NCBI GenBank assembly: GCA_947306475.1
Contig: CAMZGS010000001.1
Location: 186,001 to 250,000 of the forward strand
Source of the DNA: an uncultured Comamonas sp.
Lineage (GTDB): Bacteria; Pseudomonadota; Gammaproteobacteria; Burkholderiales; Burkholderiaceae_C
DNA: 64,000 bases
Direction of reading: 5' to 3'
In this document: piece by piece, positions 1-64,000 of the stretch
Layout of the letters: every line of letters starts with the position of its first letter
Numbering within the stretch: position 1 is the first letter of the stretch
The notes under the pieces: model-generated
Told to the model about the DNA's origin: nothing
Databases searched by the model: none
The model's input: the letters and a program-made list of their open reading frames with translations, nothing else
Translations under genes and position numbers: made by a program

Positions 1-378
1 CGGGATGAAAAAGGACAGGGACTTGCCCGACCCCGTTCCGGTTGTGACCACATAGCTCTGGCGTTCCTGGCCTTTGGCCAGGGCTTCCATCTGGTGCTTG
101 TAAAGATGCAGGGGACTTGGCTTGCCTTCCGTCTTCCCAACCTGAAAGATGTCTGCGCAGGCAGGATGCAGGACCCCCTCCGCCACCAAATCCTGCACTG
201 TGCCTTGACGTTGATAATTCGGGTTGATCTGCACCAGCGGTTCAGGCCAATAGCGGCCTTGCGCATATTGATGCTCGACCTCGGCTTGGATATCAGGTGC
301 GGCGATGCGAACGAAACTGCGGGAAAAGCTGCCGTATCGCTCGATGAGCTGGTCGCGGAATTGGAAAACGTTATCCAT
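1..378 (-). CDS. DEAD/DEAH-box helicase, N-terminal fragment (cut by window edge)
   Basis: An open frame on the minus strand starts with ATG at 378 and runs off the left edge without a stop (126 codons visible). The protein begins MDNVFQFRDQLIERYGSF and contains YKHQMEALAKG followed by the nucleotide-binding loop VTTGTGSGKS at about residues 112-121. This is the Q-motif-like and Walker A arrangement of superfamily 2 DEAD/DEAH helicases. Codon 1 lies 9 bases after the stop of the fic gene, so the two are very likely one transcript. Large helicases with this kind of N-terminus are often found in defence or mobile islands, but the remaining domains are outside the window. Family assignment is firm; the specific role is unknown. 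Confidence 0.75.
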   Translation of the reverse strand, partial: MDNVFQFRDQLIERYGSFSRSFVRIAAPDIQAEVEHQYAQGRYWPEPLVQINPNYQRQGTVQDLVAEGVLHPACADIFQVGKTEGKPSPLHLYKHQMEALAKGQERQSYVVTTGTGSGKSLSFFIP

Positions 379-387
379 GAAGAGTCC

Positions 388-1488
388 TTACTGATCCATT
401 CTGTGCCCGCTTGGCAGCTGTGCCGTACGGCCAGAGGCGCCCGTCGAGATGTGTTGCCATTTCGCCCCTCGCCCCTTGCCAGTCGATTCGATCAATCCCT
501 CTGACTTCATCGCCCGCAGCACCAGCCGTACCATGTCCCGGCTCACGCCCAGGCAGGCCTCTTCAATCTCGGAAATCGAGAATGGCAGGGTGCGCCCCAG
601 GACTTCCGTCCGCACCCGGTCGCCTTTGCTGCCACGGCCACGTTCGATGGTGCCGACACGCTCCTCGAACTCGCGGTATGCCCGTAGCAAGGCTCCCCAG
701 AAGTAGTCGAGCCAGGGCTTTACGTCGTGCTGCCCCTGGTGCCAGCCCTGCGAGCTGGCTTCCAGCGTTTCGTAATAACCTTCCTTGGTATCTTCGAAGA
801 TGCGTTCCAGGCTGATGTAGCGACCCACGGCATAGTCGAAGTGATAGAGCAGCAGCAAGGTCAACAAGCGGGACATGCGACCGTTGCCGTCCGGGAAGGG
901 GTGGATGCACAAAAAGTCGAGCATCGCCAGCGGCACCAGTACGAGGGGGTCGGCCAGGCGCTGATCCAATGCCGTGGCATAGCGTCCAGTCAGATCGGCC
1001 ATGGCCACGGGTGTAAGGTGTGCAGCAACTGGCTGGAAGCGCCAACACGATGTTCCTTCTGGGTGACGTTCAACAATGTCGCTATTGGTCACCTTCCAGC
1101 GCCCGTCTTCCTGCGGCATATCGCGGTATAGCAAGGTGTGCAATTGCAACACTACGTTTTCGCTGAAAAGCAAGGGTGAGGCGGGCTCGTGGACCTGTGC
1201 CAGAGCATCACGATAGCCGACAACCTCCCGTTCAAAGCCGCTCCTTGGCGTTGCGTTGCGGGTGATCAGAGATTTCAGCCGCGAAGGAGCCACGACCACA
1301 CCTGCCATGCGGGTGGACGACTCGGTAGATTCGACTAACGCCATCTGACGTAGGCTTTTTAGGGCTTCAGGCAGCTGCATGGCATAGAGCTGCTGCTTGC
1401 CCTGGAACCCACCCAGTGAGCGCAACGTGGCAACCTGGGAGCCATCAAAGCGAAGCGCGTCGAGGTACTCGGGTGAGAGCGAGTGCAT
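388..1488 (-). CDS. Fic family protein (probable AMP-transferase) with C-terminal winged helix
   Basis: Fic proteins transfer AMP from ATP to hydroxyl side chains of target proteins. The intact signature HPFPDGNGR at about residues 196-204 carries the catalytic His and the ATP-phosphate-binding loop. An N-terminal Fic_N-like region and a C-terminal region of about 80 residues resembling a winged helix flank it. The ATG at 1488 (MHSLSPEYLD) gives 366 residues. The frame is open to an ATG at 1548, but the extra 20 residues are hydrophobic and unlike a Fic N-terminus; neither start has a strong ribosome site. The place of the class II auto-inhibitory motif (S/T)xxxE(G/N) reads STRMAG, with Ala where the inhibitory Glu is expected. 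The helicase gene follows immediately downstream. Confidence 0.85.
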   Translation of the reverse strand: MHSLSPEYLDALRFDGSQVATLRSLGGFQGKQQLYAMQLPEALKSLRQMALVESTESSTRMAGVVVAPSRLKSLITRNATPRSGFEREVVGYRDALAQVHEPASPLLFSENVVLQLHTLLYRDMPQEDGRWKVTNSDIVERHPEGTSCWRFQPVAAHLTPVAMADLTGRYATALDQRLADPLVLVPLAMLDFLCIHPFPDGNGRMSRLLTLLLLYHFDYAVGRYISLERIFEDTKEGYYETLEASSQGWHQGQHDVKPWLDYFWGALLRAYREFEERVGTIERGRGSKGDRVRTEVLGRTLPFSISEIEEACLGVSRDMVRLVLRAMKSEGLIESTGKGRGAKWQHISTGASGRTAQLPSGHRMDQ

Positions 1489-1548
1489 GAAAGTGAAAGC
1501 CCAGGCTATGCAAACGGGGGCAATCATAGCCATTAAATGGGGCATCAT

Positions 1549-1761
1549 CTCTATGAATACCCTGTTATCAGGCTGAATCGACCAGAGTTAGAGCATGCCC
1601 ATCCGGGATTAGAGGATTAGAAAGCGGCGATGACACGCTTTACCATTGAGTGCGGAACCGCACCTCTATCTGCTGAAGTACGAACCGATTACAAAAAATG
1701 CGGACACTCCTCAGTTTGGCCAAGCCCTGCAGGCATCCACAGTCCACGAGGGGATGAAAAT
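1549..1761. other. Intergenic stretch without recognisable gene
   Basis: About 210 bases between the start of fic and the terminator downstream of ychF. Short open frames exist, such as one at 1630-1827, but none has a ribosome site or recognisable product. Any fic promoter would have to lie here; no clear -35/-10 pair was found. Confidence 0.4.
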
Positions 1762-1801
1762 AAAAAAATCCCTGCAATTCATGGAATTGCAGGGATTTTT
1801 T
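1762..1801. terminator. Bidirectional intrinsic terminator downstream of ychF
   Basis: A perfect stem ATCCCTGCAATTC / GAATTGCAGGGAT with a 3-base loop is flanked by a run of A on the left and T on the right, so it can terminate in both directions. It lies 36 bases past the ychF stop and separates ychF from the fic-helicase module. Confidence 0.9.
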
Positions 1802-1837
1802 GCAAACTCACAGAGCTTGTGAGGTAAGCGTCCAGAC

Positions 1838-2932
1838 TCAGACGTTGAACAGGAAATTCATTACATCGCCATCGCGCACGACGTATTCCTTGCCTTCGGC
1901 GCGCATCTTGCCCGCGTCCTTGGCACCCTGTTCACCCTTGTAGGCGATGAAGTCCTCGAACGCGATGGTCTGCGCGCGGATAAAGCCGCGCTCGAAGTCG
2001 CCGTGGATGACACCGGCAGCCTGGGGTGCAGTGTCACCAACGCGGATGGTCCAGGCGCGCACTTCCTTCACACCGGCGGTGAAGTAGGTCTGCAGGCCCA
2101 GCAGTGCGTAACCAGCGCGGATCAGGCGGTTCAGGCCCGGCTCTTCCAGGCCCATTTCCTGCAGGAACATGTCGCGGTCTTCGTCGTCCATCTCGGCCAT
2201 TTCGGCTTCGATCTTGGCGCAGATGGCGACCACGGGGGCGTTTTGCTCGGCAGCGTACTGCTGCAGGCGCTCCAGCAGGGGGTTGTTTTCAAAACCGTCT
2301 TCGGCCACGTTGCCGACGAACATGGCGGGTTTGGCGGTGATCAGGCACAGGGGCTTGAGCAGGGCGCGCTCTTCGGCGCTCAGATTCAGCGTGCGTACGG
2401 GCTTGCCTTCGTTGAGGGCGGTCTGCACGGGCTCCAGCACCTTGAGCATGGCGGCTGCTTCCTTGTCGTTGCCCGATTTGGCGGCCTTGCTGTAGCGTGC
2501 CACGGCCTTTTCCACGGTGCCCAGGTCGGCCAGGCACAGTTCGGTCTGGATGACTTCGATGTCGGCGATGGGATCGACCTTGCCCGCCACGTGCACCACG
2601 TTGGTGTCTTCAAAGCAGCGCACCACGTTGACGATGGCGTCTGTCTCGCGGATGTGCGCCAGGAACTGGTTGCCCAGGCCTTCGCCCTTGCTGGCGCCGG
2701 CCACCAGGCCCGCGATGTCCACAAATTCCACAATGGCGGGCACGATGCGCTCGGGCTGGATGATTTCGGCCAGCTGTTGCAGGCGCGGGTCGGGTACTTC
2801 GACGACGCCGGTGTTGGGTTCGATGGTGCAGAAGGGGTAGTTTTCCGCAGCGATGCCCGCTTTGGTCAGGGCGTTGAACAGGGTGGACTTGCCTACGTTG
2901 GGCAGGCCCACGATGCCGCATTTGAGGCTCAT
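1838..2932 (-). CDS. ychF: Redox-regulated ATPase YchF (Obg-related, ribosome-associated)
   Basis: YchF is an ATP-hydrolysing member of the Obg GTPase group that binds ribosomes and takes part in stress and translation control. The protein starts [20 protein letters not shown], with the P-loop GLPNVGKS at residues 8-15. It continues with [10 protein letters not shown] (switch region) and [18 protein letters not shown] (DxxG) and ends in the TGS-like domain ([19 protein letters not shown]). The length of 364 residues matches the family. The ATG at 2932 is chosen because the P-loop must be close to the N-terminus and GAAGGAA lies upstream; an open extension to 3001 is not expected to be used. 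Confidence 0.97.
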
Positions 2933-2999
2933 GGGGTTTTTTCCTTCAAACCGCGCAGCCAGCGGCGCGGTGGTTACAAGAGGGGGTGACAGAGAACGC

Positions 3000-3025
3000 A
3001 AAACGCTGCCAAGGCAGCGTTTTTT
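3000..3025. terminator. Intrinsic terminator between the M48 protease gene and ychF
   Basis: The stem AAAACGCTGCC / GGCAGCGTTTT with a 2-base loop lies downstream of the minus-strand M48 gene and just upstream of ychF. The T run is six bases on the plus strand and four on the minus strand, so termination of the M48 transcript may be partial. Confidence 0.6.
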
Positions 3026-3094
3026 GCTTGAACGGGGGGATTGTAATGAGGTGCCCCGCCAGCGCCCCGCCCCGGGGCACCGGGGGCGCAGGCC

Positions 3095-4009
3095 TTACTG
3101 GCTTTTCTGGGGCTTGCCGGAGCCTTTCTTCCTGGCAGCCGGGGCGCGCTTGCCGGCACTGGCGGCCTTGCGTGCGCGTGCTTCTTCATACAGGTGCACC
3201 ACCTTGGGGATGTTTTCCTGCATGGCGGCAATGCGCTCTTCATCGGCGGGGTGGGTGCTCATGAAGGCCAGGCCCTTGTTGCCGCCGCTGGCGGCACGCA
3301 TTTTTTCCCACAGCTTGGGGGCGTTGCGCGGGTCGTAGCCGGCGCGCGCCATCAGCTCCAGGCCCATGACGTCGGACTCCAGCTCCATGCTGCGTGAGTT
3401 GGGCAGGTGCACGAACATCTGCGAGCCCATGTCGAGCAGGCTGCCATCGACCTTGGCCGCAGCAGAGACGGTGGTGACCAGCAGGTTGGAGACCATCTGC
3501 TGCGAGGCCTTCTCGCGCGAGTGCTCGCGCAGGGCGTGGGCAATTTCATGGCCCATGACGGCGGCCAGCTCGTCGTCGGTGAGCTTCAGGCGCTTGACGA
3601 TGCCGGTATAGACGCCGATCTTGCCGCCGGGGGCGCAGAAGGCGTTGATCTCGTCGGAGTCAAACACGTTGATCTCCCAGTCCCAGTCCTTGGCGTCGGC
3701 GCGGAAGACGGAGACCTGGGCAATCAGGTCGTTGCCAATCCTGCGCACGCGCTGGGTCAGGCGTGCGTCGGTGTTGAGTTTTTTCTTGGACTGGGCATCG
3801 GCGCTCAGCTGCTGAAAGCCCTGGGCGGCCTTGGCATTGAGCTCTTCGCTGGAGATGAGCAGCAGCTGGCTGCGTTGCAGGCCGATGGCGCCCGAATCGG
3901 TGGTGTTGGCGCAGCCTTGCAGCAGGCCAACCAGCAGTGCAGCGCCGATCCAGCGCAGGGGTTTATGCAGGGATTTGGGCAGGGTGGGGCAAAGGTTCAG
4001 TACGGACAT
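3095..4009 (-). CDS. M48 family zinc metalloprotease, lipoprotein
   Basis: The protein is a membrane-anchored peptidase of the Oma1/BepA-like M48 group, likely facing the periplasm and involved in outer-membrane protein quality control. The product of 304 residues starts MSVLNLCPTL and has a signal sequence ending in the lipobox LLQGC. The catalytic zinc motif HEIAH appears in GHEIAHALREHSREKAS, and the third zinc ligand is expected in the downstream segment ELESDVMGLELMARAGYDP. The C-terminus is rich in Lys, Arg and Ala. The frame extends upstream to 4210, but the lipobox distance fixes the start near 4009. The neighbour on the same strand is a second small lipoprotein gene. Confidence 0.92.
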   Translation of the reverse strand: MSVLNLCPTLPKSLHKPLRWIGAALLVGLLQGCANTTDSGAIGLQRSQLLLISSEELNAKAAQGFQQLSADAQSKKKLNTDARLTQRVRRIGNDLIAQVSVFRADAKDWDWEINVFDSDEINAFCAPGGKIGVYTGIVKRLKLTDDELAAVMGHEIAHALREHSREKASQQMVSNLLVTTVSAAAKVDGSLLDMGSQMFVHLPNSRSMELESDVMGLELMARAGYDPRNAPKLWEKMRAASGGNKGLAFMSTHPADEERIAAMQENIPKVVHLYEEARARKAASAGKRAPAARKKGSGKPQKSQ

Positions 4010-4071
4010 GGTGTGTGCGAGGCCGATACAGGTAGTGGATGGAAGTGCCTGGAGACTGGACGTCGGTGGGC

Positions 4072-4374
4072 TCAGGCGCGTGGCTTGCATTGCAGCTGCA
4101 GCAGGCGGTGGGTGGAGCTGTCCACGCTGGCGCCCGGCTCGCGCAGGGGGCGGATGCGCAGATCCAGGAAGCCACGTGCGCCGCACAGTTGCTTGATGAC
4201 GGACTCGCACCTTTGCAGATCGTCGTGGCGCAGGTCGCAGACCATGGCGTGGTCGTAGTCGGGCCTTTCCACGTAGGGTCGCAAGGGGTTGGAGGTGGCC
4301 GGCTGTGAGGTGGCGCAGCCGGCCAGCAGGGTTGTCAGGGCAGCCAGCGCAGTCGTGGGGAGCAGGGCTTTCAT
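4072..4374 (-). CDS. Small lipoprotein of unknown function
   Basis: The protein has 100 residues and starts MKALLPTTALAALTTLLAGC. It carries a clear type II signal peptide with lipobox LLAGC, so the mature protein is lipid-anchored. The remainder has three cysteines (AMVCDLRH, QRCESVIKQLCGARG) that may form disulfides. No family was recognised. It precedes the M48 lipoprotein protease gene on the same strand with 62 bases between them, so the two may be co-transcribed. The start is set by the signal peptide; the frame is open 15 codons further upstream. Confidence 0.75.
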   Translation of the reverse strand: MKALLPTTALAALTTLLAGCATSQPATSNPLRPYVERPDYDHAMVCDLRHDDLQRCESVIKQLCGARGFLDLRIRPLREPGASVDSSTHRLLQLQCKPRA

Positions 4375-4473
4375 GCGGAGTCTCTGTTTCTTGGTTTCCG
4401 TGGTTCGGGACGGGCGCATCTTATTCGCAGGTTAAGTAAAAAACGCTTGCTGTTGCGCTTCTACAATGCCCGG

Positions 4474-5616
4474 ATGGCGCAGAAATTTGTTGACGTATGT
4501 ATCCGTGGGGCCGGCATCGTGGGCCGGGCCTTGGCTTTGATGTTGGCGCGCGAGCGTTTGCGCGTGGCGCTGGTGGTGCCCCCGGCGGGTGCGGCTGTGG
4601 CCCGGACCGACGTGCGTGCGTACGCCTTGAATGCCGCCTCGGCCAGACTGTTGCAGGAGCTGCGCGTGTGGCCCGATGAGCAGCAGGCCACGGCCGTGCG
4701 TCATATGGAGGTATTTGGCGATGGCGACAGCAGCGTGCGCTTTGCCGCCGATGCGCACGACCTGGAGGCCCTGGCCTGGATTGTGGACGTGCCCGCGCTG
4801 GAGCAGCGCCTGGCCCAGGCGGTGAGCTACCAACCGATGATCGAAGTGGTCAGCGCCCCGGTGCCTGCGCCTCTGACGGCCATCTGCGAGGGTCGCGCCA
4901 GCAGCACGCGCCAGGAGCTGGGCGTGGAGTTCGATGTGCAGCCCTATGGACAGACGGCGCTGGCCACGCGCCTGCTGTGCGAGCGCCCGCACGAGCAGGT
5001 TGCGCGCCAGTGGTTCAGCGCGCTGGGCATCCTGGCATTTCTGCCGCTGGGCGGTGCGCAGGGGCAGGAGGTGGCTGTGGTCTGGTCTGCACCGCCCGCG
5101 CTGGCAGCGCAGTGGCAGCAGGCCGAGGCGGCAGATTTTGTCGAGATGCTGCAAAGCCTGAGCCACAACGCCCTGGGTGCCTTGCAGCTGCAGGGCGCGC
5201 GCATGATCTGGCCGTTGCAGCAGGCCATGGCGCAGCGCTGGTGCGGGGTGTGGCGCAGCGAGGCGGCAGAAGGCGCTCGTGGCGACAGCTGGGTGCTGCT
5301 GGGCGATGCCGCCCACAACGTGCATCCGCTGGCGGGGCAGGGCCTGAACCTGGGGCTGGCCGATGTGGCCACCTTGGCGCAGTTGCTGGCCGGACGCGAC
5401 GACTGGCGCAGCACGGGCGACCTCAAGTTGCTGCGCCGCTACGAGCGCACGCGCAAGGCGGCCATGCTGCCGCTGGGCCTGGCCATGGACGGCATTCAGC
5501 AGCTGTTTGCCCGGCCCGAGGGGCGGGTGCAGATGTTGCGCAACTGGGGCATGAACCAGTTTGAGCGCAGCAGCCTGCTCAAGCGCCTGGCCATGCGCCA
5601 CGCCATGGGTTTGTAA
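4474..5616 (+). CDS. UbiH/UbiF/COQ6 family FAD-dependent hydroxylase
   Basis: These flavoprotein monooxygenases hydroxylate the aromatic ring in ubiquinone biosynthesis. The protein of 380 residues begins MAQKFVDVCIRGAGIVGRAL, with the FAD-binding GxGxxG near residues 11-17. The conserved GD motif with the flavin-contacting segment LLGDAAHNVHPLAGQGLNLG is near residue 275. The C-terminal region is typical of the UbiH clan. Which ring position it modifies cannot be told from sequence alone; the organism probably has several paralogues. A dsbC-type gene follows on the same strand with a gap of about 136 bases. Confidence 0.9.
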   Translation: MAQKFVDVCIRGAGIVGRALALMLARERLRVALVVPPAGAAVARTDVRAYALNAASARLLQELRVWPDEQQATAVRHMEVFGDGDSSVRFAADAHDLEALAWIVDVPALEQRLAQAVSYQPMIEVVSAPVPAPLTAICEGRASSTRQELGVEFDVQPYGQTALATRLLCERPHEQVARQWFSALGILAFLPLGGAQGQEVAVVWSAPPALAAQWQQAEAADFVEMLQSLSHNALGALQLQGARMIWPLQQAMAQRWCGVWRSEAAEGARGDSWVLLGDAAHNVHPLAGQGLNLGLADVATLAQLLAGRDDWRSTGDLKLLRRYERTRKAAMLPLGLAMDGIQQLFARPEGRVQMLRNWGMNQFERSSLLKRLAMRHAMGL

Positions 5617-5752
5617 AGGTGGGCTGCGGGCTGGTTGCGGGCGCGGCAGGGAACCTTGCCAGCTGCTGGTGGCCTAAGCGCCTTGTTCTTGTGCCGTGGG
5701 CAGCGACCATTGTGGGGGCGGTTCTTCGGCCATCTGATGACGGAAACATTGC

Positions 5753-6472
5753 ATGAAAATTCTTGCCACTGCCGCGCTGGCAGCGCTTGCCTGGGGCAGT
5801 GCCTGGGCCGATGAACCCCAGGACACCATCCGCAAGGCCCTGGCCGAGCGCATCCCCCAACTGGCGCAGGTCGATGAAATCCAGCCCACGGCCATGAATG
5901 GCCTGTACGAGGTGCGCATCGGCACCGATGTCTTCTACTCCGACGCTACGGGCAACTACCTGATCCAGGGTGAGCTGATCGACACGCGTGCGCGGCGCAA
6001 TCTGACCGAGGATCGCATCAAGGAGCTGACGGCCATCAGCTTCGACAAGCTGCCGCTGCAGGATGCCATCCGCATCGTGCGGGGCAAGGGCGAGCGGCAG
6101 TTGGCCGTGTTCGAGGACCCCAACTGCGGCTACTGCAAGCGTTTCGAGCGCGACCTGCAGAAGGTGGACAACATCACCGTCCACCTGTTTCTCTACCCCA
6201 TCCTGAGCCCCGATTCCGCCGAAAAGTCGCACAACATCTGGTGTGCGAAAAATCCGGCCGATGCCTGGAGCGATTACGTGCTCAAGGACAAGAGGCCAGC
6301 CAGCGCCAGCTGCGACAGCGATGCCATCGGGCGCAATCTGGCCTTTGGTCGCCGACACAAGATCACCGGCACGCCCACGCTGATCTTTGCCGACGGTACG
6401 CGCATCCATGGCGCCGTGGGCGCGGCGGATGTGGAGCAGCTCCTGCAGGAAGCCAGCATGGCGAAAAAGTGA
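5753..6472 (+). CDS. dsbC: DsbC family periplasmic protein-disulfide isomerase
   Basis: DsbC isomerises wrong disulfides in exported proteins. The product of 239 residues starts with signal peptide MKILATAALAALAWGSAWA and continues with the dimerisation region. The thioredoxin fold carries the active site CGYC in EDPNCGYCKRF at about residues 124-127. A second cysteine pair (IWCAKNPAD...ASCDSD) matches the structural disulfide of DsbC, and the cis-proline loop reads GTPTLIFADG. A palindromic repeat follows the stop and probably ends the transcript. Confidence 0.93.
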   Translation: MKILATAALAALAWGSAWADEPQDTIRKALAERIPQLAQVDEIQPTAMNGLYEVRIGTDVFYSDATGNYLIQGELIDTRARRNLTEDRIKELTAISFDKLPLQDAIRIVRGKGERQLAVFEDPNCGYCKRFERDLQKVDNITVHLFLYPILSPDSAEKSHNIWCAKNPADAWSDYVLKDKRPASASCDSDAIGRNLAFGRRHKITGTPTLIFADGTRIHGAVGAADVEQLLQEASMAKK

Positions 6473-6521
6473 GTGGCAGTCTGGTGGCCGAGTGCACTGC
6501 CGCTGGATGACTCCTGAAAAA

Positions 6522-6608
6522 ATAGCTGTTGGCGCTTGTCATACAAAGGTTTCAGACAATAAAGGTTCTGAAATCAAGTAAAGAAAAGCGCCAGCAGCTC
6601 TTTTTTTT
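6522..6608. repeat. Dispersed palindromic 3'-end repeat, copy 1
   Basis: Outer arms TAGCTGTTGGCGCTT and AAGCGCCAGCAGCT (one mismatch) enclose inner arms TTTCAGA / TCTGAAA. The right end runs into eight T. It sits between the convergent dsbC and TonB receptor genes, and the T run suggests it serves as a terminator for dsbC. Confidence 0.8.
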
Positions 6609-6670
6609 GAAGAGAACCCGCGCCGCAGGAACGTGCGCGGGTTTGGCGTGCCCAGCGATCGGCCTAGGCG

Positions 6671-8812
6671 TTAGAACTCATAGGTGCCCGAGACCCACAG
6701 GCGGCGGCCTTCTTGCGGGTTGCGGTAGCGGTTGCTGTAGGAGACGCTGGAGCCGTTCTGGTAGGCGCCATAGTCGATGAAGTTCTTGTTGAACAGGTTG
6801 TAGATGCTGGCGTTGATCACGAACTTGGGATTGACGCGGTAGCTGCCGCCAACGTGGAACTGGGCGTAGGCCTTGTAGTCGCCCAGCGCTTGCGTGGCGG
6901 CATCGGTGGCGGGGTTGCCACGGTAGCGCTTGCTGCGGTACTCGGCGCGGGCCCAGGCGCCCCATTGGGCGTTGGGTTTCCAGTCCAGGCGCAGGTTGAG
7001 TGCGTGCTTGGGCGTGTCGGTCAGCGGCTGACCGGCATTGGCGCCGCTCTTTTGCTCGCTCTTGGTGTAGGTGTAGTTGGCGCTGGTGCTCCAGGCGGCA
7101 TTGATGGTGTAGCGGCCACTCAACTCCACGCCGCGCGTCACAGCGCTGTCGATGTTGATCGACTGACCGAAGGTGTCCACACCAGGCCAGTAGCCTACGT
7201 CCACACAGCCGGGGCGGTTGGGATCGGCCGCCCAGGTGCAGTTGGGCACGGGCTCGCCGGTGGCGATCTTGTCCTTGAACTTGTTGTTGAACAGTGTGAC
7301 GCTGCCGCCAAAGCGCTGCTGCGCATCAGCAAAGTGGATGCCCAGCTCGGTGCTGCGGCTGGTCTCGGGCTTGAGGTTGGGGCTGCCGATCAGCGGCATG
7401 GTGCCCTGGCGGCCAAAGCCGTTGATGCCGGGGGTCAGCTGCTCGACGCGCGGGGTCTTGTAGCCGTTGCTCACGCCGCCCTTGATGGTCCACTGCGGGG
7501 CCACATCCCACACGCCGTAGATGCGCGGGCTGAGCTTGCTGCCAAAGACGCTGTGGCGGTCGTAGCGTGCACCCATGGTGAGCTTGAAGTTGTCCACCAG
7601 GCTCCACTCATCCTCGGCAAACAGTGCCTTTTGCGTGAACTCGAATTTGTTTGGGGCCACGCCATCGATCATCTCGGCCTTCCAGTACTGGCCGCCAATG
7701 GTGGTCAGGTGGTTGCCCCAGGGCATGGTCAGCTTGCTGTCGAGCACCTTGCTGGTGGTCTCCAGAGTGCGCGGGCCACCGGCGCCAGGCACGCCGGGGG
7801 GGATCAGGCGGCCCAGCGTCTCGGTCGTGTTGACCATGTAGCTGCTCTCCCAGATACCAAAGCTGTAGCGGCCGGTGTGCGCCAGGCTCCACTGATCGCG
7901 GTTGTATTTCTGGCTGCTGGCATAGCCGCCCGAGCCCAGCGTGCCCATCTGGCCGCGAGAGTTGTCGTAGAACTGGCGGCCAGTTTCCACATCCAAAACA
8001 ATGTCGTTTTGGCGGTTGGGCGTCAGCGACAGGCGCGCACCAAAGGTGTTGACGCGCGACTTGACGGGGTTGGCACCCATGCCGGGGATGACGGTGTTGC
8101 CGTCGTTGTCGATGTAGTCGATTTCAGCGGCCTCGCGGTGGGCGGTGCTGCCGCGCAGGGCCAGGCCCAGCAGGTCCTGCTTGATGGGGCCGCTGACATA
8201 GAACTTGCCGCCGTAGGTGTCACCAAAGGCCGATTCCTGCTGCAGCGCGCCATCGACGGTGATGGAGCCCGCCCACTTTTTGCCCACTTTGCGGGTGATG
8301 ATGTTGATCACGCCGCCCATGGCGTCCGAGCCGTACAGCGTGGACATGGGGCCGCGAATGACTTCAATGCGCTCGATGGCCGATACCGGCGGGATAAAGC
8401 TGGTGGCGGTGCCGCCAAAGTCGTTGGGGGTGACGTTGCCGGCAGCGTTCTGGCGGCGGCCGTCGATCAGGATCAGCGTGTAGTCGCTGGGCATGCCGCG
8501 AATGCTGATGTTGGGGCCGCCGGACTTGTCGGTGCCGGAGCCCACGTCCACGCCTTCCACATCTTCCAGCGCCTGGGCCAGGTTGCTCACGCGCTTTTCT
8601 TCGAGCTGCTCGCGGGTGATGACGGTGATGGAGGCCGGGGCTTCCTTGATGTCCTGCTCAAAACCTGCGGCCGAGACCACCACCTCCGACAGGGTGGTGC
8701 TGTCCGTTTCCTGAGCGCTGACCGCAGCGCAGGCGGCAGCGGCGGCCCAGGCCACAACAGAAGGGCGAAGGAAAGGCGAGCGCCTTGTTTGGCGCGAGGA
8801 AGCGATGGACAT
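6671..8812 (-). CDS. TonB-dependent outer-membrane receptor (CirA/FepA-like)
   Basis: The protein is an outer-membrane active-transport receptor, most likely for a ferric siderophore. It has 713 residues with signal sequence ending about AAVSAQ, then a TonB-box-like TLSEVVVSA. The plug domain follows (ITREQLEEKRVSNLAQALED, GGPNISIRGMPSDYTLILID, IEVIRGPMSTLYGSDAMGGV). The beta-barrel ends in the strand RRLWVSGTYEF with C-terminal Phe. Fur-like sites upstream support iron regulation. No partner uptake genes (ABC permease, siderophore synthesis) lie nearby, so the ligand cannot be named. Confidence 0.93.
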   Translation of the reverse strand: MSIASSRQTRRSPFLRPSVVAWAAAAACAAVSAQETDSTTLSEVVVSAAGFEQDIKEAPASITVITREQLEEKRVSNLAQALEDVEGVDVGSGTDKSGGPNISIRGMPSDYTLILIDGRRQNAAGNVTPNDFGGTATSFIPPVSAIERIEVIRGPMSTLYGSDAMGGVINIITRKVGKKWAGSITVDGALQQESAFGDTYGGKFYVSGPIKQDLLGLALRGSTAHREAAEIDYIDNDGNTVIPGMGANPVKSRVNTFGARLSLTPNRQNDIVLDVETGRQFYDNSRGQMGTLGSGGYASSQKYNRDQWSLAHTGRYSFGIWESSYMVNTTETLGRLIPPGVPGAGGPRTLETTSKVLDSKLTMPWGNHLTTIGGQYWKAEMIDGVAPNKFEFTQKALFAEDEWSLVDNFKLTMGARYDRHSVFGSKLSPRIYGVWDVAPQWTIKGGVSNGYKTPRVEQLTPGINGFGRQGTMPLIGSPNLKPETSRSTELGIHFADAQQRFGGSVTLFNNKFKDKIATGEPVPNCTWAADPNRPGCVDVGYWPGVDTFGQSINIDSAVTRGVELSGRYTINAAWSTSANYTYTKSEQKSGANAGQPLTDTPKHALNLRLDWKPNAQWGAWARAEYRSKRYRGNPATDAATQALGDYKAYAQFHVGGSYRVNPKFVINASIYNLFNKNFIDYGAYQNGSSVSYSNRYRNPQEGRRLWVSGTYEF

Positions 8813-8897
8813 GAAGGCTCCTGAACAGTAGTCAAAAAGGTGGCGTCATTGCGGTGGTGCCGCGTTGCTCAAACGTCGGCCCCCGGGATGGAGCGAA

Positions 8898-8932
8898 TTA
8901 TAAGAACAGTTAATAAGAACAATTCTTGTTTA
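8898..8932. promoter_or_regulatory. Fur-box-like sites upstream of the TonB receptor
   Basis: Two tandem ATAAGAACA elements are followed by the inverted half TTCTTGTT. The core TAAGAAC-A-ATTCTTG at 8914-8928 has the 7-1-7 layout of Fur sites with five of seven positions symmetrical. It lies about 90-115 bases before the receptor start. Confidence 0.55.
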
Positions 8933-8977
8933 CTGTTTAATTTTTCATTTGTTGTATCGCAGCAACAGAGTGTGCAT

Positions 8978-9012
8978 GAAAAAAGCCGCAAACCCTTGCT
9001 GGGCTTGCGGCT
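8978..9012 (-). terminator. Intrinsic terminator of the glcD-type gene
   Basis: On the minus strand the stem AGCCGCAAGCCC / GGGTTTGCGGCT (one G-T pair) is followed by a run of T. It lies 36 bases past the stop of the FAD-linked oxidase gene. Confidence 0.85.
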
Positions 9013-9048
9013 CATGCTCTTGATTTTTTGCTCTCTGGAGCGGGAAGT

Positions 9049-10539
9049 CTAGAAACGCGGCAGATCGGGGTGGCTGAGCTGGCCGCCGCGCACCAGCATC
9101 TTGCCGTACTCGGCGCAGCGGTTGAGCGTGGGGATGAGCTTGCCGGGGTTGAGCAGGCCGTCCGGGTCAAAGGCGGCCTTGAGGGCGAACATCTGCTCGT
9201 TTTCTGCGGTGGTGAACTGTGCACACATGCTGTTGAGCTTTTCCACGCCCACGCCGTGCTCGCCGGTGATGGTGCCGCCCATGGCCACGCTGGTCTCCAG
9301 GATCTCGGCGCCAAACAGTTCGCAGCGGCGCAGCTCGTCGGCGTTGTTGGCATCAAACAGGATCAGCGGGTGCAGGTTGCCGTCGCCCGCGTGAAAGACG
9401 TTGACGCAGCGCAGCTGGTATTTTTTCTCCATCTCCTGGATGGCCAGCAGGATGTCGGCCAGGCGCTTGCGCGGGATGGTCGAATCCATGCACATGTAGT
9501 CGGGGCTGATGCGCCCGCTGGCCGGAAAGGCGTTCTTGCGCCCGCTCCAGAAGCGCGCGCGCTCGTCCTCGCTTTGGCTCACCGTGATGGCGGTGGCGCC
9601 GGCGCCGCGCAGCACTTCGCTCATGCGGGCAATTTCTTCCTCCACCTCGGCCGGGGTGCCGTCGCTTTCGCACAGCAGGATGGCCTCGGCGTTCAGGTCG
9701 TAGCCGGCGTGGACAAAGTCTTCCACGGCGGCGGTCATGGGCTTGTCCATCATCTCCAGGCCGGCGGGGATGATGCCGGCGGCAATCACGGCGGCCACGG
9801 CATCACCGGCTTTGCGCACATCGTCAAAGCTGGCCATGATGCAGCGTGCCAGCTGCGGCTGGGGGATGAGCTTGACGGTCACTTCCGTGGCTACGGCCAG
9901 CATGCCTTCACTGCCCATGAGAATGGCCAGCAGGTCGTAGCCGGGGGTGTCCAGCGCATCGCTGCCAAATTCGATGGGTTCGCCGGCAACGGTAAAGCCC
10001 TTCACCTTGAGGATGTTGTGTACCGTAAGACCATATTTCAGGCAGTGCACGCCGCCGGAGTTTTCCGCCACATTGCCGCCGATGGTGCAGGCAATCTGGC
10101 TGCTCGGGTCGGGCGCGTAGTACAGGCCGTAGGGCGCAGCCGCCTCGCTGATGGCCAGGTTGCGCACGCCGCATTGCACCACGGCGGTGCGGCTGTGCGG
10201 ATCGAGCTTGAGGATCTGGTTGAACCTGGCCAGCGACAGCGTCACCCCCATGGCGTGCGGCATGGCGCCGCCCGACAGGCCCGTGCCCGCGCCGCGCGCC
10301 ACCACAGGCACCTTGAGCGCATGGCAGGTCTTGAGCACGGCCTGCACCTGTTCGTAGGTCTCGGGCAAGGCCACCACCAGGGGGCGCTGGCGGTAGGCAG
10401 TCAGGCCGTCGCACTCGTAGGGGGTGGTGTCTTCGGGCTGCCACAGCAGGGTGTGGGCAGGCAGGTGCTGGCTCAGGGCCTGCACCACTTCGGCCTGCCG
10501 TGCGGCACGTTCAGAGGGTTGTGGGGTGGCGGAGGTCAT
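9049..10539 (-). CDS. glcD: FAD-linked oxidase, GlcD family (glycolate/D-2-hydroxyacid oxidase subunit)
   Basis: The protein oxidises 2-hydroxyacids such as glycolate or D-lactate using FAD of the vanillyl-alcohol-oxidase fold. The product of 496 residues has the FAD-binding segment VPVVARGAGTGLSGGAMPHA near residues 77-96 and the PP-loop region DPSSQIACTIGGNVAENSGG. The C-terminal substrate domain carries the cofactor/metal motif FHAGDGNLHP and the end motif ITGEHGVGVEKL. The partners glcE and glcF are not adjacent, so it may act as a single-chain dehydrogenase or with distant partners. A LysR-type gene lies just upstream on the same strand. Confidence 0.93.
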   Translation of the reverse strand: MTSATPQPSERAARQAEVVQALSQHLPAHTLLWQPEDTTPYECDGLTAYRQRPLVVALPETYEQVQAVLKTCHALKVPVVARGAGTGLSGGAMPHAMGVTLSLARFNQILKLDPHSRTAVVQCGVRNLAISEAAAPYGLYYAPDPSSQIACTIGGNVAENSGGVHCLKYGLTVHNILKVKGFTVAGEPIEFGSDALDTPGYDLLAILMGSEGMLAVATEVTVKLIPQPQLARCIMASFDDVRKAGDAVAAVIAAGIIPAGLEMMDKPMTAAVEDFVHAGYDLNAEAILLCESDGTPAEVEEEIARMSEVLRGAGATAITVSQSEDERARFWSGRKNAFPASGRISPDYMCMDSTIPRKRLADILLAIQEMEKKYQLRCVNVFHAGDGNLHPLILFDANNADELRRCELFGAEILETSVAMGGTITGEHGVGVEKLNSMCAQFTTAENEQMFALKAAFDPDGLLNPGKLIPTLNRCAEYGKMLVRGGQLSHPDLPRF

Positions 10540-10623
10540 GGGCGTGAATGTAGGCCATGCCTGCGCGCGTGCGCGTGAACTTTCTTGCAGCCGCCTGTGA
10601 AAACAGCGCGGGGCATCCCGCGC

Positions 10624-11559
10624 TCAATTGACGGCCTTGGCCAGCCATTCGGCGAAGGCGTTGCACTCCCAGCGATCCATGGTGCCGGTGCGCCAGCACA
10701 GGTGGTGGGCGTTGGCACTGGGCACATCCAGATCGAAGAGGCGCACCAGCGTGCCGTTTTCCAGCCAGGGCATGCCCAGCTTGAGCCGCACAGGGGCAAT
10801 GCCCAGTCCGGCGGCAGCGGCATCGCACAGCAGACCCACGTCGTTGAACTGGGAGCCTTCGCTGGGCTCGGCCCAGTCCAGCCCGGCGGCCTTGAACCAG
10901 GGCAGCCAGGGCTCCAGCGGGGTGCGCAGCAGGGGCAGGGATTCCATGTCCTGCGGTCGGTCGATGGGGCCGTACTGGCGCAGGAAGGCGGGCGAAGCCA
11001 CCGGCGTGTACACATCACGCGCCAGCTCCATGTGTTCCATATCGGCGTAGCGGCCCGGGCCGTAGCGCACGACCAGGTCGGCGTCTTCGGCCACCACGTC
11101 CAGCAGCGGGATGGTGACCTGCATGGCGATGTCGATCTCCGGGTAGGCGGCCGTGAATTGCGCCAGCTTGGGGATGAGCAGGCAGCGGGCAAAGGTGGGT
11201 GTGACCGCCACTTTCAGGCGCCTGCGGCCTGAAGCCACCGGCAGGTTGGGAAAGCGCTGTAGCGCGCCCAGCCCTTCGCGCACCTGTTGCAGGTAGGCCG
11301 AGCCTTCGGTGGTCAGGGAAAAGTCCGAGCGTCCGAACAGCTGCGTGCCCAGCACTTCCTCCAGCTGGCGCACGCGGTGGCTGACGGCGCTGGGCGTGAC
11401 GCTGAGCTCCTCGGCCGTCAGGGTCACGCTGCGCAGACGTGCCAGTGCCTCGAAGGTGAGCAGGCACTGAATGGGGGGGATGCGTCGGGCGCTGCGGCTG
11501 TCGAAGGTGGGCGCGCTGCGCTGTCCGACGGGGCGCTGTGCATTCATGGGCATGGCCAT
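10624..11559 (-). CDS. LysR-type transcriptional regulator (GcvA-like)
   Basis: The protein has an N-terminal winged helix-turn-helix (LLTFEALARLRSVTLTAEEL, then SVTPSAVSHRVRQLEEVLG) near residues 30-75 and a C-terminal periplasmic-binding-like effector domain. The PPIQCLLTFEA start of the DNA-binding part resembles the GcvA subgroup. The ATG at 11559 gives about 311 residues; ATGs at 11553 and 11547 are equally possible, and an extension to 11631 would overlap purU. It sits 14 bases after the purU stop, so it may be co-transcribed with purU, and its target may be glcD downstream. Its effector is unknown. Confidence 0.88.
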   Translation of the reverse strand: MAMPMNAQRPVGQRSAPTFDSRSARRIPPIQCLLTFEALARLRSVTLTAEELSVTPSAVSHRVRQLEEVLGTQLFGRSDFSLTTEGSAYLQQVREGLGALQRFPNLPVASGRRRLKVAVTPTFARCLLIPKLAQFTAAYPEIDIAMQVTIPLLDVVAEDADLVVRYGPGRYADMEHMELARDVYTPVASPAFLRQYGPIDRPQDMESLPLLRTPLEPWLPWFKAAGLDWAEPSEGSQFNDVGLLCDAAAAGLGIAPVRLKLGMPWLENGTLVRLFDLDVPSANAHHLCWRTGTMDRWECNAFAEWLAKAVN

Positions 11560-11573
11560 CGCATCCAGAGGGA

Positions 11574-12425
11574 TTAACGGAAGACCACCGTCTTGTGGCC
11601 GTTCAGGATCACACGGCGTTCGCTGTGCCATTTGACGGCACGGGCCAGCACCAGGCTTTCGGTGTCCTGACCACGGGCGGTGAGGTCTTCCACGGTGTCG
11701 GTGTGGTCCACGCGCGCCACGTCCTGTTCGATGATGGGGCCTTCGTCCAGATCGGCGGTGACGTAGTGGGCGGTGGCGCCGATGAGTTTGACGCCGCGCT
11801 CATGCGCCTGGTAGTAGGGCTTGGCGCCCTTGAAGCTGGGCAGGAAGCTGTGGTGGATGTTGATGGCGCGGCCTTGCAGCTTCTGGCACATGTCGTTGGA
11901 GAGCACCTGCATGTAGCGGGCCAGCACGACCAGCTCGGCACCTTCCTGTTCGATCACTTCCAGCTGGCGCGCCTCGGCCTGGGCCTTGGTGGCGGCGGTG
12001 ACGGGAATGTGGTGGAAGGGGATGTTGTAGCTGGCGGCCAGCTGGTAGAAGTCGCGGTGGTTGCTGATGATGGCGCGTACATCCACCGGCAGCAGCCCCG
12101 ACTTGTAGCGAAACAGCAGGTCGTTGAGGCAGTGGCCCTGACGGCTGACCATGATCACGGTCTTCATGCGCTCGTCCTTGGCGTGCAGGCTCCAGCGCAT
12201 CTGGAAGGGCTCGGCCATGGTGGCCGTGGCGGCCTTGAGGCCAGCCAGATCGCCGTTGGGGCAGGCAAACTGCACACGCATGAAGAACAGGCCGGTTGCC
12301 TGGTCGTTGTACTGCGCGGCTTCTTCAATGTTGGCGCCCAGCTCCAGCAGGAAGCCGGAAACGGCATGCACCAGCCCCAGGCGGTCGGGGCAGGACAGGG
12401 TCAGGATGTAGGCTTGTTGGTTCAT
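11574..12425 (-). CDS. purU: Formyltetrahydrofolate deformylase
   Basis: PurU hydrolyses 10-formyl-THF to formate and THF, balancing the one-carbon pool and feeding purine synthesis. The product has 283 residues. Residues 1-85 form an ACT domain (ILTLSCPDRLGLVHAVSGFL), followed by a formyltransferase-fold catalytic domain with the motifs NIHHSFLPSF and GATAHYVTADLDEGPII. The catalytic Asn-His-Asp set is present (N and H in INIHH, D in DLDEGP). Length and ends match the family. Confidence 0.96.
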   Translation of the reverse strand: MNQQAYILTLSCPDRLGLVHAVSGFLLELGANIEEAAQYNDQATGLFFMRVQFACPNGDLAGLKAATATMAEPFQMRWSLHAKDERMKTVIMVSRQGHCLNDLLFRYKSGLLPVDVRAIISNHRDFYQLAASYNIPFHHIPVTAATKAQAEARQLEVIEQEGAELVVLARYMQVLSNDMCQKLQGRAINIHHSFLPSFKGAKPYYQAHERGVKLIGATAHYVTADLDEGPIIEQDVARVDHTDTVEDLTARGQDTESLVLARAVKWHSERRVILNGHKTVVFR

Positions 12426-12500
12426 AGGGCGCCGATTGTCGCAGCATTGCAGGGCCGCCCCTGGCCCAGGTGCGCCCCCACCCTGCTGCGAGTGGGCCGA

Positions 12501-12794
12501 TCAGTGCATCACCACCGGGTTCTGGGCCAGACTGGCATAGCCCTCCAGGGTGGCTTCCACTTCTTCCTCTGTCGGGGCCTCATGCTGCCAGGCGTGGATC
12601 TGGCGTTGGAACATTTCGGCCCATGCACCATCCAGATACACCTCCTTGCCTGAGCGCTTGTCCACGATCTCGAACCCGTGGCGCGGCAGCGCCGGGGTGG
12701 TGCTGCCGTCGGAGCGGGTGATTTGCGTGGGCAGGCCCAGGTCGGGCTGCAGATGGAGCACCACAAAGGAATCTGAGTCGTACAGCATTTGCAT
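12501..12794 (-). CDS. DUF3567 domain-containing protein
   Basis: The protein of 97 residues starts MQMLYDSDSFVVLHLQPDL and ends in EGYASLAQNPVVMH, matching the small Burkholderiales family DUF3567, whose function is not known. It contains the segment GFEIVDKRSGKEVYLDGAWA that dominates the family. The ATG at 12794 is chosen because a perfect AGGAGG lies 6 bases before it; the open frame extends far upstream to 13040 but without family similarity. No signal peptide or membrane segment, so it is probably cytoplasmic. Confidence 0.9.
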   Translation of the reverse strand: MQMLYDSDSFVVLHLQPDLGLPTQITRSDGSTTPALPRHGFEIVDKRSGKEVYLDGAWAEMFQRQIHAWQHEAPTEEEVEATLEGYASLAQNPVVMH

Positions 12795-12937
12795 GTGATC
12801 CTCCTTGTGTCCAGGCTGCCATCCGGCAGCCATGTTGAAGCGAAGTGTCATCTCCGCAGAGTGTCGGGCATGCTGGCAGGCCACTGGCGGGAGCCTGCCG
12901 CAGCGGTTGCCGACGGCTCTGCTGCTTCGGGCACCAC

Positions 12938-13744
12938 CTACTGTGGAGGCAGAGTCTGCAATTGCAAGTCCACCAGGTCCTGGGCGCTGTCCTGCATGCG
13001 GATGCGCACCGGCAGGTACCCCAGCCGGGGCGCCAGCCACAGGGCCGATTGCGCCTGCGTGCCGTCCTTGTCTGTGGTATCGGCATCCAGGTGCTGCAGC
13101 TTGAGCGCGGCGATGCTGCCCGCCGGCAGGGATAGCTGTTCCTGGGTCTGGACGACGAAGGTCCAGGGCTTGACGCTGCGGTTGCTGGCCGCCTGCACCA
13201 CCACGCGCGTGCCCTGGGGATAGCGCTCAGGCTGGGCCGCGATCATGCCGGCCAGCTGGAAGAACACGCTCAGGCGGTCCTGCGTGCCGGCCTGCCAGGG
13301 GCTGCTGCCGCCCCGGCTGAAGACGATCTGCCCCGCCGTGCGGTCGAAGCTGACGCTGTACTCCTTGCGTGTGCGGTCCATGAATACCTCGGGCTGCAGG
13401 CCGTGCGGCCCCACGCTGCCGACGCTGGACTGGCGCCGCCCGCCCAGCAGGGGCATGCGCACCTCCTGCATGGCCTCGTAGCGCCCGTCCTGGTACTGCC
13501 AGTGCAGCTGGGCGTTGGCACTGTAGGAAAAGCCCTTGGCCTTGCCCTGCACGTTGAACGTCAGCTGCGCCGAGGGCGGCGCCTGCCAGCTCAGATGCTC
13601 CCACGCAAAGGGCGCCTGCTGTGGCGGGGTGACTTGCAGGGCAGACTGGGCCAGGGCGACCTGGCCGCTCAGGCACGCCACGCCCAGCAGGGCCAGGCGC
13701 ACGAAGGGCGCAAGGAAGGTGGGGATGCGAGATGTAGGAGTCAT
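12938..13744 (-). CDS. DUF3108 domain-containing exported protein
   Basis: The protein of 268 residues has an N-terminal signal peptide (LALLGVACLSGQVALAQ) and a body matching the DUF3108 family, predicted beta-rich periplasmic proteins. Recognisable stretches are FSYSANAQLHWQYQDGRYEA and SVSFDRTAGQIVFSR. Family function is unresolved; members often lie near purine and folate genes in Burkholderiales. It is followed on the same strand by DUF3567 after about 140 bases. Confidence 0.85.
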   Translation of the reverse strand: MTPTSRIPTFLAPFVRLALLGVACLSGQVALAQSALQVTPPQQAPFAWEHLSWQAPPSAQLTFNVQGKAKGFSYSANAQLHWQYQDGRYEAMQEVRMPLLGGRRQSSVGSVGPHGLQPEVFMDRTRKEYSVSFDRTAGQIVFSRGGSSPWQAGTQDRLSVFFQLAGMIAAQPERYPQGTRVVVQAASNRSVKPWTFVVQTQEQLSLPAGSIAALKLQHLDADTTDKDGTQAQSALWLAPRLGYLPVRIRMQDSAQDLVDLQLQTLPPQ

Positions 13745-13873
13745 GCTGGTATTACACCGGTAAACGCTCAGGGAAACCCTGATTTATTTTGTGAACGATC
13801 GTGCTTTTATTCCGAGGTTTCTCGCTACACTGCGGGCATTGCATCCCAACCATACGTTCAAGGAGATAAGCCC

Positions 13874-14128
13874 ATGTCCGATCTGCAAGCTGCTTTCGAG
13901 GCTGCGGTACGCAATTCCACCTCCCTCAGCGAGCGGCCCGACAATGCCACGCTGCTGAAGATCTACGCCCTGTACAAGCAAGCCACCGAGGGCGACAACG
14001 AAGCGAAGAAGCCCAGTTTTACCGACGTGGTGGGTCGCGCCAAGTGGGATGCCTGGGAAAAGCTCAAGGGCATGGGGGCCGATGAGGCCAAACAAGCCTA
14101 TGTGGAACTGATTGAGTCCCTGCTGTAG
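13874..14128 (+). CDS. Acyl-CoA-binding protein (ACBP)
   Basis: The protein is a small cytoplasmic carrier that binds medium- and long-chain acyl-CoA esters. The product of 84 residues carries the ACBP fold: DLQAAFEAAVRNS, LLKIYALYKQATEGD (acyl-CoA headgroup contacts Tyr and Lys) and AKWDAWEKLKGM. The ATG at 13874 has AAGGAGATAAGCCC before it, an ideal ribosome site. The gene is rare outside eukaryotes but common in Burkholderiales. Neighbours on both sides run in the opposite direction, so it has its own promoter. Confidence 0.95.
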   Translation: MSDLQAAFEAAVRNSTSLSERPDNATLLKIYALYKQATEGDNEAKKPSFTDVVGRAKWDAWEKLKGMGADEAKQAYVELIESLL

Positions 14129-14164
14129 GCGCGTAGTTCCTGCGCCAGGCGGCAAGACAGAACA

Positions 14165-14189
14165 ACAACGGCCCCTTGAGGGCCGTTGT
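14165..14189. terminator. Hairpin between convergent ACBP and riboflavin synthase genes
   Basis: The perfect stem ACAACGGCCC / GGGCCGTTGT with a 5-base loop lies between the two stop codons. There is no T tract on either side, so it is a stem-loop transcript end rather than a classical intrinsic terminator. Confidence 0.6.
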
Positions 14190-14212
14190 GCGTTGGCGTC
14201 GTGGTGCAGCGC

Positions 14213-14923
14213 CTAGGCCCTGGTGGCCGCCTGGCTGGGGGTGACGAAGTCGTCCAGCGTCAGGCCTTTTTCTGCCAGCAGCGCTTCCAGCGCCGGGCGC
14301 AGTGGCCCCAGTGTGGCGGCGACGGTGTCGCGCACGGTATCGACGATGACCTGGGTGCTGCGTTCGATCTCGATGTTCACGCGGTCGCCGGGGTGCTTGT
14401 CTTCGAACACCGTCATGCGCCGTGTCTCGGGGATCAGCCAGACCTCGAACCAGCCTTCCTGGCGGTCGGCTTCGGCCACCGTCAGGCTGGCGCCATTGAT
14501 GGCGATGTAGCCTTTGGCAAACACGTAGGGGCGCAGCGCCGGCGGCAGCTCAAAGCGGATCTTGTAGTTGGTTTCGGTGGGCACGACCTGCAGCAGCGTG
14601 CTGGTGCCATCGACGTGGCCCGAGAGGATGTGCCCGCCCACTTCAGCGCCTTCCCTGGCCGCACGTTCGACATTGACGCGCTGGCCCACGGCGTAGCTGC
14701 CCAGAGTGGTGATGGCCAGCGTCTGCTGCATGACGTCAAAGCGTGCCTGGGTGGGGCTGAGCAGCTCGGTGACCGTCAGGCACACACCATCGGTGGCCAC
14801 GCTGGCCCCGATGGCCAGGTCCTGGCAAAAGCCGGGGGGAAAGTCCAGGGTGAAGGTGCGTAGCCCCGGCAGCTCGTCGATGGCGGCAATGCGGGCAACG
14901 GCTTGGATGATGCCGGTAAACAT
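14213..14923 (-). CDS. ribE: Riboflavin synthase, alpha-type
   Basis: The enzyme dismutates two 6,7-dimethyl-8-ribityllumazine molecules to riboflavin. The product of 236 residues has the family start MFTGIIQAVARI and two lumazine-binding barrels: SVATDGVCLTVTEL and GHILSGHVDG in the first, GYIAINGASLTVAEAD in the second. The C-terminal tail of about 45 residues (DTVRDTVAATLGPLRPALEA...) is longer than in standard RibE, so this may be a divergent paralogue. The start at 14923 is fixed by MFTGII; no good Shine-Dalgarno is visible. An intrinsic terminator ends only 24 bases before the start codon, suggesting attenuation. Confidence 0.9.
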   Translation of the reverse strand: MFTGIIQAVARIAAIDELPGLRTFTLDFPPGFCQDLAIGASVATDGVCLTVTELLSPTQARFDVMQQTLAITTLGSYAVGQRVNVERAAREGAEVGGHILSGHVDGTSTLLQVVPTETNYKIRFELPPALRPYVFAKGYIAINGASLTVAEADRQEGWFEVWLIPETRRMTVFEDKHPGDRVNIEIERSTQVIVDTVRDTVAATLGPLRPALEALLAEKGLTLDDFVTPSQAATRA

Positions 14924-14947
14924 GGGAGAGGAGCGATTCTCGTTGAC

Positions 14948-14977
14948 AAAAAAACGCCCCGGGTTGCCCCGGGGCGT
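14948..14977 (-). promoter_or_regulatory. Intrinsic terminator in the ribE leader (probable attenuator)
   Basis: On the minus strand the stem ACGCCCCGGG / CCCGGGGCGT with a 4-base loop is followed by seven T, a textbook terminator. It ends about 24 bases before the ribE start codon, where it would stop transcripts coming from upstream unless relieved. The sequence upstream of it does not match the FMN (RFN) riboswitch core. Confidence 0.7.
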
Positions 14978-15052
14978 CAAGCCTCGTGCAGGCCTGGAGT
15001 ATGCACAGATTTGCTCTGCCACCTGGGGTGGGAAGCGGAATTCCTGAAAAAG

Positions 15053-15130
15053 TAGCTGCTTGCGCTGGTGTATCAAGGTTTTCAGATGGTTTTAATCTGA
15101 AAAATCAGTATGGAAAGGCGCTAGTAGCTA
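15053..15130. repeat. Dispersed palindromic repeat, copy 2
   Basis: The arms TAGCTGCTTGCGCT and GGCGCTAGTAGCTA enclose inner arms TTTTCAGAT / ATCTGAAAA. The left flank TCCTGAAAA matches that of copies 1 and 8. This is the only clear copy not at a gene 3' end; it lies between the divergent ribE and aldehyde dehydrogenase genes. Confidence 0.8.
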
Positions 15131-15186
15131 TCAAATTAATGATGGTCGGCATCACACACGGCAGATTCTAGTACGAAATGCATATG

Positions 15187-15206
15187 AATGAGAATTGTTC
15201 TCAAAT
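15187..15206. promoter_or_regulatory. Fur box without an evident target gene
   Basis: The core TGAGAAT-T-GTTCTCA (15189-15203) fits the 7-1-7 Fur palindrome with six of seven pairs and is flanked by A/T on both sides. It lies about 265 bases before the aldehyde dehydrogenase and about 264 bases before ribE, with no iron-related gene adjacent. Confidence 0.65.
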
Positions 15207-15471
15207 ATTTTACCCAGCACACTGCCGACATCGCACCGCACGTCTTGCTGCCGTGGTCGCGGAACTCTGTCGGGATTGTCCGGGCATGTCCGCTGGTGGG
15301 CGGTAATGACCGATGACAGGTGGTGAGCGCCTGTAGGCTGCTCAATCCGGTGCCAGCAGTGCCCCCGAGCCAGCGGTGCAGGGGAGATTGCCGCCTCCCA
15401 CGGGCATTGCGCGGGCCGCTCCCTAGAATGAACAGCTTCACATTTTGATGACACAACAGGAGATACCCCCT
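15207..15471. other. Intergenic stretch upstream of the aldehyde dehydrogenase
   Basis: About 265 bases between the Fur box and the aldehyde dehydrogenase start. No convincing gene is seen on either strand; a 100-codon minus frame at 15152-15454 has no family features. The promoter of the downstream gene should be here but no clear -35/-10 pair stands out. Confidence 0.4.
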
Positions 15472-16935
15472 ATGCCTCAGACCCCTCAGCTGCAGCCTGC
15501 TTACCCCTCTTCGATTCAACTGCTGGTGGACGGCGCCTGGCAGGATGCTGCCGACGGTGCCACGCTGGCGGTGTACAACCCGGCCACCGGGGAGACGCTG
15601 GGCCAGGTGGCACGCGCGGGCACGGCCGATCTGGAGCGCGCCGTGGCGGCCGCGCAGCGTGGCTTTGAGGTGTGGCGCTGGCTGAGCGCGCACGAGCGCC
15701 AGGCCATCATGCGTCGTGCGGCCCAGCTGCTGCGCGAGCGCGCCACGACCATCGCCACCTTCATGACCCAGGAGCAGGGCAAGCCCCTGCCCGAAGCGCT
15801 GGCCGAGGTGCGCGCCGGGGCCGACATCATCGAATGGTTTGCCGACGAGGGGCTGCGCCTGTACGGTCGCCTGGTGCCCAGCCGCCGCAGTCAGGTGCAG
15901 CAACTGGTGGTGCAGGACCCGGTGGGGCCGGTGGCAGCGTTTACGCCCTGGAACTTCCCGATCAACCAGATCGTGCGCAAGCTGGGTGCGGCACTGGCAG
16001 CGGGCTGCTCCTTCCTGTGCAAGGCGCCGGAAGACACGCCGGCTTCGCCCGCCGAGCTGCTGCGCTGCTTTGTCGATGCGGGCGTTCCTGCCGGGGTGGT
16101 GGGGCTGGTGTATGGCGATCCGGCAGAAATCTCGCGCTACCTGATTGCCCATCCGGCCATCCGCAAGATCACCTTCACCGGCTCCACCGCCGTGGGCAAG
16201 CAGCTGGCGGCCCTGGCTGGTCAGCACATGAAGCGCTGCACCATGGAGCTGGGCGGCCACGCGCCGGTGATCGTGGCCGAGGATGCCGACCTGGCACTGG
16301 TGGTCAAGAGCGTGGGCGCAGGCAAGTTGCGCAACGCCGGTCAGGTGTGCATCTCGCCCACGCGCTTTCTGGTACACCGCAGCGTGCAGGCCGAGCTGGT
16401 CGAGCGCCTGGCGCAGTACTTCGAAGGCGTGAAGATCGGCAACGGCCTGGAAGAGGGCGTGCAGATGGGCCCGCTGGCCCATGCGCGCCGCGTGGCCGCC
16501 ATGCAGGAGCTGGTGGCCGATGCCCAGGCGCATGGTGCACAGCTGCGCACCGGCGGGCATGTGCTGGAGGGACCGGGCAACTTCTTCGCCCCGACCTTGC
16601 TGGTGGATGTGCCCCAGCAGGCGGCCGTGTGCAACACCGAGCCCTTTGGTCCGCTGGCCATCGTGCGCGGCTTTGAGCAGCTCGATGAAGCCATTGCCGA
16701 GGCCAACCGCCTGCCTTATGGCCTGGCCGCGTACGCCTTCACGCGCTCGCTGAAGACGGCACATGTGCTGGGGCAGCGGGTGGAAGCGGGCATGCTGTGG
16801 ATCAACCAGGCAGCGCTCACATCGGCAGAGATGCCGTTTGGCGGCATCAAGGATTCGGGCTATGGCTCCGAGGGCGGGCCGGAGGCGCTGCAACCCTATG
16901 TGACGCCCAAGGTGATCTCCACCGCCATGATCTGA
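15472..16935 (+). CDS. NAD(P)-dependent aldehyde dehydrogenase, succinate-semialdehyde dehydrogenase type
   Basis: The enzyme oxidises an aldehyde to the acid; the closest subgroup is GabD-like succinate-semialdehyde dehydrogenase. The product of 487 residues has the cofactor segment [20 protein letters not shown] near residue 155, the catalytic Glu in [11 protein letters not shown] and the nucleophile Cys in [12 protein letters not shown] near residue 295. The end motif [17 protein letters not shown] is present. ATG at 15472 is preceded by CAGGAGA at a suitable distance; an in-frame ATG at 15445 lacks this. Substrate cannot be fixed because no pathway neighbours are present. Confidence 0.92.
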
Positions 16936-17078
16936 GCATCGAAACCGTCCTGAGCGAATGCGCAGACCGGGCTGCCAGCCGGGTCTGCGCATTTTGCATG
17001 GGGGCTTGGCCGCTGGGTAAAAGATCTATGTAGAATGAATTTTATTGTTTGCCGCCTGCGCTTGCGCAGCTTTTTGCC

Positions 17079-18284
17079 ATGCCTTCCATGCCTCCCCCGC
17101 TCTCGTCCGCATCCCCTTCGGCAGCGCCGCAGCTGCAAGGCTGGCCGCTGCTGCGTCTGGGTTTTCGGCCCTTCTATCTGTTGACGGCGCTGTTTGCCTG
17201 CATCTCGGTGCCGGTGTGGATTGCCGCCTTCCTGGGTTACATGCCCTGGAGCCGACCGTTGCCGGCCTTGCTGTGGCATGGGCACGAAATGCTGTTTGGT
17301 TTTGGCGCTGGCGTGGTTGCCGGCTTCCTGCTGACGGCGGTGCGCGCCTGGACCGGGTTGTCCACGGCCCGCGGCCCGACGCTGGGCCTGCTGGCCCTGC
17401 TGTGGCTGGCTGCGCGTGTGGCTGCGGTGACGGCCCCCTACGCCGTGTTTGCCGTGCTGGACACCCTGCTGCTGCCGGTGGTGGCGCTGGTGCTGTTGCG
17501 CGTGCTGCTACAGGCGGGCAACAAGCGCAACATTCCCCTGATTGGTCTGCTGTTGTTGATGGGGGTGGCCAATCTGCTGTTCCACCTGAGTGTGTTGCAG
17601 GTGCTGGCGCTGGATGCCATCCGCGTGCTGCATGCGCAGCTGGCGCTGATTCTGCTGGTGGTGACGGTGATTACCGGGCGCGTGGTGCCCATGTTCACCA
17701 GGAACGCCACCCCCGGGCTGGTGATCCAGGTCTCGCGGGGTTTTGAGCTGACGCTGCTGGCGCTGACGGCACTGACCTTTGTGCTGTGGGTGTGTGCGGC
17801 TCCGCTGGCGCTGCTGCTGCCGGCGAGCGTGGTGGCAGCGCTGATGCATGCTGTGCGGCTGTACCGCTGGAGTCCCTGGGTGACGCGCACCCGTCCGATC
17901 CTGTGGGTGCTGCATCTGGCCTACGCCTGGATGCCGGTGGGCTTTGTCCTGCTGGCCCTGGCCCAACTGGGCTGGGTGGGCGAATCGCTGGCCGTGCATG
18001 CCTTTGCGGTTGGGGCGATGGGTGGCCTGATCATCGGCATGGTGACGCGCACCGCCCGTGGCCACACCGGGCGCCTTCTGGTGGCGTCCAAGCCTGAGGT
18101 CTGGGCCTACGCGCTGGTGTTGCTGGCCGCGTTGCTGCGCGTGACGGCACCCCTGCTGCAGCCAGCGCTGTATGCGCGCGCCCTGGAGATTTCCGCCACG
18201 CTGTGGGCGCTGGCCTTTGCCCTGTACCTGGTGGTGTACACGCCGTGGCTGCTGCGCTCGCGCGTGGACGGCAAGGACGGCTGA
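17079..18284 (+). CDS. nnrS: NnrS family heme- and copper-containing membrane protein
   Basis: NnrS is a polytopic inner-membrane protein linked to nitric oxide stress and denitrification. The product of about 401 residues has around 12 hydrophobic segments. Conserved family stretches include GWPLLRLGFRPFYLL at the N-terminus, LLWHGHEMLFGFG with potential metal-binding His, the loop VPMFTRNATPG, and HAFAVGAMGGLIIGMVTRTA with a further His near the C-terminus. ATG at 17079 is preferred over a TTG ten codons upstream. The upstream sequence AAGATCTATG resembles one half of an NsrR site, but the second half is poor. Confidence 0.92.
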   Translation: MPSMPPPLSSASPSAAPQLQGWPLLRLGFRPFYLLTALFACISVPVWIAAFLGYMPWSRPLPALLWHGHEMLFGFGAGVVAGFLLTAVRAWTGLSTARGPTLGLLALLWLAARVAAVTAPYAVFAVLDTLLLPVVALVLLRVLLQAGNKRNIPLIGLLLLMGVANLLFHLSVLQVLALDAIRVLHAQLALILLVVTVITGRVVPMFTRNATPGLVIQVSRGFELTLLALTALTFVLWVCAAPLALLLPASVVAALMHAVRLYRWSPWVTRTRPILWVLHLAYAWMPVGFVLLALAQLGWVGESLAVHAFAVGAMGGLIIGMVTRTARGHTGRLLVASKPEVWAYALVLLAALLRVTAPLLQPALYARALEISATLWALAFALYLVVYTPWLLRSRVDGKDG

Positions 18285-18325
18285 GACCGGCGCCATCCCG
18301 CAATTTCCTCGGTCAAAAAGACCAT

Positions 18326-18356
18326 GGAGCCAATGCCAGAAAGCGCTGGCAGCTCC
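18326..18356. repeat. Degenerate copy of the dispersed palindromic repeat, copy 3
   Basis: A right arm AAGCGCTGGCAGCTCC is recognisable, with a weak left counterpart GGAGC. It lies between the convergent nnrS and cphA genes, the usual setting for this repeat, but the inner arms are lost. Confidence 0.35.
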
Positions 18357-18360
18357 TGTT

Positions 18361-20943
18361 TTATTGACCTTGCGTGTGCCGGCGCAGGTGGGCCAGTGCT
18401 TCTTCCACCTGATCGACCAGCACCAGGCACAGATCGCCCGGCTGCAGTCGGGCCAGGGCGTGGTCGATGGCCAGGAATTCACCGTGGATTTCCGTGCTGT
18501 AGCTGGTGCGCGGTGCGCCTTCCAGGCCCTTGCGCAGCAGGGCCAGCACTTCGCCGTCGGCGCGGCCCCGCTGGCAGGCGTCCTGATAGAGGATCACATC
18601 GTCGAAGGCTGCGCCCAGGATGCGCGTCTGCTCGATGATGTCCTGGTCGCGCCGGTCGCCTGCGCCGCTGATGACCACGCTGCGCTTGCGTGCGGGCATG
18701 GATTCGACGGCTTGCACCAGGGCGCGGATGGCGTCCGGGTTGTGGCCATAGTCGGCAATGACGGTGGCACCTTGGTAATCGAATACGTTGAAGCGCCCGG
18801 GCGCGTTGGCGCTGTCGTTGTGGAAGCTGGCCAGGCCCCGGCGGATCGCCTCCCAGGGGGTGTCGATCGCCCAGGCCGCACCAATGGCGGCCATGGCGTT
18901 ATCGACCTGAAAGCCGATGCTGCCGTTGCGCGTCAGCGGAATGTCGGCCAGGGCAATGCGCTCCTTGAACGCACCTTCGGCGGCGACGATGTGGCCGTCG
19001 TCCACGTAAATCACGCGCTGCCCCTGAGCACGGTGCGTGGCCATGACGGGGTGGTGGCGGTCGGCACCAAAGAAGATCACGCGCCCGGTGCACATGCGCG
19101 CCATGGGCACGACGTGCGGGTCCAGTGCGTTGAGCACGGCATAGCCACCAGGGGCGACGTTCTGCACGATGACGCGCTTCAAGACCATCACATCTTCCAC
19201 CGTGGTGATGTAGTTCAGGCCCAGGTGGTCGCCTTCGCCCACGTTGGTGACCACGGCCACCTGGCAGCGGTCAAAGCCCAGGCCTTCGCGCAGGATGCCG
19301 CCGCGCGCGCATTCCAGCACGGCGGCATCCACCTCGGGGTGGGCCAGCACGTTGCGCGCGCTGCGCGGGCCGGAGCAGTCGCCGCTGTCGATCTGGCGGC
19401 CATGGACGTACACACCATCGGTGTTGGTCATGCCCACGCGCAGCCCGTGGCTGTGCAGCAGATGGGCTGCCAGGCGGGTGGTTGTGGTCTTGCCGTTGGT
19501 GCCGGTGACGGCAATCACGGGGATGCGGCCATCGTTGCCTGGGGCAAACAGCAGATCGACCATGTGCTGGCCGACATTGCGCGGCTTGCCAAACGAGGGG
19601 GAGAGGTGCATGCGCAGGCCCGGGGCGGCGTTGACTTCCACAATGCCGCCGCCTTGTTCTTCCAGCGGTCGCAGCATGGACTCGGCAATCACATCCACGC
19701 CGCAGATGTGCAGGCCCACGCAGGCAGCGGCCTCAATGGCACGCGCGGCAATGGCGGGGTGCACGTCGTCGGTCACATCGGTGGCGCTGCCGCCGGTCGA
19801 GAGGTTGGCGTTGTTGCGCAGCACCACGCGCTGGCCCTGGGCGGGGATGCTCTCGGGCGTCAGGCCCACGCTGGCCAGGCGCGCCAGGGCGATGTCGTCC
19901 AGGCGGATCTTGGTCAGCGCCGTGCCGTGGCCGCTGCCCCGGCGGGGGTCCTGGTTGACAATGTCCACCAGCTCGCGCACGGTGTGCTGGCCGTCGCCCA
20001 GCACCTGCGGCGGATCGCGCCGGGCGGCAGCCACCAGCTGGTTGCCCACCACCAGCAGGCGGTAGTCGTGGCCGGGCAAAAAGCGCTCCACCATCACCAC
20101 CGTGCCGTGCTCCAGCGCGGTGGCGTACGCGGCCTCCAGCTGCGCGCGGGTGGTGATGTTCACCGTCACGCCCTTGCCCTGGTTGCCGTCCTGGGGCTTG
20201 ACCACCACCGGCCAGCCATCCTTGAGGCCGACTTCCTGGGCCACGGCCCAGGCGTCCTCCAGATCGGTGACGGGGCGGCCCAGCGGCACGGGCACGCCGG
20301 CGGCGTGCAGCAGGCGCTTGGTCAGGTCCTTGTCCTGGGCAATGGCCTCGGCCACCGAGCTGGTCTGATCGACTTCTGCGGCCTGAAAGCGCCGTGCCTT
20401 GCTGCCCCAGCCCAGCTGCACCAGGCTGCCCTTGGTCAGGCGCCGGAAGGGGATGCCGCGCGCCAGCGCCGCATCCACGATGGACTGGGTGGAAGGGCCC
20501 ATGCGCTCTTCTTCGTCCAGCTCGCGCAGCTCGGTGATGGCGGCCTGGATGTCGAACGGCGTGTCATCCAGGGCAGCCTGCACCAGCTGCTCGGCCAGTT
20601 CGATGGCGCGGCGGCCCACCGCTTCTTCGCTGTATTCCACCACCACCTGGAAGGTGCATGGCTCCACCGTGGCGTGGGTGCGGCTGAAGGTCACCGGACA
20701 GCCGGCCTGGGCCTGCAGCGCCAGCGCGGCCGACTCCAGCACGTGCGCCATCGACAGCAGGTTGTCCACGCCCTGGGCCTGCAGGCCACCAATGGCCGGA
20801 AAGCGCGCGCGCACGCGCTCTTCAAAGCCGGCGATGGTGGTGAAGTCGCACTCCTGCGCAGTGCAGACCACGATGCATTCCATGGCAGTGTTGCGGCTCC
20901 ACAGATTGGGGCCGCGTAGGGCGCGGGTGCGGGTGATTTCCAT
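18361..20943 (-). CDS. cphA: Cyanophycin synthetase
   Basis: CphA polymerises L-Asp and L-Arg into cyanophycin, a nitrogen-storage polymer, using ATP. The product of 860 residues has an N-terminal domain (MEITRTRALRGPNLWSRNT) and an ATP-grasp domain (GWPVVVKPQDGNQGKGVTVN, VERFLPGHDYRLLVVG, GIVEVNAAPGLRMH). The C-terminal Mur-ligase-like domain has an intact P-loop VTGTNGKTTTTRL near residue 480, which ligates arginine. ATG at 20943 matches the family start. It lies downstream of cphA' on the same strand, the usual order in betaproteobacteria. Confidence 0.97.
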   Translation of the reverse strand: MEITRTRALRGPNLWSRNTAMECIVVCTAQECDFTTIAGFEERVRARFPAIGGLQAQGVDNLLSMAHVLESAALALQAQAGCPVTFSRTHATVEPCTFQVVVEYSEEAVGRRAIELAEQLVQAALDDTPFDIQAAITELRELDEEERMGPSTQSIVDAALARGIPFRRLTKGSLVQLGWGSKARRFQAAEVDQTSSVAEAIAQDKDLTKRLLHAAGVPVPLGRPVTDLEDAWAVAQEVGLKDGWPVVVKPQDGNQGKGVTVNITTRAQLEAAYATALEHGTVVMVERFLPGHDYRLLVVGNQLVAAARRDPPQVLGDGQHTVRELVDIVNQDPRRGSGHGTALTKIRLDDIALARLASVGLTPESIPAQGQRVVLRNNANLSTGGSATDVTDDVHPAIAARAIEAAACVGLHICGVDVIAESMLRPLEEQGGGIVEVNAAPGLRMHLSPSFGKPRNVGQHMVDLLFAPGNDGRIPVIAVTGTNGKTTTTRLAAHLLHSHGLRVGMTNTDGVYVHGRQIDSGDCSGPRSARNVLAHPEVDAAVLECARGGILREGLGFDRCQVAVVTNVGEGDHLGLNYITTVEDVMVLKRVIVQNVAPGGYAVLNALDPHVVPMARMCTGRVIFFGADRHHPVMATHRAQGQRVIYVDDGHIVAAEGAFKERIALADIPLTRNGSIGFQVDNAMAAIGAAWAIDTPWEAIRRGLASFHNDSANAPGRFNVFDYQGATVIADYGHNPDAIRALVQAVESMPARKRSVVISGAGDRRDQDIIEQTRILGAAFDDVILYQDACQRGRADGEVLALLRKGLEGAPRTSYSTEIHGEFLAIDHALARLQPGDLCLVLVDQVEEALAHLRRHTQGQ

Positions 20944-20949
20944 AAGGCT

Positions 20950-21012
20950 GCTCGTAACGGTTTTGTATGAAATAGGGCTTAAACCATTGCTGGATAAGCA
21001 CTGGTAGCTCTG
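20950..21012. repeat. Degenerate palindromic repeat between cphA' and cphA, copy 4
   Basis: AAGCACTGGTAGCTCT resembles the right arm AAGCGCTGGCAGCTCT of the repeat family; the left arm is not clear. It fills most of the 81-base gap between the two synthetase genes. Confidence 0.3.
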
Positions 21013-21024
21013 GTTTTTGCTCAA

Positions 21025-23049
21025 TCAGGCTTGGGTGTCAAAGGTCTTGATGCCGGCGGTGATCAGCTCGGGGCTGATGTCCAGCGCCCAGGCCGTGGCA
21101 ATGGCAGCCAGCAGGCTGGGCAGATCGGGCACCGGTCCCTGCACCGGGCACAGGCTGACGCTGCTGCCCAGGCGCTGTTCCAGGTTGCCCTGGGCCAGCA
21201 CCACCGCATCGCCCTGCAGCAGCACGGCACGGCCACCCTGGGCACGGTGCGCGGCCACCACGGGGTGGGCAGCGTCCTGGCTGTAGAAGATCACCTGACC
21301 ATCGCACAGCTCGGCCAGTTCGGCGACGGCAGGTTCATCGGCATTGAGCACGCCCACGCCTTGGCTGAGCACCACGTCAATCTGGCAGCGCAGCACGCGG
21401 CGCATGTCGCTGGGCTCGCGCACATCGTGGTCGGCCAGGGCTTCCCAACCGTCCATGTCGGTGACCACGCCCACCTGGCAGCGGTCGTAGGCCAGACCTT
21501 CTTCCAGGATGGAGCGCGCTGTGGTCTGGATCACGGCAGCCTGCGCCAGGCGGTTGACCAGCAGACGGTGCGCCGCTTGCCAGCGCGTGTGGTCGCCCGC
21601 CTGCGTCAGGCGGCCATTCAAGAAACTGCCCTGGCTGCAGGCCACGCCGGTACGCCTGCCCGACAGTTGCAGCAGCCAGCCGACCAGGCGCGCAATCCAG
21701 TCGTTGTGGCGCGTGCCGGCAATGCCCACCAGCGGAATGCGCGCGGCCAGACCTTCCTTGTCCGGGTGCGCCGGGTCGGCATTCGGGAACAGGTGCTGCA
21801 CGATGGCTTCACCCACCGGCTGGGGCACGCCCTGGGTGGGTTGCAGGTGCATGAGCAGGCCCGGGCCGGCGTTGACTTCCAGAATTGCGCCGCCCTGCGC
21901 CTGCAGCGGCTGGGAGATGTCGCTGCAGACCAGGTCCACGCCGGCAATGTCCAGGCCCACCACCTTGGTTGCCAGGGTGGCCATGTAGGCCACTTCGGGA
22001 TGCACCTGGGCCGTGCAGTCGATGGTGACGACCTTGGCGCGCGGATCGTGCTGGCCGCCAGGGTACTGACCACGTGTGGCCGCCACCACCTGGCCGCCCA
22101 CCACCAGCAGGCGATGCACGTGGCCGGGGATGTGGCGCTCGACCATCACGTGGCGCGTGATCTCGCGGGCCTGGGCATAGGCAGCGCGCACGGCCGCTTC
22201 GTCCTGCAGGTTGACGCTCACGCCTGCGCCCTTGTTGGAGTTGTAGGGCTTGATGGTCACCGGCAGGCCCATGTAGTCGGCCTCTTCCCAGGCCTGGTCG
22301 GCGCTATAGACCAGCTCCCACTCGGGCACGGGAACGCCGCAGGCCTTGAGCAGCTGCTTGGCCAGGTCCTTGTCCTCGCTGATGCCCATGCCGATGGCGC
22401 TGGTCATGTCGGTTTCGGTGCTCCAGATGCGCCGCTGCGCGGCACCGTAGCCCAGCTGCACCAGGTTGCCGTCGTTGAGGCGAATGAAGGGAATGCGCCG
22501 CTGCGTGGCTGCGTGCACGATGCAGGCAGTGCTGGGGCCGAGGTAGCGCTCTTCAATCGCCTGGGCGATGGCGGCCACGGCCTGCTGGACGTCAAAGGGG
22601 CGGTTGTTGATGGCGGCCATGATGAGCGCATGGCCCTGGGCCAGTGCCACCTGGGCCACGGATTCTTCGGGGCAGCGGAACACCATGCGATAGACACCGC
22701 GCTGGCTGGTGCTGCGCGTCTGGCCGAATTCAGCCGCCATGCCCGCCAGGTTGAGCAGCTCGATGATGGTGTGCTCCAGCACATGGCCGCACCAGGTGCC
22801 ATCGCGCAGGCGCTCCAGAAAACCGCCCCGGTAGCCGACGCCGCAGTGGTGTTCGACCAGGCCGGGTAGCCAGTTGGTCAGGCGTTCGTTGAAGCCGGGC
22901 AGCAGGTTGGAGGGGTAGTCCTCCAGCACCCCCAGATCCAGCCAGACTTCCAGTACCGGGCGGTAGGTCCAGATGCTGGGGCCGCGCAGGTACGTGGTGC
23001 GAAGCAGTCGGATGTCCGGGAAGGTGGAAGGGGCTTGGGTGGGAGCCAT
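21025..23049 (-). CDS. cphA': CphA' (cyanophycin synthetase paralogue with degenerate Mur domain)
   Basis: The protein of 674 residues starts MAPTQAPSTFPDIRLLRTTY. It has the CphA N-terminal region and an ATP-grasp domain (GLPVTIKPYNSNKGAGVSVN, VERHIPGHVHRLLVVGGQVV, GAILEVNAGPGLLMH). In the Mur-ligase part the P-loop position reads GIAGTRHNDWIARL near residue 438, so the GKT needed for ATP binding is missing, and the C-terminus is about 190 residues shorter than in CphA. Such CphA' proteins accompany CphA in many betaproteobacteria. Catalysis by the ATP-grasp half alone is possible but not shown by sequence. The open frame continues far upstream across the divergent transporter, which is antisense noise. 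Confidence 0.92.
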   Translation of the reverse strand: MAPTQAPSTFPDIRLLRTTYLRGPSIWTYRPVLEVWLDLGVLEDYPSNLLPGFNERLTNWLPGLVEHHCGVGYRGGFLERLRDGTWCGHVLEHTIIELLNLAGMAAEFGQTRSTSQRGVYRMVFRCPEESVAQVALAQGHALIMAAINNRPFDVQQAVAAIAQAIEERYLGPSTACIVHAATQRRIPFIRLNDGNLVQLGYGAAQRRIWSTETDMTSAIGMGISEDKDLAKQLLKACGVPVPEWELVYSADQAWEEADYMGLPVTIKPYNSNKGAGVSVNLQDEAAVRAAYAQAREITRHVMVERHIPGHVHRLLVVGGQVVAATRGQYPGGQHDPRAKVVTIDCTAQVHPEVAYMATLATKVVGLDIAGVDLVCSDISQPLQAQGGAILEVNAGPGLLMHLQPTQGVPQPVGEAIVQHLFPNADPAHPDKEGLAARIPLVGIAGTRHNDWIARLVGWLLQLSGRRTGVACSQGSFLNGRLTQAGDHTRWQAAHRLLVNRLAQAAVIQTTARSILEEGLAYDRCQVGVVTDMDGWEALADHDVREPSDMRRVLRCQIDVVLSQGVGVLNADEPAVAELAELCDGQVIFYSQDAAHPVVAAHRAQGGRAVLLQGDAVVLAQGNLEQRLGSSVSLCPVQGPVPDLPSLLAAIATAWALDISPELITAGIKTFDTQA

Positions 23050-23154
23050 GGAAGAGGGTCTTTCAAAAGGCGGTGTCAGCCAGAATGTGCGCTGCTGCGT
23101 TACGGGGACTGCTGTCCCGCCACAAGAGCGCCGACAGCGGTTTTTTTTATCACC

Positions 23155-25422
23155 ATGCAACATCCTCAGATAGACGATCAGGACCGCCTGCAGGCGCTGC
23201 TGGCACCCCAGGAAAACGTGTTGGCACAGGCCGTGGTTGACTTGGACCGTCAATTGCGTTTCGGGCGCGGGGCGCTGGTGCTGACCAATCAGCGTCTGCT
23301 GGCCTGCGAAGGCCCGGGTGCGCCCTGGCAGAGCTGGCCGCTGGACGCCGGCCTGCAACTGCGCATGCACGACCACGCCGGCGTGGGCACGCTGCAACTG
23401 CACGATGCGCACCAGCGCCTGGCCTGGTGGCGCTTCACCCTGGCCCAGCAACCGCAGATGCTGCGCCTGATGCTGCGCGCCAACGCGCTGTGCACGGCAC
23501 GCGCCCAGGGCGCCGGCAGCGACTGGGTGGCCGAAGAGGCGCCCGCCTGCGCCGAATGCGGCGAACCCCTGCCCCCGGACAGCAAGGAATGCCCTGCTTG
23601 CGCGCGTCAGCCTGGCGCCAAACCCTCCACCTGGGTGCTGCTGCGCCTGGGCCGCTTTGCCAAGCCCTACAGGGGCATGCTGCTGCTGGGTTTTGTGCTG
23701 ACGCTGCTGGCCACCGCTGCCACGCTGGTGCCGCCGTACCTGACCATCCCCATCATGGACAACATCCTCATCCCCTACCAGAAGAGCGGCCAGCCCATAG
23801 ACCCCGGGCTGGTGGCGCTGTACCTGGGGGGGCTGCTGCTGTCGGCCCTGCTGGCCTGGGGCCTGGGCTGGGCGCGGACCTGGACCATGGCCAAGGTCTC
23901 TGAGCGCATCGGCGCCGACATGCGCACCACCACCTACGCGCACATGCTCAACCAGTCGCTGGAGTACTTTGGCAGCAAGCGCACGGGCGATCTGATGAGC
24001 CGCATCAGCGCGGACACGGACCGCATCAACATGTTCCTGTCGCTGTACGCGCTGGACTTTGTGACCGACGTGATCATGATCCTGATGACGGCGGTCATCC
24101 TGGTCTCGATCAACCCCTGGCTGGCGCTGGTCACGCTGGTGCCGCTGCCCTTCATCGTCTGGCTGATCCAGAAGGTGCGCGGGCGCCTGAGCGTGGGCTT
24201 TGACCGCACCAGCCGCGTCTGGGCCGAAGTGACCAATGTGCTCTCCGACACCATCCCCGGCGTGCGCGTGGTCAAGGCCTTTGCCCAGGAGGCGCGCGAG
24301 ATCGAGCGTTTCCGCCAGGCCAACCGCCGCAACCTGGAGGCCAACGACAAGGTCAACAAGACCTGGGCGCTGTTCTCGCCCACCGTGGGGTTGATGACCG
24401 AAGTCGGCATCCTGATCGTCTGGGCCTTTGGCATCTGGCTGGTGGCGCACGACCAGATCACCGTCGGTGTGCTGGCGGCCTTCATCGCCTACATCGGGCG
24501 CTTCTATACGCGGCTGGATGCGATGAGCCGCATCGTGAACATCACGCAAAAGGCCGCTGCTGGTGCCAAGCGCATCTTTGATGTGCTCGACCAGGTCAGC
24601 ACCGTGCCCGAGCCCACCAACCCCGTCCAGCTGCCCCAGCCGGTGCAGGGCGCCATCACGTTGCAGGATGTGGGCTTTCGCTATGGCAGCCGCCAGGTGA
24701 TCCGCCAGCTCAACCTGCACATTCGCCCCGGCGAGATGATCGGCCTGGTCGGCCACAGCGGCTCGGGCAAGAGCACGCTGGTCAACTTGATCAACCGTTT
24801 CTACGACGTCACCGAAGGCAGCATCCAGCTCGACGGCATCGACATCCGCCGTCTGGCCGTGGGCGACTACCGGCGCAACATCGGTCTGGTGTTGCAGGAG
24901 CCCTTCCTGTTCTTCGGCACCGTGGCCGAGAACATCGCCTACGGCAAACCCGATGCCACGCGCGCCGAAATCGTCGCCGCTGCGCGCGCGGCGCATGCGC
25001 ATGAATTCATCCTGCGCCTGCCGCACGGCTACGACTCGGTGGTCGGCGAGCGCGGCCAGGGCCTGTCGGGCGGCGAGCGCCAGCGCATCAGCATTGCGCG
25101 CGCACTGCTGATCAACCCGCGCCTGCTGATCCTGGACGAGGCCACCTCGGCCGTCGATACCGAAACCGAAAAGGAAATCCAGAAAGCCCTGGACAACCTG
25201 GTGCAGGGCCGCACCACGATTGCCATTGCGCACCGTCTGTCCACGCTGCGCAAGGCCGACCGGCTGGTGGTGATGGACCGTGGCGAAATCGTCGAGGTCG
25301 GCCCGCACGACGAACTCATGGCCGCGCAAGGCGCTTACTGGCGCCTGTACCAGGCCCAGGCGCGCCGCGCCGAAGAAGATGCGCAGGCCGCCGGACTGGT
25401 GCTGGCTCAGGACAACAATTAA
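23155..25422 (+). CDS. Cyanophycin metabolism-associated ABC transporter (fused permease-ATPase)
   Basis: The protein of 755 residues has an unusual N-terminal extension of about 155 residues. It comprises a PH-like beta region (LVLTNQRLLACEGPG), then a zinc ribbon with C132, C135, C146 and C149 (ACAECGEP, ECPAC). A six-helix type I exporter domain follows, then an ABC ATPase with Walker A GHSGSGKST, signature LSGGERQ, Walker B LLILDEATS and the H-loop His in IAHRLST. It is divergent from cphA', and with the following DUF1854 gene belongs to the set known to co-occur with cyanophycin genes. The transported substrate is unknown. Confidence 0.93.
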   Translation: MQHPQIDDQDRLQALLAPQENVLAQAVVDLDRQLRFGRGALVLTNQRLLACEGPGAPWQSWPLDAGLQLRMHDHAGVGTLQLHDAHQRLAWWRFTLAQQPQMLRLMLRANALCTARAQGAGSDWVAEEAPACAECGEPLPPDSKECPACARQPGAKPSTWVLLRLGRFAKPYRGMLLLGFVLTLLATAATLVPPYLTIPIMDNILIPYQKSGQPIDPGLVALYLGGLLLSALLAWGLGWARTWTMAKVSERIGADMRTTTYAHMLNQSLEYFGSKRTGDLMSRISADTDRINMFLSLYALDFVTDVIMILMTAVILVSINPWLALVTLVPLPFIVWLIQKVRGRLSVGFDRTSRVWAEVTNVLSDTIPGVRVVKAFAQEAREIERFRQANRRNLEANDKVNKTWALFSPTVGLMTEVGILIVWAFGIWLVAHDQITVGVLAAFIAYIGRFYTRLDAMSRIVNITQKAAAGAKRIFDVLDQVSTVPEPTNPVQLPQPVQGAITLQDVGFRYGSRQVIRQLNLHIRPGEMIGLVGHSGSGKSTLVNLINRFYDVTEGSIQLDGIDIRRLAVGDYRRNIGLVLQEPFLFFGTVAENIAYGKPDATRAEIVAAARAAHAHEFILRLPHGYDSVVGERGQGLSGGERQRISIARALLINPRLLILDEATSAVDTETEKEIQKALDNLVQGRTTIAIAHRLSTLRKADRLVVMDRGEIVEVGPHDELMAAQGAYWRLYQAQARRAEEDAQAAGLVLAQDNN

Positions 25423-25428
25423 TTTATG

Positions 25429-25504
25429 AGCTGCTTGCGCTTGTCAGTCAATGATTTCAGAATGTATTTGCTCTGAAATTATTGACTGACAAGCGCTGGC
25501 AGCT
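25429..25504. repeat. Dispersed palindromic repeat, copy 5 (near-perfect hairpin)
   Basis: The two arms of 33 bases each, starting AGCTGCTTGCGCTTGTCAGT and ending with the matching AAGCGCTGGCAGCT, differ at only three positions around a 10-base loop. It lies between the ABC transporter stop and the DUF1854 start, inside what otherwise looks like an operon. Confidence 0.9.
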
Positions 25505-25536
25505 ATCAATTTTTTATGGATGCAACAAGGAAGCCC

Positions 25537-26022
25537 ATGGCCGATTCCATCGAAGCGCCTGCCGGCGTGCGTTTCAGCCGCAATCCCCACGGACAACTGT
25601 GCGTGACGCTGCCCGACGGCACGCTGCATGAGGGTGTGGTGCCGGTGCGCTCCTTCCCGATCCAGGCACCGCTGGAAGGCATCTCCCTGGTGGGCAGCGA
25701 TGGCAAGGAAGTGCTCTGGCTGGAGCACCTGGACGACCTGGCGCCCGAGCAGCGCACGCTGCTGGAGGAGGAATTTGCCGTGCGCGAACTGGTGCCGGTG
25801 ATCGAGCACATCCTGCACGTGGACTCCATCAGCGTGCCCAGCCACTGGGACGTGACCACCGATCGCGGTCAGGCCGTCCTGGTGCTCAAGGCCGAGGAAG
25901 ACATCCGGCGCCTGAGTCCCACCCACCTGCTCATCACCAGCCGCGAAGGGGTGCAGTACCGCATCCCCGATCTGACGCAGCTGGACAGGCAATCCCTGAA
26001 GCGCCTGGAGCGGTTTCTGTAG
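25537..26022 (+). CDS. Cyanophycin metabolism-associated DUF1854 protein
   Basis: The protein of 161 residues starts MADSIEAPAGVRFSRNPHGQ and belongs to the DUF1854 family found with cyanophycin genes. It has no signal peptide or membrane segment. The stretch GVVPVRSFPIQAPLEGISLV and the C-terminal DIRRLSPTHLLITSREGVQY are the recognisable parts. The start at 25537 has AAGGA six bases upstream; an in-frame ATG seven codons earlier is less likely. Because it follows the transporter, it may be a cytoplasmic partner of it; this is inference. Confidence 0.88.
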   Translation: MADSIEAPAGVRFSRNPHGQLCVTLPDGTLHEGVVPVRSFPIQAPLEGISLVGSDGKEVLWLEHLDDLAPEQRTLLEEEFAVRELVPVIEHILHVDSISVPSHWDVTTDRGQAVLVLKAEEDIRRLSPTHLLITSREGVQYRIPDLTQLDRQSLKRLERFL

Positions 26023-26191
26023 AAAATGGTCTCACCTGACGGCGTGCGGTGTCGATACGAAGGGTAGGCAGCATCGGCTGGTTGTAAAAAAATGCAATCG
26101 CCCTAAACTTTGCCTCAGGGCTGCCGATGAAGGGGCGAAGACCGATTCTTGCAACCCAGGTAGATATAGTTTTTAGAGCGAGGGCCACGCC

Positions 26192-26650
26192 ATGCCAGTT
26201 TCACCCGTAGATCGCACCCCTGTCGAATGGACCAACACGCAGGGCGCCAATCTCTATTCCACCGGCGCATCCGGTCCGGTGGCGGTGCGCCCTGTACACC
26301 CCGTCAATGCTGTGGAGTCCGTGGACAAGCTGGGCGAAGGCGTCACGGTTTCCATCAAGAGCCCGGAAAAGCCGACCGATCGTAGTACCCAGGATCTGGA
26401 CTGGACGGCCAAGCCTGAAGAGCTGGAGACGAAAAAGTCCCTCAAGGAAATTCAGGAAGAGCAGAACAAGGAGCCGCTGTCCAAGCAGCTGATCGAGTTC
26501 ATCCAGTCCATGTGGCGCGCCAGTGCCATGGCGGTCGATGCGCTGGAAGAGTCGCAAAAGGTCGATCAGCAGCAGCGCAACATGGTGCAGGTGCGCACCG
26601 AGCCCCTCACCTACGAAGAGCCCCGCGTCAAGCGTACCCGCGGCCTGTGA
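26192..26650 (+). CDS. Hypothetical protein, conserved-looking, charged
   Basis: The protein of 152 residues begins MPVSPVDRTPVEWTNTQGAN. It is hydrophilic, with no signal peptide or transmembrane segment. The N-terminal half is rich in Val, Pro and Thr. The C-terminal half contains a probable helical stretch (ETKKSLKEIQEEQNKEPLSK, then LIEFIQSMWRASAMAVDALE). It ends with a basic tail RVKRTRGL. Not recognised as a known family. It is followed by a strong bidirectional terminator and seems to be transcribed alone. Reality as a gene is supported by codon usage like its neighbours and the terminator placed 62 bases after the stop. Confidence 0.7.
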   Translation: MPVSPVDRTPVEWTNTQGANLYSTGASGPVAVRPVHPVNAVESVDKLGEGVTVSIKSPEKPTDRSTQDLDWTAKPEELETKKSLKEIQEEQNKEPLSKQLIEFIQSMWRASAMAVDALEESQKVDQQQRNMVQVRTEPLTYEEPRVKRTRGL

Positions 26651-26711
26651 TTGGCAGGTTGCGGGGCGGGTGTTGCGACAGCAGCCCCGCCGCGCTGCTT
26701 GTGCGGCCAAC

Positions 26712-26742
26712 AAAAAACCGCCTGGGTTGCAGGCGGTTTTTT
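26712..26742. terminator. Bidirectional intrinsic terminator
   Basis: The stem AACCGCCTG / CAGGCGGTT with a 5-base loop is flanked by A on the left and T on the right. It ends the convergent hypothetical gene (plus) and 3-hydroxybutyryl-CoA dehydrogenase gene (minus). Confidence 0.9.
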
Positions 26743-26768
26743 CATGCCTCAAGGGCGCTGGCAGGTGC

Positions 26769-27617
26769 TCAGTAGGTGTACACGCCCTGGCCGGTCTTGC
26801 GACCCAGGCGGCCGGCGTTCACGTACTCCTTGAGCAGCGGGCAGGGGCGGTACTTGCTGTCGCCCAGCTCTTCCAGATACACATTCATCACGGCCAGGCA
26901 CACGTCCAGGCCCACCATGTCGGCCAGGGCCAGCGGGCCGATGGGGTGGTTGCAGCCCAGCTTCATGCCAGCGTCGATGTCTTCCGGCGTGGCCAGACCC
27001 TCGGCCAGCACGAAGAAGGCTTCGTTGATCATGGGAATCAGGATGCGGTTGACGACAAAGCCCGGAGCATTCTTCACGGTGATGGGGGACTTGCCCAGAC
27101 GCTCGGCCAGGGCCTTCACGGTGTCGTGCGTGGCGTCCGAAGTTTGCAGGCCACGGATGATCTCCACCAGCGCCATCATCGGCACGGGGTTGAAGAAGTG
27201 CATGCCGATGAACTTGTCGGCGCGCTTGGTGGCAGCGGCCAGCTTGGTGATGGAGATCGACGAGGTGTTGGAGGCGATGATCACCTCGGGGCCCACCAGA
27301 TCGTCCACCTGCTGCAGGATCTTGACCTTCAGGGCTTCGTTTTCGGTTGCCGCCTCGATCACCAGTTGCGCGCTCTTGAGTGCGGCGTAGTCGGTGGAGG
27401 TCTGGATGCGTGCCAGCGCCGCTTCCTTGTCGGCCTGGGTGATTTTTTCCTTCTTGATCAGGCGGTCCAGGCTGCCGGCCACGGTGGCCAGGCCCTTCTG
27501 CACGGCCGCTTCCGAGATGTCCACCATCACCACATTGATGCCTGAAGTGGCGCATGCCTGCGCAATGCCATTGCCCATGGTGCCGGCACCGATGATGCCT
27601 ACTGTCTCAATTGTCAT
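26769..27617 (-). CDS. hbd: 3-hydroxybutyryl-CoA dehydrogenase
   Basis: The enzyme interconverts acetoacetyl-CoA and 3-hydroxybutyryl-CoA with NAD(P)H, in fatty-acid or polyhydroxyalkanoate metabolism or in phenylacetate degradation. The product of 282 residues has the Rossmann motif VGIIGAGTMGNGIAQ at residues 6-20. The catalytic His-Glu pair lies in GMHFFNPVPMMALVEIIRG, and the C-terminal domain includes NAPGFVVNRIL and HPIGPLALADMVGLDV. Length is that of the short bacterial Hbd/PaaH type. It is divergent from fabI. Confidence 0.95.
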   Translation of the reverse strand: MTIETVGIIGAGTMGNGIAQACATSGINVVMVDISEAAVQKGLATVAGSLDRLIKKEKITQADKEAALARIQTSTDYAALKSAQLVIEAATENEALKVKILQQVDDLVGPEVIIASNTSSISITKLAAATKRADKFIGMHFFNPVPMMALVEIIRGLQTSDATHDTVKALAERLGKSPITVKNAPGFVVNRILIPMINEAFFVLAEGLATPEDIDAGMKLGCNHPIGPLALADMVGLDVCLAVMNVYLEELGDSKYRPCPLLKEYVNAGRLGRKTGQGVYTY

Positions 27618-27813
27618 AAGTTTTCCTGAGAGTGGTTACGAACACGATCATGGTAGCCAATTTTTTCCCCTCTTTTGTCGCTCGTGCCGGGTGGCGCAGG
27701 CTATAAAGTTGAGTTCGCCAACAGGCTTGTCAAAAAGCTTGTAACTGTCAGGGTTTTTACCGAGAATGCATCGTTTTGCGTCATTTTGTTAATGAGGCAT
27801 ACGGTTTTCAGGG

Positions 27814-27845
27814 AGCGGCCCCTCATTGGGCCGCTGCCTTTTTGT
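27814..27845 (+). promoter_or_regulatory. Terminator-like hairpin in the fabI leader
   Basis: The stem AGCGGCCC / GGGCCGCT with a 6-base loop is followed by GCCTTTTTG. It ends about 36 bases before the fabI start codon, in the same orientation, so it could attenuate fabI or end an upstream short transcript. Confidence 0.5.
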
Positions 27846-27881
27846 ATCGCAGATTTCGTTTGCAAGAGATGAGGAGTTTTT

Positions 27882-28658
27882 ATGAGCGCTGCTGCTACTT
27901 TCAGTCTGGCAGGTAAAAAGGGTCTGGTACTGGGTGTTGCCAATGATCGTTCCATCGCCTGGGGCTGCACCCAACTGTTTCGCGCCCTGGGTGCGGAAGT
28001 GGTTGCCACCTGCCTGAACGACAAGGCGCGCAAATATGTGCAACCGCTGACCGATTCGGTCGGCGTGGATTTGCTCAACTGCGATGTGGAGCAGCCTGGT
28101 CAGCTGGAAGCCGTGGTGAATCACGCAGTGCAAAAGTTCGGTCAGATCGACTTTCTGATCCACTCCATCGCCTGGGCTCCTCTGGAAGACCTGCATGGCA
28201 ACGTGGTGGACAGCTCGCGCGACGGCTTTGCCCGCGCCATGACCATCTCGTGCCACAGCTTTGCCGAAGTGGCCAAACTGTGCGTGCCGCACATGACGGC
28301 TGGCGGCAGCATGCTGTCCATGACCTATCTGGGCTCCGGTGAAGTGGTGCCGCACTACGGCGTGATGGGCCCTGTGAAGGCCGCGCTGGAGTCGCTGGTG
28401 CGCTACATGGCCATGGAGCTGGGCCCGAAGAACATTCGCGTGCATGCCGTCTCCCCCGGCCCCATCCTGACGCGTGCCGCTTCGGGCATTGCCGAGTTTG
28501 ACCAGCTGATGGCCACGGCTCAGGCCAAGGCCCCGCTGCAGCGCCTGGTGACGCTGGAAGAAATTGCCCAGCTCAGCGCCTTCCTGTGCATGGATGCTGC
28601 CAGCGGCATGAGCGGTCAGACGATTTACGTGGACGCTGGCGTACACGCCATGGATTGA
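27882..28658 (+). CDS. fabI: Enoyl-[acyl-carrier-protein] reductase (NADH)
   Basis: FabI performs the last reduction in each round of fatty-acid elongation and is the triclosan target. The product of 258 residues is a short-chain dehydrogenase with the atypical cofactor motif GVANDRSIAWG at residues 18-28. The catalytic Tyr and Lys are in HYGVMGPVKAALE (Y-x6-K), and SPGPILTRAASGI provides the substrate loop. It heads a plus-strand run with the MaoC-phosphotransacetylase fusion and acetate kinase. Confidence 0.96.
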   Translation: MSAAATFSLAGKKGLVLGVANDRSIAWGCTQLFRALGAEVVATCLNDKARKYVQPLTDSVGVDLLNCDVEQPGQLEAVVNHAVQKFGQIDFLIHSIAWAPLEDLHGNVVDSSRDGFARAMTISCHSFAEVAKLCVPHMTAGGSMLSMTYLGSGEVVPHYGVMGPVKAALESLVRYMAMELGPKNIRVHAVSPGPILTRAASGIAEFDQLMATAQAKAPLQRLVTLEEIAQLSAFLCMDAASGMSGQTIYVDAGVHAMD

Positions 28659-28728
28659 TGCGCGGGGGGCGTTCTGCCTCCTGGAAACAATCACTTCCAT
28701 TGCCCCAAAACAAGAAGGAGTCTTCCCC

Positions 28729-30168
28729 ATGAATACCGAAGCCACCACCACCGAAAGTCTGTGGATGGAAAACGTCACCTATGACGAGCTGTCCGTTGGG
28801 CAAAGCGCACGCCTGGTGCGTACCGTTACCCTGGAGGACATTCAGGCGTTTGCGGCCGTCTCGGGTGACATCAACCCTGCGCACCTGAACCCGGAATACG
28901 CCGATGCCACCATGTTCCACGGCGTGATCGCCCACGGCATGCTGGGTGCGGCGCTGATTTCGGCACTGTTTGGCACGCAGTTCCCCGGCCCTGGCACGAT
29001 TTATCTGGGCCAGGAGCTCAAGTTCACCAAGCCGGTGCGCATTGGCGACACCCTGACCGTGCTGGCAACGGTGAAGGAGAAGAACGACGAGAAAAAGCGC
29101 ATCAAGCTGGACTGCCAGGTGAGCAACCAGCATGGCGAGGTGGTGCTCAAGGGCGAGGCCAACCTGATGCCGCCCACGCAGAAGGTGCGCGTGCAGCGCG
29201 TCGCGGCCCCCAACATCCAGCTCTACGATCCGGAAGCGCGCTTCAACGCCTTGCTCGACCAGGTGCAGTCGCTGGAAATCGTGCGCTGTGCGGTGGTGCA
29301 TCCGTGCGATGCCGGTTCGCTGTCGGGCGCCATCGATGCGGCCAACCATGGCCTGATCGAACCTGTGCTGATCGGCCCCGAAGGGCGCATCCGCCGCGTG
29401 GCCGAGGAGGCAGGCATCAGCCTGCAGGGCGTGGAAATCATCTCCGTGGAGCACAGCCATGCCGCTGCTGAACTGGCCGCAGAAATGGCTGCGCGCAAGG
29501 AGGTGGAAATCCTGATGAAGGGCAGCCTGCACACCGACGAGCTGCTCAAGGCCGTGCTCAGCCAGAAGGCCCTGCGCACGGGCCGTCGCCTGTCGCACGT
29601 TTTCCGCTTCGACGTGCCGCTGTATCCCAAGCCGCTCATCATCACGGACGCTGCCATCAACATCAAGCCGACGCTGCAGGAGAAGGTGGACATCGTGCAG
29701 AACGCCATCGACTTTGCACGCGTGATGGGCATTGAGCAGCCCAAGGTGGCCATCCTGTCGGCGGTGGAAACTGTCACGGCCTCGATTCCCTCGACCCTGG
29801 ATGCTGCTGCGCTGTGCAAGATGGCCGACCGTGGCCAGATCACGGGCGGCCTGCTCGATGGCCCGCTGGCTTTCGACAACGCCGTGTCCATGGATGCCGT
29901 GCGCATCAAGGGCATCGACTCGGTTGTGGCCGGTCAGGCCGATATCCTGGCCGTGCCCGATCTGGAAAGCGGCAACATGGTGGCCAAGCAGCTCGAATAC
30001 CTGGCAGGCGCCAATGGCTCCGGTCTGGTGTTGGGTGCCCGCGTGCCGATTGCCCTGACCAGCCGTGCCGATGGCCCCATGGCCCGCGTCGCTTCCGCCA
30101 TCCTGGCGGTGATGGCTGCACACGACCTGCGCAAGCAGGCCAGGGACAACGCCTGGAAACAGGGCTGA
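28729..30168 (+). CDS. Bifunctional enoyl-CoA hydratase / phosphate acetyltransferase (MaoC-PTA fusion)
   Basis: The protein has 479 residues. The N-terminal MaoC hot-dog domain (about 1-160) has the hydratase motif DINPAHLNPEYAD with MFHGVIAHGMLGAALIS. The C-terminal phosphate acetyl/butyryltransferase domain (about 175-475) has GLIEPVLIGPEGRI, ITDAAINIKPTLQEKVDIVQ and a final GARVPIALTSRAD. Such fusions convert short acyl-CoA to acyl-phosphate. The acetate/propionate-type kinase gene begins 27 bases downstream, giving a two-step acyl-CoA to acid route that yields ATP. AAGAAGGAG lies before the start. Confidence 0.94.
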   Translation: MNTEATTTESLWMENVTYDELSVGQSARLVRTVTLEDIQAFAAVSGDINPAHLNPEYADATMFHGVIAHGMLGAALISALFGTQFPGPGTIYLGQELKFTKPVRIGDTLTVLATVKEKNDEKKRIKLDCQVSNQHGEVVLKGEANLMPPTQKVRVQRVAAPNIQLYDPEARFNALLDQVQSLEIVRCAVVHPCDAGSLSGAIDAANHGLIEPVLIGPEGRIRRVAEEAGISLQGVEIISVEHSHAAAELAAEMAARKEVEILMKGSLHTDELLKAVLSQKALRTGRRLSHVFRFDVPLYPKPLIITDAAINIKPTLQEKVDIVQNAIDFARVMGIEQPKVAILSAVETVTASIPSTLDAAALCKMADRGQITGGLLDGPLAFDNAVSMDAVRIKGIDSVVAGQADILAVPDLESGNMVAKQLEYLAGANGSGLVLGARVPIALTSRADGPMARVASAILAVMAAHDLRKQARDNAWKQG

Positions 30169-30195
30169 TCAACGGTCACAACCACGGAAGGCACT

Positions 30196-31413
30196 ATGGC
30201 TATTCTTGCTGTGAATGCGGGCTCGTCCTCGCTGAAGTTCTCGCTGCACCCGCTGGAAGGGGGGCAGGTACTACCCCATACCCTGGCGGGCAACTTCCAG
30301 GGGCTGGAGCCGGGCGGCACCCCGCACCTGGGTTGGAAACACCAAGGGCAAAAACACGAGGAAACCCTTGTGGTGCCTGCGGGGGAAGTTCCTTTTCTTG
30401 TAGCGCTGGAGCGCCTGCGCTCCCTGGTGCAGGAATTGGCGGCAGCCCAGGGCCTGCACGCTGTGGCGCACCGCGTTGTCCACGGCGGCGGCGTGTTCAC
30501 CGAGAGCGTGCTGGTGACCGATGAGGTGCTGGCGCAGCTGGAGCGCTTCAACTCCCTGGCGCCGCTGCACCAGCCGCACAATCTGGAGGGCATCCGGCGC
30601 TTCCGTCAGGCCTTTCCGGATCTGGTGCAGGTGGCGTGTTTTGACACGGCCTTCCACGCCAGCATGCCCGAGGTGGACTACGCCTTCGCCTTGCCCAAGG
30701 CCTTGCAGGAGGAGGGCGTGCGTCGCTACGGCTTCCACGGCCTGTCCTACCAGTACATCATGTCGGTGCTGGAGCAGGAAACCATTCGTGGCCGTGGCCG
30801 CGTCGTCATGGCCCACCTGGGCAATGGCGCCAGCCTGTGCGCTGCCGTGGGTGGCGTGAGCGTGGCCACCACCATGGGCTTTTCCGCTCTGGATGGCCTG
30901 ATGATGGGCACGCGCAGCGGCAGCCTGGATGCCGGGGTGTTGCTGTACCTGATGGACAAGGGCTGGGATGCCAAGCGCATCGAAAAGCTGCTCTACAAGC
31001 AGTCGGGCCTGCTTGGCGTCTCCGGCATCTCTGCCGACATGCGCACCCTGCGCGAGGCGGTCAATGCCGGCAATGCCGATGCGCGCCGCGCCATCGACCA
31101 GTTCACACACCGTGTCATCCGTGAGACCGGCGCCCTGACAGCATGCCTGGGGGGCCTGGATCTGATCGCCTTCAGTGGCGGCATTGGCGAGAACGATGCG
31201 ATCCTGCGCCAGCACGTGTGCGAGCGCCTGGAGTGGACGGGGATGCGCATCGATCGTGAGCGCAACCAGCAGGCCGACGGCAAGCACGCCTGGGCGGTGC
31301 ATGCACCGGACAGCCGCATCGAGATCTGGGTGGTGCCCACCGACGAGGGCCGTGTGGCAGCACGCGAAGCCGCCGCCATACTGCGCAAGATAAAGGAATC
31401 GGTGCCGGCCTGA
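30196..31413 (+). CDS. ackA: Acetate/propionate family kinase
   Basis: The enzyme phosphorylates acetate or another short-chain acid, or makes ATP from acyl-phosphate. The product of 405 residues shows the ASKHA-fold signatures: VNAGSSSLKFSL at the N-terminus, HRVVHGGGVFTES, CFDTAFHASMPEV, RYGFHGLSYQYIM, MAHLGNGASLCAAVGG and the C-terminal FSGGIGENDAILR. Placed directly after the MaoC-PTA fusion, it most likely uses that enzyme's product; the acyl chain preferred is not determined. Confidence 0.95.
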   Translation: MAILAVNAGSSSLKFSLHPLEGGQVLPHTLAGNFQGLEPGGTPHLGWKHQGQKHEETLVVPAGEVPFLVALERLRSLVQELAAAQGLHAVAHRVVHGGGVFTESVLVTDEVLAQLERFNSLAPLHQPHNLEGIRRFRQAFPDLVQVACFDTAFHASMPEVDYAFALPKALQEEGVRRYGFHGLSYQYIMSVLEQETIRGRGRVVMAHLGNGASLCAAVGGVSVATTMGFSALDGLMMGTRSGSLDAGVLLYLMDKGWDAKRIEKLLYKQSGLLGVSGISADMRTLREAVNAGNADARRAIDQFTHRVIRETGALTACLGGLDLIAFSGGIGENDAILRQHVCERLEWTGMRIDRERNQQADGKHAWAVHAPDSRIEIWVVPTDEGRVAAREAAAILRKIKESVPA

Positions 31414-31438
31414 GTTTCGGGTATACACATGCAGCATC

Positions 31439-31472
31439 AAAAACGCCAGCCTGCAAGGGCTGGCGTTTTTTT
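31439..31472. terminator. Intrinsic terminator after ackA
   Basis: The stem AACGCCAGCC / GGCTGGCGTT with a 6-base loop is followed by T on the plus strand and flanked by five A on the left, so it serves both ackA and the convergent PAS-GGDEF-EAL gene. Confidence 0.9.
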
Positions 31473-31498
31473 CATGTGCGCAGCCGCGGTGGTGCGGC

Positions 31499-33616
31499 TC
31501 AGGAAGATTGCAGACGTGCCTGCCGGGCCTGCCACCATGTGGCGACCTTGTGCGCATCCAGAGGACGCGACAGACCATAGCCCTGTGCCATGTCACACCC
31601 CAGTTGCAGCAGCATGGCCTGTTGCTCGATGCGTTCCACCCCCTCGGCCACCACCTTCAGCTGCAGGCTGCGCGCCATCTGGATGATGGCGGTGACGATG
31701 GCCACGTCGTCCTGGCTTTCGGGGGTGTCGGAGAGGAAGGAGCGGTCGATCTTCAGCTTGTCCACCGGATAGCGCTTGAGGTAGGCCAGCGAGGAATAAC
31801 CGGTGCCGAAATCGTCGATCGCCACCCCGACGCCCAGGGAGCGCAGCTGCGTCAGGATGTTCTGCGTCGGGCTGATCTGCTGCATCAGCACCGACTCGGT
31901 GATCTCCACCTCCAGCAGCTGCGGTGGCAGGCCGGTGCGCAGCAAGGTCTGCTGGATGTCAGCGAACACATCGCGCTGGCGCAGCTCCAGAGCCGAGACG
32001 TTGACGGCCACGGGCACCGGTGGCAGTACCCCGGCGTCGTGCCACTCCTTGCGCTGGCGGCAGGCCTCGTGCAGCACCCAGCGGCCAATGGCGGAGATCA
32101 GGCCGCGCTTTTCCGCAAACGGGATGAACTCCCCGGGGCCGACCAGGCCACGCTCCGGATGCTGCCAGCGTACCAGTGCCTCAAAGCCCGCCAGCTGACC
32201 GTCGTCCAGGCAGATTTGCGGCTGGTAGTGCAGCACGAAGGCGTCCTGGGCGATGGCATCGCGCAGCTCGCGTTCCAGTGCCAGCTCCCGATAAGGCACG
32301 CGGTTGTCCATGCTGGCGGTGTAGAGCTGGCAGTTGGCGCGCCCGCTGTCCTTGGCATAGACCATGGCCTGGTTGGCGCGACGCAGCAACTCCTCGCCGT
32401 GGGCGCCATGTTCTGGGTACAGGCTGATGCCGATGGAGGGCGACAGCGAGATGGGCATGCCCGCCAGTTCCAGCGGTGCGCTGATGAGCTGGAGCAGCTT
32501 GTCGGCCACCATGATGGCCGTGTCCGCATCGTGCAGCTCCGGGATCAGCACGACAAACTCGTCGCTGCCCAGGCGGGCGACAAAGTCCTGCGGACGCACG
32601 CTGGCCTTGAGGCGCCGTGCCATGGCACGCAGCAATTCGTCCCCGGCGTAGTGGCCCAGCGTGTCGTTGATGGTTTTGAAGTGGTCCAGATTGATGAACA
32701 GCAACGCCGCACGCTGGCAGTTGCTATCGCACAGCTCCTGCAACACCCGCTCGGTGTGCTGTAGCAGGTGCTGGCGGTTGGGCAGGCCGGTGAGCTGGTC
32801 GTGCTGGCTGACAAACGTCGCCTGCGCCTGCGCCTGCTTGCGTGCGGAAATGTCGCGCAGTACCGCCACATGTTGCTCCTGCCCCAGGTAGGGCAGGGTT
32901 TTGCTGGAAAGCTCCACCTCCATCGTCTGTCCATCGGAGCGCACGATGGTCAGCTCGTGCGGTTCCTCCAGGGACTGTCGGGTGGAGGCCATGGTGGCGG
33001 CCCGGTCCTTGGGGTGGATGAACTCCAGGATGGAGCGTTCACGCAAGGCTGTCAGGCTGTAGCCGGTCAGGCGTTCGGTGGCAGGGTTGGCGTCCTGGAT
33101 GATGCCGTCCTGATGAAAGATGATGGCCTCTTGCGAGGCCATGCTGAACTTGCGCAGGCGCTCCTCGTTCTCGCGCGCACTGCGCTGTGCCAGCCAGTGC
33201 GGCGTGATGTCGTACACCAGCACGAAGATGCCCAGTACCTGCTGGTTTTCGCTGTGCGGGGCCAGGTGGACCTCCAGCATGCGTTCCCGGCCCTTGGCGT
33301 TTTCGTAGGGCAGGTTGTAGTGCGCAGCGTGACCGCGCAGGGATTGCAGGATGTGGGCCTCGTTCAATTGCCACAGGGTGGGCGGCAGGATTTCCTGCAC
33401 GGTCAGCCCCAGGATGGAGGTAGGGGTATGTCCGTAGGCACGTGCGTAGCGCTCATTGGCAAAGCGGCAGCGCAGTTCCGTGCTATCGAAATAGGCCAGC
33501 TGCGCGGGCACGGCATCGGCCACAGCGCGCATGAGCGAAGACTGAGCAGCCGCCTGGGCTTGCTCGGCTTTCAGACCAGCGAATTCCGGAATCAGCAGCG
33601 GGGGGGGCGTGGACAT
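31499..33616 (-). CDS. PAS-PAS-GGDEF-EAL protein (probable cyclic-di-GMP phosphodiesterase)
   Basis: The protein of 705 residues has two PAS sensor domains (about 20-130 and 150-260), a GGDEF domain and an EAL domain (about 450-700). The GGDEF site reads GSDEF in ARLGSDEFVVLIPE near residue 350. The EAL domain has intact catalytic motifs: FEALVRWQHP, EITESVLM and DDFGTGYSSLAYLK with KIDRSFL. It therefore most likely degrades c-di-GMP, with the GSDEF half reduced or regulatory. No transmembrane segment, so sensing is cytoplasmic. The start codon is followed within three codons by a run of eight C, a potential slippage tract. Confidence 0.92.
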   Translation of the reverse strand: MSTPPPLLIPEFAGLKAEQAQAAAQSSLMRAVADAVPAQLAYFDSTELRCRFANERYARAYGHTPTSILGLTVQEILPPTLWQLNEAHILQSLRGHAAHYNLPYENAKGRERMLEVHLAPHSENQQVLGIFVLVYDITPHWLAQRSARENEERLRKFSMASQEAIIFHQDGIIQDANPATERLTGYSLTALRERSILEFIHPKDRAATMASTRQSLEEPHELTIVRSDGQTMEVELSSKTLPYLGQEQHVAVLRDISARKQAQAQATFVSQHDQLTGLPNRQHLLQHTERVLQELCDSNCQRAALLFINLDHFKTINDTLGHYAGDELLRAMARRLKASVRPQDFVARLGSDEFVVLIPELHDADTAIMVADKLLQLISAPLELAGMPISLSPSIGISLYPEHGAHGEELLRRANQAMVYAKDSGRANCQLYTASMDNRVPYRELALERELRDAIAQDAFVLHYQPQICLDDGQLAGFEALVRWQHPERGLVGPGEFIPFAEKRGLISAIGRWVLHEACRQRKEWHDAGVLPPVPVAVNVSALELRQRDVFADIQQTLLRTGLPPQLLEVEITESVLMQQISPTQNILTQLRSLGVGVAIDDFGTGYSSLAYLKRYPVDKLKIDRSFLSDTPESQDDVAIVTAIIQMARSLQLKVVAEGVERIEQQAMLLQLGCDMAQGYGLSRPLDAHKVATWWQARQARLQSS

Positions 33617-33700
33617 GGCGCTGTTTATAGCGGATTTGCATGCCTTGGCGCCGCTTTCTGCGGGCAATAATTCACGGACATCGAATTTGGAGGGGGTAGT

Positions 33701-34159
<459 letters not shown>

Positions 34160-34200
34160 GGCAGTTTTTTCCACCTCGCTTACAATCGGCGCTTCCTTCT

Positions 34201-34292
34201 TTCCGAGGAGCGTTGCAGCGCCGGCTCAGGCGTGAGGCTCGGAAAGGCAGCAGCGGCGCAATGCCCCTGCTTTCCGGCAACGACGCTCACCC
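34201..34292 (+). ncRNA. S-adenosylhomocysteine (SAH) riboswitch
   Basis: The conserved 5' core CCGAGGAGCGTTGC at 34203-34216, the closing GAGGCTCGG and the 3' ACGCTCACC match the SAH riboswitch seen upstream of ahcY in many betaproteobacteria. Two pairings are visible: CCGAG with CTCGG, and GAGCG with CGCTC as the long-range stem. It lies about 90 bases before the ahcY start. In this class SAH binding raises expression of the SAH hydrolase. Confidence 0.9.
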
Positions 34293-34381
34293 ACGCTTTC
34301 TGTGCGGTGAGGCCGCGTCCCCTGTGCTCCCATCCCCCAGAGCGTGGTTTTTTCCAGATACTTTTCTCGAGTGGAGAGACC

Positions 34382-35803
34382 ATGACCAACGCTACGCAAG
34401 ACCGCGCCATTGCGGACATCTCCCTGGCCGACTGGGGTCGCAAGGAAATCAAGATCGCTGAAACCGAAATGCCTGGCCTGATGGCGGTGCGTGAAGAGTT
34501 TGCTGCGCAGCAGCCCTTGAAGGGCGCACGCATTGCCGGCTCGCTGCACATGACCATCCAGACCGCCGTGCTGATCGAGACACTGAAGGCCCTGGGCGCT
34601 GACGTGCGCTGGGCCTCGTGCAACATCTTCTCGACCCAGGACCACGCCGCTGCTGCGATTGCCGCCACCGGCACCCCCGTGTTCGCCATCAAGGGCGAAT
34701 CGCTGGAAGACTACTGGGACTACACCCACCGCATCTTCGAATTCGGCCCCGCCGGCACCGAAAACGAAGGCCCGAACATGATCCTGGACGACGGCGGCGA
34801 CGCCACCATGCTCATGCACCTGGGCAAGCGCGCTGAAAAGGACATCTCCGTACTGGCCAACCCCACGTCGGAAGAAGAGCGCATCGTCTTTGCCGCCATC
34901 AAGGCCAAGCTGGCCCAGGATCCCACCTGGTACAGCCGCAAGTCCGCCCAGATCATCGGCGTGACCGAAGAGACCACCACCGGCGTACACCGCCTGAACG
35001 AAATGTCCGCCAAGGGCAGCCTGCTGTTCCGCGCGATCAACGTCAACGACTCGGTGACCAAGTCCAAGTTCGACAACCTGTACGGCTGCCGCGAGTCGCT
35101 GGTGGACGGCATCAAGCGCGCCACCGACGTGATGATCGCCGGCAAGGTCGCCGTGGTCTGCGGCTATGGTGACGTGGGCAAGGGCTCAGCCCAGGCGCTG
35201 CGCGCCCTGTCGGCACAGGTGTGGGTGACCGAGATCGACCCCATCAACGCCCTGCAGGCCGCCATGGAAGGCTACAAGGTTGTGACCATGGAATATGCCG
35301 CCGACAAGGCCGACATCTTCGTGACCACCACCGGCAACCGCGACGTGATCACCTTCGAGCACATGCAGGCCATGAAGGACGAGGCCATCGTCTGCAACAT
35401 CGGTCACTTCGACAACGAGATTGAAGTGGCCAAGCTGGAAGCGCACTGCAAGTGGGAAGAGATCAAGCCCCAGGTCGATCACGTGATCTTCCCGGATGGC
35501 AAGAAGATCATCCTGCTGGCCAAGGGCCGTCTGGTGAACCTGGGCTGCGCCACCGGCCACCCCAGCTTCGTGATGTCCAACTCGTTTGCCAACCAGACCC
35601 TGGCGCAGATCGAGCTGTTCACCCGCCCCGACGCCTACGCAGTGGGCAAGGTCTATGTGCTGCCCAAGATCCTGGACGAAAAGGTCGCCCGCTTGCACCT
35701 GAAGAAGGTCGGTGCGATGCTGACCGAGCTGACCGACGCCCAGGCCGCCTACATCGGCGTCAAAAAGGAAGGTCCGTACAAGCCGGACACTTACCGTTAT
35801 TAA
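34382..35803 (+). CDS. ahcY: Adenosylhomocysteinase (SAH hydrolase)
   Basis: AhcY splits SAH into adenosine and homocysteine, relieving product inhibition of methyltransferases. The product of 473 residues starts [20 protein letters not shown]. It has the substrate region [19 protein letters not shown], the NAD-binding loop [16 protein letters not shown] and the C-terminal [18 protein letters not shown] and KPDTYRY ending. The start at 34382 follows GTGGAGAGACC. It is controlled by the riboswitch just upstream; tlyA and metF follow on the same strand. Confidence 0.98.
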
Positions 35804-35808
35804 AAGAG

Positions 35809-35886
35809 TAGCTTGCTCCGCTGGATAGGTAACAATTTAAGATACTTTTTAGTCTGAAATCGTTTATTCATAGGCGGAGCAAGCTA
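35809..35886. repeat. Dispersed palindromic repeat, copy 6 (variant arms)
   Basis: Perfect 13-base arms TAGCTTGCTCCGC / GCGGAGCAAGCTA replace the usual core, while the right flank AGCTATCAA and an inner TCTGAAAT are kept. It starts 5 bases after the ahcY stop, between ahcY and tlyA. Confidence 0.75.
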
Positions 35887-35923
35887 TCAAAACAGAAACC
35901 ATCCTCTTTCACAATCCCCTCAT

Positions 35924-37096
35924 ATGCGTGCAGATGTCTTTTTGGTCGATATGGGCCATGCCAGTACCCGTTCCCAGGCGCAACGCCTGATTGCCTCGGG
36001 CGTGCAGTGGCGCACCTCGCCCCTGCTGCCCTGGAAAAGGGTGCTGAAGAACGGCGACGACATTCCCGCCGGTGCCGAGCTGCAACTGCTGGATGCAGCC
36101 GAGGCCAAATACATCTCGCGCGGGGGGCTCAAGCTTGAAGGCGCATTGGCCACCACCGGCCTGTCCGTGACCGGGCTGCGCTGCCTGGATGTCGGGCAGA
36201 GCACCGGCGGCTTTACCGACTGCCTGCTGCAGGCAGGCGCGGCGCAGGTGATCGGTGTGGATGTGGGCCAGGGCCAGCTGCACGAGCGCCTGCGCGCCGA
36301 CCGGCGTGTGGTGTGCGTGGAGGGGCTCAATGCCCGCAGCATGACCGCCGAGACCCTGCAACAAGCCTGCGAGGAGGTGCTCTCGGAGCGCTGGGAAGAG
36401 GAAGAAGACAACGACACCCTGCCCGAGGCGCCTTACGCCTGGATGCGCAACGGTGGCGTGATCGATGAAGACTACGACGACAGCCGCGATGCCAAGGACG
36501 CCGAAATCGAAGCCTTCAAGGCCGAGCGTGCCGCCAAGGCCAGGGCGCGTGAACTGGGCACCGTGCCCACCGTGCTGCGCCGCAAGGCCGAGTTTGCCGA
36601 TGTGGACATCACGCCGCAGTTTGACTTCGTCACTGGCGATGTGTCCTTCATCTCGCTGACTTTGGTGCTGCCCGCCGTGGTGCGCTTGCTCAAGCCCCAT
36701 GGCCATCTGCTGATGCTGGTCAAGCCCCAGTTTGAGCTGCAACCGGGGCAGGTAGGCAAAGGCGGCATCGTGCGCGATCCAGCGCTGTACGAGCAGGTGC
36801 GCCAGCGCGTGTGCGATTGCCTAGCGCAGCTGGGCCTTGAGGTGAAGGCTTGGCTGGATTCACCCATCACCGGCGGCGATGGCAACCACGAATTCTTCGT
36901 CCACGCCCAGCAGGGCGCGCAGGTGCTGCACCTGGATGCGCCCCTGCCCGAGCAGCCGGCGGCGACCAAGCCAGCGCGTGTCTCGCGCACCGTGCTGCGG
37001 GAGCAAAAGCGCGCCCACATCATCGATCTGGACGAGGACGACGACTACAACGTCCCCGGCCCCGCACGCCCCAAGCGCAAGCAGCGCCCGGCGTGA
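35924..37096 (+). CDS. tlyA: TlyA family rRNA 2'-O-methyltransferase, enlarged
   Basis: TlyA proteins combine an S4 RNA-binding domain with a SAM-dependent FtsJ-like methyltransferase. Here an S4 domain (MRADVFLVDMGHASTRSQAQ) precedes KYISRGGLKLEGAL, the SAM motif LDVGQSTGGFTDCLLQAG, GDVSFISLTLVLPAV and LVKPQFE, with catalytic K, D and K in place. The protein has 390 residues against about 250-270 usual. The excess is an acidic insert of about 80 residues (ERWEEEEDNDTLPEAP, DYDDSRDAKDAEIEAFKAER) and a basic-acidic C-terminal tail. It lies between ahcY and metF, linking methylation with SAM recycling. Confidence 0.9.
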   Translation: MRADVFLVDMGHASTRSQAQRLIASGVQWRTSPLLPWKRVLKNGDDIPAGAELQLLDAAEAKYISRGGLKLEGALATTGLSVTGLRCLDVGQSTGGFTDCLLQAGAAQVIGVDVGQGQLHERLRADRRVVCVEGLNARSMTAETLQQACEEVLSERWEEEEDNDTLPEAPYAWMRNGGVIDEDYDDSRDAKDAEIEAFKAERAAKARARELGTVPTVLRRKAEFADVDITPQFDFVTGDVSFISLTLVLPAVVRLLKPHGHLLMLVKPQFELQPGQVGKGGIVRDPALYEQVRQRVCDCLAQLGLEVKAWLDSPITGGDGNHEFFVHAQQGAQVLHLDAPLPEQPAATKPARVSRTVLREQKRAHIIDLDEDDDYNVPGPARPKRKQRPA

Positions 37097-37130
37097 CACC
37101 TGAGTCCAATTTCTTTAGGGAGGCACCACC

Positions 37131-37967
37131 ATGAGCACCAGCGCTTTTCCCATCAGCTTTGAATTCTTCCCCACCAAGACCCCCGAGGGCGCCGCCAGGC
37201 ACGTGCAGGTGCGCCAGGACCTGTATGCCCGTGCGCCGCAGTTCTGCTCCGTCACCTACGGGGCCGGTGGCTCCACCCAGGAAGGCACTTTTGCCATGGT
37301 GCAGGCCATCCAGCAGGAGGGGGTGCCCGCTGCTGCACACTTTTCCTGCATCGGCGCCACGCGCGAGAAGGTGCGTATGCAGTTGCAGCAGCTCAGGGAC
37401 ATGGGCGTGTGCCGCCTGGTGGCGCTGCGCGGCGACCTGCCCAGCGGCTACGGTCTGGGGGGCGAGTTCCATTACGCCAGCGATCTGGTGGCCTTCATCC
37501 GCCAGGAGTTTGGCGATCATTTCCACATCGAGGTGGCAGCCTACCCGGAGATGCATCCCCAGGCCCGCAGCCCCGAAGCCGACTTGCAGGCCTTCGTCAC
37601 CAAGGTGCGCGCTGGCGCCAACGCCGCCATCACGCAGTACTTCTACAACGCCGATGCCTATGCCCGGTTTGTGGACGATGTGCAACGCCTTGGCGTGGGC
37701 ATCCCGGTGGTCCCCGGTATCATGCCGATCACCAATTCTTCCCAGCTCATGCGTTTTTCTGATGCCACTGGCGCAGAAATTCCGCGCTGGATTCGCCTGC
37801 GGCTGCAAGCCTATGGCGACGATACGGCCTCCATCCGCGCCTTTGGTCTGGATGTCGTGGCCAGTCTGTGCGAGCGACTGCGCGCCCTGGGGGCGCCGGG
37901 CCTGCACTTCTACACCATGAACCAGAGCGCTGCCACCCTGGCACTGTGCGACCGTCTGGGGCTGTGA
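37131..37967 (+). CDS. metF: 5,10-methylenetetrahydrofolate reductase
   Basis: MetF reduces methylene-THF to methyl-THF, the methyl donor for methionine synthesis, with FAD. The product of 278 residues shows the TIM-barrel family signatures [66 protein letters not shown] and [14 protein letters not shown]. Distance to tlyA is 34 bases, with GGGAGG before the start. Together with ahcY this forms a homocysteine-to-methionine branch. Confidence 0.97.
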
Positions 37968-38038
37968 ACGCTCTGCGGTTGCAGTGGCTTGCGACCACCG
38001 GCTGCGCCTGGGTTCGAACAAGACGCAACCGGATCAGC

Positions 38039-38632
38039 ATGCAGATGCATATTGCTTGGAAAACCGTTGGCAGCTCCTGCCGTTGGGTGGGGGCTGCCGC
38101 CCTGGCCGCCGCCCTGGCCGCGTGCGCACCCCTGGAGACCAATGGACCGGAGTCTGGGCAGGCGCACCTGCGCTCGCCGCAGCACCTTACAGCCTCCCAG
38201 ATGCTCGGCCGCATGGCCCCGGAGCCGGGCCTGCGCCTGCCGGATCCGCTGCGCGCCGCCCAGGAGGCGCTGGAAGCTGAGCGCAGCCACGATGAGGCCG
38301 GCATGGCCTCGTGGTATGGCCCGGGCTTTCATGGCCGTCGCACGGCCAGCGGCGAGCGCTTCGATCAGTATGCGCTCACTGCTGCGCACCCCAGTCTGCC
38401 TTTTGGCTCCCTGGTGTGTGTGCTCAGCCCCAAGAGCGGCAGGAGCGTGGTGGTGCGCATCAACGACCGTGGCCCGTTTGCCAAAAAGCGCATCATTGAC
38501 CTGAGCAAAGGCGCTGCCCAGGCGCTGGGCATGACCGGTCTGCGTGCGGTGGAGCTGTGGCACCTGCAGGAGGGGGAGGACAGCTGCCCCGAGCACCTGC
38601 TGGCCCAGGCTGCAGCGGAACAGGACCGCTGA
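38039..38632 (+). CDS. rlpA: Septal ring lytic transglycosylase RlpA-like lipoprotein
   Basis: The protein of 197 residues starts [20 protein letters not shown] and has a lipoprotein signal ending AAALAAC. The double-psi barrel of RlpA follows: [20 protein letters not shown] near residue 90, [36 protein letters not shown] with the catalytic Asp, and [10 protein letters not shown]. There is no C-terminal SPOR domain, so this is the short type. An in-frame ATG two codons downstream is an alternative start. No close partner genes. Confidence 0.9.
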
Positions 38633-38705
38633 CACGGGGCGCGCTGCGGCCCGGCCTCTGACACTCCACGGCATTTGACGCGCTGGAGGTGTTGCCGGTG
38701 GCGGC

Positions 38706-39596
38706 CTAGTTGCCTGCGCTCTCCAGCGTGAAGGCGGCGTGTTTGTCCTGACCCAGCAGCTGCACCATCTGCGGCAGTGCCGGCTCCAGCGCTGCGCGCA
38801 GGGAATACGGAGGGTTGATGATGAACATGCCACTGGCGGGCAGCCCCGGGCGCTGCACCTGGCCATCGGGCAGAGTCTGCGGCTTGCCCGACTTGACGGT
38901 GAGCGTGGCGTGCAGCCAGCCCCGACCTGCCTTGGAGGCCAGGGCCTTCAGGCGGCGCGGCAGGTCGTGCGCTTCCTGGCGCGCGATGATGGGGTACCAC
39001 ACGGCATAGCAGCCGGTGGCAAAGCGGCGCAGGCTGTCTTCCACCAGGGTCACCACCTTGCCGTAATCGCTCTTGATTTCATAGCTGGGATCGCATAGCA
39101 GCAAACCACGGCGCGTTGCTGGCGGCAGGAAGCGCTTCACCCCGGCAAAGCCGTCTTCCATCAGCACCTGCACCGGGCAGGGCGCCTCCAGTTGTGCCAT
39201 GTTGCCTTGCAGGGCACGTGCGTCCTGGGGCAGCAGCTCGAACAGGCGCAGGCGGTCCTGCGGGCGCAGCACGCTGGCCAGCAGCGCGGGGGAGCCAGGG
39301 TAGTTGCGCAGCTGCGTGCCGGGGTTGAAGCTGCGCACCAGCGCAGCATAGGACTGCAAGGCAGGTGCCAGCGTCTCCTGTGGCGCGGCCATGATGGGGG
39401 TGATGCCATGCAGGGCCTCGCCGCTGGTGCTGGCAAAGTCGCCATCCAGGCGATAAAGACCTGCACCGGCATGGGTGTCGATCACCCCCAGCGCCGTGTC
39501 CTTTTGCACCAGGTACCGGGCAATGGCAAGCAGGGTGGTGTGTTTGAGCACGTCGGCATGGTTGCCGGCGTGGAAGGCATGGCGATAGCTGAACAT
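38706..39596 (-). CDS. rlmJ: 23S rRNA (adenine(2030)-N6)-methyltransferase
   Basis: RlmJ methylates A2030 of 23S rRNA. The product of 296 residues has MFSYRHAFHAGNHADVLKH at the N-terminus, the SAM-binding motif VIDTHAGAGLYRL near residue 40, YPGSPALLASVLRPQDRL, and the catalytic motif IV DPSYEIKSDYGK. The end carries GMFIINPPYSLRAALEPALP. The start at 39596 is set by the family N-terminus; the frame is open 11 codons further. It is divergent from rplM. Confidence 0.96.
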   Translation of the reverse strand: MFSYRHAFHAGNHADVLKHTTLLAIARYLVQKDTALGVIDTHAGAGLYRLDGDFASTSGEALHGITPIMAAPQETLAPALQSYAALVRSFNPGTQLRNYPGSPALLASVLRPQDRLRLFELLPQDARALQGNMAQLEAPCPVQVLMEDGFAGVKRFLPPATRRGLLLCDPSYEIKSDYGKVVTLVEDSLRRFATGCYAVWYPIIARQEAHDLPRRLKALASKAGRGWLHATLTVKSGKPQTLPDGQVQRPGLPASGMFIINPPYSLRAALEPALPQMVQLLGQDKHAAFTLESAGN

Positions 39597-39642
39597 AGTG
39601 GTTTTCTCCCCGGGGGCGCTAGCGCGCAAGGCAAGGTCTTTA

Positions 39643-39648
39643 TATAAT
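39643..39648 (+). promoter_or_regulatory. -10 element of the rplM-rpsI promoter
   Basis: A perfect TATAAT lies about 150 bases upstream of rplM in the rlmJ-rplM divergent region. The -35 region is not clear. The long leader is usual for ribosomal protein operons, where L13 can control its own mRNA. Confidence 0.5.
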
Positions 39649-39797
39649 GGCGGGCTTCGCAGCGATTTTAAGGATCCCGCGGCGAAGTCATTGGCCCTGC
39701 TGCCAATGCCCCCTGCCTAAGAGGCTTCCATCGCAAGAAGAAGCGCCGACCGCAGAAAAGGATCGTTCTTTCCATCTTCTTTCAAAGAGAATCCCCC

Positions 39798-40226
39798 ATG
39801 TCTACATTCAGCGCAAAGCCCGCTGAGGTGCAGCACGACTGGTATGTGATTGACGCCACCGACAAGGTGCTCGGCCGGGTCGCCAGCGAAGTGGCCCTGC
39901 GTCTGCGCGGCAAGCACAAAGCCATCTACACGCCTCACGTGGATACCGGCGATTACATCGTCGTCATCAACGCCTCCAAGCTCAAGGTCACCGGCACCAA
40001 GAGCACCGACAAGATTTACTACCGTCACTCGGGCTTCCCCGGCGGCATCACTGCCACCAACTTCCGCGACCTGCAGGCCAAGTTCCCCGGCCGCGCGCTG
40101 GAAAAGGCCGTCAAGGGCATGCTGCCCAAGGGTCCCCTGGGCTACGCCATGATCAAGAAGCTGAAGGTGTACGGTGGTGCCGAGCATCCCCACGGCGCCC
40201 AACAGCCCAAAGTGCTGGAAATCTAA
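39798..40226 (+). CDS. rplM: 50S ribosomal protein L13
   Basis: The protein has 142 residues. [20 protein letters not shown], then [40 protein letters not shown] and the C-terminal [20 protein letters not shown] are the complete L13 signatures. It is an early assembly protein of the large subunit. rpsI starts 11 bases after its stop, the universal L13-S9 operon. AAAGAGAA precedes the start. Confidence 0.99.
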
Positions 40227-40237
40227 GGAGTCTTGAG

Positions 40238-40630
40238 ATGATTGGTGAATGGAACAACGGCACTGGCCGTCGCAAGTCCAGCGTCGCTCGCGTCTTCCTG
40301 AAGAAGGGCAGCGGCAAGATTACCGTCAACGGTAAGGACATCCAGGATTACTTTGGCCGTGAAACCTCGATCATGGTCGTCAAGCAGCCCCTGGTGCTGA
40401 CGGACAACCTGGAAAGCTTCGACATCCAGGTCAACGTGCGCGGCGGTGGCGAATCGGGCCAGGCCGGCGCAACCCGCCACGGCATCACCCGTGCGCTGAT
40501 CGACTACGACATTGGCCTCAAGCCCGCACTGAGCGCTGCCGGCTTCGTGACCCGCGATGCTCGTGAAGTCGAGCGCAAGAAGGTCGGCCTGCGTGGTGCA
40601 CGCCGCGCCAAGCAGTTCTCCAAGCGTTAA
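40238..40630 (+). CDS. rpsI: 30S ribosomal protein S9
   Basis: The protein has 130 residues: [20 protein letters not shown] at the N-terminus, [20 protein letters not shown] in the middle and the conserved basic C-terminal tail [14 protein letters not shown], which reaches the P-site tRNA. It is co-transcribed with rplM, with AAGGAG before the start codon. Confidence 0.99.
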
Positions 40631-40637
40631 TGCATCC

Positions 40638-40657
40638 GTGGCCGGCATGCCGGCCAC
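40638..40657. other. Perfect 20-base palindrome after rpsI
   Basis: GTGGCCGGCATGCCGGCCAC is exactly self-complementary and starts 7 bases after the rpsI stop. It can form a very short stem or act as a protein-binding site; a full terminator follows shortly after. Confidence 0.6.
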
Positions 40658-40683
40658 TGCAGTCAGCGCAGAGCGTTCTGCAC

Positions 40684-40718
40684 AAAACCACCTGTGCCTG
40701 GTGCCCAGGTGGTTTTTT
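40684..40718 (+). terminator. Intrinsic terminator of rplM-rpsI
   Basis: The stem AAAACCACCTG / CAGGTGGTTTT with an 11-base loop ends in six T. It lies about 55 bases after the rpsI stop and before erpA. Confidence 0.88.
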
Positions 40719-40792
40719 CATGGCCCAAAGCGCACATATGCCCCCTGCGCTACCATGCGCGTCCCCCTGTTTGCTTGCTGGAGAGAGTTCCC

Positions 40793-41137
40793 ATGAGTAC
40801 CGATACGCCCGAACCCATTGTGTTTACCGACAGCGCTGCCGCCAAGGTGGCCGAGCTGATCGCCGAGGAGGGTAACCCCGACCTGAAGCTGCGCGTTTTC
40901 GTGCAGGGTGGTGGCTGCTCGGGCTTTCAGTACGGCTTCACCTTCGATGAAGAAGTCAACGAGGACGACACCACGATGGTGAAGAACGGTGTCTCCCTGC
41001 TCATCGATGCCATGAGCTACCAGTACCTGGTCGGCGCGGAAATCGACTACAAGGAAGACCTGCAGGGCGCGCAGTTTGTCATCCGCAACCCCAATGCGCA
41101 GACCACCTGCGGCTGCGGCTCCAGCTTCTCGATTTAA
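40793..41137 (+). CDS. erpA: Iron-sulfur cluster insertion protein ErpA
   Basis: ErpA is an A-type carrier that delivers Fe-S clusters to apoproteins, including isoprenoid enzymes. The product of 114 residues has the three conserved cysteines of A-type carriers: one in [14 protein letters not shown] and two in the C-terminal [14 protein letters not shown] at 40793 follows GGAGAGAG. It is transcribed separately from rpsI and convergent with anmK. Confidence 0.97.
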
Positions 41138-41157
41138 AGCCGATTCTTTTAAAAAGA

Positions 41158-41235
41158 TAGCTGCTGGCGCTTGCCATTCCTGGTTTTCAGGTATTTGAAT
41201 CTGAAAAAACCAGGCGGACAAAGCGCAAGCAGCTA
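41158..41235. repeat. Dispersed palindromic repeat, copy 7
   Basis: Outer arms TAGCTGCTGGCGCTT / AAGCGCAAGCAGCTA (two mismatches) and inner arms CCTGGTTTTCAG / CTGAAAAAACCAGG are separated by a short loop; T-rich sequence follows. It lies between the convergent erpA and anmK genes. Confidence 0.85.
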
Positions 41236-41257
41236 TATTTTTTGATTGATCCGGTGC

Positions 41258-42406
41258 TCAAACCGGATAAATCGCCCCCAGAATGCGCGGCCCGGCGGCA
41301 CCGGTGACGGCTGGCAGATTGCCCGCCTGCCCCAGCAGGCATTGGCGTGCCAGCCAGGCGAAGGCTGCTGCCTCCACTTGCAGCGGCGGCAGGCCCCGGC
41401 TATCGGTGGAAGTCACACGGATCTGCGGCAGGCGTTGCTGCAACTGCGCCATCAGATGGCCGTTGAGCGCGCCGCCGCCGCAGACCAGCAACTCTTGTGC
41501 ACGGCTGATGTGGTGGCGCATGCTGTCTGCGCAGGCCTGGGCGGTGAAGGCGGTGAGCGTGGCCTGCACATCCACCGGGGCAGCATCGGCAAAGCCTTGC
41601 AACTGCTGCTCCAGCCAGTCCATGTGGAACAGATCGCGCCCGGTGCTCTTGGGTGGGGGTTGCCGCAAATAAGGCTCGCGCAGCAGTTGCGCCAAAAGGG
41701 CTGGCAGCACCTGACCGCTGGCGGCCCAGGCGCCATTGGCGTCGTAGGGCTGGCCGGTGTGGCGCTGGCACCAGGCATCCATCAGGGCATTGCCCGGGCC
41801 GCAATCCCAGCCTGTCACCTGCTCTGCGCTGCCGGGCGGGGGCAGCACGCTCACATTGGCAATGCCACCGATATTCAGCACCAGCCCCACCCCGCTTGGG
41901 GGGGCAAACACCTGCTGGTGAAAGGCGGGCACCAGGGGCGCGCCCTGCCCGCCAGCGGCCACATCACGGCTGCGCAGGTCGGCCACCACGGTGATGCCGG
42001 CGCGCTCGGCCAGCAGGGATGGGTTGAGCAGTTGCAGGGTGTAGCCGCAGCCATCGTGCAGGCCGGGCTGGTGGCGCACGGTCTGACCATGGGCACCGAT
42101 GGCGGCGATCTGCCGGGGTGTCATGTCGCTGCTGGTCAGCAGTTGCTCCACCACCTGGGCGTAGAGCTGACTCAGCGCATTGCCCGCCAGGGCGGCGCGG
42201 TGCAGTTCATCGCTGCCGTGGCGGCTGTTGAGTGCCAGCAGCTCGGCGCGCAAGGCTGTGGGCATGGCGCAGCTGGCATGGGCCAGGATCTGGATGGCTG
42301 GCGGTTCGGATGGGGCACCGAAGCGGGCCAGCACGCCGTCCACGCCATCCAGGGAGGTGCCGGACATCAGGCCGATGAAGTAATGCGTGCTGTGGGACTG
42401 GAGCAT
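41258..42406 (-). CDS. anmK: Anhydro-N-acetylmuramic acid kinase
   Basis: AnmK phosphorylates anhydro-MurNAc released in cell-wall recycling to MurNAc-6-phosphate. The product of 382 residues starts MLQSHSTHYFIGLMSGTSLD with the family motif GLMSGTSLDGVD. It has AIGAHGQTVRHQPG, LVLNIGGIANVSVL, DCGPGNALMDAW and the C-terminal LLVCGGGALNGHLM. It is placed next to an M23 peptidase gene on the same strand; both act on peptidoglycan. Confidence 0.96.
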   Translation of the reverse strand: MLQSHSTHYFIGLMSGTSLDGVDGVLARFGAPSEPPAIQILAHASCAMPTALRAELLALNSRHGSDELHRAALAGNALSQLYAQVVEQLLTSSDMTPRQIAAIGAHGQTVRHQPGLHDGCGYTLQLLNPSLLAERAGITVVADLRSRDVAAGGQGAPLVPAFHQQVFAPPSGVGLVLNIGGIANVSVLPPPGSAEQVTGWDCGPGNALMDAWCQRHTGQPYDANGAWAASGQVLPALLAQLLREPYLRQPPPKSTGRDLFHMDWLEQQLQGFADAAPVDVQATLTAFTAQACADSMRHHISRAQELLVCGGGALNGHLMAQLQQRLPQIRVTSTDSRGLPPLQVEAAAFAWLARQCLLGQAGNLPAVTGAAGPRILGAIYPV

Positions 42407-42420
42407 GGACTCAAGACGAC

Positions 42421-42443
42421 AAGAGCCTCTGGATGAGGCTCTT
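42421..42443 (-). terminator. Hairpin between the M23 peptidase gene and anmK
   Basis: The perfect stem AAGAGCCTC / GAGGCTCTT with a 5-base loop lies 30 bases past the M23 stop. There is no T run, so read-through into anmK is likely. Confidence 0.5.
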
Positions 42444-42472
42444 GGATTTGGGAGGAAGAGGGGGCGCCCTGC

Positions 42473-43915
42473 CTACTGCGCGTTGGCGGTGTAGATCAGG
42501 GCGGCAGAAGCCAGTTGCGCACGCATCTGGTCTGCCTGGGCCTGGAAGGCCTGCTTGACCTTTTCCGAGATCGGGTTGGCTTCGCTCTCCGCCACGATGG
42601 TGCTCGGGTCCTGGTGCTGACCATTGACGCGGAATTCGAAGTGCAGGTGCGGCCCTGTGGACCAGCCGGTCGAGCCCACGGCACCGATGCCGTCGCCTTG
42701 CTCCAGGCGCTGGCCCTTCCGCACATCGATGCGGCTCAGGTGGGCATAGACGGTGACGTGGCTGGGGTTGGTGTGTTTGACGTACACCACATTGCCAAAA
42801 CCGTTTTGCCAGCCGGCGAACTCCACCACGCCATCGCCCACGGTACGCACCTTGGTGCCGGTGGGTGCTGCGTAGTCGGTGCCCAGGTGCCTGCGCCAGG
42901 TCTTGTGGATGGGGTGCATGCGACCGCCAAAGGTGCTGCTGATGCGCGAGAACTCCACCGGGGTGTTCAGGTAGGCACGGCGCAGGCTGGAGCCGTCCAG
43001 CGCGTAGTAGGAGCCGCGCTGATTGGGTTCCTGGAACCACATGGCTTCATAGGTCTTGCCACGGTTGACGAACTGCGCCGTCAGCACGCGGCCCGCCCGC
43101 AGGGGCTCGCCGTCGGCTTCCAGTGTTTCGTACACCAGGGTGAAGCGGTCACCCTTGAACAGGCGGTGGAAGTTGATTTCCGGGAAGATGTCGGCAATCT
43201 GCGCGGCGGTGCTGTCCGGGATGCCTGCTGCATCGGTGGCGGCAAACAGCGTGCTGTGGATGGTGCCGCCAGCCAGGCGGGTGTTGACGGTCAGCGGGGC
43301 GCTTTCGATCCTGCTCTCGAACTTGTCCTGTGCGTTGCGTTGCAGCGTCAGGCGCTGGAACATGCCGCTGGATTCATCCTTGACCCAGCGCACGGTCAGC
43401 TGGCGCAGGCGGTGGTTGCTGTCCACTTCAGCACTGACCAGGCGGCCGCTGCGCCCCAGCACATGTTGACGTACCTGGGCGGTGGTGCGCAGAAAGGCTT
43501 CTGCCTCAGGGTCGGCAACGCCCAGGCGCTGCAGCAGCGACTCGGCCGTATCGGTGTAGCGCGTGTATTCACTGCGGTACAGGGCGTAGTCAACATTGCT
43601 GGTCAGCTCGGCCAGGGTGCTGCCTTCGACCAGGGAGCTGACCGGGGAGATGACGGTGCGGACGGAAAGAGCGCTGGCTTCGGAGTCCAGAGAGGCCACG
43701 GCAAACGCGCCGCCACCTGCGGTCAGCAGGAGGCCGGCGATGGCGGCAGTGATGCGTTTGGGGTGGCGTTGGAAGGACTGAGCCAGGCGTGCGAGCAAGG
43801 GATTGCTGGCAGAGAAAAAACGGAAATTCAACACAGGCTTCCAGTCGGCGAGGAATGCAAGAAACAGGGGGAGTTTGGAAGACGGCGCCGCTGCGGGAGC
43901 GTCAGACTGTTCCAT
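42473..43915 (-). CDS. M23 family peptidoglycan endopeptidase (MepM-like)
   Basis: The enzyme is a membrane-anchored zinc endopeptidase that cuts peptidoglycan cross-links. The product of 480 residues has a cytoplasmic N-terminus, one membrane segment (ITAAIAGLLLTAGGGAFAVA, about 55-75) and a middle region resembling the OapA/Csd3 inhibitory domain. The C-terminal LytM domain carries zinc ligands in RRHLGTDYAAPTG and HLHFEFRVNG, with catalytic His in VYAHLS. It is divergent from tyrS and followed by anmK, a conserved arrangement in proteobacteria. Confidence 0.94.
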   Translation of the reverse strand: MEQSDAPAAAPSSKLPLFLAFLADWKPVLNFRFFSASNPLLARLAQSFQRHPKRITAAIAGLLLTAGGGAFAVASLDSEASALSVRTVISPVSSLVEGSTLAELTSNVDYALYRSEYTRYTDTAESLLQRLGVADPEAEAFLRTTAQVRQHVLGRSGRLVSAEVDSNHRLRQLTVRWVKDESSGMFQRLTLQRNAQDKFESRIESAPLTVNTRLAGGTIHSTLFAATDAAGIPDSTAAQIADIFPEINFHRLFKGDRFTLVYETLEADGEPLRAGRVLTAQFVNRGKTYEAMWFQEPNQRGSYYALDGSSLRRAYLNTPVEFSRISSTFGGRMHPIHKTWRRHLGTDYAAPTGTKVRTVGDGVVEFAGWQNGFGNVVYVKHTNPSHVTVYAHLSRIDVRKGQRLEQGDGIGAVGSTGWSTGPHLHFEFRVNGQHQDPSTIVAESEANPISEKVKQAFQAQADQMRAQLASAALIYTANAQ

Positions 43916-44049
43916 TGTGCGGGGCGGTGGATAACCGCCGTTTGCATTATGTCAAAAACCAGCCTGACTAAAATGCGACCGACAAGCAGCCGGGCCAAAG
44001 CCCCGAGATTGTAGCTGGGCAGCCACCCCATCGAATAGAAAAAACCCTT

Positions 44050-45285
44050 ATGAATCAAACTTCTGTTACCAAGAATTACCCAATCACGGACACCGTGCGC
44101 CATGCCATGGAGGTGACTCTGCGCGGTGTGGATGAGCTGCTGCCCCAGGACGAATGGCTGCACAAGCTGGCCCGCTCCGAGGCCACGGGCCAGCCGCTGC
44201 GCATCAAGCTGGGGCTGGACCCGACGGCACCCGACATCCACCTGGGCCACACCGTGGTGCTGAACAAGATGCGCCAGTTGCAGGACCTGGGCCATACGGT
44301 GATCTTCCTGATTGGCGACTTCACCACCCTGATCGGTGACCCGTCCGGGCGCAACAGCACACGCCCGCCGCTGACAGCCGAGCAGATCAAGGTCAACGCC
44401 GAGACGTACTACACCCAGGCAGCCAAGGTGCTGGATCCGGCAAGGACCGAGGTGCGCTACAACAGCGAGTGGAGCGACGCCCTGGGCGCGCGCGGCATGA
44501 TCGAACTGGCCGCCAAGTACACCGTGGCACGCATGATGGAGCGCAACGACTTCCACCAGCGCTTCACCGAGGGCAACTCCATCAGCCTGCACGAGTTCCT
44601 GTACCCGCTGCTGCAAGGCAACGACTCGGTGGCGCTGAAGGCCGATCTGGAGCTGGGTGGCACCGACCAGAAGTTCAACCTGATGATGGGCCGTCACCTG
44701 CAACAGGAATACGGTCAGGAGCCGCAGTGTGTGCTCACCATGCCGCTGCTGGTGGGGCTGGATGGCGTGCACAAGATGTCCAAGTCCAAGAACAACTACG
44801 TGGGCATCACCGAGGATGCGAACACCATGTTCGCCAAGATCCTGTCAATTTCCGACGACCTGATGTGGGACTGGTACACGCTGCTGTCCTTCAGGAGCCT
44901 GGATGAGATCGCCAGGCTCAAGGCGGAAGTGGAGGCTGGGCGCAACCCCAAGGAGGCCAAGGTGCTGCTGGCCAAGGAGATCACCGCGCGCTTTCACAGT
45001 GCGGCAGCGGCCGATGCGGCGGAGCAGGATTTCATCAACCGCAGCCGTGGTGGCATTCCCGATCAGATTCCCGAAATGCAGATCAGCGGCGCACCGGTGG
45101 GCATTGCGGCGCTGCTCAAGCAGACCCAGCTGGCGCCTTCGACCAGCGAGGCCAACCGCCTGATCGAAGGTGGCGGTGTGCGTGTGGATGGCAGCGTGGT
45201 GGGCGAGCGCAGCCTGAAGCTGAACGCTGGCACCTATGTGCTACAGGTGGGCAAGCGCAAGTTCGTGCGCGTGACCCTGGATTGA
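44050..45285 (+). CDS. tyrS: Tyrosyl-tRNA synthetase
   Basis: The product of 411 residues is a class I synthetase. The HIGH-equivalent is HLGH in [17 protein letters not shown], the KMSKS motif is intact in [16 protein letters not shown], and [13 protein letters not shown] lies in the active site. A C-terminal S4 domain ([20 protein letters not shown]) binds tRNA. Length and motif spacing match the TyrZ-like (TyrRS type 2) group common in proteobacteria. Confidence 0.98.
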
Positions 45286-45354
45286 GGTGAAGGAAAGGGC
45301 GCGTGGGGAGATCACCCCCCCACGTGCCCGGTTGCCGGCCGCAGTGGCAGCAGT

Positions 45355-45783
45355 TCAGGCCACTTGCGCCTGCCGTTCATCGGCCAGGGCGGCGCGCATG
45401 AAGGGCAGATAGGATCGGTCTTCCTCGCAGATGTGGTGTGCGAGCCATTCCTTGAGAAAGTCCATCACTTCCTGGTTGACGTCTTCGCCGTCCTCGAAGC
45501 GCATCAGCCAGTCCATCATCTTGCCGGTGAAGTCGCTGTGCTCGGCCATGTGCTTGGCCGCTTCCGGATAGCCGTATTTCTGGAACATCACCTCTTCCAC
45601 GATGAAGTGGTTGTGCGTGTATTCCAGCAGACCCTCCAGCACTTCGCCGATGGCACTGCGCGAGCTTGCTGCGTCGGTAATTGCCGCATGCAAGGCATTG
45701 ATCAAATCCACGAGCACGCGGTGCTGCTCATCAATCGCGGGCACGCCCAGCTCCAGTGCTGGGGACCAAGGCATGAACGTCAT
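45355..45783 (-). CDS. Bacteriohemerythrin
   Basis: The protein is an oxygen-binding di-iron four-helix protein of 142 residues. The iron ligands are visible: His in DEQHRVLVDL, His and Glu in YTHNHFIVEEVMF, His in HMAEHSDF, and His and Asp in AHHICEEDRSYL. It is single-domain without a signal or membrane segment, so it probably carries, buffers or senses oxygen or NO in the cytoplasm. An FNR-type site lies upstream at a position fitting activation under low oxygen. Confidence 0.95.
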   Translation of the reverse strand: MTFMPWSPALELGVPAIDEQHRVLVDLINALHAAITDAASSRSAIGEVLEGLLEYTHNHFIVEEVMFQKYGYPEAAKHMAEHSDFTGKMMDWLMRFEDGEDVNQEVMDFLKEWLAHHICEEDRSYLPFMRAALADERQAQVA

Positions 45784-45869
45784 GACCAGGGACTCCTATG
45801 TGAAAGCGCGAGCATAGATGCCTGCGCTTTCGCCATGTTGGGGACTAGTACCAAGGGAAGCAACATATG

Positions 45870-45883
45870 TTGACGTATATCAA
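45870..45883 (-). promoter_or_regulatory. FNR/Anr-type site upstream of bacteriohemerythrin
   Basis: TTGACGTATATCAA fits the consensus TTGAT-N4-ATCAA with one mismatch. On the minus strand TACTAG lies about 20 bases downstream, where a -10 element would be if the FNR site were centred at -41.5. Confidence 0.65.
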
Positions 45884-46002
45884 TATGCCGTTTGTACTGA
45901 CCAATTCTCCGGGCATTTCGGGTAGGGACGGATAATGCCGCCTCGGTCAAACCCGGCAGGCCCGGCAGTCTGCCTGAGGGCTTGTGGTGAAACACTTTTT
46001 GG

Positions 46003-47451
46003 ATGGATATGACAGCACATCTTCCCCTGGACATCGTCATCATGGCAGCCGGAAAAGGCACCCGTATGAAAAGCAGCACGCCCAAGGTGCTGCAAAGGCT
46101 GGCGGGGCGTGCGCTGCTGGGCCATGTGCTGACCACGGCTGCCCAGTTGCAGGCGCGCACGGCGGTGGTCATTACGGGGCATGGTGCTCCTGAAGTGGAA
46201 GCTTATAGCGCCCGTGCAGCAAGCGTTTGTGGCCAATTTGACTTGAAATTTGCACGCCAGGAGCCACAGTTGGGCACCGGCCATGCCGTGCAGCAGGCGC
46301 TGCCCGTGCTGGCCGACGATGGCGTGGTGGTGGTGCTCTCGGGCGATGTGCCGCTGACGCAGGCCGCCACCTTGCAGGCCCTGGTGGAGGCTGCGGGCAG
46401 CGACCGGCTGGCCCTGCTGACGGTGCGTTTGAACGACCCGACGGGCTATGGCCGCATCGTGCGTGATGTGCAGGGCGGCGTGCAGCGCATCGTCGAGCAC
46501 AAGGACGCCAGCGCAGCCGAGCGCGCCATTGATGAGGTGTACAGCGGCATCATGGCCGTGCCCGCGCGCCTGCTGCGCCCGTGGCTGGGGCAGCTGACCA
46601 ACAACAACGCCCAAGGCGAGTACTACCTGACCGATGTGGTAGCCATGGCCGTGGCCCAGGGCGTGCCGGTGGTGGCGCACTGTATTGCCGATGCGCTGCA
46701 GGTGGCGGGCGTCAACAGCCCGCAGCAACTGGCCGAGCTGGAGCGTGCCCACCAGCTGCGCCAGGCGCAGGCGCTGATGGAGCAGGGCGTGCGCCTGGCC
46801 GATCCGGCGCGCTTTGACCTGCGCGACCATGCCGATGGCACGCCTGCGCAGCTGGTCTGCGGGCAGGATGTGGAAATCGACCTGGGCTGCATCTTCACCG
46901 GCAGGGTGGAAGTTGGCGCGGGCGCGCGCATTGGCGCCTACTGCCACATCAGCAACGCCGTGATCGCAGCGGGTGCGGTGATCCACCCCTTCACCCACAT
47001 CGATGGTGAAAAACTGGGTGCCAGCGTGGGCGAGGGCGCCTTGATCGGCCCGTTTGCCCGCCTGCGCCCGGGTGCGCAGTTGGGCGCGGAGGTGCACATC
47101 GGCAATTTTGTCGAGGTGAAGAACTCCACCCTGGCCGCTGGCGCCAAGGCCAACCACCTGGCCTATCTGGGCGATGCCACCGTGGGCGAGCGCGTCAATT
47201 ACGGCGCGGGCAGCATCACCGCCAACTACGATGGTGCCAACAAGCACCGCACGGTGATCGAGGACGATGTGCATATCGGCAGCAACTGCGTGCTGGTGGC
47301 GCCGGTGACCATTGGTGCTGGCGGTACCGTGGGCGGTGGCTCCACCATCACCAAGAGCACCCCGGCAGGCGCCCTGAGTGTGGCGCGCGGCAAACAGCTG
47401 GTGAAGGAAAACTGGGCGCGTCCCACCAGGCAGCCCAAGCCCAACACCTGA
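46003..47451 (+). CDS. glmU: Bifunctional UDP-GlcNAc pyrophosphorylase / glucosamine-1-phosphate acetyltransferase
   Basis: GlmU makes UDP-N-acetylglucosamine for peptidoglycan and lipopolysaccharide. The product of 482 residues has the pyrophosphorylase motif IVIMAAGKGTRMKSSTPKVL at residues 10-29. A left-handed beta-helix acetyltransferase domain follows, with hexapeptide repeats such as GAYCHISNAVIAAGAVIHPF, GPFARLRPGAQLG and NYGAGSITANYDG with the catalytic His in KHRTVI. An ATG two codons downstream is an alternative start. glmS, the first committed enzyme of the same pathway, lies about 1.5 kb downstream. Confidence 0.97.
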   Translation: MDMTAHLPLDIVIMAAGKGTRMKSSTPKVLQRLAGRALLGHVLTTAAQLQARTAVVITGHGAPEVEAYSARAASVCGQFDLKFARQEPQLGTGHAVQQALPVLADDGVVVVLSGDVPLTQAATLQALVEAAGSDRLALLTVRLNDPTGYGRIVRDVQGGVQRIVEHKDASAAERAIDEVYSGIMAVPARLLRPWLGQLTNNNAQGEYYLTDVVAMAVAQGVPVVAHCIADALQVAGVNSPQQLAELERAHQLRQAQALMEQGVRLADPARFDLRDHADGTPAQLVCGQDVEIDLGCIFTGRVEVGAGARIGAYCHISNAVIAAGAVIHPFTHIDGEKLGASVGEGALIGPFARLRPGAQLGAEVHIGNFVEVKNSTLAAGAKANHLAYLGDATVGERVNYGAGSITANYDGANKHRTVIEDDVHIGSNCVLVAPVTIGAGGTVGGGSTITKSTPAGALSVARGKQLVKENWARPTRQPKPNT

Positions 47452-47484
47452 CCACCTTCCGCAAGTTACCGAAAGGGGCCCACC

Positions 47485-48234
47485 ATGGCAGCGTCCACCG
47501 TCGAGCAAGAACTGGCCCTGCTGCGCCAGCAACATGAAGCCCTGTTGCGCGCCATCGCCCATGACCTGCGCGCGCCGCTGCGCCATGTGAATTCCTTTGC
47601 GCCGCTGCTCATGGAGTCGGTGCAGGAGCTGGCCCAGGCTGTGCAGCACGACCCGGGCGCACAGCAGGCGGCGGAAGATGCGCTGGAATTTGCCCAGCAC
47701 ATGCAGCAGGGTGCGCAGCGCATGGCCCAGATGGTGGAGGCGCTGACGCTGCTGTCGCGCGCCGTGCGCTCCAGCGTGCAGCTGCAGCCGGTCGATGCGC
47801 GTGCGTCGTGCCAGTTGGCCTGGCATGAGGTGCTGGCGCGCCACCCACAGTACGCCCAGGCACAGCTGCATCTGCCTGAGGTGCCCATCCTGGTGCAGGC
47901 CGACGCGCAGGCGCTGGCCCAGGTCTGGCAGGAGCTGCTGACCAACGCCTGCAAGTTTGCTGCGCCGCACGCGCAGGTGCACCTGAGTGCGCAGCGCCAG
48001 GACAACGGGCGCTGGCGGTTGCAGCTGCAGGACAACGGCGTGGGCTTTGATGCCGCACACGCGCAGATGCTGTTTCAGCCCTTTGCGCGCATGCACCGCG
48101 AAAGCGAATTTCCCGGTCTGGGCTGCGGTCTGGCCCTGGCCCAGGCCTGGGCACAACGCCAGGGCGCGCGTCTGTCCATCGATGCCCGGGTGGGCCAGGG
48201 TTGCACGGTGCAGCTGGATTGGCCTGCGGCTTAG
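47485..48234 (+). CDS. Soluble sensor-less histidine kinase
   Basis: The protein of 249 residues has a coiled start, a HisKA phospho-acceptor box RAIAHDLRAPLRHVN with His at residue 26, and an HATPase domain. The N box is LLTNACKFA, the G1 box DNGVGFD, the F box FQPFARMH and the G2 box GLGCGLALA. There is no sensor domain or membrane segment and no response-regulator gene adjacent, so input probably comes from a partner protein. It starts 33 bases after glmU with GAAAGGGGCCC before it and may be co-transcribed. Confidence 0.88.
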   Translation: MAASTVEQELALLRQQHEALLRAIAHDLRAPLRHVNSFAPLLMESVQELAQAVQHDPGAQQAAEDALEFAQHMQQGAQRMAQMVEALTLLSRAVRSSVQLQPVDARASCQLAWHEVLARHPQYAQAQLHLPEVPILVQADAQALAQVWQELLTNACKFAAPHAQVHLSAQRQDNGRWRLQLQDNGVGFDAAHAQMLFQPFARMHRESEFPGLGCGLALAQAWAQRQGARLSIDARVGQGCTVQLDWPAA

Positions 48235-48259
48235 TTCAAAGGTCTTGTTCCTGAAAATA

Positions 48260-48335
48260 TAGCTGCTCGCGCTGAGAATACGCCATTTCAGACTGTTTTC
48301 AATCGGAAGTTATTGTCTGACAAGCGCTAGCAGCT
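48260..48335. repeat. Dispersed palindromic repeat, copy 8
   Basis: Arms TAGCTGCTCGCGCT and AAGCGCTAGCAGCT with inner TTTCAGAC / GTCTGA sit between the convergent histidine kinase and Lrp genes. The left flank TCCTGAAAATA matches copies 1 and 2. Confidence 0.82.
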
Positions 48336-48338
48336 CAC

Positions 48339-48854
48339 TTATTTATGCATGTCGGCCAGCGGTGCGCTGTGCGTGCTGAACTTGGCGCGCTGTGTGACAA
48401 AGAAGGTCTTGGCGTTGCGCACATTGCTGTGTTCGGCAAACAGTGCCTGACTGACCTGCTGGTAATGCGGCATGTCGCGGCAGGCCAGCACCAGAATGAA
48501 ATCCGGCCCCGGCGCCACGCGCCAGCACTGCTGCACGGCATCGTGTGCGCAGGCCAGCTGCTCGAAAGCGTCCAGGGTGTCGGCGTTCTGGCGCTCCAGC
48601 GTCACCTCCACCAGGGCTTGCAGACCGGGGCCTGCGAGCCGGGCCAGGGCCTGGGGGTTGAGGATGGCCACCTGGCGCTCGATCACGCCCAGGTCCCTGA
48701 GCCGACGCACCCGGCGCAGGCAGGTGGGCGGTGAAATGCCCAGCAGCGCGGCCAGCTCCTGGTTGCTGCGCCCGGCATCGCGTTGCAGGGCATCGAGCAG
48801 TTGCAGGTCCAGCGCATCCAGGGTTTCGGATGGGTTTCGAATTTCAGTTTTCAT
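48339..48854 (-). CDS. Lrp/AsnC family transcriptional regulator
   Basis: The protein of 171 residues has an AsnC-type helix-turn-helix (LDLQLLDALQRDAGRSNQEL, ALLGISPPTCLRRVRRLRDL) at residues 13-62 and an effector-binding RAM domain (LQALVEVTLERQNADTLDAF, PGPDFILVLACRDMPHYQQV). Members respond to amino acids and often control an adjacent divergent gene. Here the divergent gene is glmS, and the shared region is AT-rich with an inverted repeat that may be its operator. The link to glmS is inference. Confidence 0.92.
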   Translation of the reverse strand: MKTEIRNPSETLDALDLQLLDALQRDAGRSNQELAALLGISPPTCLRRVRRLRDLGVIERQVAILNPQALARLAGPGLQALVEVTLERQNADTLDAFEQLACAHDAVQQCWRVAPGPDFILVLACRDMPHYQQVSQALFAEHSNVRNAKTFFVTQRAKFSTHSAPLADMHK

Positions 48855-48872
48855 GTATTTCTGAAATTTTCA

Positions 48873-48894
48873 TTCATGCAGTCAACGTCATGAA
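48873..48894. promoter_or_regulatory. Candidate operator in the lrp-glmS divergent region
   Basis: The inverted repeat TTCATG-N10-CATGAA lies 18 bases before the lrp start in a markedly AT-rich stretch with several TGAAATT elements. It could be an autoregulatory Lrp-family site; it may also be chance in AT-rich DNA. Confidence 0.35.
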
Positions 48895-48991
48895 ATTTGA
48901 TTTCAAAAACTATTAAAAATCAAACAAAAATTTTTTGCGTTCGGTCTTAGCATCGGCCCGCTCAAGTTCACAAGATTCGAGGAGTTGGCTT

Positions 48992-50890
48992 ATGTGTGGC
49001 ATCGTCGCAGCGGTCTCCACCCGCAACATCGTTCCGCTTTTGGTGCAAGGTTTGCAGCGCCTGGAATACCGGGGCTACGACTCCTGCGGGGTGGCGGTGC
49101 ACCGCATGGTGGCCGGCTCGCCCATCAGCCAGGGCATCCAGCGCGCGCGCAGCACGGCGCGCGTGGCCGAGCTGCTGGCGCAGGTGCAGCACGAAGATCT
49201 GCAGGGCCTGGCAGGTATCGCCCACACCCGCTGGGCCACGCACGGCGCGCCTGAGGTGTGCAATGCCCACCCGCATTTCAGCTATGGGCCGGGGGCCGAC
49301 ATCGACAGCGGCAAGCCCGCGCGCGTGGCGCTGGTACACAACGGCATCATCGAAAACTACGAAGAGCTGCGCACCCAGCTGCAGGCCAAGGGCTATGTGT
49401 TTGCCAGCCAGACAGATACCGAAGTCATCTGCCACCTGGTCGATAGCCACTACAACGGCGATCTGTTTGAAGCCGTCAAGGCCGCACGCGCCGAGCTGCG
49501 CGGTGCCTACGCCATTGCCGTGCTGCACAAGGACGAGCCGCACCGCGTGGTCGGCGCCCGTGCCGGTTCGCCCCTGGTGCTGGGCCTGGGTGTGGACAAC
49601 AGCGAATTCTTCCTGGCCAGCGACCCTATGGCTGTGGCCGGTGTGACCGATCAGATCGTCTATCTGGAAGAGGGCGATCTGGTCGATCTGCAGCCCGGGC
49701 GCTACTGGCTGGCCGACAGGATCGGCCATGTCCTGCTGCCTGAGCAGCGCCCCGTCAGAACCGTGCAGGCCTTCAGCGGCGCCGTCGAGCTGGGCCCGTA
49801 CCGGCACTACATGCAAAAGGAAATCTTCGAGCAGCCGCGCGCCATTGCCGACACGCTGGACGGCATCAACCACATCGTGCCCGAGCTGTTTGACGGTGCC
49901 GATGGCCAGGCCGCCTGGCGGGTGTTCAAGGAGATCGACCGCGTGCTCATCCTGGCTTGCGGCACCAGCTACTACAGCGGCTGCACGGCCAAGTACTGGC
50001 TGGAGGCCATTGCCGGCATTCCGTGCAGCGTGGAAGTGGCCAGCGAATACCGCTACCGCACCAGCGTGCCCGACCCGAAGACGCTGGTGGTGACCATCAG
50101 CCAGTCCGGCGAGACCGCCGACACCCTGGCCGCCCTGCGCCACGCACAAAGCCTGGGCATGACGCAGACGCTGACCATCTGCAACGTGGCCACCAGCGCC
50201 ATGGTGCGCGAGTGCAAGCTGCGCTACATCACCCGCGCCGGGGTGGAAATTGGCGTGGCCAGCACCAAGGCCTTCACCACCCAGCTGGCGGGATTGTTCT
50301 TGCTGACTTTGGCGCTGGCGCAAAGCAAAGGGCGCTTGAGTGAGCAGCAAGAGCAAGACTACCTGGCCGCCATGCGCCACCTGCCCGTGGCGCTGCAAGC
50401 CGTGCTGGCGCTGGAGCCGCAAATCGTCAGCTGGGCCGAAGACTTTGCCAAGCGCCAGAACGCCCTGTTCTTGGGCCGTGGCAGTCACTACCCGATTGCG
50501 CTGGAGGGCGCGCTCAAGCTCAAGGAAATCAGCTACATCCACGCCGAGGCCTACCCGGCAGGTGAGCTCAAGCACGGCCCGCTGGCGCTGGTCGATGGCA
50601 GCATGCCCGTCGTTACCGTCGCGCCCAACGATGAGCTGCTGGAAAAGCTCAAAAGCAACATGCAGGAAGTGCGCGCGCGCGGCGGCGTGCTCTACGTGCT
50701 GGCCGATGCACGCACCCAGATCACCAGTGGCGAGGGCCTGCACGTCATCCGCATGCCCGAGCACTACGGCGCGCTGTCACCCATCCTGCACGTCGTGCCG
50801 CTGCAACTGCTGGCCTACCACACCGCCGTGGCACGCGGCACCGATGTGGACAAGCCCCGAAACCTGGCAAAAAGCGTGACGGTCGAATAG
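48992..50890 (+). CDS. glmS: Glutamine-fructose-6-phosphate aminotransferase (isomerising)
   Basis: GlmS makes glucosamine-6-phosphate from fructose-6-phosphate and glutamine. The product of 632 residues starts [12 protein letters not shown], with the nucleophile Cys exposed after Met removal. It has the glutaminase motifs [11 protein letters not shown] and [13 protein letters not shown], two SIS sugar-isomerase domains ([41 protein letters not shown]) and the invariant end [12 protein letters not shown]. The start at 48992 follows CGAGGAG. The 3' end is partly duplicated downstream. Confidence 0.98.
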
Positions 50891-51040
50891 ACCGACACGC
50901 TTTTTGGGCGCGCAGCGCCGTGCCGCAGGCACTCAGGTTTCGGGGCTTGCGGCGCAGGCTCACGTCGGCGTCAGCCGACGTGAAGCGGCAAAGCCGCGTG
51001 CCGTAGCCACAACCTCTTTGCAAAAGCGTGACGGTCGAAT
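50867..51040. repeat. Direct repeat of the glmS 3' end with hairpin-rich spacer
   Basis: GCAAAAAGCGTGACGGTCGA at 50867 recurs, with one A fewer, as GCAAAAGCGTGACGGTCGA at 51020, followed in both by AT and then (A)GACCG. Between them are hairpins CACGTCGGC / GCCGACGTG and GCGGC / GCCGC. It lies between the convergent glmS and outer-membrane protein genes, and contains no gene. Confidence 0.7.
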
Positions 51041-51046
51041 GACCGC

Positions 51047-52057
51047 CTAAAAATGCATGTCCACATGCCCGCCCACGGCCCAGGCGCGCTGGCGTGGCTG
51101 GTCGCGGTCCTTGGGCCAGAAGTGCCCCAGCGTCACCTTGCCAATCAGCCAGTCGCGGTACAGCGGCTGGCTCCAGCTGATGCGCACGCCGTACTCGGCC
51201 ACGTCGGAGCGGTTGGAGCGGCCCTCGGTCAGCAGCTCCAGCCCGGCGCTGCGCAGCCCCGGCAGGCTTTTGTGCAGGCCCAAGCTGCTTTGCCACTCCA
51301 GCGTGCGGTTGCGTTGGGTGATGGTGCCCACCGTGCTCCAGCGCAGCAGCAGTGTGGGTTTGAGCTGGCGTTCATAGTCCAGCACGGTGGTGGAGCCCAG
51401 ATGTTCATGGACCGACCAGAACACGCTCTCGCGGAAGAACACCGTATCGCGCGGGCTGAGTGACCATTGCTGGCGGTAGCGTGCCTGGGCGTAGAGCTTC
51501 CAGCCGCCATGCACCCCCAGGCGGAAGTCGATGTTGTCGCGCACTCCGTAGCCCACCCCGGCAAAGAAGGAATGGTCCTGGCGCCGGCTCTCGCGCTGCA
51601 GCAGTTCCTCGCGGGTGAAGGCCTCGGGCTGGTCCTTCACCTCTTCCTCCTCGTTGTCGCGGCCGATGAAGATGTAGGCCTTGTCACGCAAGTTGGGCAG
51701 ATGCGCGCGCAGCCGAAAGCGCACATGGGCATTGGTGCCATCGTGCTGCTTCCACAAGCCACCCAGGCGCAGATAGCCCGAGACGCGCCCGCCGCCGGCC
51801 TCGAATGGCGTGTCGCCAAACCAGCCATCGACGGTGCGCGCCAGCGCCAGCGCGCCACTGCGGGTGTAGGCGCGCGATTTTTCCAGCCAGAGGATGTCGT
51901 CCGATACGTCCGATACGGACGGCGCTGCCTGAGCATCCGGGGCTTGCGTGGTGTTCTGGGCGCTGGCCGGCAGAGTTGCCAAGTTGCCAGCCAGCAGCAC
52001 CAGGCCCGATAGGCCATGGCGCCAGCCCTTGAATTTCTGCAACCGTGCCTGGGTCAT
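51047..52057 (-). CDS. Outer-membrane protein of unknown function
   Basis: The protein of 336 residues starts [20 protein letters not shown] and has a signal peptide ending near LATLPASAQ. The mature part alternates polar and hydrophobic residues as in beta-barrels ([41 protein letters not shown]) and ends in Phe (GGHVDMHF), the usual C-terminal signal for barrel insertion. No family was recognised. AAAAGGACAAGCC before ATG 52057 supports the start; the frame is open 17 codons further. It is divergent from pyrC. Confidence 0.75.
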
Positions 52058-52122
52058 GGCTTGTCCTTTTCTCCGCCGGGATTGTGAAATGGCCTGACTT
52101 TGCCACAACGATAATGCCGGCC

Positions 52123-53160
52123 ATGACTACCACTACCCTCACCCTGACCCGCCCCGATGACTGGCATCTGCACGTGCGCGATGGCGCAGCCATGCACGCC
52201 GTTGTGCCGCACACCGCTGCGCAATTTGCGCGCGCCATCATCATGCCCAACCTCAAACCGCCGGTGACCACCACCGCGCAGGCGCTGGACTACAAGGCGC
52301 GCATCCTGGCCGCCGTGCCCGCAGGCGTGCAGTTTGAGCCGCTGATGACGCTGTACCTGACCGACAACCTCGCGCCCGAGGAAATCACCCGCGCCAAGGC
52401 CGCTGGCATCGTCGCCTGCAAGCTCTACCCGGCAGGCGCCACCACCAACAGCGACTTTGGCGTCACCGACCTGCGCAAGATCTACCCCGTTTTGGCGGCC
52501 ATGCAGCGCGAAGGCCTGCTGCTGCTGGTGCACGGCGAAGTCACCAGCAGCGACATCGACCTGTTCGACCGCGAAGCGGCCTTTATCGAGCAGCAACTGA
52601 TCCCCCTGCGCCGCGATTTCCCCGAGCTGAAAATCGTCTTCGAGCACATCACCACCAAAGAAGCGGCCCAGTACGTGCGCGAGGCCGACCGCTTTGTCGG
52701 CGCCACCATCACGCCGCAGCACCTGCTGTTCAACCGCAACGCCATCTTCACCGGCGGCATTCGCCCGCACTACTACTGCCTGCCCGTGCTCAAGCGCGAA
52801 GAGCACCGCCAGGCGCTGGTGCAGGTGGCCACCAGCGGCAGCAACAAATTCTTCCTGGGCACCGACAGTGCCCCCCACCCCGCACACCTGAAGGAACACG
52901 CCACCGGCTGCGCCGGTTGCTACTCGGCGCACGCCGCGCTGGAGCTGTACGCCACCGCCTTCGAAGCCGCCGGCGCGCTGGACAAGCTGGAGGGGTTTGC
53001 CAGCTTCCACGGCCCCGACTTCTACGGCCTGCCGCGCAACACCGGCACCGTCACCCTGGTCAAGGAAAGCTGGACCCCGCCCGAGAGCTTTGCCTTTGGC
53101 GAAGGCGCCCAGCTCAAGCCCCTGGCCGCGGGCGAGGCGCTGGCCTGGAAGCTGAAGTGA
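52123..53160 (+). CDS. pyrC: Dihydroorotase
   Basis: PyrC cyclises carbamoyl-aspartate to dihydroorotate in pyrimidine synthesis. The product of 345 residues starts [20 protein letters not shown]. It has zinc ligands in HLHVRDG, the carboxylated Lys in [16 protein letters not shown], His in [18 protein letters not shown] and FEHITTKEA, and the catalytic Asp in LGTDSAPHP. The start at 52123 is fixed by the family N-terminus. The cas operon begins 22 bases after its stop. Confidence 0.97.
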
Positions 53161-53182
53161 TCTTTTGAGGCAGGAGGTATTT

Positions 53183-55435
53183 GTGTCATCTACGCCTGCT
53201 TGGGCCCACTCTGGTGGGCACCTTCTGGAAGAGCATCTAAAAGCTGTTGCAACACTGGCCGCCGAGTTTTCAGCCGCTTTTGATAGTGCTGAGCCAACGC
53301 GGCGGTGGGCCTATTTGGCAGGCATGTGGCACGACTTGGGCAAATACCGACCTGGTTTTCAGCGCTATGTGCGTTTGCCCGAGGGAGAGGACGCACACAT
53401 TGAAGGCCGCGTATCTAGCAGGGAGAAGACCCACTCTGCCGCCGGTGCGCTGTGGGCCATGCAGAAACTCAACCAGCCCAATCGCCCCTTGGGCAACATC
53501 CTTGCCTACTTGATTGCAGGCCACCATGCCGGTCTGGGTGACTGGGATCAAGGCTTGAAAGAAAGGTTGGCTGAGACGTATGCACAGCAGGAGCTGAAGG
53601 AGGCGCTGGCTGCGCAGCCGCCTAGCGAGGTGCTTAACCACGTGCCTGGACCACCCTGCATTCCCGGTGGTGCTGATGGCTTTGCGCTGTGGGTGCGTAT
53701 GCTGTTTTCGTGCCTGGTGGACGCCGATTTTTTGGATACCGAAGCACACTTTGATGCAGGAAAGCCCGCTCATCGAGCGGGCTTTCCTGCGCTTGGGCAG
53801 ATGCGCCAGGCATTCGATGCGTACATGGCTGCGTTGCCCGTGGTCAACAGCCCTGTCAATACCCTGCGTGCAGACGTCCTGCGGCAGTGCCGTGCCAAGG
53901 CCGCTTTGCCGCCAGGCTTCTTTTCCTTGACCGTGCCTACTGGCGGTGGAAAAACCCTGTCCAGTCTGGCATTTGCTCTGGAGCATGCACAGGCCCATGG
54001 TAAGCGTCGTGTGATCTACGCCATTCCCTACACCAGCATCATCGAGCAGACGGCGGATGTGTTTCGTCGCGTATTTGCTGCGTTGGGAGAGGATGTACTG
54101 ATCGAGCACCACAGCCAAGCCGATGTAGCAGAAAAAGATGAAACGGCGCGCAGTCGCCTTGCCTGTGAGAACTGGGACGCTCCGCTGGTCGTCACCACCA
54201 ATGTGCAGTTGCTTGAGTCGCTGTTTGCTGCCAAAACTTCGCGCTGTCGCAAGCTGCACAACATTGTGGGCAGCATCATCGTGCTCGATGAAGCACAGCA
54301 ACTGCCACCGGAGTTCTTACAGCCCATTTTGGATGTGCTCAACCTGCTGGTGGCGCACTATGGCGTCACGGTGGTGCTTTGCACAGCGACCCAGCCAGCC
54401 TTGAGCAGTAGCGCGTATTTCGATAGCAGCAAGAATTTGCGTGGTCTTAAAAATGTGCGCGAAATCATGGACAACCCCGATGCCTTGTTTGCTGCGCTGG
54501 AGCGTGTGCGGGTGGAATTACCCAAGGATTGGCAGACCCCAACGCCTTGGGAAGAAATCGCTGCCCAGTTGTGCGCTGAGGATTGCGTGCTGGCCATCGT
54601 CAACACGCGCAAGGCTGCGCGTGAATTGCATCGCCTAATGCCTGAAGGAACCTTGCACCTGTCTGCACTGATGTGCGGCGCGCACCGCCAAGATGTGATT
54701 GCGCAGATCAAACAACGCTTGCAGGCTAAGCGAGATGGAAGCGATACCCGGCCCTTGCGTGTGGTGAGTACCCAGCTGGTGGAAGCGGGGGTGGATATTG
54801 ACTTTCCGGTGGTCTATCGCGCGATAGCTGGGCTTGACTCTCTGGCGCAGGCGGCAGGCCGCTGCAATCGTGAAGGCCGTTTGCCTGAAAAAGGGCGGGT
54901 CGTGGTGTTTGTGCCGCCTGATAAGGTGCCGCTTGGGCATTTGCGCAAAGCGGCCGATGCATGTGTGTCCACACTGCGCGGACAAGAACATGCGCCGCTA
55001 GCGCGTGCACTGTTTGAGCGTTATTTCAAGCAGCTCTATTACTCGGTGGATTTGGACAAGCATTCAGTTGTTGCCAAACTCAAGATGCAAAGAAATTGGA
55101 CTGTGCAGTTTGGCGAAGTTGCCAAGGTCTTCAAGCTCATTGATGACTCAGAACAGGCCACCGTAGTGGTGCGCTACGCCCCACACCATGAACTACTGCA
55201 AGAGCTGTTAGGCATTTTGACCACACAAGGCCCCCAGCGCTGGCTGATGCGCAAGCTGCAGCGCTACACCGTCAGTTTGCCGAAACGTAGGGCTGAGAAG
55301 ATGTTGTTACAAGGTGCATTGATACTGCCCATTCCGGGGCTGTATGTGCAGGTCGATGCAGACAACTTGTACAGCGACGTTTTGGGTTTGTTGGGTGATG
55401 ACGACCTCTACAACCCCAGTGGGTTTTTTGCATGA
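53183..55435 (+). CDS. cas3: CRISPR-associated helicase-nuclease Cas3, type I-C
   Basis: Cas3 unwinds and degrades target DNA after Cascade recognition. The product of 750 residues is an HD nuclease fused to an SF2 helicase: HD motif GMWHDLGKY at residue 50, GHHAGLGDW at 113-121, Walker A VPTGGGKT near 253, DEAQ in IIVLDEAQQLP near 370, motif III CTATQPA, and C-terminal helicase motifs STQLVEAGVDIDF and QAAGRCNREG. GTG at 53183 is chosen as start because AGGAGG lies 5 bases before it; a TTG six codons upstream lacks this. Base composition is visibly less GC-rich than pyrC. A perfect 16-bp hairpin sits inside the gene. Confidence 0.96.
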   Translation: MSSTPAWAHSGGHLLEEHLKAVATLAAEFSAAFDSAEPTRRWAYLAGMWHDLGKYRPGFQRYVRLPEGEDAHIEGRVSSREKTHSAAGALWAMQKLNQPNRPLGNILAYLIAGHHAGLGDWDQGLKERLAETYAQQELKEALAAQPPSEVLNHVPGPPCIPGGADGFALWVRMLFSCLVDADFLDTEAHFDAGKPAHRAGFPALGQMRQAFDAYMAALPVVNSPVNTLRADVLRQCRAKAALPPGFFSLTVPTGGGKTLSSLAFALEHAQAHGKRRVIYAIPYTSIIEQTADVFRRVFAALGEDVLIEHHSQADVAEKDETARSRLACENWDAPLVVTTNVQLLESLFAAKTSRCRKLHNIVGSIIVLDEAQQLPPEFLQPILDVLNLLVAHYGVTVVLCTATQPALSSSAYFDSSKNLRGLKNVREIMDNPDALFAALERVRVELPKDWQTPTPWEEIAAQLCAEDCVLAIVNTRKAARELHRLMPEGTLHLSALMCGAHRQDVIAQIKQRLQAKRDGSDTRPLRVVSTQLVEAGVDIDFPVVYRAIAGLDSLAQAAGRCNREGRLPEKGRVVVFVPPDKVPLGHLRKAADACVSTLRGQEHAPLARALFERYFKQLYYSVDLDKHSVVAKLKMQRNWTVQFGEVAKVFKLIDDSEQATVVVRYAPHHELLQELLGILTTQGPQRWLMRKLQRYTVSLPKRRAEKMLLQGALILPIPGLYVQVDADNLYSDVLGLLGDDDLYNPSGFFA
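53756..53790 (+). other. Perfect 16-bp hairpin inside cas3
   Basis: GCAGGAAAGCCCGCTC and its exact complement GAGCGGGCTTTCCTGC flank the 3-base loop ATC. It encodes residues near 192-203 (AGKPAHRAGFPA) between the HD and helicase domains. No T run follows. Confidence 0.85.
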
Positions 55436-55444
55436 AGGAGTGGC

Positions 55445-56101
55445 ATGACTTTGCGCTTTTGTCTTGAAGTGGCAGGCCCTTTTGCCTGCTTTACCCGCCC
55501 GGAGATGAAGGTGGAGCGCGTCTCGTACGACGTGATGACCCCTTCGGCAGCACGTGCGGTATTCGAGTCCATTTTGTGGAAGCCTGCCATCCGCTGGCGT
55601 GTGCAGCGCATTGAAGTGCTCAAGCCCATTCGCTTTATCAACCTGCGGCGCAATGAAGTCAGCGCCGTGGTCTCCACGCGCAATGTGCAGCAGGCGATGA
55701 AGGCTGGTCATGGCCAGCTGGCCTTGTACATAGAGGAAGAGCGCCAGCAGCGCGCGGGCTACTTTCTGCGCGATGTGGCCTACCGCATTCATGCCGACTT
55801 GGCACTGGCACCAGGGGTTGTCGAGCCACTGACCAAGTACAGCGAAATGTTTGCCCGCCGTGCCCGTAAAGGCCAGTGTGTGAACCAGCCCTACCTGGGC
55901 TGCCGCGAGTTTGCTGCTGACTTCCGTTTGGTTACTGCCGAGACGCCCCCGACTTCACCCATTGAGGACACGCGCGAACTGGGCTGGATGCTGCACGACC
56001 TGGATTTTTCGAACCCCGCTGACCCGCAGCCGCGCTTTTTCAACGCCAAGATGGAGCGTGGTGTGGTGCAAGTGCCACCGTTTGAGGAGGGACGCGGATG
56101 A
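55445..56101 (+). CDS. cas5c: Type I-C Cas5 (Cas5c, crRNA-processing nuclease)
   Basis: In type I-C systems Cas5c replaces Cas6: it cuts the repeat RNA and stays bound to the 5' handle. The product of 218 residues begins MTLRFCLEVAGPFACFTRPE. It has the RAMP-type start, the stretch ERVSYDVMTPSAARAVFESI near residue 20-40 and the C-terminal LGWMLHDLDFSNPADPQPRF and FFNAKMERGVVQVP of the Csd1-linked Cas5 family. It starts 9 bases after cas3 with AAGGAG before it, and overlaps cas8c by four bases (ATGA). Confidence 0.96.
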   Translation: MTLRFCLEVAGPFACFTRPEMKVERVSYDVMTPSAARAVFESILWKPAIRWRVQRIEVLKPIRFINLRRNEVSAVVSTRNVQQAMKAGHGQLALYIEEERQQRAGYFLRDVAYRIHADLALAPGVVEPLTKYSEMFARRARKGQCVNQPYLGCREFAADFRLVTAETPPTSPIEDTRELGWMLHDLDFSNPADPQPRFFNAKMERGVVQVPPFEEGRG

Positions 56102-57855
56102 TTTTGAGATCGTTGGTTGATTACTACGAGCGGTGCCAAGAACTGCCGCGTGAGGGGTGGATACGCCGGGGAATTGACTATGAACTGGTACTTAGCACGC
56201 AAGGTGACTGTGTTGGTATCAATGCCCTCGGGGATAGTCGGAAAGGAAAGATTGTTCCCGCTGAACGCCTCGTAACTGCGATTGGCAAGCAGGCACTCAA
56301 GCATACCAACAGCGGTAAGGATGCCAACTTGCTATGGGACAACGCTGGGTTTGTGCTTGGGATAGGTAACAAAGGGCAAAACAAGTTAGCCAGTTTTATA
56401 AAAACACTACAGGATTGGCTGGGAGCGATCGATGACTCTGGGGTTCAAGCTATCCATCGGTTTTGTCTACAGCTACAAAAAGATGCCGCGTTGGCGAATC
56501 GCCTCATTGAACGCTTCGGCTACCGAGCCGATTTCGAAAAGCGTGACCCAGTACTGACATTCCGACTCCAAGGTGACATAGAAAGCGTTCATGAGCGCCC
56601 CATGGTGCGCAGGGCCTATGCAGAGGTGTTCGCTGAAATGCAAGGGGGCGGTGCGCGCGGAAACTGCCTCATTACCGGCGCGGTGAGTGTTCCTATCTCG
56701 CTCACCGAAACAGTCATCAAAGGTGTGTGGGACAAACCTGGCGCGATTCCGCTAAAAAACATCGTCTCGTTTAACGAGCGCGCTTTCGAGTCCTACGGCA
56801 AAACCAAGCGTCAAGGCGAAAACGCCCCGGTCAGCCGTGCTGCCGCCTTTGCCTACACCACCGCACTGAACCACCTGTTGCGCCAAGACTCGCCCCAACG
56901 TATGCAGGTGGGCGATGCCTCCACCGTGTTTTGGGCAGATAAGCAAGATCCGATTGAAGAGAGTTTTGGAGTCATCTTTGGTGATGATCCTGACGAAAGC
57001 ACCCGCGCGGTGCAGGCACTGCTGCAAGCCGTACACAGTGGTAAATGGGGGCAGTCTGACGAGCACCTGCGCTTTTACGTGCTGGGCTTGGCACCGAACG
57101 CAGCGCGCATCAGCGTCCGCTTTTTTCACTGTGTCACTTTGCGCGAACTGGGCCAACGCATCGCCCAGCATTTCGAGGATTTGGCATTGGTGCGAGGCCC
57201 GCACGATGCGCAGTACCCATCTTTGTTTCGGCTATTGACGGCTGTGGCGCTGCAAAACAAGGCCGACAACATTCCCCCCAACCTGGGCGGAGCCATCGTG
57301 GATGCCATTTTTTCTGGTCCCAATGTGCCTTATCCCGCACTGTGGCTGAACGCCGCCATCACTCGCTGCCGTGCTGAGCAAAACGTCACCTACTTGCGTA
57401 CAGCCGCTATCAAGGCATGCCTCAATCGTCAAATTCGTTTTCGCCAAAGCAAAGAAAAGGAGTTTTTGCCCATGCTGGACCCCGATAACCAAAACATTGC
57501 CTATCGGTTGGGGCGGCTCTTCGCGGTACTGGAAAAAATTCAGGAAGAAGCCAGCCCCGAGCTGAATGCCACCATTCGAGACCGTTACTACGGCGCAGCA
57601 TCCAGCACGCCAGTAGCGGTGTTCACCACCTTGCTGCGCCTAAAAAATGCCCATCTCAAGAAACTGGCAGCAGGGCGTGTGGTTTGGTTTGAAAGGCTGT
57701 TGGGTGAAGTGCTGGGCCCGGTAAGCGATTTTCCCAAGCATTTGCCATTACCTGACCAGGGCCGCTTCGCATTAGGCTATTACCACCAGCGTCAGGACCT
57801 TTTCACCCGCAAAGCCAAAGACACACCAGATACCAATGAAGGAGAAAACGTATGA
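56098..57855 (+). CDS. cas8c: Type I-C Cas8 (Cas8c/Csd1), Cascade large subunit
   Basis: Cas8c recognises the protospacer-adjacent motif in the I-C Cascade and its mRNA can also yield the small subunit from an internal start. The product of 585 residues starts [20 protein letters not shown], the family N-terminus, and contains [40 protein letters not shown] and a final [14 protein letters not shown] typical of Csd1. It overlaps cas5c at the start and cas7c at the end by four bases each, so translation is coupled. A possible internal start for a Cas11-like small subunit was not pinned down. Confidence 0.96.
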
Positions 57856-58853
57856 GCGCAGCTACCCAAGCACTGGCCAATCGCTACGACTTTGTGCTGA
57901 TTTTTGACGTTAAAGACGGCAACCCCAACGGCGACCCCGATGCGGGCAATCTGCCACGCTTGGATGCCGAGTCTGGCCATGGTTTGGTGACAGACGTCTC
58001 ACTCAAGCGCAAGGTACGCAACTTTGTTGGATTGGTGAAAGAACAGGACGCACGCCCCCCAGCGGATGGCGAAAAGCGCTTTGAAATCTACGTGCGCGAA
58101 AAAGCCGTTCTCAACTTGCAGCATGAGCGCGCATATTCAGCATTAAATCTGGCTGTGGCGCCCGCAGATCAAGCGCTGGAAGCTACAGAAGAAGTAGCAA
58201 AAGAAACAAAGAAGAAAAAAACTGCCAAGGAAAAGCGCAAAGGCAGCGCCGATGAAGTGGAGTTGGCCCGCCGCTGGATGTGCCAGAACTTTTTTGATGT
58301 GCGTACCTTTGGGGCGGTTATGACTCTTGGCGTGAACTGTGGCCAGGTACGAGGTCCGGTGCAGCTCACCTTTGCTCGCTCGGTTGAGCCCGTCGTGGCG
58401 CTGGAGCATTCCATCACGCGTATGGCCGTAGCTACTGAAGCTGAGGCAGAAAAGCAGCAGGGTGATAACCGCACCATGGGCCGCAAGCACACGGTGCCCT
58501 ACGGTGTGTATGTGGCACATGGTTTTGTCTCCTCCTTCCTGGCCAAGCAAACCGGGTTTGGGCAAGATGACCTGGAATTGCTCTGGCAAGCATTGGGCCA
58601 AATGTTCGAGCACGACCGCTCGGCCGCTCGTGGCGAAATGTCCACACGTGGCCTGTATGTGTTCAAGCACGACAGTGAGCTGGGCAACGCCCCTGCTCAT
58701 GCACTGTTTGAGCGCCTGCAGATCTCGCCCAAGGAGCCTGGCAGTGTGGCGCGTAGCTTTGACGCCTACGCTGTCACATTTGATGGCCAAAGTCTGGCGG
58801 TTGGGCAATCCGTGCAGCCTGAAACTGGTGTGACGTTGACGCGGCTGTACTAA
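57852..58853 (+). CDS. cas7c: Type I-C Cas7 (Csd2), Cascade backbone
   Basis: Cas7 forms the helical backbone along the crRNA. The product of 333 residues begins with [20 protein letters not shown]. It has [20 protein letters not shown] and [20 protein letters not shown], then [30 protein letters not shown] and [20 protein letters not shown]. Between about residues 108 and 137 is a strongly charged Lys-rich stretch ([17 protein letters not shown]), probably a disordered surface loop. The ATGA overlap with cas8c couples the two; a gap of 82 bases follows before cas4. Confidence 0.97.
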
Positions 58854-58935
58854 TTGGGGGCGCAAGAATTGTTTCCTGCGAGCATCCGGCAGGGAGCAAT
58901 CTCTGGATTCCTGTTTGACCGGAGGGCGTGAAGCC

Positions 58936-59574
58936 ATGGAGACGTCGGATCCAATTGCCCTTTCGGCGTTGCAGCACTGGCAGTACTGTCCACGTCAATG
59001 CGGCTTGATTCACCTGGAACAGGTTTTTGACGATAACGTGCACACCTTGCGGGGGCAGGCGGTACATGCGCGTACCGACTGCCCTGGTGCAGTCCTTGAC
59101 AAAGGGGTGCGCGTGGAGCGTGCCCTGCCTTTGTGGCACGACGAGCTGGGGCTGGTGGGGAAATCGGACGTTGTGGAGTTTTTGCCAGATGGCACTCCCT
59201 ATCCGGTGGAATACAAGCACGGCAGTCGCAACAAAGCGGCTGACATTGCCGCTTGCGACGATTTGCAGTTGGCTGCGCAGGCGATGTGCCTGGAGCACAT
59301 GACGGGCAAGCTCGTGCCTGAAGGTGCGTTGTATTACGCACGCTCCAGACGCCGTAGAACCTTGGGCATTACGGCAGAGTTGCGTGCGCAGGTAGTTGAG
59401 ACGATACGGTCCATTCGTCAGATGCTCGATAGTGGTCAATTGCCACAGCCTTTGCTGGGAGAGCAGGCACAGCGTCGCTGCCGAGCCTGCTCGCTCCAGG
59501 AGCGTTGTCAGCCCCAGGCGACGCATAAGGTATTGGCACAAGCTAGAAAAAATCTTTTCGAACCGGATGCGTAG
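58936..59574 (+). CDS. cas4: CRISPR-associated exonuclease Cas4, type I-C
   Basis: Cas4 trims prespacers and ensures that spacers have the correct adjacent motif and orientation. The product of 212 residues has the Fe-S cysteines CPRQCGL near residue 17 and CRACSLQERC near the C-terminus. The RecB-type nuclease residues are Asp in VGKSDVVEFL and Glu-x-Lys in YPVEYKHGS. ATG 58936 has GGAGGG nine bases upstream; a TTG seven codons earlier is a less likely start. The 82-base gap after cas7c is the largest in the operon. Confidence 0.95.
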   Translation: METSDPIALSALQHWQYCPRQCGLIHLEQVFDDNVHTLRGQAVHARTDCPGAVLDKGVRVERALPLWHDELGLVGKSDVVEFLPDGTPYPVEYKHGSRNKAADIAACDDLQLAAQAMCLEHMTGKLVPEGALYYARSRRRRTLGITAELRAQVVETIRSIRQMLDSGQLPQPLLGEQAQRRCRACSLQERCQPQATHKVLAQARKNLFEPDA

Positions 59575-59603
59575 GACATCTGCGTCACCTACCGCCTGAC
59601 GCT

Positions 59604-60632
59604 ATGCAGTTACTCAATACCCTTTATGTCACCTTGCCCGATGCATGGCTGCGCCTGGATAACGACACCTTGCGCGTAGAGGTTGAACGGGAAACGCGCT
59701 TGCGCGTGCCTCTGCATCATCTCAGCGCAGTGGTTTGTTTTGGTCACACCGGCTTGTCTGCGCCACTGATGCATCGGCTGGCTGACGAAGGCATCGCCTT
59801 GGTACTACTGGATGCCCAGGGGCGTTTCAAAGCGCGGCTGGAAGGCGCCGTCAGCGGCAATGTGTTGTTGAGACAAGCACAATTTCAGCGCGTGAACGAT
59901 CCGACTTTCACCCTGGATACAGCCCGTGCATGTGTAGCCGGAAAGATCAAAAACTCTCGCCAAGTTCTCCAGCGCGGTGCGCGTGAAGCCAAGGTGGAAG
60001 ATGAGGCCAAATATCTGTCCCGTTTGGCGGCAGACTTGGCAACCAGTTTACGGGATCTGCCCCAGGCGAACACATTGGATCAGATTCGGGGGATAGAAGG
60101 CGAGGCAGCGCGCCAATACTTCGGCGGACTGAATCTACTGTTGCGAGCTGATCAACGAGCTGCCTTCGCCATGAATGGGCGTACCCGTCGCCCACCACGC
60201 GATCGTTTCAACGCCTTGCTGTCATTTCTCTATGCCATGTGGATGAATGACTGTCGCAGCGCACTGGAGGCTGCAGGGCTTGATCCTCAGGCCGGCTTTT
60301 TGCATGCCTTACGCCCTGGCCGGGCGGCGTTGGCGCTGGATTTGATGGAAGAGTTTCGACCGTGGGCCGATCGTCTGGCGCTCACCTTGGTCAATCGCGG
60401 ACAAATCAAGGCCAACGACTTTGAAATACGCGAAGGCGGCGGAGTATCGTTGCAAACCGATGCTCGCAAGGTGGTGGTTGTCGCCTTTCAGGAGCGCAAG
60501 AAAGAGGAAGTTACACATCCGCTTTTGGCGCAGACACTGCCGCTGGGGCTGGTGCCTTTGGTCCAGGCCCGTTTGTTGGCACGAGCCATACGCGAAGACG
60601 CAGCACCTTATTTGCCCTTTGTCATCAAATAG
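59604..60632 (+). CDS. cas1: CRISPR-associated endonuclease Cas1, type I-C
   Basis: Cas1 is the integrase that inserts new spacers, acting with Cas2. The product of 342 residues begins [20 protein letters not shown]. The catalytic residues are visible: Glu in [13 protein letters not shown], His in [10 protein letters not shown] and Asp in [12 protein letters not shown]. It lies 29 bases after cas4 and 11 bases before cas2. Confidence 0.98.
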
Positions 60633-60643
60633 GGAGTGAGCGC

Positions 60644-60934
60644 ATGCTGGTACTGGTTTGCTACGACGTCAACACCGAAACAGCAGCGGGTCGTCGTCGC
60701 CTGCGTCGTGTGGCCAAAGTGTGTGAAAGCTCTGGCCAGCGCGTGCAAAAGTCCGTCTTTGAATGCCAACTGGACATTGCGCAGTTTGAAACTCTGGAGC
60801 GGCGTTTGTTAGCCGAGATCGACCCGGGCGCGGATTGTCTCCGTCTGTACCGTATGCCAGAGGCGCGTGGCTTTCAGGTGGTAGAGCATGGCCATTTCAA
60901 AGCTGTAGATTTTTCGGGTCCTTTGGTGCTTTAA
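60644..60934 (+). CDS. cas2: CRISPR-associated protein Cas2, type I-C
   Basis: Cas2 forms the dimeric core of the Cas1-Cas2 integration complex. The product of 96 residues has the ferredoxin-like start [20 protein letters not shown] with the conserved Asp at residue 8, then [20 protein letters not shown] and the C-terminal [20 protein letters not shown] precedes the start. It is the last cas gene; the leader and array follow. Confidence 0.98.
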
Positions 60935-61171
60935 GCCTGTTAAAAATCATTCATGCCGCTCACTGTAGCAGTGCCTACATGCTACAGTGGTGCCGCGCGT
61001 ACCTCCAGTGAGGTTACCTTCATAGGTGGGTTCGCGCGCCTTATAAGCCGTTGAAATAATTATGATTTTTCTGATGCCGGAACTTGAAAATTTCCAGCAT
61101 TCACTATTTTTTGTGACGTTCGCGCAATGTCCGGAAAAAGTGCAGGGAGGACAATGGCTTACAAATGAGGC
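60935..61171 (+). promoter_or_regulatory. CRISPR leader
   Basis: 237 bases between the cas2 stop and the first repeat. The distal half is AT-rich (ATAATTATGATTTTTC, TCACTATTTTTTGTG) as expected of a leader carrying the array promoter, though no clean -35/-10 pair can be named. Its position upstream of repeats ending in ATTGAAAC shows that new spacers enter at the left end of the array. Confidence 0.8.
60961..60989. promoter_or_regulatory. Perfect 10-bp inverted repeat between cas2 and the array
   Basis: CACTGTAGCA and TGCTACAGTG are exact complements 9 bases apart, starting 27 bases after the cas2 stop. An overlapping shorter pairing TGTAG / CTACA is also possible. It may be a transcript end or a protein-binding site; no T run follows. 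Confidence 0.6.
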
Positions 61172-64000
61172 GAATCACCCGCCAGTAATGGCGGGTGTGG
61201 ATTGAAACGAGCCGCGCAATGTCCTGATCCCGCGTGGCAAAGGAATCACCCGCCAGTAATGGCGGGTGTGGATTGAAACTCGTGACGTGGTGACCATTGC
61301 CGAAGGTGTGCATGGAATCACCCGCCAGTAATGGCGGGTGTGGATTGAAACGCTCAGGCTGCCGTAGGTGTACTCGCCGTGCTCATGAATCACCCGCCAG
61401 TAATGGCGGGTGTGGATTGAAACTTTCATGGCTCCAGTTATCGCCAGTCTCGCCGCGAATCACCCGCCAGTAATGGCGGGTGTGGATTGAAACCAGCAGC
61501 TCGACAACGCGGCGGTGCTCTGATGGCGAATCACCCGCCAGTAATGGCGGGTGTGGATTGAAACGCCCCGCAGGTGCAGGTGCTGCAAGACATCGAGGGA
61601 ATCACCCGCCAGTAATGGCGGGTGTGGATTGAAACTGAAGCGGCCGCAGCTGCGTCGGCAGCTCCTGAGCGAATCACCCGCCAGTAATGGCGGGTGTGGA
61701 TTGAAACCAGGCTGCAGGCGCTCAGAGCCAGTCTGCACCCGGAATCACCCGCCAGTAATGGCGGGTGTGGATTGAAACACCGGCCCCGGCTTTTTTGCAG
61801 GCGAAGCGCCGGAGAATCACCCGCCAGTAATGGCGGGTGTGGATTGAAACGATGGTCATATGCACCGGGTAATTGGCGCCGCGAGGGAATCACCCGCCAG
61901 TAATGGCGGGTGTGGATTGAAACTGTGCCCAGTGGCAACCAGCGCTCGGTGCAGCTGGAATCACCCGCCAGTAATGGCGGGTGTGGATTGAAACACCGTC
62001 GGTGCCGATCTCTGGCTTGCGCTCAATCGAATCACCCGCCAGTAATGGCGGGTGTGGATTGAAACATCACATGATCGTTATTTACGGCAAGCCTGCCGAT
62101 GAATCACCCGCCAGTAATGGCGGGTGTGGATTGAAACCCGTGCGCTTCGAGCGTGACGGCGGCAAGGCCGCGAATCACCCGCCAGTAATGGCGGGTGTGG
62201 ATTGAAACGTCCTCCAGCGCGAACAGGCTTCGGTCGGTCGCGGAATCACCCGCCAGTAATGGCGGGTGTGGATTGAAACTACGGGCTGCAAGTAAAGGCA
62301 GAGCGTGCCCGAGGAATCACCCGCCAGTAATGGCGGGTGTGGATTGAAACACCGTCGTGTGCTGCGTGACAGCCAGGTCAAACCAGGAATCACCCGCCAG
62401 TAATGGCGGGTGTGGATTGAAACCTTTTTCCCCAAGCATTGGCGACAGGGTTGCACAAGAATCACCCGCCAGTAATGGCGGGTGTGGATTGAAACATCAC
62501 ATGATCGTGATTTACGGAAAGCCCGACGAGAATCACCCGCCAGTAATGGCGGGTGTGGATTGAAACCGGCTGGGTGGAAGCTGGTGCCGGTTGAGCCGAC
62601 GAATCACCCGCCAGTAATGGCGGGTGTGGATTGAAACCCTCTATGGCCATTACCCCAATGCGGTGCGTCGTGAATCACCCGCCAGTAATGGCGGGTGTGG
62701 ATTGAAACACGTTGCACGAATCGTGGTCAACCCTCAAACGCTGAATCACCCGCCAGTAATGGCGGGTGTGGATTGAAACACCGACGATCAGGTGGTTATT
62801 TCGCGCGATGGCACTGAATCACCCGCCAGTAATGGCGGGTGTGGATTGAAACGTGGCTGGGCGACTGCTCGACGGCCACGTAAGTGGAATCACCCGCCAG
62901 TAATGGCGGGTGTGGATTGAAACAGGCCGGGGAGGAAAGGAGCGCAGCCGACAGGCTGAATCACCCGCCAGTAATGGCGGGTGTGGATTGAAACATGTGC
63001 TTGACCCGCACGCCGCCGTCCATCATTGAGGAATCACCCGCCAGTAATGGCGGGTGTGGATTGAAACCTGGGTTGCAAGCTGAAGGTTGCAAGTTGCATG
63101 CGAATCACCCGCCAGTAATGGCGGGTGTGGATTGAAACGATAGCAGGAAGATGTACTCATGCGCCTTGGTGCGAATCACCCGCCAGTAATGGCGGGTGTG
63201 GATTGAAACCTCCCAGACCTGCTCGGCTTGTGGCGCATTGCCCGGAATCACCCGCCAGTAATGGCGGGTGTGGATTGAAACATTTAGCTATCGGCTGGCC
63301 ACAGGGATCGTTCGCAGGGAATCACCCGCCAGTAATGGCGGGTGTGGATTGAAACCAGTCGCGCGATGTCTTGCGCCCGCGTGGCAAAGGAATCACCCGC
63401 CAGTAATGGCGGGTGTGGATTGAAACGCCATCAGTGCCGATCTCTGGCTTGCGCTCAATCTGAATCACCCGCCAGTAATGGCGGGTGTGGATTGAAACCA
63501 AATCTGGGCACGCCGTGCCAGCAACTTGCAGGAGAATCACCCGCCAGTAATGGCGGGTGTGGATTGAAACTGTGCGGGCAGTAATGGTGCTGCCTTCGCC
63601 CTCGAATCACCCGCCAGTAATGGCGGGTGTGGATTGAAACACGATCAGTGACGCCAGCCGGGACGTGCTGTATCGAATCACCCGCCAGTAATGGCGGGTG
63701 TGGATTGAAACAATCGCCACCAGCATGGTTTAGCCGCCCGAAGCTGAATCACCCGCCAGTAATGGCGGGTGTGGATTGAAACACCACCGGCGAAAGCAAG
63801 GTGGAGACCCACTACAGAATCACCCGCCAGTAATGGCGGGTGTGGATTGAAACCAGCGCGGCCTCTGCTTCTTCCAGCGCAGCACGTAGAATCACCCGCC
63901 AGTAATGGCGGGTGTGGATTGAAACTCCTTGGCGTTGATAACAATCTGGAGAGGTTTGAAGAATCACCCGCCAGTAATGGCGGGTGTGGATTGAAACCTT
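61172..64000 (+). CRISPR. Type I-C CRISPR array, 40 visible repeats, continues past window
   Basis: Forty copies of an identical 37-base repeat begin at 61172, 61243, 61315 and so on to 63961, separated by 39 complete spacers of 33-37 bases (mostly 34-35). The repeat starts GAATCACCCGCC, has an 8-bp stem CACCCGCC / GGCGGGTG around loop AGTAAT, and ends in the 11-base handle TGGATTGAAAC expected after Cas5c cleavage. No repeat carries a visible mutation, and the array still continues at the right edge, so its true length is larger. Three spacer pairs are near-duplicates: 1 and 31, 12 and 32, 13 and 19. The array lies downstream of cas2 and its leader. Confidence 0.99.

Follow-up and report, generated by a model that had tools for sequence, protein, structure and literature searches.

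The type I-C CRISPR array that starts close to the end of the analysed window, a stretch of 64,000 nucleotides from an uncultured Comamonas sp., contains groups of near-identical spacers, and each of these groups very probably arose because one TTC-flanked protospacer was acquired separately, by the type I-C machinery, from different phages belonging to diverged lineages. The comparisons described below show that the members of the groups are separate captures and not copies of one another, and coding homologues with an adjoining TTC were found for two of the four groups.

The array lies next to a type I-C effector set (cas5c, cas8c and cas7c together with cas3) and is adjoined by the adaptation genes cas1c, cas2 and cas4. 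The features of the locus are:

53165..55435, + strand: cas3 (HD nuclease-helicase), NCBIfam cas3_HD 5e-29 and cas3_core 2e-30, both above the cut-off
55445..56101, + strand: cas5c, TIGR01876, above the curated cut-off
56098..57855, + strand: cas8c/csd1, TIGR01863 5e-149
57852..58853, + strand: cas7c/csd2, TIGR02589 2e-120
58915..59574, + strand: cas4, TIGR00372 4e-33
59604..60632, + strand: cas1c, TIGR03640 4e-147
60644..60934, + strand: cas2, TIGR01573 5e-17
60935..61171, + strand: leader side of the array, between cas2 and the first repeat, assigned by position, the opposite end being the degenerate repeat
61172..64000, + strand: type I-C CRISPR array, repeats 1-40 of 93, running beyond the window to coordinate 67789

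The full array consists of 93 repeats and 92 spacers and is cut by the window edge, with 39 spacers lying wholly inside. Ninety repeats are exact, one has a substitution, one a one-base deletion and one is a degenerate terminal copy. Since the latter lies at the far end, the cas side was taken as the young end of the array.

An all-against-all comparison of the spacers, performed at first with 91 entries (79a and 79b joined), on both strands and with shifts up to 4, and then redone with 92 spacers and larger shifts, recovered the same four same-register groups: A (spacers 1/31), B (12/32), C (13/19/43) and D (40/46). The initial annotation had reported three of these pairs from the window, and every coordinate and identity (28/34, 31/34 and 30/34) was reproduced, all at offset 0. 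Spacers 43 and 46 and nearly all of spacer 40 lie beyond the window. The group members are:

61209..61242, + strand: spacer 1 (group A), FATRDQDIARL on the other strand; 28/34 to spacer 31 and 27/34 to a TTC-flanked phage site
63356..63389, + strand: spacer 31 (group A), 28/34 to spacer 1
61995..62028, + strand: spacer 12 (group B), IERKPEIGTDG on the other strand; 31/34 to spacer 32
63427..63461, + strand: spacer 32 (group B), differing from spacer 12 at positions 1, 4 and 7
62066..62100, + strand: spacer 13 (group C), MIVIYGKPAD; 30/34 to spacer 19
62496..62529, + strand: spacer 19 (group C), 30/34 to spacer 13 and 29/34 to spacer 43
64213-64247, beyond the window: spacer 43 (group C), 34/35 to spacer 13
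63998..64000, + strand: the opening three bases of spacer 40 (group D), which encodes FVPVPADPGAG of a phage head protease-capsid gene
64427-64460, beyond the window: spacer 46 (group D), 28/34 to spacer 40

The members of a pair are separated by 6 to 30 spacers. Below the groups, the best remaining similarity amounted to 22 bases (76/85) and the following one to 21; two weaker relations, 76/85 (22/35, a common start-codon region) and 38/42 (an exact 17-base overlap at shift 18), were kept out of the counts. A fixed-register peptide comparison of all spacers revealed no further pairs, the next score being 30 against at most 29 in shifted controls.

The differences within the groups follow the codons. 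For 1/31, 12/32, 13/19 and 40/46, 17 of the 19 differences keep to a single codon phase within their pair, a clustering that was reached by 2 of 200000 random placements, and 15 of the 17 changed complete codons are synonymous, which upholds the earlier claim that the differences are nearly all third-position and synonymous. The reading frame is backed independently by homologous phage ORFs for 1/31 and 40/46 and was fitted for 12/32 and 13/19.

The group D site falls within a gene that fuses a head protease to the major capsid protein (phrog_4523). A homologue with an adjoining TTC is present in contig L103 (30/35 and 27/34), and another, in a prophage of the same genus (L066/L075), matches at 26/35 and is flanked by CTC instead of TTC. 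Among 68 viral loci, which were chosen by a relaxed pattern of the group D peptide, the site is present in 30, with TTC in 9 of those 30. Counting the best hit of each spacer in each of the 68 loci, there were 144 hits, 63 of them with TTC, and none came from decoys. The phage family to which group D belongs (F1) was matched at 74% or more by twelve spacers (3, 28, 33, 40, 41, 46, 49, 57, 58, 65, 77 and 79a) and, with weaker support, by spacers 16 and 71. The target genes read as capsid, portal, terminase and methyltransferase, the capsid being the only one tested against protein families, and TTC is not universal at F1 sites (1/15 viral sites for spacer 33 and 0/11 for spacer 58).

The site of group A was assigned to prophage L104, where spacers 1 and 31 each match at 27/34 next to a TTC. 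The peptide at this site, FATRQQDIARL, agrees at 10/11 residues, and the gene encodes a 1198-aa protein (phrog_6128, function unknown). Spacer 9 matches the same prophage at 30/35 with TTC, about four kb from the group A site. A 27/34 match alone is within chance across 53 genomes, as it is equalled, with TTC, by a gene of genome G440 that we take for chromosomal; L104 was preferred because of the frame, the 10/11 residues, the phage context and the nearby spacer 9. The matches of spacer 1 across the order (L132-L134) and the one in G440 (L105, L125) were rejected as chance, lacking TTC or lying in a presumed chromosomal gene. Using a 147-residue piece as query, no relatives of the group A protein were detected in the viral contigs; the phage records contained 28 relatives with less than 60% identity, and the group A site was absent in both of the two examined. 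In a relative of the same genus (G428), spacer 13 of array L138 matches another place of the same 1198-residue gene at 31/35, without TTC.

No phage or plasmid matching any group member near-perfectly was found among the viral contigs, genomes, phages and plasmids searched. Eight group spacers (43 omitted) gave a single weak record among 72556 plasmids (spacer 40, 26/28) and a single weak one among 50697 phages, namely 30/35 between spacer 40 and positions 10009-10043 of the Synechococcus phage MinM1 (ON981384.1:10009-10043), a phage of an unrelated host in which, perhaps, the same capsid-protease motif is matched. Groups B and C had no target in any collection searched. In the viral contigs, strict peptide patterns for A, B and D yielded 0 loci, relaxed ones yielded a single locus for B and nine for A, none of them matched at 74% or more by the spacers concerned, and a degenerate MIVIYGKP pattern yielded 9 loci with no spacer match at E 0.01; scans of the genome contigs for B and C gave 0. 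A family-wide pattern for group C occurred in 3 genomes besides the source genome among 299, and the best of these, the one examined closely, is antisense to another ORF. The initial annotation had expected each member of a pair to match a different homologue of one gene with a TTC-like motif beside it: a third, diverged homologue with TTC was indeed found for 1/31 and 40/46, no member matched a source of its own, and for 12/32 and 13/19 the spacer searches of phage, plasmid, viral and genome sequences gave no target.

The remaining spacers of the array document its targets more broadly. Six target regions received 33 spacer hits at 74% or more and none from reversed decoys, and TTC stands beside 22 of the 33 (about 1% expected), some of these hits being homologous copies of one site. 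For perfectly matched spacers whose flank was read (5, 14, 15, 54, 64, 66 and 82), TTC was present in 7/7. Three of them lie in the window:

61494..61527, + strand: spacer 5, perfect to a plasmid traL/traM junction, the TTC being read in a genome contig
62138..62242, + strand: spacers 14 and 15 with the intervening repeat, both perfect and with TTC, to one Variovorax conjugative plasmid

Since spacers 5, 14 and 15 match conjugative plasmids perfectly, the array records plasmids too; those carrying the traL/traM target of spacer 5 are presumably IncP-1. Spacer 20, extended by one repeat base, matches at 33/35 Pseudomonas phages such as JBD25, which we take to be Mu-like. The idea that the pairs derive from relatives of one mobile element is wrong, as 1/31 and 40/46 match different prophages and other spacers match conjugative plasmids and other phages. 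The proposed grouping of capture events was not supported: among the 14 F1 spacers there were 2 adjacencies where 1.98 would be expected, no adjacency was seen among the 8 spacers related to contig C13 of the source genome, and no clustering of F1 and F3 spacers was found in the array.

Four spacers beyond the window (54, 64, 66 and 82) are perfect to the source genome itself with TTC adjoining, at sites on contig C13 (L080:753, 6566 and 7715) and contig C5 (L143:12858). Two of these sites are in or at prophage integrase and excisionase genes, one is upstream on the same contig and one is near a phage major head gene. Such perfect self-targets despite complete-looking cas genes may mean that interference is off or that a prophage-borne inhibitor is at work; no anti-CRISPR family in PHROGs was matched by ten ORFs (66 to 198 residues) near the self-targeted sites.

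In order to place the groups in context, other type I-C arrays were surveyed. Survey set 1 was drawn from 50 genomes with Cas1c, including the source genome and G219, and 40 of the other 48 regions were taken (seven regions at contig ends and one more were omitted); a script found an array in 34 of the 40, one of which gave no spacers. Three arrays of the same genus were added (one read in part, 14 spacers), along with a replicate of 18 arrays from 20 of 41 further genomes with 792 spacers, giving a total of 54 other arrays, 2454 spacers and 74662 within-array pairs. These contained 12 near-identical pairs at 78% or more, all at offset 0 in a comparison that permitted shifts of two bases, and removal of one pair belonging to a duplicated block (L259 50/72) left 11 for the counts; survey set 1 contributed 11 near-identical pairs, from 7 arrays. 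With 6/4186 near-identical pairs against 11/74662 elsewhere (P 0.0002; P 0.007 if the four groups only are counted), the source array is enriched in such pairs. Its synonymous pattern is not general among the pairs of the other arrays: of their three pairs with three differences one is single-phase (L240 2/42) and two are not. Only one similar pair in the survey was out of register, L240 36/40 (shift 4, 26/30), and it is possibly a slipped capture. Block duplications were also seen, in L230 (14-18 identical to 35-39) and in L259 (52-56 identical to 74-78, within a block 50-56, 72-78), the latter with one later point change (50/72) and with a spacer 73 that is unlike 51 and nearly matches 26.

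The positions of the differences were then considered in relation to the type I seed, which comprises the PAM-proximal positions 1-5, 7 and 8. Nine pairs differ at one or two positions (all arrays, block pair removed and 13/43 included), and 10 of their 12 differences fall in the seed against 2.4 expected (P <1e-4). This bias was first noticed in survey set 1 and is mostly post hoc; the share was 10/13 with the block pair kept, 8/10 without position 1 and 9/11 without the source-array pair. The pairs with three or more differences, which include four of the five independent pairs of the source array, have 7/28 in the seed (expected 5.8) and so are not biased towards it; 12/32 alone has all three in the seed (P 0.006 by itself). 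A prediction was written before the replicate, which contained one near pair among its 792 spacers, with both differences in the seed (positions 3 and 4); the unequal length that had also been predicted was not borne out, this single pair being equal in length. In the source array, then, the main pattern is capture from diverged relatives; in the other arrays it looks, on the evidence of nine pairs, like capture of escape variants. Both fit one mechanism.

In such a mechanism a related phage would enter, the old spacer would match it imperfectly, and the relative would survive long enough for the adaptation machinery (Cas1, Cas2 and Cas4) to sample it; the same TTC site would be captured again and the new spacer added at the leader end. 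TTC would fix the start of the spacer, with the length at the far end varying by about one base, which would give the common register, and slowly changing phage proteins would make the lineages differ mainly at third codon positions, which would give the synonymous pattern. Presumably the relative got past the old spacer because of its mismatches, and that spacer possibly also primed the new capture. A seed bias is what recapture of the site of an escaping seed mutant would give. As a tentative but serious proposal, near-identical type I pairs may be a fossil record of refresh in place, in which a phage escapes through a change in the seed and the altered version of that very protospacer is then captured. 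The old spacer might prime this second capture, or the escaping phage might live long enough for its DNA to be sampled. No open-licence title or abstract opening was found that describes seed-biased near-identical spacer pairs, which is weak evidence of absence.

Another possibility, rather doubtful and yet worth weighing, is that the captures were separate and simply re-used PAM sites by chance in phages met repeatedly, with no role for escape or priming. Re-use of one site has a precedent in type I-C primed adaptation of Legionella pneumophila, where 2 of 23 independently acquired spacers fell on the same plasmid protospacer (PMC5071653). With about 22 TTC sites per kb, a single 40-kb family supplying nearly all 92 spacers would by our estimate produce several coincidences. 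The source-array pairs that differ at three or more positions are, taken together, not biased towards the seed. For the families as they were found, however, the expectation, estimated assuming 40 kb, is about 0.1 coincidences for F1 (14 spacers) and about 0.01 for F2 (4 spacers), against one seen in each, and the seed bias found over all arrays in pairs with few differences is not predicted by chance re-use.

Duplication of a repeat-spacer unit within the array followed by point mutation is very unlikely to account for the groups. Exact duplicates do exist in I-C arrays, mostly of equal length and some as blocks (L230, L259), and the near pair L259 50/72 belongs to such a block, with the same shift and an identical neighbour two places on. 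The repeats of the source array, however, change too slowly for this: its 92 non-terminal repeats carry 2 changes, from which 0.16 differences are predicted over the four pairs, and 19 were seen, with a synonymous bias. Selection on the repeats could slow their change, in our judgement hardly a hundredfold. No similarity was found between the spacers neighbouring the five source-array pairs tested (19/43 omitted), nor in the other arrays' pairs except for L259 50/72. Lengths are unequal in 12/32, 13/19 and 40/46 and equal, as a copy would be, in 1/31 and 13/43. Over all arrays, 4 of 17 near-identical pairs (block pair removed, six source-array pairs included) are equal in length against 29 of 34 exact duplicates (P 2e-5), random pairs being equal in 38% of cases in the source array and 29% in the others, suggesting that near pairs are separate integrations and that the exact ones are mostly array duplications. 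Duplication is thus refuted for the set of groups, while 13/43 alone (one difference, equal length) could be a copy. The initial annotation was right to set aside copying errors within the array; its own proposal of independent capture from diverged relatives is backed by the synonymous differences, the slow repeats, the unduplicated neighbours and the third homologues with TTC for 1/31 and 40/46, and fell short in that the source phages were not found. That paralogous genes of one phage genome were captured in a single infection is least credible of all, given that the group D site was hit once per listed locus (many loci being partial) and that pair members lie 6 to 30 spacers apart.

Group C, read from its oldest member to its youngest, runs 43, 19, 13, with 43 and 13 one base apart and 19 more distant, which suggests co-circulating lineages rather than one steadily changing lineage. 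If the groups are recaptures of one site, a single genome holds earlier and later versions of phage targets, from which the positions of escape and the succession of co-circulating lineages could be worked out with no phage at hand. The seed bias, if it holds at scale, would make type I recapture of an escaped site testable from existing genomes and, if refresh is true, arrays would be a direct, chronological log of past escape mutations at the level of single bases.

Repeat capture from diverged phages is ordinary CRISPR biology, here unusually clear, and it hints that bacteria refresh a memory once a phage changes under it. Like the Comamonas array, the Legionella pneumophila system shows repeated capture of the same protospacer, there in an experiment, with the spacers of many strains converging on one recurrent element (PMC5071653); whereas Legionella captures from one plasmid, the Comamonas versions differ at synonymous sites, so that these spacers would come from different relatives. 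In the pink berry consortium, the accessible part of the report describes four Thiohalocapsa spacers that align imperfectly to two protospacers of one phage and, in Thiohalocapsa and Desulfofustis, a conserved capsid gene that is targeted repeatedly, as it is here, and makes no mention of codon phase or seed position (PMC10370329). Compared with type I-C systems in general, the locus is alike in its complete cas3-cas5c-cas8c-cas7c-cas4-cas1c-cas2 order, in the repeat end GTGGATTGAAAC and in the TTC located 5′ of the protospacers, which is described as the more canonical I-C PAM (PMC8482600). No structural difference from these systems was noted, and the array stands out by carrying more near-identical spacer pairs than the 54 other arrays predict.
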